Assembly (NCBI GenBank): GCA_004794655.1
Contig: SMMW01000524.1
Coordinates: 248,001 to 312,000, forward strand
DNA: 64,000 nucleotides
Origin: Marisa cornuarietis
Taxonomy: Eukaryota; Mollusca; Gastropoda; Architaenioglossa; Ampullariidae
Direction of reading: 5' to 3'
Below the pieces are notes generated by a model. That model worked only from the letters and a program-made list of their open reading frames with translations, was not told the origin of the DNA and did no database searches. The number at the start of each line of letters is the position of its first letter. Position 1 is the first letter of the stretch. This document shows, piece by piece, positions 1 to 64,000 of the stretch. The translations under genes and the position numbers were made by a program.

Positions 1-940
1 AGTAATAAAGCGATGTCCAGACCCCGCATGTGATGTTTTACACCCGGAGCCGTAATTATAAAGCTTTGTCAAAGATCCCTTGTGGTAAAGAAACATGAAC
101 TAGTGTCCGCAAGGTTTGGGGATCGCATGGGAAAACAAGACGCTTTTCCTAGAGCTCCAAACTTTGCCCCGGGGATACGACTAACTCTCGTTTCATAACT
201 ACGGCACCAGATGCATAGCGGTCTCTGTATGTCTGCATCTGCATGCGTGGTTAATGCGACATCATTCTTCTTCTTCCTCTCTCAGATATAAGACAAAGAA
301 AAAGGAAAGAAAAAAAATAAAACAAATGGAAGGAAAAATTGAGAGAAAATGAAGGAAAGACAGTGAAAGCAAGAAAGGGTAAAAGGATAGAAAAAATAAA
401 ACAACCAATAAAAAATGGAAAAAAAGAAGAGCAACAGAAGGAAATAATAATAAAAATAGAATGAAAACAAAGAAAAAGCTGTAGAAAGGAAAGCATGAAG
501 ACTGGAGAAAACGGGGAAGATGAAACTAGAGAGGACGCAATGGATGAAACGCCTGCTAACCTCTTCCCGCACTTGCAGCAGATGTGTTGATGAGGCACGT
601 AAACATCTTTTCATCGGATGAATAAATTAAGAAGTTTTCAAACCTGCGACGCTAACAGGCATACATAAGGCCATTAGAAAAGGTAACCTCCCTGCATAAA
701 AAGCAGGTGCGCGAACGGGAAGAGCCACCTAGCGCCCCATCTACCATCCCCGATGTTTGTCTTGGCTGTGAGGTTCATGTCGTGTTGTCATCAGTCGTCA
801 CGATGGGGGAAACTAGCGGACACACCCGTCGACAGAGGAAGTCTGCACAGACGTGATGGTAGAGGAGAACCGAGCGGCGGTGGATTCCCACAAATTTGTT
901 GGGTAAATGACACGAAGCTTACCAACCTACGTTCTAACAC
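1..940. other. No gene recognised
   Basis: A/G-rich low-complexity sequence at 280-520 produces long open frames on the opposite strand made of Phe/Ser runs. Nothing else stands out. Confidence 0.6.
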
Positions 941-944
941 GTCA

Positions 945-1495
945 CGCTGACACAGTGCCACCGCGTTTATCAGAACATTTTACACGTTACATTTACACCG
1001 GACACCGCGTTTACCAGAACATTTTACACGTTACCTTTAGAATGACACTGTACACACCACGTATACCAAACAGCCGCCCCCCCAAAAAAAAAAAGATGCT
1101 GGGAAGGCAAGAATGTGAACGTCGTTCATTGTCAGCATGGAGCTGCCCCCCCCCCCAAAGCCGAGCATCTTCTTACGCCACTGCCAAACACTGTACCCGT
1201 TAAGTTTACAGTGACACTGCACACACCGCGTAAACAAAACATTATACATGTTACGTTTACAGTGAAACTGTACACACCACGTATACAAAACATTATACCC
1301 GTTACATTTACAGTGACATTGTACACACCACGTATACAAAACATTATACCCGTTACATTTACAGTGACATTGTACACACCACGTATACAAAACATTATAC
1401 CCGTTACGTTTACAGTGACATTGTACACAACACGTATACCAAACACTGCACACGTTACCTTTACAGTGACACTGTACACACCGCGTTTACAGCCT
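945..1495. repeat. 51-bp minisatellite, about nine to ten units, diverged at the left
   Basis: The unit includes GTTACATTTACAGTGACATT and GTACACACCACGTATAC with period 51 (CCCG at 1298 and 1349). Since 51 is 17 codons, long frames stay open on both strands; these are not genes. Units at 945-1060 are more diverged and an insertion with C and A runs lies at 1075-1200. Confidence 0.9.
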
Positions 1496-1499
1496 TCCT

Positions 1500-4400
1500 C
1501 CATCTCGTGCATAACCTGACACACCCTAATGCTCCAGCCAGTCCATGACACCTGTGCTACTATCACACATCCCACTCGCACTTCTCACGTGTCTGTACAG
1601 TCAACACAGCGCCATGAAACATGAAACTCTCGGCCAAAGCTGACTATTCTTTTGTACAAAACGCACAGCCTGCTTTTACCTCTTGCTACGTACATTAAAA
1701 TGTCCCATTTTCACTCACGGTTAGTAGGTATGAAACTGATGTATCTGGGTTTCACACTGCTTATCCTACTGCGACTGACCGCTACGACCTCGAGGAGCAT
1801 TATGAAGCGAATAGCTAAGCGCTTGAAGTGGGCCATGTACATTATATGGAGAGCTCGGATAATTGAGGATCACATAAAGTTCCAGTCGATACTCCCAAGG
1901 CAGCGTAGCCTTCAGTTCACTATTACTGCCCCATAAATATTTTGGAATCTTCTCTGTATCAAGGGGAGTTAATGGCGCTTTGGACAAGCCAGACTTTGGC
2001 GCGTAAAGAGATCCTACTAGGGGGCACAACTCTTGCGTCGGAAAGCGTGAAGGTAGGGTTGGTCACAAATGCTGGTAGCCTGCAATAACTGTTCAAACGG
2101 CAGACAGCGAGAGAAGGGATGGGTGATTATCTGCAAGATGGCAAAACAAACGGCCTTTCAGATCTGCAGTAAGAAGCGCCTCCCCGTGGCCAAACGTCCG
2201 CCTCGAGACGGGTGGGACCACAAGGAAACTGCGACTGATGAAAGCTACCTACTTGAAGGTCAAGGTCCACCGTTTCAACAGGTTCTTTGTGGCTATGTTT
2301 AGCAATGACACTTTACCCTACAGCGTGGGCACAGAAAGGCTTAAAAACGAAGACAGGTTAAGAACAGAAGAACAGATAAGGCCATAGAAGAGCTTAGAAA
2401 GCACCGATGGGAACGGCAGACTGGAAGAAAGGAGACAGACAACTGCGCATCCATCAAAAACACTGGCGTGAAAGCAGGTAATCCAAGACGATATTCTCGA
2501 AGTAATGAAACTTGAAAGCTCAATACTTCGCATTCAGTCTTTTTAACAAGGACGTTGGCAAAGCTTTAATACTTCTATCGTTGCGAAGAATAATGATAAT
2601 GTAAAAAGGTTTTATATCACAGTCCCGCACTTAATATGCTAGGGAGCTGGCTGCGCACTTGACTATTCCTGGTGAAAGAAATTAACAGAAGGGAACAAAT
2701 CGAAGTTTGTGAAAAATACACAAAAAAATGGAAGTGAACGTAAGTTAACTGTAGTCTGGCAAACGGGACATAATATAAAAGGTGAAGGTACAGGTAGTAC
2801 TATGATCGTAGTGGTTCAAATGTAAGTGAGGTGTTCGAACCCCCACACTATCAACAAATACTATATAAAAAATATGACTTAGACGATGGATTACACAGGG
2901 TTGTGCACCTTGTTAAACCCAGCTCCTCCCAGTACTCTAGCAACTACACATTTCTGGTTAAGACAGGCCCCTGAAACATTCGATCACAATTTCAGTTTTT
3001 TCCTTGGAAAACAAAAGGTTATTGAGAAGATTATGAGCACTGACTCTGCTGCTGTACTTTTCACCCGGGGTATTTCTTGTTTACCCGGCCCATCGCTGAC
3101 GTCATTTTGACATCTTTCTCCACGACAACTGTTCAGCCCTCGCCCTTAATTCTCCCGAGTCTTGAACAATTGCTTGAATAAACCCTGCGCTCTGATGTTA
3201 GTTACCGCCTGCTTTTCACCTGTCCTCCACAATTCACACCCTTCTCTCTTTTCTGCTGCTTCTCCCAATTCGTTCTGATTTTCTGGTCATGCTTATCTTT
3301 CCCTCTCTCTCTCTCTCTGCGTGCGCGCGTGCGTGCGTGTGTTGCCGACCCACGAAGCCACCTGTTTGCAATTTCCCACGATCTCGCTTAGGTAAAATTT
3401 CCAGTCATAACGTCCCACAACTCTACTGTCAACGTTTTTATTGGCACTTAATCCATGCCAGCTCCTTTGTGTAACCCGTTGATTTCATCCCACCCACAAT
3501 CGCACCTGAAGCTACAGGTGTGTTGGACACCTTACACCACCCCCAGCTACCTCCTCCTAGTCGACCTTCTCACAAAGTTCATCCCGATTATGTATTCCGT
3601 AGCTACCTTCCGTATACTGCAAGTTCACTGGGTATTCCTCATTAGCCTTCTCATTATATTCTAACTGCCACAGACATGTGTTTACACCAAGTACTCTGCA
3701 GCTTCCATCACTATTATTCAATTACTGTCAATCTTCTACAGTCCACCCTGTGTATTCTGCAGGTTTCTTCTATATCTTGCGGAATACAATCAGCATCTCC
3801 AGTCCTTCTCGGTATTTTGCCTCTATCCTTGGCATTCTGCAGTGTATTTCACTATACTGCAAATACAATCGCAGTTCTATTATTACTGTGTGTATTCTGC
3901 GGGTTTCCAGCGATAGTTTGCACTTACTGTCGGTGCTGTGCAGTTACACTGTCAGCTCCACACCTGCAGTGTTTTTTGCTGTTCCGCCGATACCCTGCGC
4001 ATTTCCTCCCTTGTGCGAGACGATGGCTGTGCAACGTTCAAACCAGTCAATCACGTGGCCAATCCTGTCTGAGATTTCTTCACGTACTCATCAACCCCGC
4101 TTATATCCGGGTTCCACGGTAGTCCCCTCGCCCTCCCACGCGTGCCGTTCTACCGTCGTAAAAGCACAGCTTCCTCTCATTCATGCCCGTTGTTCACGCA
4201 CACGTACTAAGCTTTCCGTTTGTCCATCCCTCCCCCCACCCGTCACAAGCAAGCCGTGCATTCTTTCACACACCCTTACACGATGGATGGGTGGGTGTAA
4301 CTCGAGGAGGGGTGTCGGTGGTACTATCGACTGTAAGTCTTATAGTCTCACGCCAGTCTTGCACGAAAGGGAAGGCGTCCTTCGCGAAAGCTTTTTCCCA

Positions 4401-5400
4401 CGATGTGGAGATCGTTCTCTCCACCAACAGCAAGGTTTCCCGGACATGAAATGAAAAAGGTTGTTCACAAACCCCGAGCTAAAACGGTTAGAGAGATTTC
4501 AGAAACTCAGATAAAAATATTGGGGTTGAGGCTCCCCCCATTTTCTCCCAATCAAAAACTATTTAATGTTTTATCGAGCAGTAAAAGAAAGTAAACAGCA
4601 ATGTAAATTTTGACCTCTGAAATAAAAGTCACGATTGTACATTTCTGTCAAACTCCCTCTCCGTTCTGATGCTTCCTCCCCCCCCCCCAAATAAAAATAG
4701 TTTTGAATTTTTTATCGTGCTTCTCTCTCTCTGTGTAAGAGAGCTTTACAAATTCTATTATTTTTATTAACGGAAGATTTACATTTTCAGAAAATCTCGC
4801 ATACAATAAAACACCCAGCACAGAGGACATCATCCCATACATAACAAAACAATATGATCTGCCAGATCTGCCTATCACCAAACTTACTCATAAATAGCCT
4901 TCACTCACCCGAAATGAGCAGCTGGCCTTTTATTTGGTGCAACACGAATCACGAGAATTTTTAAACTGCCAGTAGTTCGCAGACCATTGTTACCAAAGGC
5001 ACGATACACTTTGTAAATTCCTTTATGTAAATATTACATTTCGTGAGCTCTTTAAACAAATACTGGAATATTTATTTTATCGGTAAAAAAATTTCAAAGT
5101 AACACAATATTTAAGATCCGACAGCGCTACTGTTTTTTTTTTCAACCGAAAGCAGAGCGGGGAAAAACTGATACAATAATCGTAGCTTCGGTAATTGAAA
5201 ATCTTTATTTTTTAAAATTGTTTTTAAGTCAAAGGTTTACATCCGTACATCTGCTACAGAAAATCCACAGCAGTTGGTTTTCCAAAGCGGCAGTCCTGTC
5301 TCGATGGCTCCAACTATATCGCTAAGCCCTCATTTCTTGAAACCCAAGCCAATGTAACGAGTCCCCTCCCTACTCTAAACATGGCAAACTAAAAATAACT
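1500..5400. other. No gene recognised
   Basis: C/T-rich sequence at 3230-4260 with recurring TGTATTCTGCAG-like words gives a 258-codon open frame (3678-4454) with no domain and no protein-like composition. Short C runs lie at 4680. Otherwise unremarkable AT-rich sequence. Confidence 0.55.
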
Positions 5401-5699
5401 GCATCATTTAAAAGGTGAGATTATTTAATGTCGAACAATGGCACAAAGGCGCTCATGCACGCGCCAGTCCCGATGCCTGTCCGATCTTTGATATTCACAA
5501 CTGGTCATCAAAGACAAACTTCAAGCATGAAGAAAATGAGATGCTGAATAATCTAGAACATATCGAGGCAAGTTGCCAGTTGCAAGAGCGAGAAAAAAAA
5601 AGATTTGTGTACTATCTCTATTGGGTGAGAGCGTTCAGAGATCGCGCAGCACGTGACAGGAGACACAAGACCTGACCCCCTCACCTTAACCTTCGGCCC

Positions 5700-5795
5700 C
5701 TCCAGGAAATTTATTATTATTTTTTTAAATTTTATCGAGCTGCCACCAAATTGCTCTCTGGGACAACTAAAGTATTATCTTATCTTATACAGATT
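5700..5795 (+). mobile_element. LINE-like 3' tail
   Basis: The segment ends with AAAGTATTATCTTATCTTAT after GGGACAAC, a form I associate with non-LTR 3' ends in invertebrates. The preceding 86-codon open frame (5415-5675) is not recognisable. Confidence 0.35.
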
Positions 5796-6407
5796 GTTAT
5801 CAAGCTGATGATTAAAAAAAAAGAGAAGAAAATCTGATCAATAAGAAGAGGAACTCTGCACGAAATCCCAATTTCACTCTTTCAAAATGGAGGATTTCTG
5901 AGCTTGTACGCATGATTATTGGTATCTTTCACTTTCAATTAATTAAGAAATACAGAAAATATTATGAAATAAAATATGGTATGTGTGTGGAAAAGGAGGG
6001 GTCCTCGTTTATAGCTATAATTAGCGTCATAGCGCGAGTTGTAATATGAATGTTTATCTACTTGCCCTAAAACAAGTCAGTCAAAGGTTGTATGTCAATG
6101 ACCGCAGATAGGTGGCTGTTTCCGACAAATGTCGTAAAATGTGTTCGAAGCTGTGGTCTCAATAAAAACATTGTCCTCAATGTTCACCTGTCCACATAGC
6201 AGCTATCACCTTCTGTCTTCGCGATAGGCTGAAAACCCCACTCAACAAGGATGAGTCATTGATAAAGCATTTGAAAGTGGACTGGCATGGTTGTACCTTC
6301 GATAAAACTTTGTGTCTGTCAGTAACGTGACACTTCAACGTGCAATGAGATACACGTGTATCAGAGCAGTCCGGGACCACAGAGGCAAAATACACGCAAC
6401 ACTCGGC

Positions 6408-6490
6408 TGTCACCCCTGCACTGAGAGTCATGCAGTCCTGGGTTCGCTTCTTGTCTCGGGTACCTATTTTCTGAATTACCACATGATTGG
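6408..6490 (+). mobile_element. Degenerate SINE fragment of the same family
   Basis: GTCCTGGGTTC, TTCTTGTCTCGGGTAC and TGTCACCCCTGCACTGA correspond to the middle of the SINE. The 5' A box and 3' tail are not recognisable. Confidence 0.6.
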
Positions 6491-6975
6491 CTGTCAGGTT
6501 TTTTTTTTTTACCCGGATATTCCAGTTTCTTCGTGTTTCGAACGAATTATTTTCCTCTCCAACATTCCTTGGAAGCATTTTATCAGCTTATCAACCAACC
6601 AGCCACACATGAAAGCTGTCGATCGGTGTGAATAACAACTGGTATAAACGCGCATGTGTGTGGGGGTAAAGGCATACATTAATATTGGGGGAGAGGGAAG
6701 AATATGTCAAGAGACGAGGAAACCGGAATACCCGGATATGTGGGGGTGAATGTAGGGTAACGTTTCTACGTATTTCCAACAAAACTAATTAGTGAAATCA
6801 ACACTAAAAGAAAACCAACCAAACACTACTTCACTAGGGTAAGTCAGAGAAAGTGACAGGAAGTGGCGTTGATTACATGACAGTAGACCTTCAGGTCAAA
6901 GGTAAATAAGAGACGACCTTGTATCGTCAATGATACAAGCCACTGCTTGAGAGAGAGAGAGAGAAAAGAGAAATT

Positions 6976-7956
6976 GGAACAGCTTTCTTATAGGGGGGTA
7001 ACGCGACGCCATAACAAAAATGGCTTACCTGTAGGCGGAGCTATGCAAAATAGTGACGTCACTATTACGTCACTCATCTTCTGCTCTCTCCTCGCTTAAC
7101 TCCCCTGATATCGTCTGCTTCATCTTCTTCGAATCCTTCCTCCAATTTTTCCGAGAAATAATATCCACAAATGAACAAAATTTTTCCTGACGTCGCCTTC
7201 CCAATCTTCTTCGAATTCTTCCTCCACTTTTTCCGAGAAATAATATAAAAAAATAAACAAAATTTCTCCTCCCCCCAAAAATTGCGTAAAACTATCAAAT
7301 CACTCAACTTCTTCTGTCTCCTCGCTACACCCTCCTGATCTCGACTGCTCCTCCAAATTCGACTCCCTACTCCAATCTACCCGAGAAACAGTATCCAAAA
7401 TTACACAAAATTTATCCTCCCCCGACAATTTCGAAACTCTATCAAATAAAAAGTCAGCCAACACATGCTGAAAATCCCCCTAAGCAAAACATCCAGGCTG
7501 TACTTTCCAGACTCTGCACCTCTCAACTTTTCCTTGAAATCCACAATTGCACCACAAATTTTCCCCAAATTTCCATGCACACTCGCCATCTTCAATCCTC
7601 TCGACTTTCTATCGTCTGCTAACATGAAATTAAATCAACAAACTCCCCCCCCCCGCACCAAATATCACATGACTAAAACCAGCCAATAATTTCACACAAC
7701 TCCATGTCAATCACTAAAACGTCAATCGACCAGTCCTAAACATTTGTCCTCTGGTCAATTCACTACAATATAACCCTAACCCTACCCCTAACCCACACCC
7801 ATAAACCTAACCCTAACTCATAAATCACACACAACACCAACCAACGCCCAACCTCACACCCCTCTCAAATATCGATCCTACCCGCTCTCCCCTCTCACAA
7901 AATAGCACAGCCCGCCGTCACCTAGTCAGACCCCCTATAATGCCTATATGAAAGTT
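6976..7956 (+). mobile_element. Dispersed repeat copy 1 with TIR-like ends and telomere-like core
   Basis: Begins GGAACAGCTTTCTTATAGGG and ends near CCTATATGAAAGTTC. The reverse complement of the end (GAACTTTCATATAGG) pairs with the start apart from a short gap, as expected for terminal inverted repeats. It shares nearly its whole length with 35006-35805, including ACGCGACGCCATAACAAAAA and CTCTCGACTTTCTATCGTC. No transposase is visible. Confidence 0.75.
7771..7830. repeat. Interstitial telomere-like CCCTAA tract
   Basis: Degenerate CCCTAA/CCCCTA units inside dispersed repeat copy 1. The metazoan telomere unit is TTAGGG; the tract sits at the matching place in both repeat copies, so it travelled with the element. 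Confidence 0.8.
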
Positions 7957-7959
7957 CTG

Positions 7960-10240
7960 TCGAGAAATTTGTTGTACACTAGAACACGGCTAACTAATCT
8001 TTCGTCAAGTGTCGTCGTCTCTATCCTCATGCATCCAGCAAACTTCGGCCCAACAGCAGTACAAAGTGCACGCCCACCCACCCACCTCCCCTTCTCTTAT
8101 GAACCCCCAAGTGATCTGCACGTTCGCGCGTGAAACTGCGTGTTGCACGAGCTGCACATGACTTGAGTGACTAGGAAGCTTAGTTGTTAAAAAAAATGTG
8201 GGATGGAGATTTGGTTGACTCTGGTAGACATTTTTCTTTCCAGTTTCGTGTCATTTATGTTCACTACCTAGTTGAGTACTTACACCACTTGTGTCTGACA
8301 GTAGGTCTGAAGTGGACACAAGTGAATCGTGCAACTGAAACGTGACTCTACATGGTGTAACGAGCACGCGTGTCACTAACAAGATCCTGACATTACAACG
8401 CCTCCCGCTTAATGATAATTAAAATAACAATGATAAATGTATATATTACAGCGCTCTACGACAATACTGGTGTCGTGGAATGAGCAGCAATCAGGCAAAT
8501 GAAGAATAAGAAACAGTACAAATTGTACAAGTGAAAGATATAAATAATACAAAACAATAACCAGACTGAAACGTGTGACTTCAAACTCCAGGTGTTTCTA
8601 GAATTAGTGTTCGTGCGAACAAATTAATTCAAAGTTAAGGGGAGGTCAATTTTTGGTTTGCGGCGTAGGTAGGTATGCGAGGTTCTGAGCCAGTTGATGT
8701 TGTATTTCTCTGTTCGTATCAGTGTGTCGGTGTGCCTGTGTGCTATCACTAAGCGAACGAGTTTCCTTCCCTCCTATCCCTCTCTTCCCACCATCATGCA
8801 CGATTTTCATTGCAAACATGCAAGTGTGTTAGCAAGACAGGCAAGGATACGGTTAAGATACAGACAAGGCAGACAAAAACACTCACTACACACACAGGTT
8901 CAAAGATAATACAGCAAAGGGAAGAACCAATGTTATAAAACAAAATCAAACTTCCTTACTGTTTTGTTGACCACCAAGTCCTCCCTGAAGACTAGGCTCA
9001 AAGAAAGTTTCCAAGAAGGTGAACAGCTGACGCAATTATAGCATGAAAGCTGTTTTCATTATCCGTAGAAAGAAGTCTGATGAGGAAGAGGCTATGGGGT
9101 GTCGCAGTCTCAAACTACTCGTTCGTATCCAAGACCACTTCTTCAGTTTGTGGGGACGTAGACTAGACAGCCAGGATGGTAGAAATCCAGCCACTAATTT
9201 GACCAAGGAAAGTGGAGGTTACTTTCCTGAAGAATGTCATTAGAGATCACTTTTCACACCGCAGCTCCCAGCCTACAGAAGCGAGTTTTGCGAGCTGACA
9301 ACAGAGATGAAGTCCCAAAGCACAAACGAAAGCCGGGTCAACACTATGACCTCAAGCCACGTTGTGTCGGTGAGCTGTACTAAATCAATCTGTCGATCAA
9401 AAATAAAAACTGTCAGAAGTGAGAAACTCGTAGATGAGATCATGAGTAGCAAGGAAGATAAAACTGTGTCTACCTCAGCTATGCGAAGAGACATCACTCT
9501 AATCTCTTGTGTAATGGATCCGAACATGATACGAATTGAAGTCGTGCACTTGCCCAAACAAGCTCATCAACCTTCTGTGGTGAACTGTCACACAGGTCAC
9601 GCAAAGTCGTTGTCTCTACACAGATACTAGTGCGTGTTGAAAAAAAGGGAAACTAGACCAGCCTCTTCATCCTGACTGCAGATCGATTTCAAACTTTAAG
9701 GAACTGTGCAATGAGGTGCGCTAGACTGAGTGAAAAAAAAACTGTCGAGTCTGGGTCACGTCTTAAGCAAACAGCCACTGAATGTAAACAAAGGATACGC
9801 CCGTTTAGGATGGAACACAGGTGGTATCCCGCTCAAAAACTCAAAAATGCGGCGGTTAATCGTCTTCAGCTGTCAAACTTTCGCACCGAGAAGGCAAATC
9901 GCGAACAGCAGCATGATGGAGCGTGTCTGTAAAGGCACTTCACGGCGAAGTTTGGCGCAGGTGTGGACATTAAGACAGGCTCTTGTGTTTCCTAGGCGAA
10001 CACGTTCAAGCCCTGATCTTCCGTTTCTTAAAAAGTAAAATCTCTTTTAAAACTTTCCCAAAATCAGTATAATTTCTTTTTGTTTTGAAAAATTACATTT
10101 TAATGTTAAGAACAAATGCGCTTTCCAAATCGTTTTATCTGTTCGTTTTCACAGAATTTCGCGCAACAGGGATAGGTTGGGGAAGATGTCTAACACCCAG
10201 AGCCCGTTGGACTTTACTCCCCTTGCCCACCCCCCCCCCC
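7960..10240. other. No gene recognised
   Basis: Short open frames on both strands at 9043-10038 have no recognisable motif and no splice-site support. Confidence 0.5.
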
Positions 10241-10252
10241 TTTTTTTTGGCT

Positions 10253-10275
10253 CCCATATAAGGCGCGGGGTGGGA
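10253..10275 (+). promoter_or_regulatory. Candidate TATA-type core promoter
   Basis: CCATATAAGGCGCGGGG follows a C/T-rich run and precedes 400 bp of CpG-richer sequence. No gene could be attached to it. Confidence 0.22.
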
Positions 10276-10908
10276 GTGTCCCAAAACGCCAAGCACGAAG
10301 TTCAAACACTCGAGAGTTCACGAAGAGCTGAAACCGGTGCGCAGTGAGTGCAGACGTCAGGCGAACTGCCCGCGACTTCCCAAGTGTCCCCACTTCATGA
10401 CATCACCCAGCGTGGTGATAGCCGCCCATCGTAGGCAAAAGGACAACAAAACAGTTTACCTGAAGCGGTTGGCGCCGGGAATGATACGGTTGACATCGTG
10501 GGCCTCTCCCCGGCGCCGTTTGGTGACAACCAGGGAGTTACGTGTAATATAACTTTGTGGTCACAACAAACAAACTCGGACAGCGGCAGTACCCTCCAGC
10601 AGACGACGCTTCCCCAGCACGCCTCACCTGTAGAGGTCAACGCACCTGATCACAGTCTTCTCACCTGCGTCGCGGGTTGTTAGATATACGCGCACTGCAC
10701 TGAACGCTCGCATAACAGAAAGTTTTCCTTACACCAGGCTTTACAGCGGCAGTTACAAAATTGTCAACATCATGTCACGAGACGGGGTTAAGTTTCCGCC
10801 TGCAACTTTTTTCCTGCTGACTTGGATGAAAAATGCACACAGTGTCCTGCAATTCTTCCTTTGTTTCGTCTTTATGTTGTAATCAACAGCAAACTCGAAA
10901 CCCTAATG

Positions 10909-11085
10909 CCGCGGTTCTCAACCTGGGGGGCGCGCCCCCCAAGGGGGGCGCAAGCTGCTGAAAAGGGGGCCGCAAAGGCGGTCATTTTCTCATATCTCAT
11001 ATAGGTATTAGTGGCTAAGGGGGGGGCGCGGACGTACCTTTATTCGTCTGGGGGGGCGTCACAAGTAAAAGGTTGAGAAACGCTG
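10909..11085. mobile_element. hAT-type MITE, 177 bp, with intact 8-bp target duplication
   Basis: Left end CCGCGGTTCTCAACC and right end GGTTGAGAAACGCTG are inverted repeats with two mismatches. CCCTAATG is repeated exactly on both sides (10901-10908 and 11086-11093). An 8-bp duplication is diagnostic of the hAT superfamily. The interior is short G/C-rich runs without coding capacity, so it is non-autonomous. Confidence 0.9.
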
Positions 11086-11099
11086 CCCTAATGTTATCT

Positions 11100-12730
11100 T
11101 TTGCAGTTATCTTACATAAGCTAATACATACAACATACCTAACAACACAAAAACAAAATTTAGACAGGAATTTTAAAAACATACTTAACCTCGACTTCAA
11201 CCCACGAATAACTTGCTTTTGTCACCACGCTACAGAGGCTTCAAAACACTACAGCAACTGTTAAACTATGCAACTGCATTGTCCACCTCCGTGAGAAACT
11301 GAAAAGTCGCAACCTGCGATTTACGGCTGACCGAGGAGAGGGGAGAGACAGGAAGGGGGAGGGAGGGTAGGTTTTACGTGCATTAATTTCTCCCTTCCAC
11401 TTTTTTTTCACCTTTGACCCCCACTAATGCTGTCAGTTGCCAACCTGAAACCCGCTGCTCAGTTAGCGCCCACGCTGACCCACCTGTTGGCCTCTTCAAC
11501 ACCATCGTCATGGCGCAGACCGCACGTAGTGCGTGAAGAGTGAAGTCCCCTGATGCATTTACGTTCCACATGCCGCACAGATGGTGTGACAGCCACTGAA
11601 AGCCATCTCTCACCAATAAATTTAAAGCAAACTAGACACTACGTAATAAAGTCATCGCCTGCAACAACATTCTTCATTTTTTTTTTTTTGCTAGAGTTTA
11701 TTATTATTGTTGATGAAACCTGCAACAATTCAGACAGTCGCAAACACCACACACACAGAAACAGAAAAGAAAACAGCGAACAAAGGACAGATAAGGTAGG
11801 AAGGTGGGGGGAGGGGAGAAGAAAGGATTGATAAAGGGCAAGGGAGAAAAGGGAAATGCAGAAGAGGAGAGATGAGGAGGAGGAACAGAGAGGAGGAGAA
11901 GGAACAGAAAGGAGGAAATGGCAGAAGGAGTCAGCAGATTGCAGTGTGGGTGTGTTTTGAGTGCTGATGATAACGGCTGAAAAAACCTGTATCCAAAATC
12001 TTCCGTACTAACGAGGATTTAATGACAGCAGCGGAATGTGAAGAGCAGCTGTCTGTCATCCAGATCACAGCCTCCTGACGAAACCTTTTATTTTTGTTTT
12101 CTTTTTGCCCTTTGATCAAGAAACACTAAGCAGGGCCGTGCTCGGCAGATGACAACCATCGACTGTTGGCACTCGACCTGGGATGATTCAAGGTCTTCAT
12201 GCGAGACTGGCCCGCACAACCATCAAAAGCTGGGTGAAAACTGCTCACTATTGCTAGTACTCTGATGATACACCGAAACTGTAGGGCCATTGGCAGATCA
12301 CAAACAGACGCGAATGTGTAAATTGGGGGGGGGGGTGAAGCGGTGGCGAGGTGGTAAGACACTCGCATGTGAAGATCGTAAGGTAAAGGTTCAGATGTCA
12401 TTTCAAAGCGAGATCTATATCGACAAACATTTGACAAGCAATAGAGATACCTGTGACACAAATCGCTAAAATGATACCAAAAAAATGCACTTGCAATGTC
12501 AGGTGACAAGCTTGCTCAGTAATTTATTCATACAATCGTAACGATGTCACACAGGGATTTTTTCTTAGCAACGCTTTGAAGATTGCCGCACGCCCAACTT
12601 TAAGAATGCGAACTAAACCAATTTCACTTATCCGAATATTCAATAATACAATAATCAGGTATCTGCACATTGACATTTCGGAGAAGAAAGATATCTCTCA
12701 AAGTGAGAGGCAACGTTGATGCCGACGAAC
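11100..12730. other. No gene recognised
   Basis: Purine-rich run at 11790-11930. A weak tRNA-like head at 12338-12410 (B-box-like AGGTTCAGATG) could be an old SINE. Confidence 0.5.
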
Positions 12731-12736
12731 TTTCGT

Positions 12737-12918
12737 GGTCCGGTGGCGCAACGGTTAGCGCCTGTCACCAATACAGTGAAAGTTGGCTGTCCTGGGTTCA
12801 GTTCTCGTCTCGGGCACGCTGTTCTTTCTCTGCATGAGGCATCTGTTTACAGGACTGGCTGCCTTGCCGTGATATAGCCTTAGTTGCTGGCTCGGCGTAA
12901 AATACCAATTAAAAAAAA
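12737..12918 (+). mobile_element. tRNA-derived SINE, copy 1
   Basis: A-box-like TGGCGCAACGG and B-box-like GGTTCAGTTCT, then a conserved body (GGCTGCCTTGCCGTGATATA) and a terminal A run. No target duplication was seen. Confidence 0.85.
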
Positions 12919-14220
12919 GCGCTTCGCCGAATTAAGAAACCATCAGCTGCTGTGGATTTTCATGTCCTCATTAGTCACAAAATTATCATTGGCTGTATTC
13001 AGAAAATTTACGAGAAAGTAGGCTGGCCATTTCCAAACTGGGGTCGAATGTAGTTTGTTACCAATATTTCAACGACAATTTATTTCCTAGTTAGCACACT
13101 CGTTGTTCAGATATTGCACAAGTACATCGATAAGCTGACATCTGAACCGGAGAAAGTCGAACCCATAACTGAGACAAAATCAAAAGCAAGACGATTGGGC
13201 GATTTATGCATGCATATTTCTCCCAAATTTTCCTATTCTTCTCCAAAATAGTAGGACCAGTTAAACTATTTGAAGTACTGCATTTATTATTGGACACTAG
13301 AAGTCAGCATAACAAAATAATATGAAATAAGTATTTTGTCATCATATTTTCAGCAACATTTATAAACATGCATTCTCTTTGTCAGATTAGGAAGAAGAAC
13401 CGTTGACAGTGATTCTATAATTTGCAGGACAAACTGCAAGTAAACATAATGTTTAGCTGTCAGTTATATTTTAAAGGGTATTAGCTGGTGCACCCAGCGG
13501 CGGCAGCCTCTATATGGAAATAAAGGACGCATTCCTTACTTTCCCCGCGGTTTTTATTAAAGCCTTCATCTTTGAAATTCAGTTCTGATCCTTTCAGTAC
13601 CTCGTCTGCTTTCCTTTGACATTTTCGTGGATGTTGCACCATAAGAGCAAATGGATGCTTCCTAATTCGAAGCTAGCCATGGCCAAAGAAAGCCTCTAGC
13701 GTATGCCACACAAAAACGGCTCCGATCCAAGCTGCACTAAGACTTGGGGGACATTATTCACCTGTTTGCGGCAGACATGTGAAATGCCATTTCTGGCCCT
13801 CCGACCTTCTCCCGGTTTATTCCTAATAATAATAATAATATACATAATATGCTTCGTCGTATTGACTGAAAAGCTTACCCGAGAGCGAGATGAAAAGGTC
13901 AAAGCTGATGCCCGATCAAGAATGTTGTCATTAGGTTGTGTAAAAAAAAAAGGCAAAATTTCAATAATAATTATCATTAGATGAGCACTTCGAGATCGAC
14001 CTTAACTCAAACTTGCGTAAGACGTTGGCCAATCAGCTAGCTTCCTTTTATGACGTCACAGGAAATGCGTTTTTATAACGTCTCTCCGTCAGGTGAGAGA
14101 AAGGTGAGGGGTGCGATGTTAAAATGCCCGTATTTTGTGAACGAAACAAAGCTTTTCATTCTTATTTTGCAACAACAACAAAAAAAGAGATAATTTTACA
14201 ATAATTTTACTCTGGGAAAA

Positions 14221-14580
14221 GTGTTTAACACGTTTTTAACAGATTCCGTTTTATTCGTTGAAACGAGAGGCACTTTTTCGACACCGTTCACAATCACTGT
14301 TGCATGTAAGCAACAGAGGCACCTATACACCAAACTCCGGATCGGCCAGACGGACAGATGCCCGTGCCAGACAGACAGCCAGACAACAAAACATCTACTA
14401 CAAGAATGCCCCATACACGAAGACCTCAGACACCGCATCTGGACTGATGAGACGCCGGTATCAAGGAAGCTACACGACAGTCTGGAGGACCTGCGGCGCA
14501 CAGCATCATTTGTACAAGAGGCAGGCGTATCCATTTGAGTGACCGACAACAACAACAACAACAGAGACATTTTAAACTGC
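14221..14580 (+). pseudogene. Non-LTR retrotransposon ORF2 C-terminal fragment and 3' tail
   Basis: The frame ending at 14538 reads KLRIGQTDRCPC, QTTKHLLQECPIHEDLR, LHDSLEDLRRTASFVQEAG and then stops. The zinc-knuckle-like CPC...H...C block followed by LR..W and a short helical end is typical of the C-terminus of jockey/I-type LINE polymerases. The tail carries ACAACAACAAC repeats just after the stop. Only about 100 codons remain, so it is a 5'-truncated copy. Confidence 0.75.
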
Positions 14581-15211
14581 ATGCGAGTGCTAATCAGTTC
14601 CAGAGGCCGATGCAGTGTTCCAGCATCGAACAGGTTAATGAGATGAAACCGTGGGAAGAAATCAATTATTGAAGAGCAGTGGCCACGTTCCAGTGATGAC
14701 ATGCGGACACTAGAGGGCTCTCGCTGTGCACAGTTCGATGCTTACGCACAAACACCGACTATTTTGTCCCGGTAGTGCCACGGAGGTTACTTGCACATCA
14801 CAGCTGCCATCTTTTTTCCGAACCAGACGAGGCAGTGATAGTGGAAGATTGTGAGCTCCCTCCCTTCCGAAGGCCCATGGAAGAGCAGCGCGCATAAAGC
14901 AGTGAACGTGTGCTCACGTCTGGATAGTTTTCATTCCCCTGTGTTCCCCATTTTCACTCACTTGTTAATATTTATTAAATTTATCTCAACTCCATCTTTC
15001 TGACTAATCTACAAGTCTGTGCCAATCTGCATAAAATAGCCATTTAAAAATATGTTTATCTCTCTCTTCCTCTTTCACACACACACACACACACTTGTAA
15101 AAATTATTTTGTGCTCTTGCTCACCTTTACGAGTCGGCTCTCGCTCACAAGAATTGCTCAGTTGACAAACACTAAATTCAGCGTGGCCTTTGTTTCCTCA
15201 CTGTAATTAGC

Positions 15212-15397
15212 GCGGTTTGGTGGCACAACGGTTATCGCCTGTCACCAACGCAGTGAGGATTGGTTATCCTGGGTTCAGATCTCGGTCTCGGGTACGCTGT
15301 TTTTTTTTTTCCTCTGCGTGTGGACAATGTTAACAGGGCTGGCTGCTTTGCCGTGATGTAGCCTTAGCTGCTGACTCAGCGTAAAACACCAATTCCC
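15212..15397 (+). mobile_element. tRNA-derived SINE, copy 2
   Basis: Same family as 12737-12918: TGGCACAACGG, GGTTCAGATCT, and body GCTGCTTTGCCGTGATGTAG, with the same AAAACACCAATT end. Confidence 0.85.
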
Positions 15398-15399
15398 TT

Positions 15400-16776
15400 T
15401 CCCTTCCCGTCACAATAACATATTTCACACTTCCAGTATGAGCGAAACAGGTTGACTACTCTTCTTTCTCGTCATAGTAGCCAACACATTCTATCCTTCC
15501 GGAATGAGCACAAATTGTTGACTATCCCTCTTCCTTCTTACATATGCTCAGTAAAGAGGGTTGGAAAAAAAAAAGCAAGCACACCCACCCTCTCCACCGA
15601 CACGCGTGCGCGCGCACAAAGAAAAAGAATGACGGGGCGAGACGGAGAGAGGAAGGGAAGGAGAGAAAAATACAACAAAAAAGAACTTTTATAAGAACAT
15701 ATGTCTTCTTTAAAATATTTTTCGAATGAGCAATCCAGGGTCAGGACACAGTAAGTCGAGAACGTAGATTTTATGTTGCGATAATCAAATAATCAGCAGA
15801 ATATTTTCCCGATTTGTCAAAGCTACCCTCTCTTCCTGACAGGCACAGCATGGCGGTAACTTGTTGTCAGGGAGGGCGTGATGGCATGATAAATGCTTTC
15901 AAATCTCGCGAGAAATGAGAAAATGACGAGAAAACCATAAACAAACCAAGAGGCGGAGCAATGGCCTGCGGAGTTGGTAGGCGGGAAAAAAATGTAGTTA
16001 TTTAAATTTTGTTCATCTGTTCGTTAATTCTCGCTGCTAGACAACATCAGTACAACTCTCACGGCTGCTGGATGACTTCTGTATAATTGAGACTGTTACA
16101 GCTGCAAGGTGACATCTCTGTGTTACAGATGTTGTTGACGACTAGGTGAACTAGTTGCAGCTGCCTACCATAAGCTATTTTCATGTTCATATTGACTGTG
16201 TGTGTGTGTGTGTGCATGCCAAATCACTTTTTTGCGGGAGGGAAAACACAAACTTTCAAATCATCACCTCATCTAAAATGTCCAAAATGAAAGCAATCAA
16301 TGATTATGTTTAGCCATTTGCACAAAGTGGACGCACGGTACCAAACAGAACCATTTGCCCAGTAAAAATGCACTAAAGGTTGCAAATAACAAAAAAAACA
16401 AAACCCAAGAATGTAAAAAATTCCCCTGAAAATTGCTTCTCTTATTCATGGCACGTGCCACTCAGCTCTTGATTGCCATTTAACCATCCAGAGGCTACCA
16501 TCTTACAAAATGAAAGCTCAAAGACCATTTACGACAGACCAAAGCGAACATACATAATGCCACGCTCAACATACTGTTGAGACAAGGCCGTAAATTGCTG
16601 CACACAATACAAAAAAGAATTTTTTTAAATACATGCAAACTGACAGACAACCACAGAGGTAGGAAAACATAAACACGCGGGCCGCCACTGTCATCTATGG
16701 ATCCACATTTTTCAACGGCGATCCAAGGGCAGGCTGAGATGTAGCCATCCGGTAAATACAAACATTTTCAAATTAA

Positions 16777-16838
<62 letters not shown>

Positions 16839-18330
16839 CAGTAATAAGAATACTTTCCACCAAAATCATCTCACCATCGTTTCTGACAACTCGGACGACG
16901 GTTGTTCACATCATTAACCTTTTCATGAGGTCCTTCATCCCGAACATACTAATTACATCAGCATAATTTGCAATATTATGATGATAAACATTTCTTTGGA
17001 ATAACACCCCTCTACTGGATTTACATCATAAGTCACTAGTCTCAGGGTCCATTTGTCTTAAGTCATGACTTACACACCAGCAGAGGACAAGGGGGATTTA
17101 AGGGGATTAAGGGATTCAGACAAAGAATGTTTAAGGAGGCGAAGGGATTTTAGTCCCATTGTGTTTCGCCTGTGCCTTCGGTACCAGTTAAGGGATGAGA
17201 AGAAGAAGGGATTGTCGAGAATAGGTTATAAGATTAGAATGAAGTCTAAACATGTACACACCCCCGCCCACAAGTAGTACTCCAGCTAACAGGTTAAAGA
17301 TGATGTTTTCTCCTTTCTGCGCACTTCAGTGATTTTTAAAGCACTTTCAGCATGCCATGGGGAGAAAAAAACTCTGTGGCTTATTTCCAGAGCCGAAAAA
17401 CTCTTCTTGGAATTCCATCAGGGTTAGAAATCCTCTTTCTCCTTCCTCTGCTTCCACTCCACTAACATTCCCATCATCTTTAATTTGGAACATCGACGCG
17501 CATTAGCTGCTGTGAGGTTCCCCACTTCTCCATCTTCACATCTTTCCCCCAAACTTCCCCCTTCCCTTTCGGTCCCGTGTACTCGGTGCATGAGACAGCA
17601 AACGCCTCAGTGAAATTTTTTATGCGCGGACGCACCGGTCCGAAAAATGTGGTCGTCAAAATCTTCGACGCCAACCAAGACGCCGGCGTTTCAGGATCAC
17701 TACGCAAATAGGCTTACTCCAGCAACATGTCCCGCACACTGGGGTTCCCAGGGGAGGCATTACTACGACTGTTTGTGAGAGAGAGAGAGAAAGAAACAAG
17801 AAAGTAAGAATTTTGCAGTCCTCTGGAACTGGATATGAAAGAATGCAAAAAGGGCATGAGGTCACTGCAGGTCACACCAAACTTCTTCAGTGTTGTATAA
17901 TCGTCTCTCCTACATCTCATTCATCCTCATTCATGATGATGTTTATTTCATTCTTTTAAAGCCAGGTAAGTTACGCAAACCAATGCTGAAGGTCTTTCCT
18001 TCTCCCACATTACTGTAGCTTCGTCCATCGCCATGAACTGTGGACAGTCATGCTTGTCGTGGGCTATGGTTCTTGCCGTGACCTGCTGGTCATACACAGG
18101 GGTGTGAAGACTACCCCTGCTTTATATCACCTGCGGACAGGTGTGTCTCACTGGCTTCCATAACTCCACAGTCTATTACTATCCTAGCATACTGCTGATT
18201 GCCTCTGTAGTTCAGTCCGGAAATTCTTGAACAGAATCTGGATATTTCTCAGTGATTGTAGAACTAACCTGATGATCTTACTACAAGAATTCTGCTATTT
18301 TTCAGTGATTTTAAAACTAACCCCATACAC
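15400..18330. other. No gene recognised
   Basis: Apart from the CA microsatellite at 16.8 kb, only short unrelated open frames are present. Confidence 0.5.
16779..16835. repeat. (CA)n microsatellite
   Basis: Perfect CA run of about 28 units. Confidence 0.97.
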
Positions 18331-18343
18331 TGTACAGCGCATT

Positions 18344-18400
18344 GAGTCGACTCTGGAGTTGAAAATTGCGCTATAGAAATCTGCTTTAATAATTTCCTTT
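18344..18400 (+). mobile_element. CR1/SINE-like 3' tail
   Basis: TACAGCGCATTGAGTCGACT followed by GCGCTATAGAAAT is the hairpin-like 3' end common to CR1-type LINEs and their SINEs. Confidence 0.5.
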
Positions 18401-18669
18401 CATCCCACAAACCTTGTACAGCGCGTCAGAGATAATAACAAAACCAACAACAGGCTATATATTAACTTAAGCCTCACGATCGGTTTAATAACAACAACAA
18501 CTCTGTTTCAGTTGCATGCAACTGGTATTTCCATCAATGGTCACCACCTGAACACTGGGTGTTTCCACACAGACTGTGTCGGACCTATGCGCAAATTCTG
18601 GCGCTGGAAACAGATGCAGCATTAAAAACAACAGGAGCAACAGAGACAGCTACGCTAAAGGGCAAAGGT

Positions 18670-18885
18670 TAAGGTACAATAGTCTTTTTTGTATTCTTAA
18701 TGCCATACGAGCATTGTTATTTGATGTCAAAGGTAAAACAGCAATTTTGTTGTGGGCAGGACTGGCAGTCGAGGACTCAAAAGTACAACAGTCTTTTTGT
18801 ATTGAAAATGCCACACAAGAACTGTCAGGTGAGGGAGAAATACAACAGTCTTATTGTAGTCGTAATGCCCTGCAGGTGCCGCTAA
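18670..18885. repeat. Degenerate tandem repeat, about 55-bp unit
   Basis: TACAAYAGTCTTTTTGTA followed by AATGCC recurs at about 18674, 18783 and 18842. It underlies the 135-codon open frame here, which I do not take as a gene. Confidence 0.5.
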
Positions 18886-21800
18886 TCAGTCAAGACAACA
18901 AGGATCGCTGCTGCATGATATCTGCATTACGGAAGTCGTTTGATAGGTGCATTAAGAATACAAACCACGACCGTCGCCCCTGAACAAACACAGCATTTTT
19001 CAAACTTCAGTGGCAATTTATCTGGAGCCACCCCACCTTTCTCTTTGTGAAACACGTTCAAAGCTTGGAACTCTGTTGTATCGAGAACAGCTTCTACGTC
19101 TGGAAAAGGTAAAGAGTTCGACACCCTGGGTAGTCGCCTAAGTTTCTCGTTTCCCCACCATTCTCTGGGATGCGCTGAAGAAAAGGGCAGGTCAAACTTT
19201 CCTGGATTGTCTGGCAGTTTCTTTTTTTTCTGCCTCATCTTCTCCCTCTCTTCCATGCTACCTGCGAGACAGTCTTTGCATGTTTAGATGATCATGTGAT
19301 GCGTTGGTAACACTTCAGTGTATTTTCTTTAAGAGGTCTACTTAGGTTCTAATTATTTGCCTCGTTATCTTTCGCACGTCATCGGGTAGGGTTGCATATG
19401 ATTCCAATGGTAGAAACGCAAAATAAACAAATGATTCTGTTCGTCAATCTCCACTCTCTGTTAGGTCCTTATAACTTGGAAAAAGAAGATCGTTCTCGAA
19501 AGAACAAGAGTGAGATCCGGGATGAGCTAAACAAACATTCGAGAACTAATCTTAAAGCAGCCACCCACGGCAGACTGACTAACTCTTTTGTTCCACTCAT
19601 ATCTCGACGGTAAACGCGCCCTTTAGCCTTTATCGTGGGGGTCACAGTTCACTTCTCAAAGGTCTTCGCTTGTGCCAACACAACAAGCACCGAACGGGTT
19701 ATTCCATCTTCAAATGTGCTCTTATCAGGTTCAGGTCAAGAGCGGAAGTAAGCGTTCTTGGAAGCAACTTTGCACGTGCAGATTGAATCTCTCCAGGGTT
19801 AACAGCGATGCACCCGCTCCTCTTTGAGAGGCAGGCTTAGTGCAGGCAGATAAACAAAACATCCAGTATGCGATGTGCAGCCTAACGGGTCTCTTCGCGC
19901 GGGGGGGAAAAAACATTAAAGAAACACTCAATAGAGGAGAAAACTCGCAAATCGTTTACCCAAACATCCATGAGTGGCTGGCTGGATCAAAGACGTGCTA
20001 CACAGCATGAAGGTAAGTCCAATCAGATCGCGCAGTTTACAGTTGTGTAATAAACCTTTACTACGAAATTACCCCGACTGGAAAGTACAGTGATTAGTGT
20101 TTATTCTAGTAATTATGTAAGTGTGAGCAGTGACAGTATTGTTCACATCGTCGTCGTCGTCGTCACTACCCTTATCTGTTATCGCTCGCATCTGGCGCGA
20201 TCTTTCAACCTGCTGTCTAAGCGCGTTCCGTGGTTAAATGCCCGCTGACAGGCGCACGTGTGTGAGGGAAAATCGCACCCTGGGTGACCAGCGTCCAGCT
20301 CTTTCCAGCGCCCCGAGAAGCCCGTGTTCTCGCGAGAGGAATCCGAGATTTTGCTACAACAGAAAGTCGTGATGTCACGAGGTAACTGATGATCAAGCTT
20401 CCTGAAGGCGGCAAGTCAGAACACGCACATTTCGAGTAAAGGGGGTTAAAGATACTACAAGAAAATAAAACGGAGATTAAATACAGTATCTGTCTGTGGA
20501 AAGACTCCACTGATGCAGATTTTATCGCGCCTAAAATGCGCCGTGCATTTCCTGTTCCTAAAGTTATCATAACGCACACTTCAAAACTGTCTTCATCAAC
20601 CCCGTCTCGTTCCTTATCCAGGTCCTGCCAGAAGATGGTATCGCAGTTGTGCAGGCGTTTCGTGTTTTTTTTTTTAAAATTTTATTTATTTATTTATTTT
20701 TTTTTTTTCCAAGGCAACAAGAAAAATATCTGCCGCACTTTCCACGCCACACATCTTTGGTCGGCGCCGCCTTGTGGAGATTCCCCCTCGCCTCCCTGCA
20801 TCTTGAGTGACGCTTTTAACCCGCCAGCAGGACGTGACGTGGTGTAACGTTTCGCCTTCGTGGTGCTTCTCTCGCCCCGTTCTCGCGATATCACGGCAGT
20901 TCTCGTGCACATAAATCGCGTTTATTCGGAACAACGCAGCAGCACTTAAATTTCTTCCAAGCTTGTGCAAGTTATGTCGTAGTCGTAGAAAGTGATGTCG
21001 GCGTCTGGTCGTAGAAAACAGTAAACGACAAGAGAGGCCAAAGAAGCGGCCATACACAACTCCTTCCTCCCCAAACTCCCTCTTCCTCCCTAACCTGTCG
21101 AGTCCGCAATATTGCTTTAAGGCACACAATGCAAACATAGCACAATCTTTTGTATTAGCTGTTTCATTTGTTTAGTACCTTAAAATAGAAAATAGCGCAC
21201 GCGATAATACACATGCTACAACGAACATCGTCGCGTGGATCCAGAAAACATGCAAATTTGTAGATGTACACATTGCGTGTGTCCACACAAGAGTGAATAA
21301 AAGAGACACTAATGCGGCGAATGGACCGACTCCGGGGGATGAGAAAGGATGAATTAACTTGATGACTTATGTCATTCTTACGTTACCCGTTGGCACGCGT
21401 TAGTGGGATGTCACCACTCTTGCTGTTAATCAGCAGCCTGCACGACCTGCTGGCGAAACTGACTCTGGAAGAAAATTGTCAATAATTGCTTCATTTGCTG
21501 TTTCGTTTTTTGTTCTCCCTCCCCTTTAAACAAAACGGGGCAAGGAAGGCATTGTCTTCTCATCCTACTTGTCAAGGAGAAGAGTTAACACAAGACAGGT
21601 TTTCCACAGGGTCTGACTTTTGTGTTCATTCATTGTGCCGCTTATTTGCTCTGATGACCTGCTGTGCAGCACAGGCCGCCCTGCGCAAGTGTGCGAGAGA
21701 GAGAGAGAGAGACAGAACACGTGGCGTCGCCCCTGTTGTGTATTGTCGTCAAACAGACTCGGAGTCTCAATGCCTGAGCATCGTAAGAGTCCACTTTCCT

Positions 21801-24800
21801 TTATTAATTTATTCATTTGGTTCTTTTTCTTTCTATTTTTGTGTGACATCGTATTCTATGGTTGTTGCAGCAGTGGGTTTATCCCCACAGACGGTTTTAA
21901 CGCAAAAACGTAAGCAAAAGACAACCTCCGGCATGTTGACAATGACGTCACAGCCTAGGGCCAGATGTCGGCGACGTCATAAACTGCGATAAAGGATGAT
22001 GTTACGCTTGCAGCATCGTCTGCTGGTATGTGCCCAGTATTCTGCAGTGTTCAGGAACCCTCCAAAGCCGTTCTGAAGCAGTTAGTTACGTCTTGAGAAA
22101 GACGGTTATGATGCTAGTGGCTACTCTAACGTTCACTGGGACTACTTTCACTACCTGCGTGATTTACTTCCCTAGCCTAAAATTGTATGCCTATCGACTT
22201 CGAAGCGATTCTCTGCTTCCTGAGGCTTGCATGGGCCATAACAATAGATACCACCCACTCTATGTCTACAAGCAAAGATTAATCAGCAGCAGAAGAATGA
22301 GTCTGTCTTCTACAGGCCAGGATCTAGACTCTAGCAGGTAAAACATTCACAGGTCTTTCTGCCCTACGAACAGCAACTTTTGTAATCTTTGTTTTGCCTT
22401 TACTGTGATCTACCGTGAACGCTCGTGCAGCAAACGGTACAACTCACATGAGTACAAGCATCTATCGCCTAAAAAGCCTTTTTTACAATACTTGTGTACC
22501 GAATATGTGTCTGGGTTTTTAAGGCGACAAGAACTTTCACTTGGCTGGCTGAAATCTTCCCAGCCATGTGCACCACACGTTGATACAGCAGACGTCTGGA
22601 AAAAAGAGCTTGTAACTCGTTCCTCTGGCCTCATTACTCACCTCGAGCCAATGTCTGACCTCCAGGAAAGCTGACATTTCTTTATCGAGGACGCTGGTAT
22701 CACGGGGCTTGAAACCGGTCGGACTTGTTCTCCTTCTTTAAAGAGTACGCCAGGTAACTCAGATCCAATTTCCATTATCCAACCCGTGTTTTGTGTTACC
22801 TGCGTGAACGTCGCCACAGTGTGCACCTGCAACGCGCTCTTTTCCTTCCTCGCAAATACAACTGACAGAGAGACACTTTTACAAACACACCTTTGACGAT
22901 CACAAAGTTTTTTAGGTCCGGAGAATGCATAGTTTAAGAGACTGCCAATACTAGAAAGACTAGTCGTCGGAATAGGCCAGATTGGATTAACTTCAAAATT
23001 TTAGTGAACATGCAGTGACGGATTTGGAAGCTTGAGGACGTAGCACATTCCACAGGATCTACAATGCAGCAGGCAAAAAATCTTCCTAACCGGACACACA
23101 ACATCGTCTAAATAAGGATATATTGGAGGTACCTGGAAACAGAATCAGACCTGGGAAGTCGTCAATATTTGTTAAAAAATTTGCCCACCCTCCCAATCTC
23201 GTGGGTATGGTCAATAGCCAAGGGCTTATTCCAAACTGGGTCTTAAAGCCGATATGGGTTGGGTTGCACGAGAATTCGTATCGCTTTTACCCCCATTTAA
23301 AATATTTCCTAAAAGACCCATTTAAACTGAAATCTGCGGCCACATTTATGAAAAGTACTAAGACTCATGTGACCCTGCCAGCTCCACGTGTGAGAGAGAA
23401 CTTTTTTTTCATGTGACACACTCTATTTCCCTGAATCTTTGTTGAACATGCGGTCATAAACCATGGCCTCGAACATATAAAACAAAATATTTGATGGGCA
23501 GCCAACTGTGATGAAAAGACTGCATAATCATCTATGTAACGAACTGCCACGTCACTGATATAATGAAACTATCTGCATGCACACAATTTCTTCCTTTTCC
23601 CTCCCTCCCTACTCCCTCCCCAACCCCAACCATCAACCCACGCCGGCAAATCTATACCCCAGAAAGCTCATCACCAAAGTTGTATCAGAGAGAGGGGGGT
23701 AGGTAGAGGGAGAGAGAGAGAAAGGGGAGGTAGAAGGAGAGGGAGAGAGAGACTTACATATTCTGCTCCTAATACTGTAATAAATGAAATGTGACACATT
23801 CACGGCTTTGCGATAACCCCACGAAACAATGTGCGACATTTCAATTATGAAAGCTGCGGCAAAATCAGGGGCTGACGAGTTTGCTGGGTGCGGGAGAGTA
23901 GACTAGGATCAGATTATGTCTCCACTTAGTCGTCCTCGCCTTCCTACGACGTATCCCAGGTTTACCATGCTATGACAAACATGCACAGAATAACATGGCA
24001 GCCGGTCTTTACAGCTTAGAGACTTGAGAGACTGGAATAACGGTCCCTGTGGACTTGCCAGACCTTTTTCTGCCTCTTCCAACACTGCTCCAACTACTCT
24101 GTCTCTCTCTTGGGGGCTTTCTTTTCTCTTTACTTCCTATTCTCAATCTCTCTCATCATTTTTATTCCTTTTATATTTTTCTTTCTTTTTCATTTCCTGG
24201 TGTCTCTCTTTTTTCTTGATTTTTCTTCGTTTTTTTTAAACAAGAGTTGCAGAATTGATAATTAAACTTGACAGCAGAGACAGGAAAAAGCTATGCAAGC
24301 ATTCTCCACATTCGGTTATTTCCTAGGAGAATACAGCATCTGATTCAATAAACTTGTCACATGCGAAGAAGAAATTTTTACCCCTTCACCAACACCACTT
24401 CCTGCGTGCATGTGCACCACCTTGTACGTACGTTAAAAAACAAAAAAGTGCAGAATATTCCCCTCGCCTGAAAAGAAGTTTTGCCTCATCACTAAATCAG
24501 CTTTTTTCTGACGCCGGGACAAAAGGCTCTTTGACTGTCAGCACAACAATCCTTCAAACTCCATGATAAAAAAAAATTCACGAAGTAACTTTAAAAAATT
24601 TTGTTATTGTTATTAGTCTACAGCTCCTACTCTGCTTCTGTCAGTGATGCGTGAAGAACACTGCTGCATTGTTTCTGAATTTGGACCCAGACAGCAATTT
24701 GTTGTTATTGGTAGTTATTTCAGGGGTAGCTTACATGTTTCGCCCACCAATACGGCGTATTGCAAAAAGAAGAGAGAGAAAGAAAAAAACAAACCCCACC

Positions 24801-25978
24801 GCAATAAACTTTTGTTACTGGGTGGCTACCGTCGGTTGCTAATAGCAACACTATGTTGAATGACTCTTGACAAAAGAGCCAGTCCCTGGCTGTTTACTCA
24901 CAGGTTTTGAAAGCACTGTGCAGCGAACATTCCACACAGTTGACGACTGAATGGGCCAACAACAACCGCGGATGAAGACTGTGCACGGCAGGGCTCTCCA
25001 ACTGACAGCGTACAGCACGTGCCTATGTCGGTGGACCCCACTAGGATGAAAGATGGAGAGAGAGAGAGAGAAGCTATAACAACAAGTTTTCGTCACATAC
25101 GTACCCGGCCCTTTCACAAAGCAGGTTGTAGACTTCATGCTGTAAGACACTTTACTTGAAGCTGGTCCCATTCGCAGGCGAGAGTCGGGTACGGGTACAA
25201 CACAAGAGCGCGGAATCTGCCTTTTCGTCTATAGGCGCATCACAACACAAAATGATGATGATGACAGTTTCGGCGATCGGTTCTCTGTCTCCCTGCTGGC
25301 TGTTCAAGCAAAATCCAATGGCAGCAGAGAAGCGTCTGGCTTGTAGCTGTCGCTAGCAGAGCACTGGAAGTTAACAGAGGCAGTGTATGCAAGAACCACC
25401 ACCACGCGCGTACCAGTCGCCAGGGAAGACAAAAAAAAAAAAAAAAGGCTTCAAGGGCTGTCACTTTCCGTTTCTCTCCTTCCTCGCAACTACACGAACA
25501 CGTGTGTGTGTGATGAACAGAATCCCCTCTCCCCCTCCCCCCGCCACTAACTACTGAAGCCGCCGCATCGCCTCTCGACATCAGCCTCCTCCCCCTTCAG
25601 CTCTTTCAACCCCCCTACTGCACCCTACTCTTTCCTCCCAGACTCCAAAAGACAAAGTTTGCGCACAGAAAACTCCCGGGCTAGCGGTCCTTCCCAGGGC
25701 GCAGCGCGTCAGGTGTCAGAAGCTTGTCTGGCGCGTGGCAGCGAACTGTCAGTTTGATTGTACGCGCGCACGAGCTTTGCACGCTCATGGCTCGTCAAGT
25801 TCGCGCTGTTACAAGAGGTGGAGAGGGATGGACTGGAGGAAGGGGAGAAGGTCACATGTTAGTTTGTTAACCTCGCCATCAAAACTGCTGGCAGGTATAG
25901 AGACAGCTGCTCGCATCGACCCGGAAGCAGTCAAAGATATCGTGTCGTAATTGCCTGGTTGAGATGATTGCGTCACGG

Positions 25979-26022
25979 TGACGTCATAAGAGCGCAGGGG
26001 TAGATGGCCGAGGCACTTATAA
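25979..26022 (+). promoter_or_regulatory. Candidate CRE plus TATA-like box
   Basis: A full CRE palindrome TGACGTCA (25979-25986) lies about 30 bp before CTTATAA (26016-26022), in a locally CpG-rich stretch (25640-26000). No downstream exon was identified, so this is only a candidate promoter. Confidence 0.28.
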
Positions 26023-28337
26023 CCCCTTGTGTGTCGGAATGTTTCAGGTTGCAAAGGTTGACTGATTTGTTCAGTGCTGACAGCGTGCTTAGAGCGCATA
26101 GTAAGCCTATGGAGTCTTGAAGTCATATCACGAGCTGACAATAAGAGGAAGTATGAAACAGTTTGCAAGAATCGGTCTTAGAAAGGTTCAAATTTCACGT
26201 GACCATGTTTCAACCGGTATACTCTTTACCTCACCTACCCACCACCACAACTTGTAAAGAAAGCCTTGTGGACATTCTTTTTTTTCTTTCTTTCTTAGAG
26301 TGGAAGAAATCGTCTGTCGAGGCCATTACAAAGGCGCATAGTAACATATTCACGTCGTGGTTTCTTTTTCCGGCTCAAGGAATAAACAAGGGCGCTCGAG
26401 GTTTTAAGCTTGTTTTCACACACTCGTGGGCATAAAGCGTCGGGAGAAGAAAGAAACGTTAACAAAAATTAACACTCGGCTTGACCTGCCAGACATGCAC
26501 TATTTTTCTGGCCTGGCAGTGTCGACTCTAGCTAGTGCACAGGTCTACAACGATCTAGACGGTCACCTATGGCATGAGCACGTTGGGGGTGGGGTGGGGA
26601 ATGTATAATTGAATCTGGGGAAAGTAGTGTTGTATCATTGTGCCAACGTTATTAAATTGTATCCAGCGTTGAGAATAACAATGACTGTTACAGTTTCTGT
26701 TGCCAGTGGGGAGCGACACTTCTTAAACTTCAAACTCATTAACAAATTACGAATAACAAATTAACAAAAAAAATCTGAGATAAATCATGCTTCACAAGCG
26801 GTATTGGCTAAGTTGGAAAACATAGCTTCTCATCACACGGACTTGTTTAAAGTGCGACACGTCCGTGCTTATCAGGACCTGCCTTCCGAACTAGACGTAC
26901 AAGAAGACCTAAAGGAACTAGTAACTCTTTGAAAAGGAAACAACAAACAGCACAGAGAGACTTTTAAAGCTTAAATTTGTTGATACAAACAAAGTTCTTG
27001 TTGAATATGTTATAAATGGTCGATTTGACACGTCTCTCTTTTTTTTTAACCAAAGGGCGAAAATAAGCCCAGCAGCGGCCATAGCCTGGTAAACACACAT
27101 TAATCAAAGACAGAGGTCTGAGTCATGTTGTAGAAGTTATTTATCTGTGATTGCGTACTTTGGACAAGTCGTGAAGACAAGGAGACTTGTATCTTGCACA
27201 CAATTTAACGGGGCATTGTTTGAGTTTGTCATCTGCAGCCAGCATAACGGGAAATACCAGCGAATGTCAGCCCGGGTCATCCTAGTAAACACGTGGTGTG
27301 CTGATGTTTGTAAGCACCCACTTGACCTGTCGTAAGTAGCTCTGGCTTTCGATGTGTGATTATTGCGGAACTCGGGGCACCTGGACAGTGTGTGTGTTTG
27401 TGTGTCATACATGTTATGAAAATTTACAATACTGCTTTTCCATCTCATGAGATAAATTCATTTATGGTTTGTTGCCTGGCATTTACAAGAATAACAAGAA
27501 ACATCCACAGCATTCCAAAGGGAGTATTCCTACATCAAACACTGTGTAAAATGTAACACTGTAATGCTCGCAAAATAGATCAACATAAAGAACATTACCT
27601 GCACTTACCCCCACAATCTTACATACATTCAGAGGGTCAATCTCTCTCTCTCACACACATACACAATGTACAGCTTTGTCAGTCCTGTGTATGGATAAAG
27701 GAATAAAGCTCCTCTTTGCCCTGACAATTGATAACTTAAACGCTCAAAGACTTTGACCTGAAGGATGTAGCTGGTAACTGCTGGCAAACAAATCTCCCTG
27801 TATCATGACAGCCTTTTGTCTTTGCTCTACGTTCATATAACGTACCCACATTTTTGTCTCTCCCCTATGACTTTAGCTCAAACATTCACCACCATGTTAA
27901 GAACTGTCTTGTTCTTCACGTTCAAACTCTGATACCAAAAAGCCAGAGGCTATCAGCGATCCAATCGAACAGCGTCAGCTCTTTGATCCAATGAAGACTC
28001 CGTAAAACAGTTCTCAAAACCATCTCCAAGTCATGAACTGCATCTTAATGCACGTACCTACCCGACCCTCTGTTGTGCACGTGCGTTGTACATTCACAAT
28101 GCCCTTCTCAGTCGCCGCCTTTTCTGCGTGAGAGTAATTCATCCCTGCCATGCGCACTGGTGCGCTTTATCTCCGACTGCCAACCCCGGGTGTGTTACTG
28201 GGCTGCTGCTTCTCGCCTCGCTCTAGTGTCTTCTTATGCCATCTTCAGTCCCAGATAGATCACGTGCTTAGCGCAGGGCAAGAAGCTTTTCCCTTTGTGC
28301 GCATGCGCACAATCGAGGTCTAATTTTAAATATATAC

Positions 28338-28556
28338 ATTGTAGCACAGGTGTTACAATATACTTATGTATACATAATGTGTACTCTCTCTCACTTACGC
28401 ACATACATGTACAAATACACGCAAACACATATTTATAGATAGCATATAGTTGTTACAGACATATACTAATGTATGCAAAATATGTGTACTCTTTCTCTCT
28501 CTCTCTTACGCACCTGTATGTACAAACACGCACAAATACACACACATATATATATA
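28338..28556. repeat. Two-copy tandem duplication, about 110 bp, AT-rich
   Basis: Both copies contain GTTACA...ATACT, AATGTGTACTCT or ATATGTGTACTCT, CTTACGCAC and ATGTACAAA in order, followed by AT-rich sequence. Confidence 0.65.
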
Positions 28557-29003
28557 TAAAGAGAAAGAGAAAGCTGACAGGGCCGCACTAAGCATATTAT
28601 TCCCATTCACGGCGATTGCGTGAGTGCGAACAGTCTAAGAAAGACAACCCAACACAAAAATCCTCCAAGTTTCTGCAAGAGTTTATGCCCACGTCACTGT
28701 CAACCATGTTTTGCAATGAGTAAAACAGACAGTACCGGACGTCACCTTTTTATTTAATCATCTCATAATGCCATTTTGTATCAGAAGCAAAATATAATCT
28801 GTCATGAGTCACAATACCATTATTAAAAGTTGTATTCGCATATCTGCGACCTTATGAAAATTATTTCTTATGAATCTATTGACTTCTGTTACTATATCAC
28901 CTCAGCTTTAGAGTAAGGTGAATTTGTTTCAGGGACAAAAGCAGGTTGTTGAAGGCGAAAAAAAAATCAAAATTAAGACATCGGGCAAACTGTTAGAAGA
29001 GGC

Positions 29004-29075
29004 GGTGTGGGATGCGATGGCCAGAGCGCTATCAGCAGGACAGTGAGAATCGGGGTATGAGGTTCGGATCTAGTA
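29004..29075 (+). mobile_element. tRNA-like SINE head, different family
   Basis: GATGGCCAGAGCGC looks like an A box and GGTTCGGATCT a B box about 40 bp later. No body or tail is recognised. Confidence 0.35.
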
Positions 29076-29176
29076 TCTGATATATCGATATATTCTCTGA
29101 ACGTGACACCTGGGCTGATCGTCTGTTTTTCTTATGTGTACTCTAGTTTCCTCCAATGTATGTATGTGTGGTGGGA

Positions 29177-29181
<5 letters not shown>

Positions 29182-29255
<74 letters not shown>
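29182..29255. repeat. (GT)n microsatellite
   Basis: Perfect GT run of about 36 units. Confidence 0.97.
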
Positions 29256-29257
<2 letters not shown>

Positions 29258-29712
29258 GTCTGCCTTTGGTGGGAAAATGCACTAAATAACAGAATAATAA
29301 AGAAAAAGCATATGATTGTACAACACCGCATATCGAGCAGGTTAAAAACTCTCATGTTTTAGTGAATAATGAACATTGTTAAATGTCAGTTCCACATAAA
29401 TTCCCAACGAAAAGCGAAAACTTAGTACATGAATAAGTAGCGGAAAGAGCACATTTAATGATTTAATTAAGTTTAGCCCATGCTTTTCATTAGACAGTAA
29501 AGAACAGAGAGGACTAAACCTTACACACCAATACAGAAAATAAAAAGCGCACGCAAAACTAAATACATTAATATATATATATAACCAACAGCGTCAGCTA
29601 AACTGAGTAGAACAACAACAAAAATCATGCACTAAACTTAATTAGTTACTAGATAGCCTACGCTAATACATCAGTCAGTCATGAAGTGCGTGTACAAAAG
29701 GCAATGTAGCCT

Positions 29713-29926
29713 CTAGCGCTTATGGTTATCATCTTTTTTGTCGTCTTTTCCTCCGTCTTGTTCGCTTTTCTTGTCTTTACACTTCAGTGCCTTCAATGTA
29801 GATAAAAACACACTCGTCCAAGTGATGGTGGTTTGTGCAGCGGTAAGTGCTCCTGCGGCTCCAATAGACTGGAAAGTACCCACCACACCCGCTCCGACCC
29901 TTGGAAGATCAGAATAATGGTGACAT

Positions 29927-29995
<69 letters not shown>

Positions 29996-32900
29996 CGACG
30001 ACGCCTGTGGCGCCTGTCGCTCATAACTGAAGCTCCACGTCTCGTACAAGCAAGGCATTTAAGAAAAGTGAGAAAGCAATCAAAGTAAAACAAAGACGAG
30101 CAGAAGAATAGGATAGGAGAAAGGACTCGGGAGGGGAGGGCCTTAGAGGCTGAACTCCCTTCGCACTAACAAAGTTGTGTGGGGCGATGTACATGCGTTT
30201 TTTTGTGACGACAGAGGTTGACAGTTATGCAAACATACGTCGCTTGTCCAATCCTTTCCAAAAATTATGTCGTTTGTACGATCATCGCCAAAATTGGCAG
30301 AAACATTCTTTTCGTCTACGGTAATGTCATGGACTTGTCTGGTTTATATTACACGTTCTAAGATGTTTCCAGTTTCTCGAAATGGCAAGAGAAAAAGATT
30401 CTACTACGCAAACTCGATGTATCTCTATTACAGAGAGGAAGTTGGACAACGTCGCAGTTTGAGGGAAGAGATTGCGAGTGTGCAAAAGACAGACAGGAGA
30501 AGGAAATGAGGGACTGGGTAGGGAGCTAGTCATGAGGTGGCAGGCACCACCGCATTTTATATCTCCCACTTCATTAGAAACGGCCTGCGACCCTTTTAAC
30601 ATTCCATCTGCTACAGACCTGCTTTACACTGTGCGCTGTAACTAAGACGACGCTTGGTACCTGGACGCAAGGTAGGACCAATATGTCAAATGAAGCCTGT
30701 AGGACAAATGTGTCCAATGAAGCCTGTTTCAAGTTGTTAGGATGAATGAACAGGGTTAATTGTGTACGATCCTCGTGTGATCATCACAATGGAACGCTGG
30801 CACTTTGGTGGAGGACAGTTTGATCATGTGGGAGACTAAACATGAAGAGAGCAGCAAGTAAACTTACTGTTGGCTCACCCTTTATGATCATATTAATTAT
30901 AACAACAATAATTAATAAACACTTTAAAAACTTCAAGTGACCTTTCCAACTAAAAATGTCATTTGTTATCTACCCATATGAAGTGGATAGCGCCATTAAC
31001 TTAGCAGCTATGGTTCCGGCAGCGATGCCTCCCGCTCCGAAGCCAGCTGCTGAAATCAACACCGGTGTTCCCAAGACGGCCGCCCCGCCCACGGCCGCCG
31101 AGATTCCCAGCCTCTTCAGTAGGGCAATCTTAAACCACATGACATCCTGTAAGCTTTCGACGAACTGTATACTTTGAATTATTATTTATTACCTACATGA
31201 AATGTATGAAATACGAGCCAGGAACTACAAACTTCAAAGTGCAAAATATCAATAACAACTATAAGCTACAAACAAAGAGCTCTAAACTATAAGACCTTAG
31301 AAGTATGAACATTGACATACAATCTACGAAGGAACGACACTCTGCTGTATTGATAAGACTGGCAAGTAGCCAGTCACCAGTATGGAGATGTGTCTGTGGT
31401 TCTAGTGAATCTGTAGGAAATATCTGTACCGTTTGTTGGAACCTCATCAAAGTTGCTAAGCATGCTCTCCTGTCGTCTCCAGAAAGGTTCATGTTTGCTT
31501 GCTGTAGGCTGGTCCCGAGCATGTTTATGTTTAGTGTTTATTTTTGCTGTTCTGTTTTGGGTGGGCTCCGAATGAATGAAAAACTACTAAATTGCCATTT
31601 GCGATATACTTCAATTATAGCAAGTAAATCTTGATTAGGTCCTAATTTAAGAGGCAAGCATATTAATGAGAGTGAATGACAGAGTCAGAGGGTGAGGAAG
31701 GAAGCGAGTAGCGAGTCACATGGCACTACAGCAATTCTCCTTCTTTATCACTGTATTAACGATAAATGATTTAAACACTTTTAATGTTCGTTTTAATATC
31801 AGTCTTCTCCCTTCTCTAACCCCTAAGGGGGTCAGGTACCCGTTCAAAAAGCTGGGTTAACTGGAGAGAAGAACACTGCAGCAATCGGACGGCGAGAAAG
31901 TTTGTGCTCGCCTTCAGCCTCAGGTCCCTGTGTTTTAATCACTACGATATCCGCTTCTACTGTTTAAAAAATGCGAATCAGAACAAACCCCAAAAAACAG
32001 GGTGTTTCGTGTCAAGTTAATATTTCTTATCTCATGTCGAGTTATCTCTGCACTGCTGTCTGTCGCCATTGTGTAATCCTCTAAATGCAATTATTCATAG
32101 GTTGGTGGACAGATATATGCTTCCCGAGCCGACTTCTAGCAGCAGATGACACAGCAAGGGATAAATGGCACAGTAAGGAATAAACAATAATCCTGTGTAC
32201 ACTGCACCTGTGACACATTGTCAGGAACACACGGGACGTGCAGACCGGTCACAGCGTTCCTCACGTGTTCTTTCACACAACGAAGTACTAAGACCTGTAC
32301 GTGGGTTACTATATCTCTATAATGAAACAATTCCAAATATTTTTCCCACTTCAAATAAATTTTACATCAACATTACTCGCAACTAATTAATGTCTACATA
32401 AACCCTTCTAATAATATAAATATCTCCAGTCAATATATGACAACAAGCAGGGATCAATATATGACAATAAGCAAGCAGGAATATCCTTTCAACAACGTAG
32501 ATGTCTCTCAACCTTCCAATCAATCGTCGCTAAACATCTCTCCTTTCTATTTCTCAAACTTCCTTCCAATGTTCACCCACAGCTTCTCAGAAAGTAAATG
32601 ACCAAAACACACTGTCAACGTCAGGTCAGAACACACGTACTCACAGATATAAACTTGCCTGTAATACTCCTCCTTGAAACTATACAGAAATACACAGCAC
32701 TGTGAATCTCCAAAGCACACAACAATTACTCCCAATACAGAATCTTCCAGCAGACACACAGCAACTGGGGAAACTCTTCAATCACCAGCAATACTCTGAT
32801 TATCAGAATCCACCAGCAGACACACAGCAACTGGGGAAACTCTTCAAACACCAGCAATATTCCGATTATCAGAATCCACCAGCAGACACACAGCAGCTGG

Positions 32901-33940
32901 GGAATCTCTCCAAACACATAGCAATACTCCGAACGCAGACCACCTTTTCTTTTTCTCCAAACTCACACACACCGGTACACTCCACCCAGACGATCACTTT
33001 CTCCAGAAACTTCTCCAATCTCGCAGACGACACCTCACGTCATACCTCCTTTTACGTCACGCCTTCTAAACCATACACCAAACGTACATCCAAGGGCCAC
33101 TATCCCTGCTGCACAAAACAAACAAGAAGGCTAACTCCATTTCTGACATTCGCTTTTTCGCTTTCAAAATAATAATAAAAATCAACAGATCATTTGTACA
33201 GCGCCTTTTTCCAGCATTAGCCAGACTCAAGGCGCTTAAAATATAAACATGCAGACATGAGAATAATAATGGTCTCAAAACAGAGTTCCTTGTGTTTTCA
33301 AATTGAATGCCGTCTGCATAGATGCAGTCACAACAGCTCATTTAAACTACAAGGTGCAGCTGAGATTTGTAGTCGTAGTATCAGTGGAATAGTTAGTGAT
33401 GGAGGTGGCGGCACATATAACAAAAATTAAGTTGTTCATTGTTAGCGCACATACGACTGTCACGGAGTTCACATCAACACGTACAGCGGAACACACTCTC
33501 AACCAGTCAGGGCTCTGATCCTCTCTGATCCCTGACACATGTTCCCGTTTCATTTCGGTCCGTTAATGAAATTTTGTGCACACGGGAGTGTGTGGTACGT
33601 GGCAGTCGTGTTTTCAGTTATTAAAACCCGTTAGGAATTTTTCTATTTCCTGTTCTAACATTGCAGTCAGCATCCACCTAGCATATCACTGTGCAAGAGA
33701 TCCATGCAGTTAAGGTATCAAAGTATCTCTGTTCTCTACACTAATCTGAGCGTAAGACACTACACAACATTGAAACTGGTAACGAGGTTAGCTAAATGGA
33801 GATCAGGAAGCATGTTTTGATTTTATCTTCAACATCTGCTTTTTTGAGATATTGTCAACAGAGACTCGCAGTCTTTGTTTCAACTAAGTAAGAAGGACAT
33901 GGCATGTGAACAGAGTCTATCTTACCTTTGAGGAGGCCAT
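29713..33940 (-). CDS. Gene A: ISG12/IFI27-like small membrane protein without LDLa
   Basis: Three exons give 124 aa: 33940-33926 (MASSK, donor GTAAGA), 31146-30974 and 29899-29713 (stop TAG). Phases are 0 then 2. The protein has a short amphipathic start (DVMWFKIALLKRLG), then the two-segment ISG12 domain: ISAAVGGAAVLGTPVLISAA, GFGAGGIAAGTIAAKLMA, and after the intron VGAGVVGTFQSIGAAGALTA. GFGAGGIAAGTIAAK is the most family-typical stretch in the window. The tail is Lys/Asp-rich (KDKKSEQ, KDDKKDD). No signal-peptide or LDLa exon was found in the 2.8-kb first intron, so this looks like the plain family form. If the MASSK exon were not used, translation could start at the Met in exon 2 (31140). 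The last intron has a long (CAT)n tract just before its acceptor. Confidence 0.83.
29927..29993. repeat. (ATG)n trinucleotide microsatellite in last intron of gene A
   Basis: About 22 copies of ATG/CAT end roughly 30-95 bp upstream of the last-exon acceptor (CTTCCAAG|G, minus strand). On the coding strand it is (CAT)n and would read as polyhistidine if retained, but it lies in the intron. Confidence 0.95.
32195..33555 (+). repeat. Dispersed repeat, copy 1, with 66-bp tandem core
   Basis: Matches 50440-51310 in inverted orientation, for example CAATCGTCGCTAAACA, CCAATGTTCACCC and GTTCCTCACGTG blocks. At 32747-32940 it contains three units of 66 bp starting CCAGCAGACACACAGC. It lies in intron 1 of gene A. 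No protein or terminal repeat was identified. Confidence 0.72.
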
Positions 33941-34140
33941 GTTCACGGTCACTGTTACCTGAAGTTTTGTTGGTTAGTAGACGACCAACAAGCGCGCAGG
34001 CCCGGCCGCGAATTTAATACATAAAGACCATAATATGCTTTTCCCGCAACGTACCTTATCCGAGCCTTCAGATTGGCCGCCAGGTCATGTGACTTACTCT
34101 CCAACCCATACAGCTTTGCGCGCACACACACACACACATC
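33941..34140 (-). promoter_or_regulatory. Candidate promoter region of gene A
   Basis: The 200 bp upstream of the MASSK start contain an E-box-like TCATGTGA (34085-34092) and TATTAAAT-like AT-rich sequence. Bases 34020-34137 recur inverted at 36129-36250. Promoter function is inferred from position and from the shared motif in genes B and C. Confidence 0.4.
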
Positions 34141-35005
34141 GCATTGTTTTGGATTGTCGTCTGCTCGATGTCAAGACTTCATATACGGCATTATTGACCA
34201 TACTAGAACTTGAAAACCTGCCAGACTTCTTCTGGGGGGTGGAGAGAAACTCTTAACATGCATGTTGAAGTACATATTGTTATTTCCTATGCGGGATGGG
34301 ATGTTATTTAACAGCACAAACAGTTATCAAAAACTCTTAAGTACATGGGTTAACAGATGAAGAACAACTGGCTGCTCATATTGTGCTGAAAAAGCATCAT
34401 CAGTGTATGGTATGGAAATCAACACAGAAAATTCAAAGTTGATGACCAGCAACTGTAAGCAGAGTCAAGGGAGAAAGCTGAGAGTCTGAAATATTGGGGT
34501 TCATCAGTCTCACTTGAGTATTTTTTCGCCATTATCTTTTTCTATGTTTTAGCATATATGATTACAGTTACAGTACCCTACAATGTTATTGATTTAATTA
34601 TTGTATTAATAAGAGCATCCTCCTAAAAACACATGATAAATTTGGATATAGTAAGACTTGCAAATATCCCTAAAATTCAATATTTTCACTCTGTACATTA
34701 CTTGGACTTGTAGGTGAGATACCAATACAACTACCCACTCCATTCTTCTAGTGACATACAGGGACCTATGATTTGACATTTAATTAAATATCAGATAATC
34801 TTACAGATTTATATGACAAATAATGCGCGGTCTTCCAGTCACAACATAAAATCAATGATCGTCCTGTTACAAGTTTACAAAATGTCGTATACTGGGATCA
34901 TGAACGCGCGTCGATGCCAATTAATTGTTTTCCCCTTCTTATATCATGACAACTCGATCAGCTCCAACTTTCTGTTATCGGGTATTCAATGACGAAATTT
35001 TAAAG

Positions 35006-35805
35006 GAACAGCTTTCTTATAGGGTTAACGCGACGCCATAACAAAAATGGCTTACCTGTACGTCACTCATCTTCTGCTCTATCTCTCTCTCCTCGCTAAA
35101 CTCCCTGATATCGTCTGCTTCATCTTCTTTGAATCCTTCCTCCAATTATTCCGAGAAATAATATCCAGAAATGAACAAAAAAATTTCCTGACGTCGCCTT
35201 CCCCATCTTCTTCGAATCCTTCCTCCACATTCACATTCAGGTACAAACTCAAAAAAACAAATCAGTCTTTCACTAAACTCAACACAACATCCTTGTCACT
35301 TCTCCATAAATTCTAAACTTCTTTCTGTTGTACTTTCCAGACTCTGCATCTCTCAACTTTTCGACAATTGCACCACAAATTTTACCCAAATTTCCATGCA
35401 AACTCGCCATCTTCAATCCTCTCGACTTTCTATCGTCTGCTAACATGAAACCAAATCAACAAACTTTCCCGCACCAAATATCACATGACTAAAACCAGCC
35501 AATAATTTCACACAACTCCATGTCAATCACCATATATTACGTCACTCGACCAGTCCTAAACATTTGTCCTCTGCTCAATTCACTACAATATAACCTACCC
35601 CTACCCCTACCTCTACCCCTAACCCACACCCATAAACCTAACCCTAACCCAAACCCTAACCCTAATCCTGCTTCATAAATCACACACAACACCAACCAAC
35701 GCCCAACCTCACACCCCTGTCAAATATCGATCCTACCCGCTCTCCCCTCCCACAAAATAGCATAGCCCGCCGTGACCTACTAAAACCCCCTATATGAAAG
35801 TTCAT
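35006..35805 (+). mobile_element. Dispersed repeat copy 2 with TIR-like ends and telomere-like core
   Basis: Same element and orientation as 6976-7956 but about 180 bp shorter, with internal gaps. Ends at CCCCCTATATGAAAGTTC. Confidence 0.75.
35591..35669. repeat. Interstitial telomere-like CCCTAA tract
   Basis: Runs of CCCCTA, CCTAAC and CCCTAA units inside dispersed repeat copy 2. Confidence 0.82.
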
Positions 35806-36128
35806 CCATTTCGGAAGTTCAAAAGAAAATTGTGAAGAAACAACTACGATCCAACAATGGCTAATTGGTGGATCCGCATGTGAATATAACGGAAGTGGAG
35901 ACTGAAAGCTTGAAACACACGACTGACATGAAAACATCGATATCTATTGTTATAACCACGACACTCTCCACCGCACGAATATTGGCGTCTTCCATAAAGT
36001 TTATTAGCCTGCATGTTTCATACACAGCTACTACACCCCAGTGAATGTGCAAAGTCACCTTTACTGAAGCGCAGCAGTCGCTCGATCACCATCAGAATCT
36101 TTTATGAGCAGACGACAGCCCAAAACAA

Positions 36129-36250
36129 TGCCATGTGTGCGTGTGCAAAGCTGTATGGGTTGGAGAGTAAGTCACGTGACCTAGCGGCCAATCTGAAGGC
36201 TCGGATAAGGTCGCTATACAACAATGAAGCGGGAAAAGCAAATTCGCGGC
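36129..36250 (+). repeat. Inverted copy of the gene A promoter region
   Basis: The + strand here matches the minus strand at about 34137-34020, including AAGCTGTATGGGTTGGAGAG, GTAAGTCACGTGACCT and GCGGGAAAAGCA. The E-box is CACGTG here and CACATG at gene A. No MASSK-like exon follows within 300 bp, so this looks like a promoter-only duplicate. Confidence 0.72.
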
Positions 36251-36574
36251 AAAAGAGAGGTCTACACGAACGGAGTATTTGAAGAGGTAAACAGCCCATG
36301 CAGTACTCGTTTATTAGAGAGAGAGAGAGAGAAAAAAAATACTGGTGCTGCTGCCAGTATGATTATTCAATGCTCGTCCTTCTTACCCTCCCCCCTTCTG
36401 CTCTTGCTAATTTTCTACCCATCTTTCTCTGCAGAATCGATATATTTTCTATGTTCTGTTACTTGGTGTCTTTTTGTGTTTTTCCATCTTTGTTTTCTGT
36501 TTGTCATCAGTACTGTCATTTCTTCTTACGTCCCTCGTGTTCTATCCATTTAGTCCACGTCTCTTCCTTGTTTT

Positions 36575-36640
36575 TAAGCGCTAAGAGCATGCTCTCTATG
36601 AGTGTGAATATGCGCTATAAAATCTTCATTTATTTATTAT
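36575..36640 (+). mobile_element. CR1/SINE-like 3' tail
   Basis: AAGCGCTAAGAGCATG and ATGCGCTATAAAAT, followed by TTATT repeats, resemble the 18.3-kb tail. Confidence 0.45.
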
Positions 36641-37159
36641 TATTTATTATCCAGATTCTGACAAGCCACAAAGCCAGCAACAACAGATCAGACAAAAAAA
36701 CACGAAAACAACAGCAACAAAAAATTCAGCAGCAAGAACAACATCAACAACAAAAAGGACGTGGACAGCATGCATCCGTACGAACCCGTTTTATTAAGCA
36801 GAGAGCCTGGGCACAGAACGTGTTGTGTGACCCAAGGGTGAATAGAAACAGTCCATAGGCGTTGAAGTAAGTTTTTAGGCTGTAGCCGTTATTTCGGACT
36901 TGTATTAGTTGTCATACTACAAATATTACATTTAGCTATTACTTGATCATTGTGATTTGTAGATGCTTCCTTAGTATTTGTAACAAGTGCTGATGTTTTC
37001 AACAACAGACGCTCAAAAAAGCAACTTTCGGTGGTTGACATCTGACGTAAACTGTTTTAGTGAAATACGAATTTTTCGGTAACAACATGTTCTTGGACAT
37101 GGTAATATTTGCCAGTAGACTCATCATATACTTATCACTGTGCTATACTTATCACTGAG

Positions 37160-37323
37160 GGCGGTCCGGTGGCGCAACGGTTAGCGCCTGTCACCAATAC
37201 AGTGAAGGATGGCACACTGTCCTTTCTCTGCATGTGGCATCTGTTTACAGGGCTGGCTGCCTTGCCGTGATATAGCCTTAGTTGCTGCCTCGGCGTAAAA
37301 CACCAATAAAAAAAATATATATA
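37160..37323 (+). mobile_element. tRNA-derived SINE, copy 3, B-box deleted, with target duplication
   Basis: Same family as the copies at 12.7 and 15.2 kb. A perfect 16-bp target duplication TATACTTATCACTGAG flanks it (37144-37159 and 37324-37339). About 40 bp including the B box (GGTTCAGTTCT region) are missing between AAGGATGGCACAC and TGTCCTTTCTC. Confidence 0.88.
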
Positions 37324-37960
37324 TATACTTATCACTGAGCATAAAAGTGTGTGTGCAACGTGTGAAGACGACTGGGGAAAAACTATTGCAGTCTTTCAAG
37401 GTGAAATGAAAACTAATGTCAATAAATTTGTCAACGAGTTTTTGGATTTTGTAGCAACGGGCAACAAATTTTGTTTTCTTGCTTACTAGCAGGCTGCTTG
37501 ATAAGTCTCGTACAAATCTAGGGACCCAGGTGAACTAGGGTATTATAAGGATCAGTGTCTATGTTTTTATTGTAACACTATAATACATGACTGAGCATCG
37601 AACAGTTAATTATTACACCTGTATCGCACTCACAAAAGCATGCATAAACATAGACACACAGCGACTGAGTGAACCAGTACATTAACGCTGAAGCTGAATA
37701 TTAAAAGGGCGCACGTTTACAAGTTAGACGATAAGGAAATTGAACACTAACATGATTGCATTTATGAAGACCGTAATTCGACCTGCTCTTCTGATTGTTA
37801 TGTGCGGGGTAACAGAGAGAAAAAAACTAACGCTAATACATTGGATGGTAGATGAAAATATCCGTGTACACCTGTACCTACACCTAACGCTAAGACCAGA
37901 CAGCGCACCCGCAAAACACTTGACTACAAGAAATCACGTGACAAAGCTCTTGTCCTTACG

Positions 37961-40900
37961 CTAGTCCTCGTCCTCATCCCTGCCATGGTCCTTGTCCTGG
38001 GCCTTGTCCTTGTTCTTGTTCTTTCCGTTGTCGTGGACAGCTTTGTTGGATCCTGTGTTTTCTTCTTCGTCTTCTTCCACTTCTCCAACTCCTGCGCTTT
38101 GCGTTGCCCCGGTGGCCCCAATGGCGTGGAAAGTCGACACGACTCCCATTACCACTCTGTGAAACCACAGTGTAGTGTAAACATTGCTTTATTTCATCAT
38201 TATTATCTGAAGTTTTGTCAAAATTAAAATTTAAAATGTTGTCGTGTATGTGTGGGTGTAAATGTAATAAAAAAGCTTGAGCCTGCCTTCAAAGGTAGGA
38301 AAAGTCACTATAACTAATTTATTAAACTTTGAGTTAGCTACATCAAAAATGTCTTCAAATGTGCTATGACAAAATTCTCGAAGCGCAAGAAAACTTCTCC
38401 CTTTCATTATGTCTATTTCTTCTTTGATTCATTCTTTCTCGGAATCTTTCTCATACTCCTCTTTAACCCAGTATACAAGTGCTACATTCCTTCATTTTCT
38501 TTATTCACTAGAGCTATTCTGGGGATAGTTTGTGAATTACTGTGACACTAGGCCTATCCAGTGACTTACCCAAGTGTAGCAGTTCTGGGAATTGGCCCTG
38601 GTGTCAAAGTTCCAGCACCGATGCCTGCGACTCCAAAGCCAAGAGCTGCAACCGCCACTTGAGTGGCTGCGACAACTACAGCGCCGCCCGCCACCATCGC
38701 GCCTTCTGTCCTCCACCTGGGGGAGCCTGTGAGCAACATTTCATCTCCCATCTCAACGTTTATATAAACGAAGTTAGTGGAACACATTTGGTAATCTCTC
38801 AGTGTTCTGTGTTAATGTACACTAGCTAATAGTTTTCTCTGTTAGTGTACACTTATAATTTTCTTTATGAATTAGTTTGTGGATAGAAGTGAAAGATTTA
38901 GTTACAGCTATTTAATGTTCGTGCCAGTATCAAATCTGTTACATATGTCAGTAAAGCCTTTCTTCTTTCCTTTACTGTTTTATTATTTGTAGCGTACAAG
39001 GGGGTACAACAGTTGAGTATTGTTTTGTTCGACACACAGGTGTGCCTTGGTTTGACACTGCCACGCTGGAAGTCACGAGAACTTGAAAGTCTCGGTTTTT
39101 ACCTTATTCCACGTGCGAGCAGAGCAGAGCTCCATCCGTCCAGGTGGTTAGGGTGTCTTGTTTTTCTGTCGCTGTCATGCGAGTTGCATGAGAAAATTGA
39201 GGTTTTGGATATTTTAAAATTTTACGTGTGGGGCGGGCTTAGCTCACCTTGTGGCGATGTAAACAAGGGTGGGTATATTAGACCCGACATTTAGCAAGTA
39301 GGATAATGCTCGATTTGGACGATCGATATTCCGGCAATCCTGGTGTGTTGCTTGCTGTGTGCTGTCACTGACGGGGGGGTGCAGTCTTCATTCAGGCCTA
39401 CCAGTCGTCATAGTGTATGTCGACGTGAGGCGCTAGAGAGAGCGCTGGTTAGTGACAAGAGTTGTCACCGTACTTACTGGTATTCAAGCCGAGGGCTGTG
39501 ATTCTACTACCGGTACAGTACAAAAAGAACTTTTGCTGAAATCTGGATACAGGCGTCTGAGAACTTATCTGACGCAAACAAGAGGGACTCCGCCGAGAGC
39601 GTGGAAGGCTGTGGGAAACTACGGGTTTTGACGGCTGGAGCTGGCGCATAGACGGCCTGTGGTTCGGCAAAGACGAGTGAAAGGGTGTCCGCGTATCTCC
39701 AAGGTGGGGAGGAGCATCCGATACAGCGAGGCTGAATGACTGACTTGCGTGGGGGCGATATCCTACAGACGATATCCGAAGTTTCCGGAGGTCCACTGAC
39801 GCGAGGCAGAGGCATGAGCTTCCGATGATCTAACACCAGAAGAACATCCCCAACGAAGTAAGACTTTGATTAAGGTAGAGTGACGCACCAGATGTCCTCC
39901 CTGTATAACTCATACGTGAGGAGTTGCTAAAATATTTGTAAAAAGAAATAACTTGAACTTTAAAAGAAAAAGGGTCAAGTGGAGAACTTTGTGTTTGCGC
40001 TTCGGGTCCAGAGTGGGAAGAAATTAAGCACGCGTAGGAAGACGGATAGGTTATCCTTACTGAGGAGGTGATAAGGCCTAGGGTGTGCTACCCATTCTGA
40101 CTCTGTTGTTAGAACCAAGTATTTGTGTGTTGGTGCCGAGGGCACTGTCGCTGAAAGACATTTCTTCATATTTTTGTTTTGATATACCTGTTAGACACTA
40201 TTGTTTGTCAACAATTGCTCCTTGTGTATGCCTATTTATTGTTTACGTCAGCTTGAGCGGCGTAATAATTACAGAAAGAGAGGGATTTTCAGGCTACGTC
40301 TAGCCGTGAGAGTTTAAAGAAATGCTAAATATCATGTTTGACTAACTGCTCGTGTTAACTACTAATGCTTTGCCTTGTATAGAGCAGTTTTGAGCATATT
40401 TCTTTGTGTATTTAAATTGTGAATTTTGTGGTCAATAAGTATTTGTCTCTTTGAGGGACGTTCTACACCAGAGTGGTCATTTGTTGATTGTGTTGAGTTA
40501 ACGAATGCGCGTGTCTGCGGATGACTCGTCGTGTGTATGCGGGTGATCCTTGACATTATTGTCGTTTCTTTCTGCGTTCCCTATTTTTAAATTGTATTCT
40601 CAAAATCAAGGAGTTGTTGATATGGGAGCGAAGAGGTAGTCAAATGTAAGTAGTTCACTGTCTCTAGACAGACACGTGGAGGGCTGAGCCCAATACTCTC
40701 CTTTGCACCTTTTACCTTCCATGAGGAATCAGGTATCCATGTACTGGGTGGGAAGCAGGAGGTGCGGACAGCCTCAAACAAGAGACTTTCTGCATTGTAT
40801 AATCAACTCGTCAGCGAACCCAAGACAAAACAGAGACCATTCTGAGCAGTCGTCAAAGAGGATCAAGAAAAGAAGGAAAACAAAGGAACAAAAGGAAAAG

Positions 40901-41562
40901 AGAAACGAAGGATGAAAGAGAAATTTTGTAACTGAATTCCCACAAGACCTTAGACTGGGTGTTACTCACCACATTCATTCTCATCACTGCAGTCGTCACA
41001 GTCAGCCAAATCGTCGCACTTCCACTCAGATGGGATGCTGTGATGGACAGTTACACACTGGAGTTGATCCTGTGTGCACCTGACTGCAGAGTAAGAAAAT
41101 ATTGCATTGACATGGCGCAGCTGACAACTCATGTTTCTCGATGTTTGCAAACGCGAACTGAGAAATGGAGAATGGCAATTGAAACCCATATTAGACACAC
41201 CTACTTGTGCTTGAACATTGCATCGATATTTGAGGTATGAACTAAAAGACCACATGAAAACAAATTGACAGACAATCAACACAGTTTACATCATGTGAAA
41301 CTCTCTTTCAAAATACGTTAAATATATATACATTGCATTTTCGTGACATGAAATGTAAAAAGATATAAAAAAAATTACGTGTAAAGAAGTCTACCTTTCT
41401 CATTAAAGACTAATAAAAGCGGATTTTTATTTTCACATTACAGATATAAATTATCAGAATATATCATGTAATTTTAAAATGTCTTTTTTTGCAACACACG
41501 AAATGTAGTTCGAAGTACATGCTAGAGAAAGGTATCTAATTACAACTGCATGGGGGATGACA

Positions 41563-41659
<97 letters not shown>

Positions 41660-43034
41660 AGATTTATCATCGTGTGGGATCAGAGGTGACATCAGCAAAG
41701 CTTCGAAGAAAATGACGATCTGCAAAAAAGTATTTCGAAAAACTCCCTCCAATGATTAGCTGCAAGAATTTAATTTAACATGATATAAAAATTTTAAGTA
41801 GTGTGAATCTACGTAACAATAAAAATAACAATACAACCTGCATGGTGATGTCTTTTACTGTCAGCGAGCAAATTGACCAAGGCAGCAGGAAATTGCATTA
41901 TAAATCTGATTAATATATGGTCATAGTCCACAGAAAAAAGCCAGTTGCTCATTGATGCAGTGTTGACATCACTATTTGTTGTATGAGCTTTCTCTCTTAG
42001 CTTTTGTCTTTCCAGAAATTACCTACAAGGCAGTAGGGCCCTTTTGCCTTAGCTGGAAGTGTGGCATTTTTGAAGAATGAACCTAGTTTTACCTCCCCGA
42101 ATGAGCGCATGACCATCTGGGCACCTTAGTCTATTGCTGGCCTTGATGCTGCAAATGTAAGGCTAAAATGATGTAGCATTTCTTTGCCGGCGGTTGAGAA
42201 CGTGGAAAAAGTGCAATTCAGGGCTAACCAGATTTATTTTGTGTCATTTCAAAAGCCAGTTCGTTTCTCACAATAAGCTAAACGTGCACTACTGTCTGCT
42301 GTTGTTACCATGAGCTCTTAGTCATAATCAATAGATAGTTGGGTTGATTGATGGATGAACATTCGTTTGTCTTTGTGTATAAGGGTCTTCAACTCTTGCT
42401 GCTCGGATGAGGAACTCTCGTGCTTTAACCTCATTCATACTTGTTTGCTTACTCTTTTTCCTCATCCTCACGAATTTTCACTTTTCACCAAAGATTAGTA
42501 TTTTTGTCCGTAAGACCTTCCCACTCAACAAAGACGTTTGTTACTGTGTCGCAATGGCCACAACAAAGCTCATGTTACTGTCATGTCACTCACATGATCT
42601 GCTCATTGACTTCTTGCAGCAGATGGCGGAGCTTTCGTAAAACTTCTGTGATTTGTCTATGTCTCTATCATCAGCCCGACCTTCCCGGCCCATTGGAGCG
42701 TTTTGTGCATATCAAGGTTTTGTTTTAAGATTATTCAGCCTCGCCAAAACTTTCCTTTTAGTTGGTGTTTGAACAGAGAGCTACCTTCAATATAACATCA
42801 CTAATACCTTTCGTCCTATCCTAGTATCGTCATAATAATCGTCCTCCACCTACTCTGAGCGAAGGCAATACGTTGTCGGCATGTTGGCAATAATGGAGAA
42901 CGAGAAACATATTTCTATGTCTTCGGCATCTACTCTTTCTGTGATCTTGCCACAAAGAGTGCTAATCACAATCTTTGTAACAACCAAAGAAAAAAAAATC
43001 TGCCCGCAATCCATCTTACCTTTGAGGAGACCAT
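37961..43034 (-). CDS. Gene B: diverged LDLa-ISG12/IFI27-like paralogue, possibly decaying
   Basis: Exons homologous to gene C: 43034-43020 (MVSSK, donor GTAAGA), a signal-peptide exon starting at 41719 (IVIFFEALLMSPLIP) with no usable donor found, 41083-40970 (LDLa), 38726-38570 and 38156-37961 (stop TAG). Phases of the last three exons match gene C. The LDLa has lost Cys3 (HHSIPSEW against DKCIPSKW) and gained a Cys in the calcium loop (DDCSDE). The ISG12 part keeps VAGGAVVVAAT and LGFGVAGIGAGT, but then reads LTPGPIPRTA with helix-breaking prolines, and the second hydrophobic segment is replaced by VEEDEEEN. The tail is Lys/Asp-rich. An open frame persists through the downstream exons, so it could be a functional diverged gene or a recent pseudogene. 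A (CA)n tract abuts the second exon. Confidence 0.6.
38800..40680. other. Extra sequence in gene B intron, absent from gene C
   Basis: The distance from the LDLa exon to the first ISG12 exon is about 2.2 kb in B and 0.5 kb in C, while flanking intron sequence (40680-40960 with 45900-46150) aligns. The extra 1.7 kb has no recognised protein; it could be an insertion in B or a deletion in C. Confidence 0.5.
41569..41657. repeat. (TG)n microsatellite next to gene B signal-peptide exon
   Basis: TG repeats with one GTGG interruption near 41594. On the coding minus strand this is (CA)n directly after codons for DDKSS. It occupies the place where gene C has its exon 2 donor. Confidence 0.96.
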
Positions 43035-43150
43035 AACGACGGCAACTGCATGTGACTGAAAAATGTGCTGACGTTTTATTGGTTTGTAAAAGATCGATAG
43101 ACCCGGTCAAATTTATAGACGATCATGTGACCTCACCACGTGTCTTGTGT
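43035..43150 (-). promoter_or_regulatory. Candidate promoter region of gene B
   Basis: A TATAAA-like box (about 43112-43117, minus strand) lies about 80 bp before the MVSSK start. TCATGTGA is at 43123-43130 and CCACGTG just beyond. Inferred from position. Confidence 0.42.
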
Positions 43151-43412
43151 GCATAAATATATCACTTGTGTAAGTACGAGCAGTTACTTTACGAGATAAT
43201 GATATATGGTTCACGTTTACCAGCTATCGAAGAGATATTGACAAAATGTAGGTAATCTATTAACTACCGTCTTACGCTCGACCCTTTACGAAAATTAATA
43301 TCCGCTTTCAAAGCACGCGATCAACACTGACCACGCACTCTACCGGCAGGTGGCAGGTTACTGGGTTGGATTAGCGAAGTAATTATGTTCAGCTGGGGCC
43401 AAACCACAAATT

Positions 43413-44050
43413 ATGCTGAGAGAAATATCTTTCACTAGTTCGTGGAACGTTCGAATATCACACCAGTGTGGCAAGGGAAAAGTTTTTCATGAGCTAGAAA
43501 TGTACCAGTGGGACTTTCTGGGATTGCCACAGGTTAGATGGCCAGGCTTTGGTGAGACAGAAGCTGACGAAGGCCACAGACTCTGCTACAGTTGGGGGGG
43601 GGGGAGTAAACAGGAGCACGGCACGAACTTTCTCGAACGCAGACAAGTGGTCGGAGCTGCCATCAACTGTACACCTATTTTCGGTAAGCTGATCTTGATT
43701 AGCATCTAAGCCTGACAATTTCTCCACTGTCCAAGTTTACAGTCCGATTTCCTCGCACGAAGAGAGTGAACTGGAAGACTTCTACGATCAGTTTGCAAAG
43801 GCTTTAAAGACGGGAAGGACAATCTAGTTGTACACTTTGACTGGAATGCCAAGGTCGACCCAGACGCTTACCAACAATGGCGAAGAACAACAGGTAAATC
43901 TGGCCTAGGAGAATCTATTCATGAAAGGAGTTGGCTCCTAGAGTCTCACCTCCACCAATGCCTTCAATTCCTACAAGAAATCCAGAACGGCTACTTATCG
44001 TTTCTCCAAATCATTCGGATCACGACCAACTCAATTTTAATAAAATAAAG
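43413..44050 (+). pseudogene. RTE-like LINE endonuclease domain fragment, frameshifted
   Basis: Fragments in different frames match the start of an RTE-type apurinic-like endonuclease: SSWNVRISHQCGKG, WDFLGLPQVRWPGFGE, EADEGHRL, then VQVYSPISSHEESELEDFYD and DWNAKVDPDAYQQW. The metal-ligand Glu of the usual SEVRW motif is Gln here. Stops and frame changes show it is dead. It lies just upstream of gene B and may have arrived during or after the B/C duplication. Confidence 0.75.
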
Positions 44051-44849
44051 TCTTGGGTTTCGTTGAAAAAAAGCTTTTGTGTCTTTAGTGGTGTCTTTCT
44101 TACTCACATGCATTGCTCCGATCGTTCCTGACTGAGTATGGGACAGTATCGCTTCTACAACTACTGTGACGAACAAAAGGTACACAAAATGAATTATTCG
44201 AAACACTAACAGGTGCACATTCAAGGTTTACCCGCAAAGTTCGTTATAGGTTATCAGAAATCACTAAGAACCGATTCATACAGGAATCTTATCATAAAGA
44301 ATCTCAATCTCAAACTATATTTTGCCTCAGTAGCCAAATATCTGTGCTACTATGTCTATCTATTATCTGTCTAAAATAGATTTATGTTATTCTCTTTGGC
44401 AAATTTTCTCAAAAATGAAAAACAAAAGACACTAACTAACCGTTGGGTGATGATTTTCCTTTACTATAGCATTATGATTAGAGAAATGGAACAACAAAAC
44501 ATCATAGTCAATTAAAAAATCATGTCAACACTAATACACAGCTAAAATACACTAATACACAGCTAAACAGAGATAAGTGTGAGCGTACAGTTATGTCGGT
44601 ACTAACGAAAGCCTGCATGAAAATAGATACTCAGCCAATAGTTAAAAGAATACATTAGAACTAAACTATAACTGATTAGAGGATAGCGAAAATGTACATT
44701 AATTTCGAAAAATCATTCTGCCTCAGTGCACGAGGCAACAGAGACCGAGCGCTAATACATTGCTAAGTAGCGGGATTACTCGTGCGCTAAAGCTAATACA
44801 CGGAAGTGAGCAGCGTCCCACGAAGACTCTTGATGTCTTGACGAGACTT

Positions 44850-47800
44850 TTAGCGGCTGTCTTTGTCCTCGTCCTCGGGCTTGTCCGCGTTCTCATCCTC
44901 GTCCTCGGGCTTGTCCTTGTCATTGTTTTTGTTGTCATTTGAGACCTTGTCGCAGACAGCTTTGCCGACTCCTGCCCCAACTCCTCCAACGGCAGCGGTT
45001 TGGGCTAGAGTTAGCGCCCCTGTAGCTCCAACTGCTTGGAGAGTAGACACGACCCCCATTCCCACTCTGTGAAATCATAGTATACATGGAAACATTGCAT
45101 CATTAAATTATATTCTGTACTGTGGTCAAACACCGTTAAAAAGATTCACATGAACCTTTGTGTACGTTTATCCCTTAATACTTCTGTTCTACTTCCGCCT
45201 TAATGGCGGGGAAAAGTCGTTTTACAAAATAACGGCATTTACTTATTTAATATGCATGGCAAGGAGATTCTTTTTGCACTATCAAACAAAATGCCTTAAA
45301 ATTGAAAATGGCTTACAATACGTCTAGTATAAAAACATTTCCAACTGCTAAAAAGCTCTTTCTATCTTCGTGGTCTCTTTGTTTCTTCTTTTCTTTGACA
45401 TTCTTTCTTCGACTCTCATTTTTTTCCAGAATATAACTGCTACAGTCTTAATTTTCATCATGCTCCAGAGCTATTAAAGGAACAGTTTGTGAGTTACTAC
45501 TATACCAAGCATACCCAGTAACCTACCCTGTTGTAGCAGCGGTGGACATCGCTCCTGCTGCCACAGTCCCGGCACCGATGCCTGCGGTTCCAAAGCCGAG
45601 AGCTGCAACCGCCACCGGAGCGGCTGCGACAGCCAGAGCCCCTCCTGCCACAATGGCACCAGCCTTCCACCACCAGGAACCTGTGAACAACATTCCATCT
45701 TACATCTCAACGTTCGTCTTTACGACGTGACCCAATAATATTTGGTATTCTAATAATTTCCTGCACACTTTCTCATAATAGTGTGACTGAATGTAGACTT
45801 CGTGCACGCTGCCTCAAACCTAAAACAAGTAACCAGTGCTATAGCTTTGTGGCTGCGAAATAGTACAACTTGGTCCACCAAGATTTAAGACTGCGGTCAT
45901 CCCTCTCCTTTTGCACCTTCCACCTTCCCTAAGAAATTAGGTATCCATTTTCTGGCTCTCAGCAAGAGTTTTCCAGTCACAGGTCTGGAAAAGCCTTACA
46001 CTGAGAACTTCTGCATTGTATCAGTTGATCAAGGAACCCATGACGAAATGTAAACTATTCTGAACTGATGACTTCGCATATGTTCAAGAGAAAGAAAACA
46101 GGAAATAAGAAGGAGGATGAACAAGAAAATTTGTTATTGAACTCTTCCAAGACTTGAGACTTGCAGATACTAAGTTCCTACAAGACTTGAGACTCACTGT
46201 TACTTACCACATTCCTTCTCATCACTTTTGTCGGCACAGTCAGCCATACCGTCGCACTTCCACTTAGATGGGATGCACTTATCGACAGTTACACATTTGA
46301 ATTCATCGTGTGCACCTGACTGTAGTGTGAGAAAATATTGCATTCGTATAGCACATATCTCATTCCTTTAAGCGTTCTTAAGTGCCTGCTATGTAATGGA
46401 GTGTAACACATCGGATGAATCAGATCTTAATAGATATACTTAGACGTGTATTCAACACCCCGATACTGCCCGGGGCATTAAATAAAGACCCCATGATAAA
46501 AAACGCAGTATCAAATTAAAGCAAAAATCATGCGTAAGTCTGTTACTCTTTTTGACGCTTAATAATGTATCTTAATTAATCGATATGAAACTAAAACATT
46601 GAGTAAAAAAGGCCGACACACGTCTACAGACGAGTTTAGTTACTAATCGTAGTTGAATTTTTCTTTTAAAGAATGATATAAGCCATCCGTTTATGAGAGA
46701 CGAGGTAAAGCTTTCGCCACTGACATGGTTGACAGTACAGAATCCGTGACGTCACTAAAGTACATAACTATTTTATATTCACATAGCTCTCCAAGCCAAA
46801 CAGGTCTTGAAGTGGTTGTCCTGATTCAGCAAAAGAAACCACTTCTTTCCTTCTTCGTGTATATAATAGTGAAAGAGATCTAATAATAAATGCATGGAGC
46901 GGCGACACATATATATATATATATCACTTTATTTTTATCAACATATATTGGTAAATGTTCTAAAATTGTGGGGAGCTAGGGGTAAATATATTCTACCACA
47001 ACGTGCGACTAGAGGCGGGGTTGGTGAGATAAGAAGTGGCAAGATAAAGAGTTGAGATTGAATAAAATATGTGTATCTAGAAATATCTATATTTTACACG
47101 TATCATATTCACCATCGGGATGACTATAACCATGTGTGATCACAGGTGATGTCAGTAAGAACACAAGGAAAACGACCATCTGCAAACAAAATACTTTAAT
47201 GTCATTCTTCCAATGATTATCGACAGCAGTTCATCAAGCTCGGAAAATTTAAGGAGACATGAAATCGTCCTAAGATAAGAAAATACTTTAATGGCAAAGT
47301 GTTCGAGGCTTAAAAAAAACTATCATACTGACCAAGGCATTTTAAAGCGTTTGTATTTTTGAAACGTTGATTTAAATAAATAACTTCAACTGTTGTTTAA
47401 CACTTTCAAAAGGAAAATATTGTCTTTTCTTCTCTGTTGTATCAGTGACTTATTATTACTTTTGCGTGTTAATATAAACATTGTATATTTTTAACCTAAA
47501 ACAGTGTACTTGTATTAATAACAGTTTATTGGTGTAGACATTTAAATGCCATTTAATTGTAACAATGCGATATAATACCAATGTATCAACCTCATATAAC
47601 CGGTGCTTAGTACTTTTATTTGAACAATTGATAAGTTGCCTACGCAGACTCGCTCCAGACCAGTAAAGGCAGTAAGCCTGTAATGTAAGTCATCAAGTTA
47701 AACGTTAAGCCGTGTTTAGGCGACCGCCATGGCGACGGGGCTACACTGGCTACCACGCTGACCTCGACTTTCATGTCGGCGGGTATAGTCCTACTGCTGA

Positions 47801-48250
47801 TAAGACAGACCTGGTGGCCTGTTGTTATAGCCAAGCGTGAGCAGGACCCCGCCACTCACAGGAGATGACGTCAAGAGTGAGATTTGCTCTTTGACATCAG
47901 GAGGCAGGTGGCAGACGAGGGGGGCTGGGTGCCAGGCCCTGACAGCTCAGCCCCAGGTGTCTCCGACACCCTAGCAACTCACCTCTGTGTTTCATACACC
48001 GTGGCAACTCACCTCTGTGTTTCATACACCGTGGCAACTCACCTCTGTGTTTCATACACCGTGGCAACTCACCTCTGTGTTTCATACACCGTGGCAACTC
48101 ACCTCTGTGTTTCATACACCGTGGCAACTCACCTCTGTGTTTCATACACCGTGGCAACTCACCTCTGTGTTTCATACACCGTGGCAACTCACCTCTGTGT
48201 TTCATAAGTCATGATAACACTACCGTGTGCGCTATACACGAGCAACTTAC

Positions 48251-48322
<72 letters not shown>

Positions 48323-48530
48323 CTGACATAATAAAGACCAACACTTGACAAGAAAGATCATGTGACACGTAATACGAGCTTCATCGTTGTCATACTGATT
48401 CCCTCATGTCAAATTTGAGCCTTTGTTTACCTAAGGTATAACTGTTGTCTTGGCTATATTTATGTTTTCTTATGATCGATACGACAAAGAAATATGTTCT
48501 CCATATCCGTCTTACCTGTACAGATGCCAT
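44850..48530 (-). CDS. Gene C: LDLa-ISG12/IFI27-like membrane protein
   Basis: Five exons give 191 aa: 48530-48516 (MASVQ, donor GTAAGA), 47179-47098 ([17 protein letters not shown] plus ten residues), 46315-46208 (LDLa), 45680-45527, 45066-44850. Splice phases agree throughout. The exon 2/3 junction makes a Cys codon (T|GT), giving an LDLa module with all six cysteines, [10 protein letters not shown] and the calcium-site DCADKSDE; the LDLa exon is phase 1-1, as is usual for this module. The next exons encode the Gly/Ala-rich ISG12 domain ([52 protein letters not shown]), followed by an acidic tail with DKPEDEDE twice. ISG12/IFI27 proteins of vertebrates are small interferon-induced membrane proteins linked to apoptosis and antiviral defence; a role here is inference. 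A secreted-side LDLa on an ISG12 core is an unusual architecture. The weakest point is donor ACGT|GTAAAA of exon 2. Confidence 0.82.
47974..48206 (-). repeat. 30-bp tandem repeat, eight copies, each carrying a consensus 5' splice site
   Basis: The + strand unit CAACTCACCTCTGTGTTTCA plus CTTACACC-type spacer (in fact ATACACCGTGG) recurs exactly every 30 bp from 47975 to 48185. On the minus strand each copy reads CAGAG|GTGAGTTG, a near-perfect metazoan donor. The array lies in intron 1 of gene C, 310-540 bp downstream of its real donor. Both strands stay open across the array because 30 is a multiple of 3, so the long open frames here are not evidence of coding. Confidence 0.93.
48252..48319. 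repeat. (AC)n microsatellite in gene C intron 1
   Basis: About 34 perfect AC dinucleotides, directly beside the 30-bp donor-like array. Confidence 0.97.
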
Positions 48531-48660
48531 GTTGTCAACCAGTTGAAGATCTGTCACAGAGATCAGCGCAGGCCCACGTACACCGGCGTTCTGAGCCTCC
48601 CTGGAAAGTTCGTTACTGTTTGAAGGTAACACTTATCACGTGGTTTGTGAGCGAGATTAC
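48531..48660 (-). promoter_or_regulatory. Candidate promoter region of gene C
   Basis: TCACGTGG (48636-48643) lies 106 bp upstream of the MASVQ start, matching the E-box position in A and B. No TATA box is seen. Confidence 0.38.
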
Positions 48661-48699
48661 CATTGGTTCCCACACGAACGTCTCCTTGTAAGGAAAACG

Positions 48700-50430
48700 A
48701 AAGAAGAAGTGAGGGCTTAGTGCAGTTCTATTCAAAGAATATTATCTACAAGGCTTAATTTCGACCTGGCTGTAATGTTACGCAGTGATATATCGACAAT
48801 ACGACTGGATACACTGAGAACTGCTATAGTCGCCTTATCCACAAAAATGTCTCATTAAATCCTTTCCATTTATAAAGCGAATGTCTCCAACGATCTTGGT
48901 AATAGTTCTGAACTACCTGTTACATCTAAATAAGTCAGACAGTACGAAGTCGGCCTTTGATACATCGTATTATGCTAAAATAATTCGGTGCATTATTAGC
49001 TAAAATGATACAAAATATTTTTTTATTTTAATTTTTTTTAAATTTGAAATAGTAAAGCCAGGAGGTTTTAAACAGCGCATGTTGATTTAGAAAGTTATTA
49101 CAGTCACTCAGAAACAGTGCAACAGAAACCTAAGAAAACATTTGGTCAAGAACTAGACACAACGTGTGAAACACCCATATCAAAGACGAAAGAATGCAGA
49201 CAAAGAATGTTCCCATAAACTTGGCGAGAAGCTCTATGGGTACAACTTTGGACTGACTGGAGGAAATTTGTTCTTCCCTTCAGTCAGTACATGTAGTTTT
49301 TTGGCCACTAGTTGCATCCCATAGTCATATTGTGTAAAGTCAGTCTTAAATAAGTATTGTTTTAAAATAAATTCAATTGGTTCTAAACATTTTTTTATTG
49401 TTTCCATAGTGAAACCTAATGTTTTAAGTACGGCTATAGACTATGCATCATGATTTAGACTGCAGACTGTTGGAACTGAATTATTAGGACCAGATATATT
49501 TACGGTTTAAAAGTCGAATTCTTATTTTGGGGCGATGTTATTGCATGGGTTAGAAATAGCACATAGAGAGGGCGCTGTCTCTTACTTAGTCACTATAGCA
49601 ACGAAACAGTCAGGCACCAGACTAGTGTTGGGTCGAGTTGTACGCACTTAGTTATAGATTATCGGGACTACTTACAGTGACCTTCGGTCTCTCTGTAACC
49701 GACAGACAATGTTAGAAGGCACCACACTTATACCCGATGATATGCATGTCTTCACAGCAGAGTTCTGCCAGCTCCCCGCCAGGTGCTCGATTTTGACAGC
49801 ACGTATGCAGGACCAACAGTAAGAGACTTTCCTGAATCCTTTCAGCCATACATCTGAAGAAAGCTGATGTGTTTAAATGAAAGTGAATGTATATTTATTG
49901 TGATTGGGAGTGGTCTGGACTGTGAATGTATATGGTTGGGTCTGGTTGGTGATGATATCTGTGGCAGATGTAAATGTGGGGTGGTTTTGCTGGTTGTTGA
50001 TGTAGTGGTAAGCAGCTGTTTTTATTTATTGTTATTTACAACTGTGAGGGCTACTTCTTACTTGCCGTATGTGACAAATAAAGTTGTATTGAAACAGCGA
50101 TATCGACTCAACCTGGGTAGAGCAGCGAGATTCGTGGTAAGACTGAACAGATGTTGAACAAAACTATTTTTTCGCAATCTCTCCAACAGCTCATTTAGTA
50201 ATCTACAGCCTGCTGTGTACCCCTTGTTAATCGAAACTTGTTAGTGTTTATTATAATGGCACTGTCTCTGTCTGTGTGTATGAGTGCGTGTGTACGTGTG
50301 CGCATGTGTGTATGTGTGATAGAGAGAGAGAGAGAGAGAAAGGGAATGGAGAAACAGAAATCATATAAAAGACAGAGTGGATAGGAGGTTATAATTATGA
50401 GTGAAAAAGAGACAATTTGTCAGAAGAGTG
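48700..50430. other. No gene recognised
   Basis: AT-rich sequence at 49015-49060 and a G/T-rich stretch at 49880-50090 ending AATAAAGTTGTATTG, a polyadenylation-like signal with no linked gene. Confidence 0.45.
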
Positions 50431-50439
50431 GAGACAGAC

Positions 50440-51310
50440 AGACTTTCGGTCCAACAGTGTCTATCAGGGATCAGAGTTACAGCCCCTGACTAGTTAACAG
50501 TGTGTAGTGTGTTGAAAGCGAAAAAAGCGTGTGACTTATTAAAGAATGTTAGGAATGGAGTTAGCCCCCTTGTTTGTTTTAAGCAGCAGTGGTAGTGGCC
50601 CCTGAATGTACGTTTGGTGTATGGTTTAGAACTCGTGACGTAAAATGAAAAATGACGTGGAATGTCGTCTGCGGAGAGTGTGGGAGAACGCGCGGTTGGA
50701 GAAGGAAGAAAAAGAGGTCGTCTGCGTGGTGTACGGGTGTGTGTGAATTATTGGGGGAAAAGAAGATAAGAAAAAAAGGTATGTATCATGGATATCAAGT
50801 TGTGCCAGTCTTTAAGGAGTAATACAGATCCCCAGTTGCTGTGTGTTCTACTGGGTGGATTCTGTTAAACGGAGTATTGCTGTGTGTTTTGAGAGATCCC
50901 CAGTTGCTGTGTGTTCTGCTGGAGGATTCTGTTAAACGGAGTATTGCTATGAGCGTTGAGAGATTTCCCATTCTGATAACCTGTTGGAGAACTGTTTGTT
51001 GTGAACATTGGGAGAGAGCTTAACTAATAGAAAGAAGAGTTGTTTAGCGACGATTGATTTAGAGATATTTATGTTATTGAAATGGATTATGTAGACAATA
51101 ATTAGTTGTGAGATATGTTGATGTGAAATTGTTTGAAATAGAGTGGGAAAAGTATTAGGAATTTTTTTAATTGTGCAGCTACCCTATAAATACAAGTTAG
51201 AACCCCTCTGTATTTTGTAGCGTGAAAGAGCACGTGAGGAACGCCGTGTGTGTTGTATGTGACCTGTCTGCGCGTTGTGGTGTTCCTGGCATTGTCATAG
51301 TGACGTGCAG
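50440..51310 (-). repeat. Dispersed repeat, copy 2, inverted relative to 32.2-33.6 kb
   Basis: Contains CCCCAGTTGCTGTGTGTTCT twice (50831 and 50896), the reverse complement of the 66-bp unit at 32.7 kb, here in two copies. Flanking blocks also match inverted. Confidence 0.7.
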
Positions 51311-52084
51311 GAAGATGTTACAGCATTGTCCCACACAAAGTTACTCACAAAGACGTGATTTTCTTGTGCCATGGCACTGAGAGCACTTTATTACAACCAC
51401 GTCAATCACAGAGACCGCGAGAAGCAAGTCAACTGACTCGCAGACAAGGCTTTGAAGCGGCAAGGTCTCTCTCTCTCTCTCTATTTTTCTCGGTGTGTGA
51501 GAGAGAGAGATGAGTGCTCTTATTACCATGAGCGGTAGACATGTCTTTACTTGAAGCATGACCGTGAATATAGGAAACAATTGAGAAGATTCAGAGGGAG
51601 CTACACTTTCGTGGTGACGTCACCCTTCTGTGGTTCAGACGTGGAAAGTCAGAGGGTCACGACCTCAACACGTGCAATGGCCTCACTTACTCCTTTCTCA
51701 ATAAATCGACCAAATGTCAGGAGTGTCTCATTTTCGACGAAGAGTAATGTTGTTTTTTTTTTTTTTGTTTGCCTATTTTGTGTCACACTTTGAGGCACGT
51801 TCTCGAGATAAAACTAGCAGTCATCTGCAAAGCGTCCACGGGTCCGTACAGCTTGTTGTTGAGGGGGATCGGTGACGGCCAGACCGTCAGTTCGTGGATG
51901 AGCCTATATTCCTGCAGGATGGACTGTTTCAGTGTTCTTTAGCGTATCGGTTTCCGAGCAACAACACGCTACTCTTACTAATACAGAACAGCAGCAGACA
52001 GAACCAGATGGCGGTCCCTAGCAGTCGCCACACGGTCCAGACGAAACAATGAGGACTAATGATGAACAGCGTGTAGATCAGACT

Positions 52085-52687
52085 TCACTCAGACTTTAAT
52101 CTTCGCCGTTTGGATGAAGGTGGCCAGACTTGGTTGCTGACCTCAGTCGCCATCTCTTCTTCATTCACTGGCGATCGTAGCCGCTTGTGTGGGCTCGTTT
52201 TGCAGCTACCGATTGAGAGTGGAGACTTAGAGGTCCTGCTAATATTTATGTCCTCGCTGGAGATAAGACTAAAAGGGGTGCTTGAAATTGTGCTTAATGT
52301 CAAGTTTCCTCTGACATCCAAATGGCTGGAACGTTTAAATGCGAGGCTCAGGCTCCTGGGGCGGCAGAGCTGCGACAAGAAGTTCACAGTCGCATCAGAC
52401 ATCTCTTCTCCATTCACCAGCGATGGTAGCCGCTTGTGTGGGCTCGTTTTGCAGCTACTGACTGAGAGTGGGGACTTAGAGGACCTGCTAATATTTATGT
52501 CCTCGCTGGAGATAAGGCTAAAAGGGGTGCTTGAAATTGTGCTTAATGTCAAGTTCCCTCTTACGTCCGTTGTGCTGGAACTTTTTATTGCGAAGCTCAG
52601 GCTGTTGCGAGGCACAGTCGCATCAGACATCCTTTCAATCTTTGCTTTCTCCAGTAGATTTATCGGGGCCCCCACATAAGAGAAATC
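52085..52687 (-). other. Kinase exon 8: hydrophobic-motif half, internal tandem duplication and basic C-terminus
   Basis: The exon follows acceptor TTTTTCAG and begins DFSYVGAP. Residues 362-437 and 438-520 are two copies of one unit, each opening MSDATV and sharing [32 protein letters not shown] and KTSPHKRL. The DNA period is 249 bp (83 codons), e.g. the same CGCTTGTGTGGGCTCGTTTT run at 52182 and 52431 on the + strand. Each unit carries Ser/Thr-Pro sites and TSPHK, matching a full CDK consensus (S/T-P-x-K), followed at once by KRL, an RxL-like cyclin-docking motif. Copy 2 adds RPRSLSL, an RxRxxS AGC-kinase site. The protein ends [10 protein letters not shown], a nuclear-localisation-like cluster. 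Confidence 0.88.
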
Positions 52688-55600
52688 CTGAAAAATATAT
52701 TAAACACGGGTAATAATTTCTGTTTTATACAATTTTAACTGAAACAAGCCTGTACGATACTAAATATACATAGGACTGAAAAGCAAAGGATAAACAACAA
52801 GAAAAAGCAATTTCTGGCAGTAAAACATCCACAATTCGTCTTTTCGTGTCTGAAGGGTTTTGACCTTTTGTATCTGACCTTTTATCTAACCCTTCTTTAT
52901 TCGCCTCTTTGCTTAAAAAAAAAGGTTAGCGTTATTTGAGACTAGTTGTGACCTGCGGAACTTCCAGTATTCTTTCATTACAAAAAAATTATAAAGTCGC
53001 TAAAACTGCACGAAATGTCTGACACAGATCACTTCTATTGTTACAGTAATCCAACATAACTTAGAACGTAGCGGTTTTTTAATCTAGAAGAATAGGTATT
53101 TCTTGATTAAGCATACCCTGAATAATTTGTTGGTGGAGTGGTTTGTGGAAGAGGTGGCGGGGCTGCCTGTGCACGGACATGGTTTGACTTCTGCTCGTTC
53201 GTCTACCTCCATGTTTGTGAATTTATCAGAAAAATATCTGACATCCATTTTGCAGCTTAGGCATGGCAGGAATGGAACCGGCACTTTTCGTTGTGACACA
53301 TCATCCCAGTTCACGTCGTTGAAGAACGGATGTTTCTTGACTTCATCAGCTCCTCTCGTGCCCAAGCGCTTGTTGGGATCCTTGTGAAGCAAGGAGCTGA
53401 TGAAGTCTCGTGCTTCCATGGACAATGAACTGGGGTAAACTGTTGTGTTACACAGTATATTCCTGCAATAATAAATTGTTGTATTTGTATTTGTATGTCA
53501 TTAACGTGTACATTTGTCTCCATTTTCACTTTTCTCACACTCTGTCTCTCTCACAAGAAGTATTTGTCTCTCTCAGCCTCTTTCTTTCTCATTGTCTCAT
53601 TTCTTTCTTTCTCGACCCTCTTCTACATCATTCTACATTTTCTTTGTCAACAGGATCTTTGAATCAAACCTTTTTCTTACAAAAGCTAATGGCACTGATA
53701 GAGGCAAGTTAGTTTCATTTCAAAGCAAACTTTTCTCTGTATTCCCTCTTTCTCTCTATCTCTCTTCCTTTCTCATTGTCTCATTTTTTTCCCTAGCCCC
53801 CCCCCCTTCACTACATCATTCTCCGTTTAATGTTTCAACCAGATGAAAGGTCATTAGAAGCTAAGTTAGTGCCTACATCCTATTTATATTATCTAATTGC
53901 AGCGATAAAATATAATACAGACCAACAAATGTCTTTCTTAGAGCGTCCCTGACTGCCTGACGCGAAGGGAGAATGTCCGGTGACAAGTTCATACGCCACC
54001 ACCCCGAGTGCCCACCAGTCAATAGCCTGCAATAAATAAATAAATAAACAAACAAATAAATGATAGGTGTCGAGTGAGGGGATGGGGCATCGAAGAGGCC
54101 TTTATTTTCAAATGAGAAGAAATGAATAATGGTTTTACTTGAACAAGCGCCAGTTGATCAGAGCCGTTACTCAGGTAAATATACTTACATAGCCGTGTTT
54201 TTGATCAGGTCTTCTCTGGATGATCTCGGGTGCGAAATACTTAAGAGTTCCACATGCATCCCAGTGCTGTATCTGAAAGCACACGAGCAATGAAAATCAA
54301 CGTGCAAAGTAGTCTGTCTGACCTCCATGTACACTTAATGATAACATATAACAGACTCAAAAGATGTCTAACACTGTGATCTATGATAGTCAGTCATAAA
54401 GACAAGACAGCAGGTAGACAAAATAGCAAACACAAACGAAATAACGAATATTACCTCATCGCCAGAGACCATTTTACTGAAGCCAAAGTCTGTGAGTACA
54501 ATATGTCCTCCTGAGTCAATGAGGATGTTTTCAGGCTTAACATCTCTGTGTACAATCTTCAACTGTAGAGACAAAAAATACTCAATAATCTCCCACGGAA
54601 CATAATATGCGATACGTGCATAACCATAAAAGGAACATAATATGCAATGTGTATATAACCATAAAAAGAAAATAACATGCAATGCGTACATAAAATCACA
54701 AAAGGAGAAACCCTTGAGTTTCGGTTAGTTTTAAGCTCTGGTGGAGAAGGAGTTGAACCCTGGAGGCGGGTGAGGATAAAGGGTGGAGGTGGGGGCGAGA
54801 AACCTCGCGCTTCATATAATTTAAAAAAAAAATTTCAAGGAGAAGGTTGCACATATATTTACTGAAAAAAAGTTTTTTTCCATAGAGACATAGACTCAAG
54901 AAGGTCTAAGGAAAGAAAATGTTAGTACCATGTTGTTCAGGTGGACTTACCTTGTGCAGGTGCTCTAGTGCAAGTACCAGTTCACTGATGTAAAATTGCA
55001 CGCTCCTCTCACTCAACTTCCTTTGCTGAACCTTCTGGTTAAACAAGTCGCCTCCGTTTATAAAATCTAGAAGAGAAAGAACTCATGTCACGGGATGGAT
55101 GGTTTTATCGGAAGTAAGATATCTAGTGATTTTCTGTTTCTCTCCGAGTGTCTACATGGATTATGAGAGCTAGACAGGAGATGGAATCGTCCTATGATCA
55201 CGTGTCTATGGCCATGTTTAATTTCATGCTGTTAATTGATTGAATATTGCCATGGCCGCTCAGCTCTCTACATTGGATCTCATCATGTGAATATGCCAGA
55301 AATGTTTAACTGCAGAACCTTCAAGTTCAGACCGGGGCTACGAGGTCAGAGAACATGTCTTGTCTACAACAACACAACATCTGACAAAACTAGAATTGAC
55401 TTGTAAACACGCCAATCGTCTTCTTGTCTTTTTAGCCCAGAGAAAATTGTAAAAGTTCTTCTGTAGAACAGACAGGTACTTCTCGAGTTATATCTGTAAG
55501 TTCAGTTGCTGGACGGTGTCCGTGCTAAAGTCAGCATTGCTGAATGTCAGGAATAAGAAGTAAAAGTTTTAACATTCAGATTGAGAGGAATAATAAGACT

Positions 55601-56168
55601 GACATATTGAACATACCCAGCACGACGTTGAGGTCCGTTTCTGTTTCGAAGGCATAGTGGAGCGTGGCGAGAAATGGTTGCCCTCGCACACACTCCAGCA
55701 CCTTTCGTTCGTTCATGAAGTATCCCATCCTCCTCATCTCCGTCGTCTTCCGAACTTGTTTAAGTGCATATAGGCGACCATGGTCATACCCGCCGACCTT
55801 CCGCACCAGGAAAACTTTTCCATAACCTAGACACAGTGGCAGCCTTCATCGGTTAATTACCTTATTTGTTAATTAAACACTTAATCAGCTTTTCACATGT
55901 TCACTTCATGAATTAAAAAGTTTAAGTACAATCAAAGGGTCAAAAGAAATGGAATAGTGTAGAAAGCTGCAGATTTCCTTATTATGGACTTAATCTGACT
56001 TTCATGCACCCACTAATAGTTATATATATATATATATATTTATTTATATAATGAAGGATATACAGTAATCATAAGCTTGACTGCATGTCATCGTCAGAAC
56101 ACATGCTTACCTCCCATTCCAAGGATGACTTTTTTCTCAAAGTCAGTTGTTCCAACTTTTTTGCTCAT
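52085..56168 (-). CDS. AGC-family Ser/Thr kinase, MSK/RSK N-terminal-domain-like, single kinase domain with duplicated C-terminal tail
   Basis: Eight coding exons join in frame (542 aa): 56168-56111, 55826-55617, 55066-54951, 54562-54455, 54272-54189, 54026-53923, 53462-53117, 52687-52085. All introns are GT/AG. Visible motifs: glycine loop GMGGYGKVF (17-25), beta-3 Lys42 in YALK, alpha-C Glu59, HRDVKPEN (133-140), DFG (153-155), [10 protein letters not shown] (171-180), AIDWWALG (193-200), and an AGC tail ending FRDFSY (341-346), a textbook hydrophobic motif made by joining exons 7 and 8. The closest family I recognise is the N-terminal kinase domain of MSK/RSK/p70S6K; motifs such as the FINGGDLF and LALEHLH stretches fit MSK best. 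Unlike MSK there is no CaMK-like second kinase domain; a 200-residue Ser/Thr-rich tail follows. Asp169 sits where MSK has the activation-loop Ser. The start is the first ATG after an acceptor at 56174-56176, so a 5'UTR exon probably lies upstream. A nuclear location is inferred from the KRRRLK tail. The exon 6 donor (TTG|GTCTGT) is weak but is the only one keeping frame. Confidence 0.92.
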
Positions 56169-56728
56169 TTTGGCTGCAACACACAGACAGAACAAGTGAT
56201 GATACGGTCGTCTGTAAGGGAGAGGAGAGTATGAGGATCACTACGTCACGTGACATGGGGACATTATAGCACTACGGTCCATTAGTCTTAATCGACTAAA
56301 TTGATTAACTTAATTGGCCATTCTCTAATGTATGTTTCCTTGTGTAATAAGAATTGTAACCACACGTGTGTCTCGCTGTTCTGATGTTCGTGTAATTCTT
56401 GCCGTGCGGTCTCGGGAACTGACCCAGGGACCTGACTGTAGGAAAGCAGATACTTTATCCTTAATTCTTGACAAACCTTAAGCTCGAGATTGTCTGTGTT
56501 CATAACTTGTATTCTCCCAGTTCAATACGCATGACGGAGTCGCTAAGTCATCTATGCTTCACGGGACTCTTATGTCTGATGAAGTAGGTAAGAAACTTTA
56601 AAAAGGAAATAGCCCGAGAAAACCAACATGTCTGGTATTGAAAATAAGGGCTGTCCTTTATACATACGTGTGTAGAACGTATCTACAGATGTATGCAGGC
56701 ACATTCAACTGCGCGCGCGAATACACAC

Positions 56729-56760
56729 ACACACACACACACCCCACACACACACACACA
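56729..56760. repeat. Interrupted (AC)n microsatellite
   Basis: AC units with a CCC interruption, in the region upstream of the kinase start. Confidence 0.9.
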
Positions 56761-57499
56761 AATAGCAATGGTCTTTTCAAAAAAGGCATATAAAAATAAA
56801 ATTAATACAATTAATTAAGTGTTTGACGATCTCGCGGGTGTAGACCAAGAGAAAGATTTACAGACTAATCTTAAAACCTATGATCATGATTTTCTTGCTG
56901 TATTTGTTAATAATGACGAAGTTGAGGAAGACGAGAGTGAGTTCACCTTCAGAGCTTGACTCAAATATATCATCAAGTGAAATCGTAGATGCTATTAATG
57001 CTTTGAAGAATGGTAAAGAAATAAAGCCAACATCCCTGTTATTAAAATTATTAAAATGAGGTCTGTTCTAAATCAAACTAACTAGCACACACTCTTGTAT
57101 AAAGGCATGTTGAAAAATATCGGAAAGAACTTTACCTTGTACAAGAAGTAGACGCTTGGAGTAGTGTAAACAAGTTGTGATCGCAGAACACTTCCACTCT
57201 CGTGTGAGAACTGATAAATACGACAAAACGGAAAATGTCCACGCACGTGTATAGTCCCACCAAACTAGAATTCAAAATGTAATCAATCCCATGAGCTCAC
57301 GCAGACGGTCAAGCTGGTGAAACCAATCAAACAGCCAGTGGACGCTTGGACACGACCCCGTTATGACGTCAAGAACGGGGCAGGGGTGGAGTTGGGGGAA
57401 CCATCCAGTCCTCAAGCACCTCGTCAAAACTCGAGAACAAAAAGGAAAGACAATCACCGAGCCCCACCCCCCACCCCCACCCCACAGCTGGAGTGTCAT

Positions 57500-58060
57500 C
57501 ACCGTCCTCGTTACTAGCAAGGTGTTGGCACTGAACCTTTATAGGTGAGTGACGGGTGAAGTCAGGTTAACACCCTCCGACCAGGTAGTTCCTGTCCTCT
57601 CGTTAGGTGGATGAGTGTCAAGGGCAGAGCCCTGCGGGCCCCTAACACCTTGCGGGGTAGTTACATCATGATCGCTTAACGGCTCCTCGTGGGGAAGAGG
57701 AGGGGGAGGGGGCTTGTTTCTTGTACCGTCGCTATAGCCACTGCTATTATCTGCACAAGTTGGCGATCTACAGGTGTCTAGGTGGCGCTACCCGACGACC
57801 ACTTTCGTGTTTAGTCCCTATACAACAGAGTGAATCCTTCAGGTCGCCCTTTATGTGGATTATATTTTGAAAATGTCCACGCTTTTTCCGATTAAGCTTT
57901 AAATATTAAACTGCACCTATTGGATTATTAGTTCGATAAACACAATAAATTGGGATAAATGAAGAAATTGATGGGAGAGGTAAAGTAAAGAGACGATAAA
58001 ACTCAGAAGAAAACAAAATATCTGAGCTGAACCTTATTCACCAACAAGAAAAACCTCTCT
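57500..58060. repeat. Direct duplication, copy 1
   Basis: Shares ordered blocks with 58740-59200: CCTAACACCTTGCGGG, GGCTCCT plus GGGGAAGAGGAGGGGGAGG, GATAAAACTCAGAAGA. The offset is about 1.25 kb. It lies upstream of the kinase gene on the kinase's strand; no exon was identified. Confidence 0.75.
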
Positions 58061-58739
58061 CTCTACCCTTTCCCCATCTCTCTCTCTATATATATATATC
58101 TCTCTAGAAACAAACAAACAAACAAACAAACAAATACAATAGCGGTTTGGAAAAAAATAAGCATGTTTCATTTGTTGTGTCTGATCGTAATCGTGAACAA
58201 GCAGCCCCCCCGTGCATCTTAAAAACTTAATAAAATTGGCTTTGATATTTTTTATTTTGATCATAAAGCACTATATAAGCTACAAAGATTGGTTTCCTTT
58301 AAAGAAGTAATCTCAGTATTTGAGGGGAAGAAAGTTAACTGATCGAATTCTTTCGTTCTGATCTGACCGATTGTATTTTTTGCTGCCCCTTTAACCGAAT
58401 CTTCAAGTAAGGAAGAATGTTGGTAGCATTGCACGAAGGAATGATTGCATGTAAACTGTATAATATAGTTCGCTTATAGAGCAACTGGAGAAAAAATTCA
58501 AAATTCAATGTCATATCTTCAAAAGGATTTTACATAAGTCAGGAATATCAAGAGATGATACGTCTGGTATATACGGGAAAAAATCACACCGTGCACGGCC
58601 TCATGCCCACGGGAGATTTTGAAAAAAAGCCTTTGACTGTTGTCATAGTAACTGTCAAACAAATGTTATCTTTGGTAACAAAAGAGTGAGGACTTTTTCA
58701 AACTATCAAAGGAGAATAGGGGAAGACATTCACTGAGCG

Positions 58740-59200
58740 CCCTCGTTAGCGTCAACGCGTCCTCGTCAGTGTCGAGGTGTTGGGGCACTAATCGGCCACA
58801 GGTGAGCGACAGATGACGTCAGGTTCGTGCCCTACGACCTGTATTCCCTGTCCCCCCATTAGAGTGATGAACGTCAAGGACAGAGCATTCTGGGTGCCTA
58901 ACACCTTGCGGGATAGTTACGTCACCATCGCACAACGGCTCCTGATGGGGAAGAGGAGGGGGAGGTTCATTTCTCGTGCCCTCGCTGACGTTACCGCAAT
59001 TAATCTGCGCAGTCCTTCAGGTGGTCCTCTCTGTAGATAAAGATTTGAAAACGTGCCATCAATTCAGCTTTAAATAAAATGTACCTATTAGATATTTTTA
59101 TTCGAGAAAAATGTAAAACATTTGGGATACATGAATAAGCTAACGGCAGAGTTAAAGTAGGAAGGACGATAAAACTCAGAAGAGGACAAGAAAAAGAACA
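58740..59200. repeat. Direct duplication, copy 2
   Basis: Partner of 57500-58060 in the same orientation, moderately diverged. Confidence 0.75.
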
Positions 59201-60424
59201 TCGTTTCCTTCTTCTATCAGGTTTGCCGAGAGGTTGAGCGATGATTGCTGTATATATATATATCAGACTGGCCGTCTGAAAACAGGAAAAACTAAAAATA
59301 AAATATATGGAGTAATAAAGCATTTTTTACCTTAATTCCCAACCAACCAACCCTCTTTTTTACCCGCATCACATCTCTCTCTTTCTCTCTTTTTTTGTAA
59401 TTCTTGAAACGGTCCATCCCAAAATCTTTATTGAAAAAACTTGTCATCAATTAATATCCCGAGATATTTTGTGAAACTGAAAAAGGTAGCAGTGTTACAA
59501 AATCACGAGTGGGGGTGTGACAAGAACAGGAGAAAGTTTACATCAGTTTATACAAAAAGGCGACAGTGTCGATGTTGTGACTGTCAGAGATGTGTTTTCA
59601 TTATGGTTGTGTAAGTGGTTCTTTGTGTGAACACAGAGCCTGTGTATCTCGCGGCCCTTCACTACTTCCCTTCACTACTTTACACAAAAAATCATTTTAG
59701 TGAACAGCAAGACAGTTACACCCTCGACACTGTGATATCCACCCGCTTTGTTCGGCAGTGGTTGTTCCAGTCGCTATACCTGTCTTTAATTGGAAGAGTA
59801 GATATTTTCATCACCTTGTAGTCCAGTGTGGAGGGTAGAGAGAAACCTACGACCTGTAAAGAGAGATGACTCGGAAGCAAATTATTTTTCAAGAGAGCAG
59901 CATGAGCAGTAAATCATGGAGCCCATCGTCTCACGTTAACAAAGTTTAGTTTCTAAATGTCAGTGAAGTGTAAACAACTCTGTCAACGACACTGACTTCA
60001 ACATCGTATTCTCATTTTAGCCGTGTCTTTAGTTAGAATAATGTAATGGGTCACAAACCAGACAAAGCGTATGAACTTCTAACAAACTTGACATACAGAC
60101 ATAGTGTATGCACGTCTATGCAAAAGACCGTTAATCTTGATCTCTTTTTAGAGTTTTCGCTTCAAAAGACCAAAACCTGCAACAACAGGCATGAGAAACT
60201 TGAATATCGGCAATTATTCCTTTTATTGTCAACACTTTGACCCTTTACGTCTCAAAAGATAAAACACAACGAGGTTTGTTAACCGACTTGAGTGTCTTTC
60301 ACGGATGAGTGCTATTTGATCTTTTTATTTTTTCTTCGACAACACGTAAGTACGGGGATGGTGTTGAAGTGGACAACAATGGTGTTTGAGCGAGGGTGTT
60401 TAGAGCCCGGGATCAAAGAGATTA

Positions 60425-60520
60425 CAGCTTCAGAGTCACCTCACCTCGCCTCTGATGACGTAACGAAAACTCGTTTCCCCGCTGACTACCAACCGTTTGA
60501 ATTGTTTCACACGGTCAGCG
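60425..60520. repeat. Short direct duplication, partner at 60955-61040
   Basis: Both copies carry CTCTGATGAC, TCGTTTCC, GCTGAC and CGTTTGAAT in order, about 520 bp apart. Confidence 0.55.
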
Positions 60521-61162
60521 GTTCTGGTGCAGCTGAGTAGCCGTCGGCTATATATATATATAGAGAGAGAGAGAGAAGGATGGGGGATACAATTTCTTTT
60601 CTTTCTCGCTGTTTCTAAACTTCAGCTTTCATTTTTAACGTCTTTTGTTTATTTCGTTGTTCGAGTCAGATTTATATTAAAGTAAAATCTTTTTAATACG
60701 CACTTTTAAAATGACGGACACAAGCAGTGAGATATATTTTTAACACACTTTTATATTGTTATTTTAAAACTGTTTCATTTTTGGTATTTGTTGTCAGAGT
60801 GGGATATAAGAGCTTTAACTCGCATTTGTAATGGCGGATCGATTTAATAATCGAAGTTGCTCTTGTAATTATCAGCGACGGTGATCACGTTTGTACGTTG
60901 GTGTTTTGCCAAAGGATGCTTGACGGTTGAGAGAGATGACAACGATCAGTGGGGAACAGTCCCTCCCCTTGTCTCTGATGACTTAACACAGGGTCGTTTC
61001 CATGCTGACCAGCAAACGTTTGAATATTTCCGCACGTGACAGAGCTGCTCGTCAACTGTCTGTATCGTCATAGTTCTCTGTCTTTTGAGGACAGTGGCAG
61101 TACCACCGTCCAGCACCCACCTGTTGTTTAATACACTACAAACCTCCACTTAAAATTCATAT

Positions 61163-61170
61163 AACTACCT

Positions 61171-61209
<39 letters not shown>
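61163..61209. repeat. (TG)n microsatellite
   Basis: Perfect TG run of about 23 units. Confidence 0.95.
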
Positions 61210-61210
<1 letters not shown>

Positions 61211-61430
61211 ATCGTATTGTCACACTTACACACTGGCAGACACAAGTGTTCTTCCTGTAGGACATGAAAAAAAAGAACGATGACATCTGGGCTCGTCACC
61301 CAGGCACACACTCAAAGTCAGACATTTTTGGACAAAAAATAATATGTACCACAATTATTAAAAATATTCGAGTAACAGTTCTGTCCCGCTGCCATTCCCC
61401 GGGTGGCCGAGGCTTCATGATATGCGCGTG

Positions 61431-61510
<80 letters not shown>
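61431..61510. repeat. Compound (CT)n(CA)n microsatellite
   Basis: A CT run passes directly into about 32 CA units. Confidence 0.95.
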
Positions 61511-61512
<2 letters not shown>

Positions 61513-62416
61513 TACACCAAAAACGCAAAAAAGCAATGCAAAGTTTTAATAGTCCTCCACATTTTCGCGCCCTCACTGCTGGGAGCATGCCCCAAAATAA
61601 TGTAAAGGTATGCACCAGATTATACCGACAGACAGTTTCAGTGAATAGACAAGTTAGTCACCGAAATATTGTCTCTCCTATACCAGATCCTCTCTGGACC
61701 TACTTGTTCGTGGCGACATCACGGCGAAGGGTCAAACGGGCCAAACGGTCACTAGCTCGGCACATGCCTTGTCCTCGCTTTCTCCTTTCTCGATGAATTT
61801 GCAAAATTTACTAAATTGGAATAGTGTCTAATTTCCCACAAGTTATAATAGCTGTAAACATAATATTCTTACATGTCTCAAGGCAGCAAAAGGTCTTATG
61901 TATGCATAACTACATTAATTTAAATATAAATCACGAAGAGTTTGGGCGACATTATAGAGGCTTCGAGCGTGGTGTCGATTCTTGGTTGGAATATGCACGT
62001 ACTGTATTTGCTTTGTATTATCTGTTGTTGCTCGTCACAGATAGTCAAATATTCTTGAAACTTGCATGAAGGGAGGAAATGGACGTAGTGAACGTTGTGA
62101 ACGTATCTAAAGCAGATGTTTGAAGTAACCGCCAGGCGGATAAAGGCTTAAAGACTTAACACTTATTTCTAGTGTTCGTTAGCGTGTCTGTCTCCGCTGC
62201 TCTTATGATTACGTTTGTAATTGCACGCTGGCTAAATCTCTCTGCCACTCCTCAAGAGCTCTATACTCGGAAGAAGGAAATGCACCAGCAGAAGAACAAT
62301 AACAATAAAAACGATTAAAAGCAGCAAGAAGAGTCATATTCGAATGATGCCCGTTTTCATACTGAAAACTGTAAGCCAAACGACAGTAGAAAAACATACA
62401 TCAACAATAATATCAC

Positions 62417-63163
62417 TCAATAGTTTAGCATCTGCATTTCATTCCTTGGCTTTTTATAAGTCAGGGCAAGGCGGTTGTTTGGTGGAGGGGGACAGGTGTT
62501 GTCTCTAGCAAATCCTTCATGCTGGTTAAGGTGGGCATGAAGGTGGACAAAGGTGACTTTTGGCCTCGGCATTCGGGCAGGTCGCTGTTCACAACGGAAC
62601 CCACGGTGTTGTCCACGGCAACCATCTGCGAGACCACCATGTCTACGACTCAAAGTGGCTGGAGGGTAGACACCGCCGCCGTTACGCACCTGTAACAGCA
62701 GAGCACACGTTGGAAAACAATTTACGTCATAACATGATAATCAGTTGGGCGTTGCTAGCGCGCGCATCGAAGTTTGATTGCATTTACCTACAAATGGATG
62801 GCACGCTTACTCTAAAGTCTCAAAATATTATGAAGAAATTCCTTTAGTCTCAAGAATCTCTTTAAATTATATATATATATATATATTTCTTTGAGACAAG
62901 TCCTTCTATTACCATTACAGCCGCAATTGTGATATTTTGTCGCAGTCATTTTTATATACTACAAAACTATATCTATACTCGATAGTCGTGGCATTCCCTT
63001 TGCCATCTAGAAATGTGAACGTGACCTACCCGGTTGTAGAAATATCCAGATCGGGCTAGAGTTCTACGTCCGAATGCTCCAAGTTCAAAGCCACTTGTAA
63101 ATCCAAAATAGACAAACAGGCCGCCTACGGCCATCGCCAGAATCAGATACACCAGCGGGATTC
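62417..63163 (-). CDS. Partial gene D: predicted membrane protein, 3' two exons (5' end not found)
   Basis: Exon 63163-63030 (acceptor TTTTCACAG, donor CGG|GTAGGT, entry phase 1) encodes a hydrophobic segment, IPLVYLILAMAVGGLFVYFG, then FTSGFELGAFGRRTLARSG. Exon 62689-62417 (acceptor CTGTTACAG) continues in phase 0 for 90 codons to TGA. This tail is rich in Arg, His, Gly and Pro (RRHGGLADGCRGQHRGFRCE). I do not recognise the product. Junctions resemble gene C: the donor contexts TACAACCGG|GTAGGTCAC and TACAACAGG|GTAGGTTAC match, and the last exon shares GTGTCTAC and CTCCA with gene C in another frame. It may be a frame-altered ISG12 relative or an unrelated gene. In the alternative frame the last exon also stays open for over 60 codons after one TGA, so the true frame is uncertain. 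Confidence 0.38.
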
Positions 63164-63169
63164 CTGTGA

Positions 63170-64000
63170 AAATATTTAATTACACAAGTCGTCCATCTTA
63201 ATGAAGTCCTTGCTCAGTCATCTGAATAACAAGTTAAAGACGAAGTGAATTTGTGTCGGTCTTCTAATGACTTGTTTTAGCTTATTACAAGATACTAGAC
63301 ATGCGAAAAAGAATACAGTCCATAGAGATGAGCTGCTGCAGAATGTTCTTTTGTACCTCCCATTAAAGACCCTGTCACCAATGATGAGGTGCAGACAACT
63401 GGGTCCCACGAAGACCTAATCACAGCGGTAAAGACCCAAGCTGAGCGGAAATGGGCTCATCTCAAGCCCCTTAAAACTTAAAGAGATGATTCTGTAGGGA
63501 ACGGTGGACGGAGGCAAAGAGAAGAAGAAATGAGCAGCAGTCCAAACGTGGACTGGACTCTCATTTGGCGCATTCCAAAGAGTGTAGAAAGTTGGTGAAG
63601 ACTAGTGGAAGTATAGATGCAACAGCTAACAAAGTTCTCCAAAAGGTCTTTGGTGAGTGGCGACATAGAACTTCTTCACCTCCCTGCCCCGAGTCCACTC
63701 ATGTAGGTTCGTAGGCCAGTTCTTTTTTGTCGACATCTGTAACGGTCTTTCTCGATGGCGCCCTGAAGGATTCTCTTTTACGGAGTTTTGTTCCTGATCA
63801 CATGGGTAAGCCGGGCACTCCTGTGCACTTCTAACGCTTCCATACTTCGTTATAATCGTTTGTCTTAAATCTCTGATAAGAAAATCGAACAGGATCTTCA
63901 GAATCTTGGTCTCTAATGCCTAAATCCTTTTTCGTTTCATTAAGGAGTGCTTATGTCTCCAACCCACAAAGCAGGTTTCTAAAATATTATGTCACCTGCA
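63170..64000. other. No exon recognised upstream of partial gene D
   Basis: No LDLa, signal-peptide or MASSK-like exon was found on the minus strand here; upstream exons probably lie beyond the window. Confidence 0.4.

What the first reader, a model, noticed from the sequence alone, without database searches (positions are those of the whole stretch)
44850..48530. LDLa domain fused to an ISG12/IFI27 membrane core
Gene C joins a signal peptide, a complete six-cysteine LDLa module and an ISG12 domain in one phase-consistent five-exon frame. Family members I know are small proteins without an extracellular module. An LDLa ectodomain would place the protein on the surface or in secretory or lysosomal membranes and could bind a ligand. 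The Cys codon completed across the exon 2/3 junction strongly supports the model.
Basis: partly seen in the sequence, partly recalled or inferred. Interest (0 to 1): 0.88.

Follow-up and report, generated by a model that had tools for sequence, protein, structure and literature searches.

The report
Snail ISG12 gene with LDL-receptor module
A snail immune-type membrane protein gene appears to have picked up a complete LDL-receptor binding module in its own exon, which would give a normally plain membrane protein a ligand-binding head; no transcript was available and no second species with it was found here.

Summary
On the minus strand five exons (48530-44850) join at GT..AG sites into one 191-residue frame: short start exon, hydrophobic signal-peptide exon, LDLa exon, ISG12 core exon, ISG12/acidic-tail exon. 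Pfam finds both domains above its cut-offs: Ldl_recept_a 45.3 bits (cut-off 24.1), Ifi-6-16 38.0 (29.1). The LDLa exon is a symmetrical phase 1-1 cassette. A damaged copy (gene B, its LDLa-like exon 5 kb from that of C) keeps the exon in the same place, so the arrangement probably predates that duplication. A third copy (gene A) has no LDLa.

0 of 47 relatives found carry LDLa, and five paper searches showed no such fusion. Against: no transcript, and the closest relative (Pomacea canaliculata C0Q70_09574) is modelled with the first exon joined straight to the core. Skipping the cassette leaves an intact 155-residue signal-peptide-ISG12 protein, so the LDLa form may be one of two isoforms. The signal peptide itself is not new. 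I rate it a new domain combination within the ISG12 family: gene model likely real, function inferred.

The parts
48516..48530 (-). gene C exon 1, coding part: MASVQ, phase 0 donor
   Evidence: GT donor; start MASxK/Q resembles gene A (MASSK), gene B (MVSSK), P0003 (MACTK) and P0006 (MACVK)
47098..47179 (-). gene C exon 2: signal-peptide exon [27 protein letters not shown], phase 0 in, phase 1 out
   Evidence: AG/GT ends; hydropathy; resembles P0003 VTLLLAILLMSPMTAQG by eye
46208..46315 (-). gene C exon 3: six-cysteine LDLa module, symmetrical phase 1-1, 108 nt (its first Cys codon begins with the last base of exon 2)
   Evidence: Pfam PF00057 45.3 bits, E 1e-11; ends AG/GT
45527..45680 (-). 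gene C exon 4: ISG12 core, first hydrophobic helix and Gly/Ala-rich stretch
   Evidence: Pfam PF06140 38 bits over residues 78-156, exons 4 and 5 together
44850..45066 (-). gene C exon 5: rest of ISG12 core and Lys/Asp/Glu-rich tail, stop TAA
43020..43034 (-). gene B exon 1 (MVSSK)
41672..41725 (-). gene B remnant of the signal-peptide exon, Met at its start replaced, running into a (CA)n array at 41567-41657, no clear donor
   Evidence: weak tblastn hit, E 0.58; read by eye; array
40970..41083 (-). gene B LDLa-like exon, third cysteine replaced by Ser, another Cys present; in frame with the acceptor 4 nt upstream of the one used in gene C
   Evidence: Pfam PF00057 24.6 bits against cut-off 24.1
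38570..38726 (-). gene B ISG12 core exon
   Evidence: 64% identity to core of C over 47 aa, E 2e-15; the joined B piece scores only 10.7 bits for PF06140, below cut-off 29.1
37961..38156 (-). gene B last exon
33926..33940 (-). gene A exon 1 (MASSK), phase 0
30974..31146 (-). gene A ISG12 core exon, joined directly to exon 1 in this model; no LDLa
   Evidence: gene A as a whole PF06140 40.6 bits, no PF00057
29713..29899 (-). gene A last exon

Best explanation
Gene C is an intact member of a small tandem ISG12/IFI27 cluster, most likely in a gastropod genome. A symmetrical phase 1-1 LDLa exon lies between the signal-peptide exon and the ISG12 core exon. Shown: gene structure, phases, both domains, an LDLa-like exon in the same place in gene B. 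Inferred: the exon was inserted into a phase-1 intron of an ordinary secretory-pathway ISG12 gene (exon shuffling) before genes B and C separated; the signal peptide takes the protein into the ER; the LDLa module folds with three disulfides and one calcium on the lumenal/outer side; the hydrophobic ISG12 helices anchor it in the membrane; and the LDLa module (Trp plus acidic cluster) binds a lysine-bearing ligand, so that a membrane protein of a stress/immune family gains a ligand-binding head. The cassette exon can be skipped in frame, so the same gene could make a form with and a form without the head.
For: Five exons, GT..AG introns, one frame; both domains above Pfam cut-offs; the only open choice of four at the exon 2/3 junction gives the LDLa; gene B keeps an LDLa-like exon between its signal-peptide remnant and its core; exon 1 and signal-peptide exon resemble Pomacea P0003 and P0006 by eye; core of C groups with P0001 and B (98/99 support). 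Without constraint an LDLa exon would soon lose its six Cys, Trp and four acidic residues: at 0.2 changes per site 0.37% of 20,000 simulated copies keep all with no stop, at 0.05 it is 22.9%. The profile that includes C matches human IFI27L1, solved as 2loq. Skipping exon 3 leaves a 155-aa frame.
Against: No transcript or protein evidence. No LDLa in any of the 47 relatives found, a search that only considers proteins of about half to 1.75 times the query's length. P0001, the closest relative, is modelled as exon 1 joined to the core, without exons 2-3. B and C differ in the LDLa exon in the ratio expected without constraint (17 amino-acid-changing to 3 silent; dN/dS 1.17; p 1.0 against neutral), though B looks decayed. 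The simulation assumes a canonical ancestor, and the divergence of C alone is unknown. The AlphaFold model of P0001 has low confidence (mean pLDDT 60.9, pTM 0.25), so the number of membrane crossings is open. Ligand, location and role were not tested.
Confidence: 0.62

Rival explanations
1. The LDLa exon is a seldom-used cassette: the main product is the plain signal-peptide-ISG12 protein (exons 1-2-4-5, 155 aa), as in Pomacea P0003 and shrimp IFI6-16.
For: Exon 3 is symmetrical and its omission keeps the frame; plain signal-peptide-ISG12 relatives exist by eye and in print (PMC9144789 passages); the nearest relative P0001 is modelled without the exon.
Against: The module has kept the diagnostic residues tested, which a seldom-used exon would tend to lose; its splice sites are intact.
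Confidence: 0.25
2. The exon is a dead relic: LDLa was inserted but transcripts go from exon 1 to the core, as in the Pomacea model C0Q70_09574.
For: P0001 contains what looks like translated exon 1 surroundings (EAHNAGVREATLISVTHLHL, QHGICT) directly followed by the core (window frames; compared by eye); gene B shows that copies here decay.
Against: In this window that splice gives a 74-aa out-of-frame product, and the frame that gives QHGICT has a stop directly before it; P0001 begins in what is upstream of the start codon here, which looks like a forced gene prediction.
Confidence: 0.1
3. The LDLa exon belongs to another gene lying between, or the order is an assembly error.
For: No RNA evidence excludes it.
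Against: Same order and strand in two copies, B and C; a relaxed cysteine pattern run over six frames of the window finds only these two sites (a strict six-cysteine pattern finds none, as C's first Cys is split and B lacks one); phases fit ISG12 exons on both sides.
Confidence: 0.03

Closest known systems
Pomacea canaliculata hypothetical protein C0Q70_09574 (P0001)
   Same: 69% identical to C over 64% of it, 88% over the part aligned in the search of residues 30-135; shares exon 1 surroundings by eye
   Different: as modelled, lacks signal-peptide and LDLa exons and starts in sequence that lies upstream of the start codon in this window
[quoted passage not shown]
   Same: MACTK/MACVK start, signal peptide like exon 2 of C, ISG12 core
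   Different: no LDLa, no acidic tail
Shrimp LvIFI6-16 (PMC9144789, passages read)
   Same: invertebrate signal peptide, transmembrane region and IFI6-16 domain
   Different: no extracellular module described in the passages; antiviral role was tested there
Human IFI27L1 (PDB 2loq) and the FAM14/ISG12 family
   Same: ISG12 core, E 1.8e-10 with the profile that includes gene C
   Different: 113-residue chain; the small size and lack of LDLa in vertebrate members is recalled
Other ISG12 fusions: P0032 (SAM domains), P0027 (beta-trefoil lectin-like)
   Same: extra N-terminal domain in front of an ISG12 core
   Different: no LDLa; P0027 shows no signal peptide by eye, P0032 is incomplete at its start
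LDLRAD3, CD320 and other LDLa membrane proteins
   Same: LDLa module (chains listed; membrane biology recalled)
   Different: their membrane part is not ISG12 (recalled)

Membership tests
ISG12/IFI27/IFI6 (FAM14, Pfam PF06140) | Ifi-6-16 domain above Pfam's cut-off | tested here: met
   38.0 bits against 29.1, residues 78-156
ISG12/IFI27/IFI6 (FAM14, Pfam PF06140) | groups with ISG12 proteins on a tree | tested here: met
   C, B and Pomacea P0001 form a clade at 98/99 among 15 ISG12 rows; 8 of 12 inner branches are open; no outgroup was used
ISG12/IFI27/IFI6 (FAM14, Pfam PF06140) | induced by interferon-like or immune stimuli | not testable with these tools
   no expression data for this genome; a Manila clam IFI27 is induced by LPS, PGN and poly(I:C) and another is repressed (PMC7430831, passages)
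LDLa (Pfam PF00057) | profile above cut-off and six cysteines in order | tested here: met
   45.3 bits against 24.1; six Cys
LDLa (Pfam PF00057) | acidic calcium-binding positions and Trp | tested here: met
   Trp and D, D, D, E present; their role is recalled
LDLa (Pfam PF00057) | binds calcium and a ligand | not testable with these tools
   needs expressed protein
LDL-receptor family | LDLa arrays with EGF and beta-propeller modules (recalled) | tested here: not met
   one LDLa only; the Pfam scan to E 1 lists no EGF or propeller family for gene C

The most novel reading that the evidence does not exclude
A gastropod lineage turned an ISG12 membrane effector into a receptor or decoy: the LDLa head sits on the cell surface or in endolysosomes, binds a lysine-bearing ligand (lipoprotein, protease-inhibitor complex or an invading particle), and binding is passed straight to the ISG12 helices, with alternative splicing of the symmetrical cassette switching the head on or off.
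Probability: 0.2. Interest if true: 0.75.

Novelty: new variant of a known kind. Interest (0 to 1): 0.5.

Why it matters
ISG12 proteins are much studied in vertebrate antiviral responses and cell death, but how they are told to act is poorly understood (recalled). An ISG12 protein with a built-in ligand-binding module would be a natural experiment: it would say on which side of the membrane the N-terminus lies, and its ligand could be fished out. It would also be a clean example of exon shuffling into an innate-immune gene, with a plain paralog, the fused gene and a decaying copy side by side.

Tried and rejected
Considered and rejected: chance LDLa (45 bits); the LDLa exon as part of a larger LDL receptor (a relaxed cysteine pattern finds only the two LDLa-like sites in the window); other splice choices at the exon 2/3 junction (three of the four tested break the frame); exon 1 to exon 3 and exon 1 to exon 4 splices (13 and 74 aa, out of frame).

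Tried without result: search of the window's own genome (genome search was busy and never answered: all the same request); the search for related loci with a stretch that held an intron (error, not repeated; the collection holds bacterial and archaeal genomes); phage records (no match, as expected). The order of the split between B, C and Pomacea P0001 could not be settled: B+C has 82/0 support and B has a long branch, so I do not claim that Pomacea must have the LDLa exon. The AlphaFold model of P0001 was too weak for a fold search, so none was run. I did not fold gene C itself, because its spliced protein cannot be read letter for letter from the window DNA.

Full report
What was checked. 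The stretch 44850-48530 was read on the minus strand and the five exons of gene C were joined by script. The four introns start GT and end AG and the join is one 576-nt frame, 191 residues plus stop. Pfam finds Ldl_recept_a (E 1e-11, 45.3 bits, cut-off 24.1, residues 32-68) and Ifi-6-16 (E 1.6e-9, 38.0 bits, cut-off 29.1, residues 78-156).

Anatomy. Exon 1 gives MASVQ; exon 2 gives a hydrophobic stretch (residues 1-19 have mean Kyte-Doolittle 2.14, the highest of the 19-residue windows computed at steps of 3) ending in ...[13 protein letters not shown]; exon 3 holds almost exactly the LDLa module; exons 4 and 5 give the ISG12 core and a Lys/Asp/Glu-rich tail. Exon 3 is 108 nt with phase 1 on both sides. 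There are two GT and two AG close together at the exon 2/3 junction; only one of the four combinations keeps the frame (191 aa; the others stop after 37, 35 and 41). Leaving exon 3 out keeps the frame (155 aa); leaving exons 2 and 3 out does not (74 aa, out of frame).

Neighbours. The window holds two more ISG12 genes on the same strand. Gene A (exons 33940-33926, 31146-30974, 29899-29713) encodes 124 aa with Ifi-6-16 (40.6 bits) and no LDLa. Gene B lies between A and C. It has exon 1 (43034-43020), a weak remnant of the signal-peptide exon that runs into a (CA)n array (tblastn E 0.58; array 41567-41657; read by eye), an LDLa-like exon (41083-40970), a core exon and a last exon. Relative to C its LDLa exon carries a 2-nt difference that the alternative acceptor 4 nt upstream makes good (114 nt against 108; seen by eye). 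It lacks the third cysteine, has another in its place elsewhere, and scores 24.6 bits, just over the cut-off; its ISG12 part scores 10.7, below the cut-off. Changes between B and C in the LDLa exon are 17 amino-acid-changing and 3 silent (dN/dS 1.17); dN/dS is 0.57 in the core and 0.63 in the last exon. The LDLa ratio equals the neutral expectation (p 1.0), and that of core plus last exon is only marginally lower (p 0.09). B has the long branch on the tree (0.83 against 0.006 for C). I read B as a decaying copy. Its value is that it shows the LDLa exon in the same place a second time.

Is the LDLa of C constrained? Within one genome this cannot be measured directly. A simulation of unconstrained change from C's exon gave, for no stop plus six Cys plus Trp plus four acidic residues, 22.9%, 5.7%, 1.4%, 0.37% and 0.08% of 20,000 copies at 0.05, 0.1, 0.15, 0.2 and 0.25 changes per site. 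This favours constraint if C has been diverging for long, but C's own share of divergence is unknown, and at the lowest value the result says little.

Relatives. Three database searches gave 47 different proteins (3 at E up to 0.01; 3 at E up to 10; 46 at E up to 1, where only the 7989 candidates sharing most words were scored). Candidates must share exact words with the query and be of roughly similar length, so a long or distant fusion could be missed. 45 of 47 carry a precomputed PF06140 (P0031 and P0039 carry none); 0 of 47 carry PF00057; 3 of 47 carry another domain (P0011, P0027, P0032). My own Pfam scan of 10 of the 47 found no LDLa at E up to 0.1. The nearest relative is Pomacea canaliculata C0Q70_09574 (P0001). 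Its core and tail match C, but its first 54 residues look, by eye, like a translation of the sequence around exon 1, and it goes from there straight into the core. In this window the same splice is out of frame, and the frame that gives QHGICT has a stop directly before it. I take P0001 as a doubtful gene prediction, but it is the one relative that speaks against the fusion. The window is probably from an apple snail or a near relative; this is inference, as the organism was not identified.

The signal peptide is not new. Of the 31 relatives whose full sequence I read, at least 6 begin with a signal-peptide-like stretch by eye: P0003, P0005, P0006, P0009, P0016, P0044. Pomacea P0003 (MACTK-VTLLLAILLMSPMTAQG-ICLGD...) resembles exons 1 and 2 of C and then goes straight to the core. 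P0014 shares the P0003 core but differs on both sides at, or within a residue of, the exon borders of gene C, as a genomic read-through would; the residues at its left border (Pro, then Gly) fit a phase-1 acceptor and not phase 0 or 2. This is an argument from protein letters only. If right, the plain gene has a phase-1 intron where C has its 1-1 LDLa exon, the classical condition for exon shuffling (recalled). Gene A does not share this: its core exon follows exon 1 in phase 0.

Structure. By sequence the only ISG12 relative with a solved structure is human IFI27L1, 2loq (E 5.9e-21 with the relatives' profile; E 1.8e-10 with the profile that includes C). AlphaFold of P0001 with 23 relatives predicts helices 56-80, 84-104 and 108-148 over the core, at low confidence (mean pLDDT 60.9, pTM 0.25). 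Hydropathy shows one clear membrane stretch in the core (windows between residues 73 and 109, up to 2.03) and weaker ones after it. Which side the tail lies on is open. The LDLa matches LDL-receptor, VLDLR, LRP2, CD320 and LDLRAD3 modules.

Literature. Five of the ten paper searches asked for ISG12/IFI27-type words together with LDLa-type words. Searches returned no paper; of the others I saw listings of 20 of 32, 20 of 96 and 12 of 17 papers, and no title or abstract start there describes such a fusion. The library holds open papers only, so absence is weak. [quoted passage not shown] An oyster transcriptome lists 25 for IFI27 in a table of immune transcripts (PMC4892480, passages); in Manila clam one IFI27 gene is strongly induced and another repressed by microbial mimics (PMC7430831, passages); in mussel it stands in a list of tissue-enriched transcripts with IAP and Hsp70 (PMC4581086, passages).

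Verdict. A real gene model with a domain combination not seen in the 47 relatives found: a new variant of the ISG12 family. That the protein works as a ligand-binding membrane protein is reasonable inference; that the LDLa form is the main product is open.

Noticed in passing
window 37961-43034, minus strand: Gene B: damaged copy of the LDLa-ISG12 gene; LDLa third Cys missing, signal-peptide exon running into a CA repeat, 2-nt difference made good by an alternative acceptor 4 nt upstream.
   Followed up: partly
window 29713-33940, minus strand: Gene A: plain three-exon ISG12 gene without LDLa and, by eye, without signal peptide; a (TGA)n repeat (29927-29995) lies in the intron close to its last exon.
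   Followed up: partly
window 53084-55845, minus strand: Exons of a protein kinase (Pfam Pkinase in three open frames, only one of them above the cut-off), resembling an AGC-type kinase such as MSK by eye.
   Followed up: partly
window 47966-48206: Eight nearly perfect copies of a 30-base repeat inside intron 1 of gene C, next to a (CA)n array at 48254-48319.
   Followed up: no
window 7771-7824 and 35594-35669: Two short interstitial arrays of telomere-like TAACCC/CCTAAC units.
   Followed up: no
P0032 and P0027: ISG12 cores fused to SAM domains and to a beta-trefoil lectin-like region in unnamed sequences: N-terminal fusions to ISG12 occur elsewhere too.
   Followed up: partly
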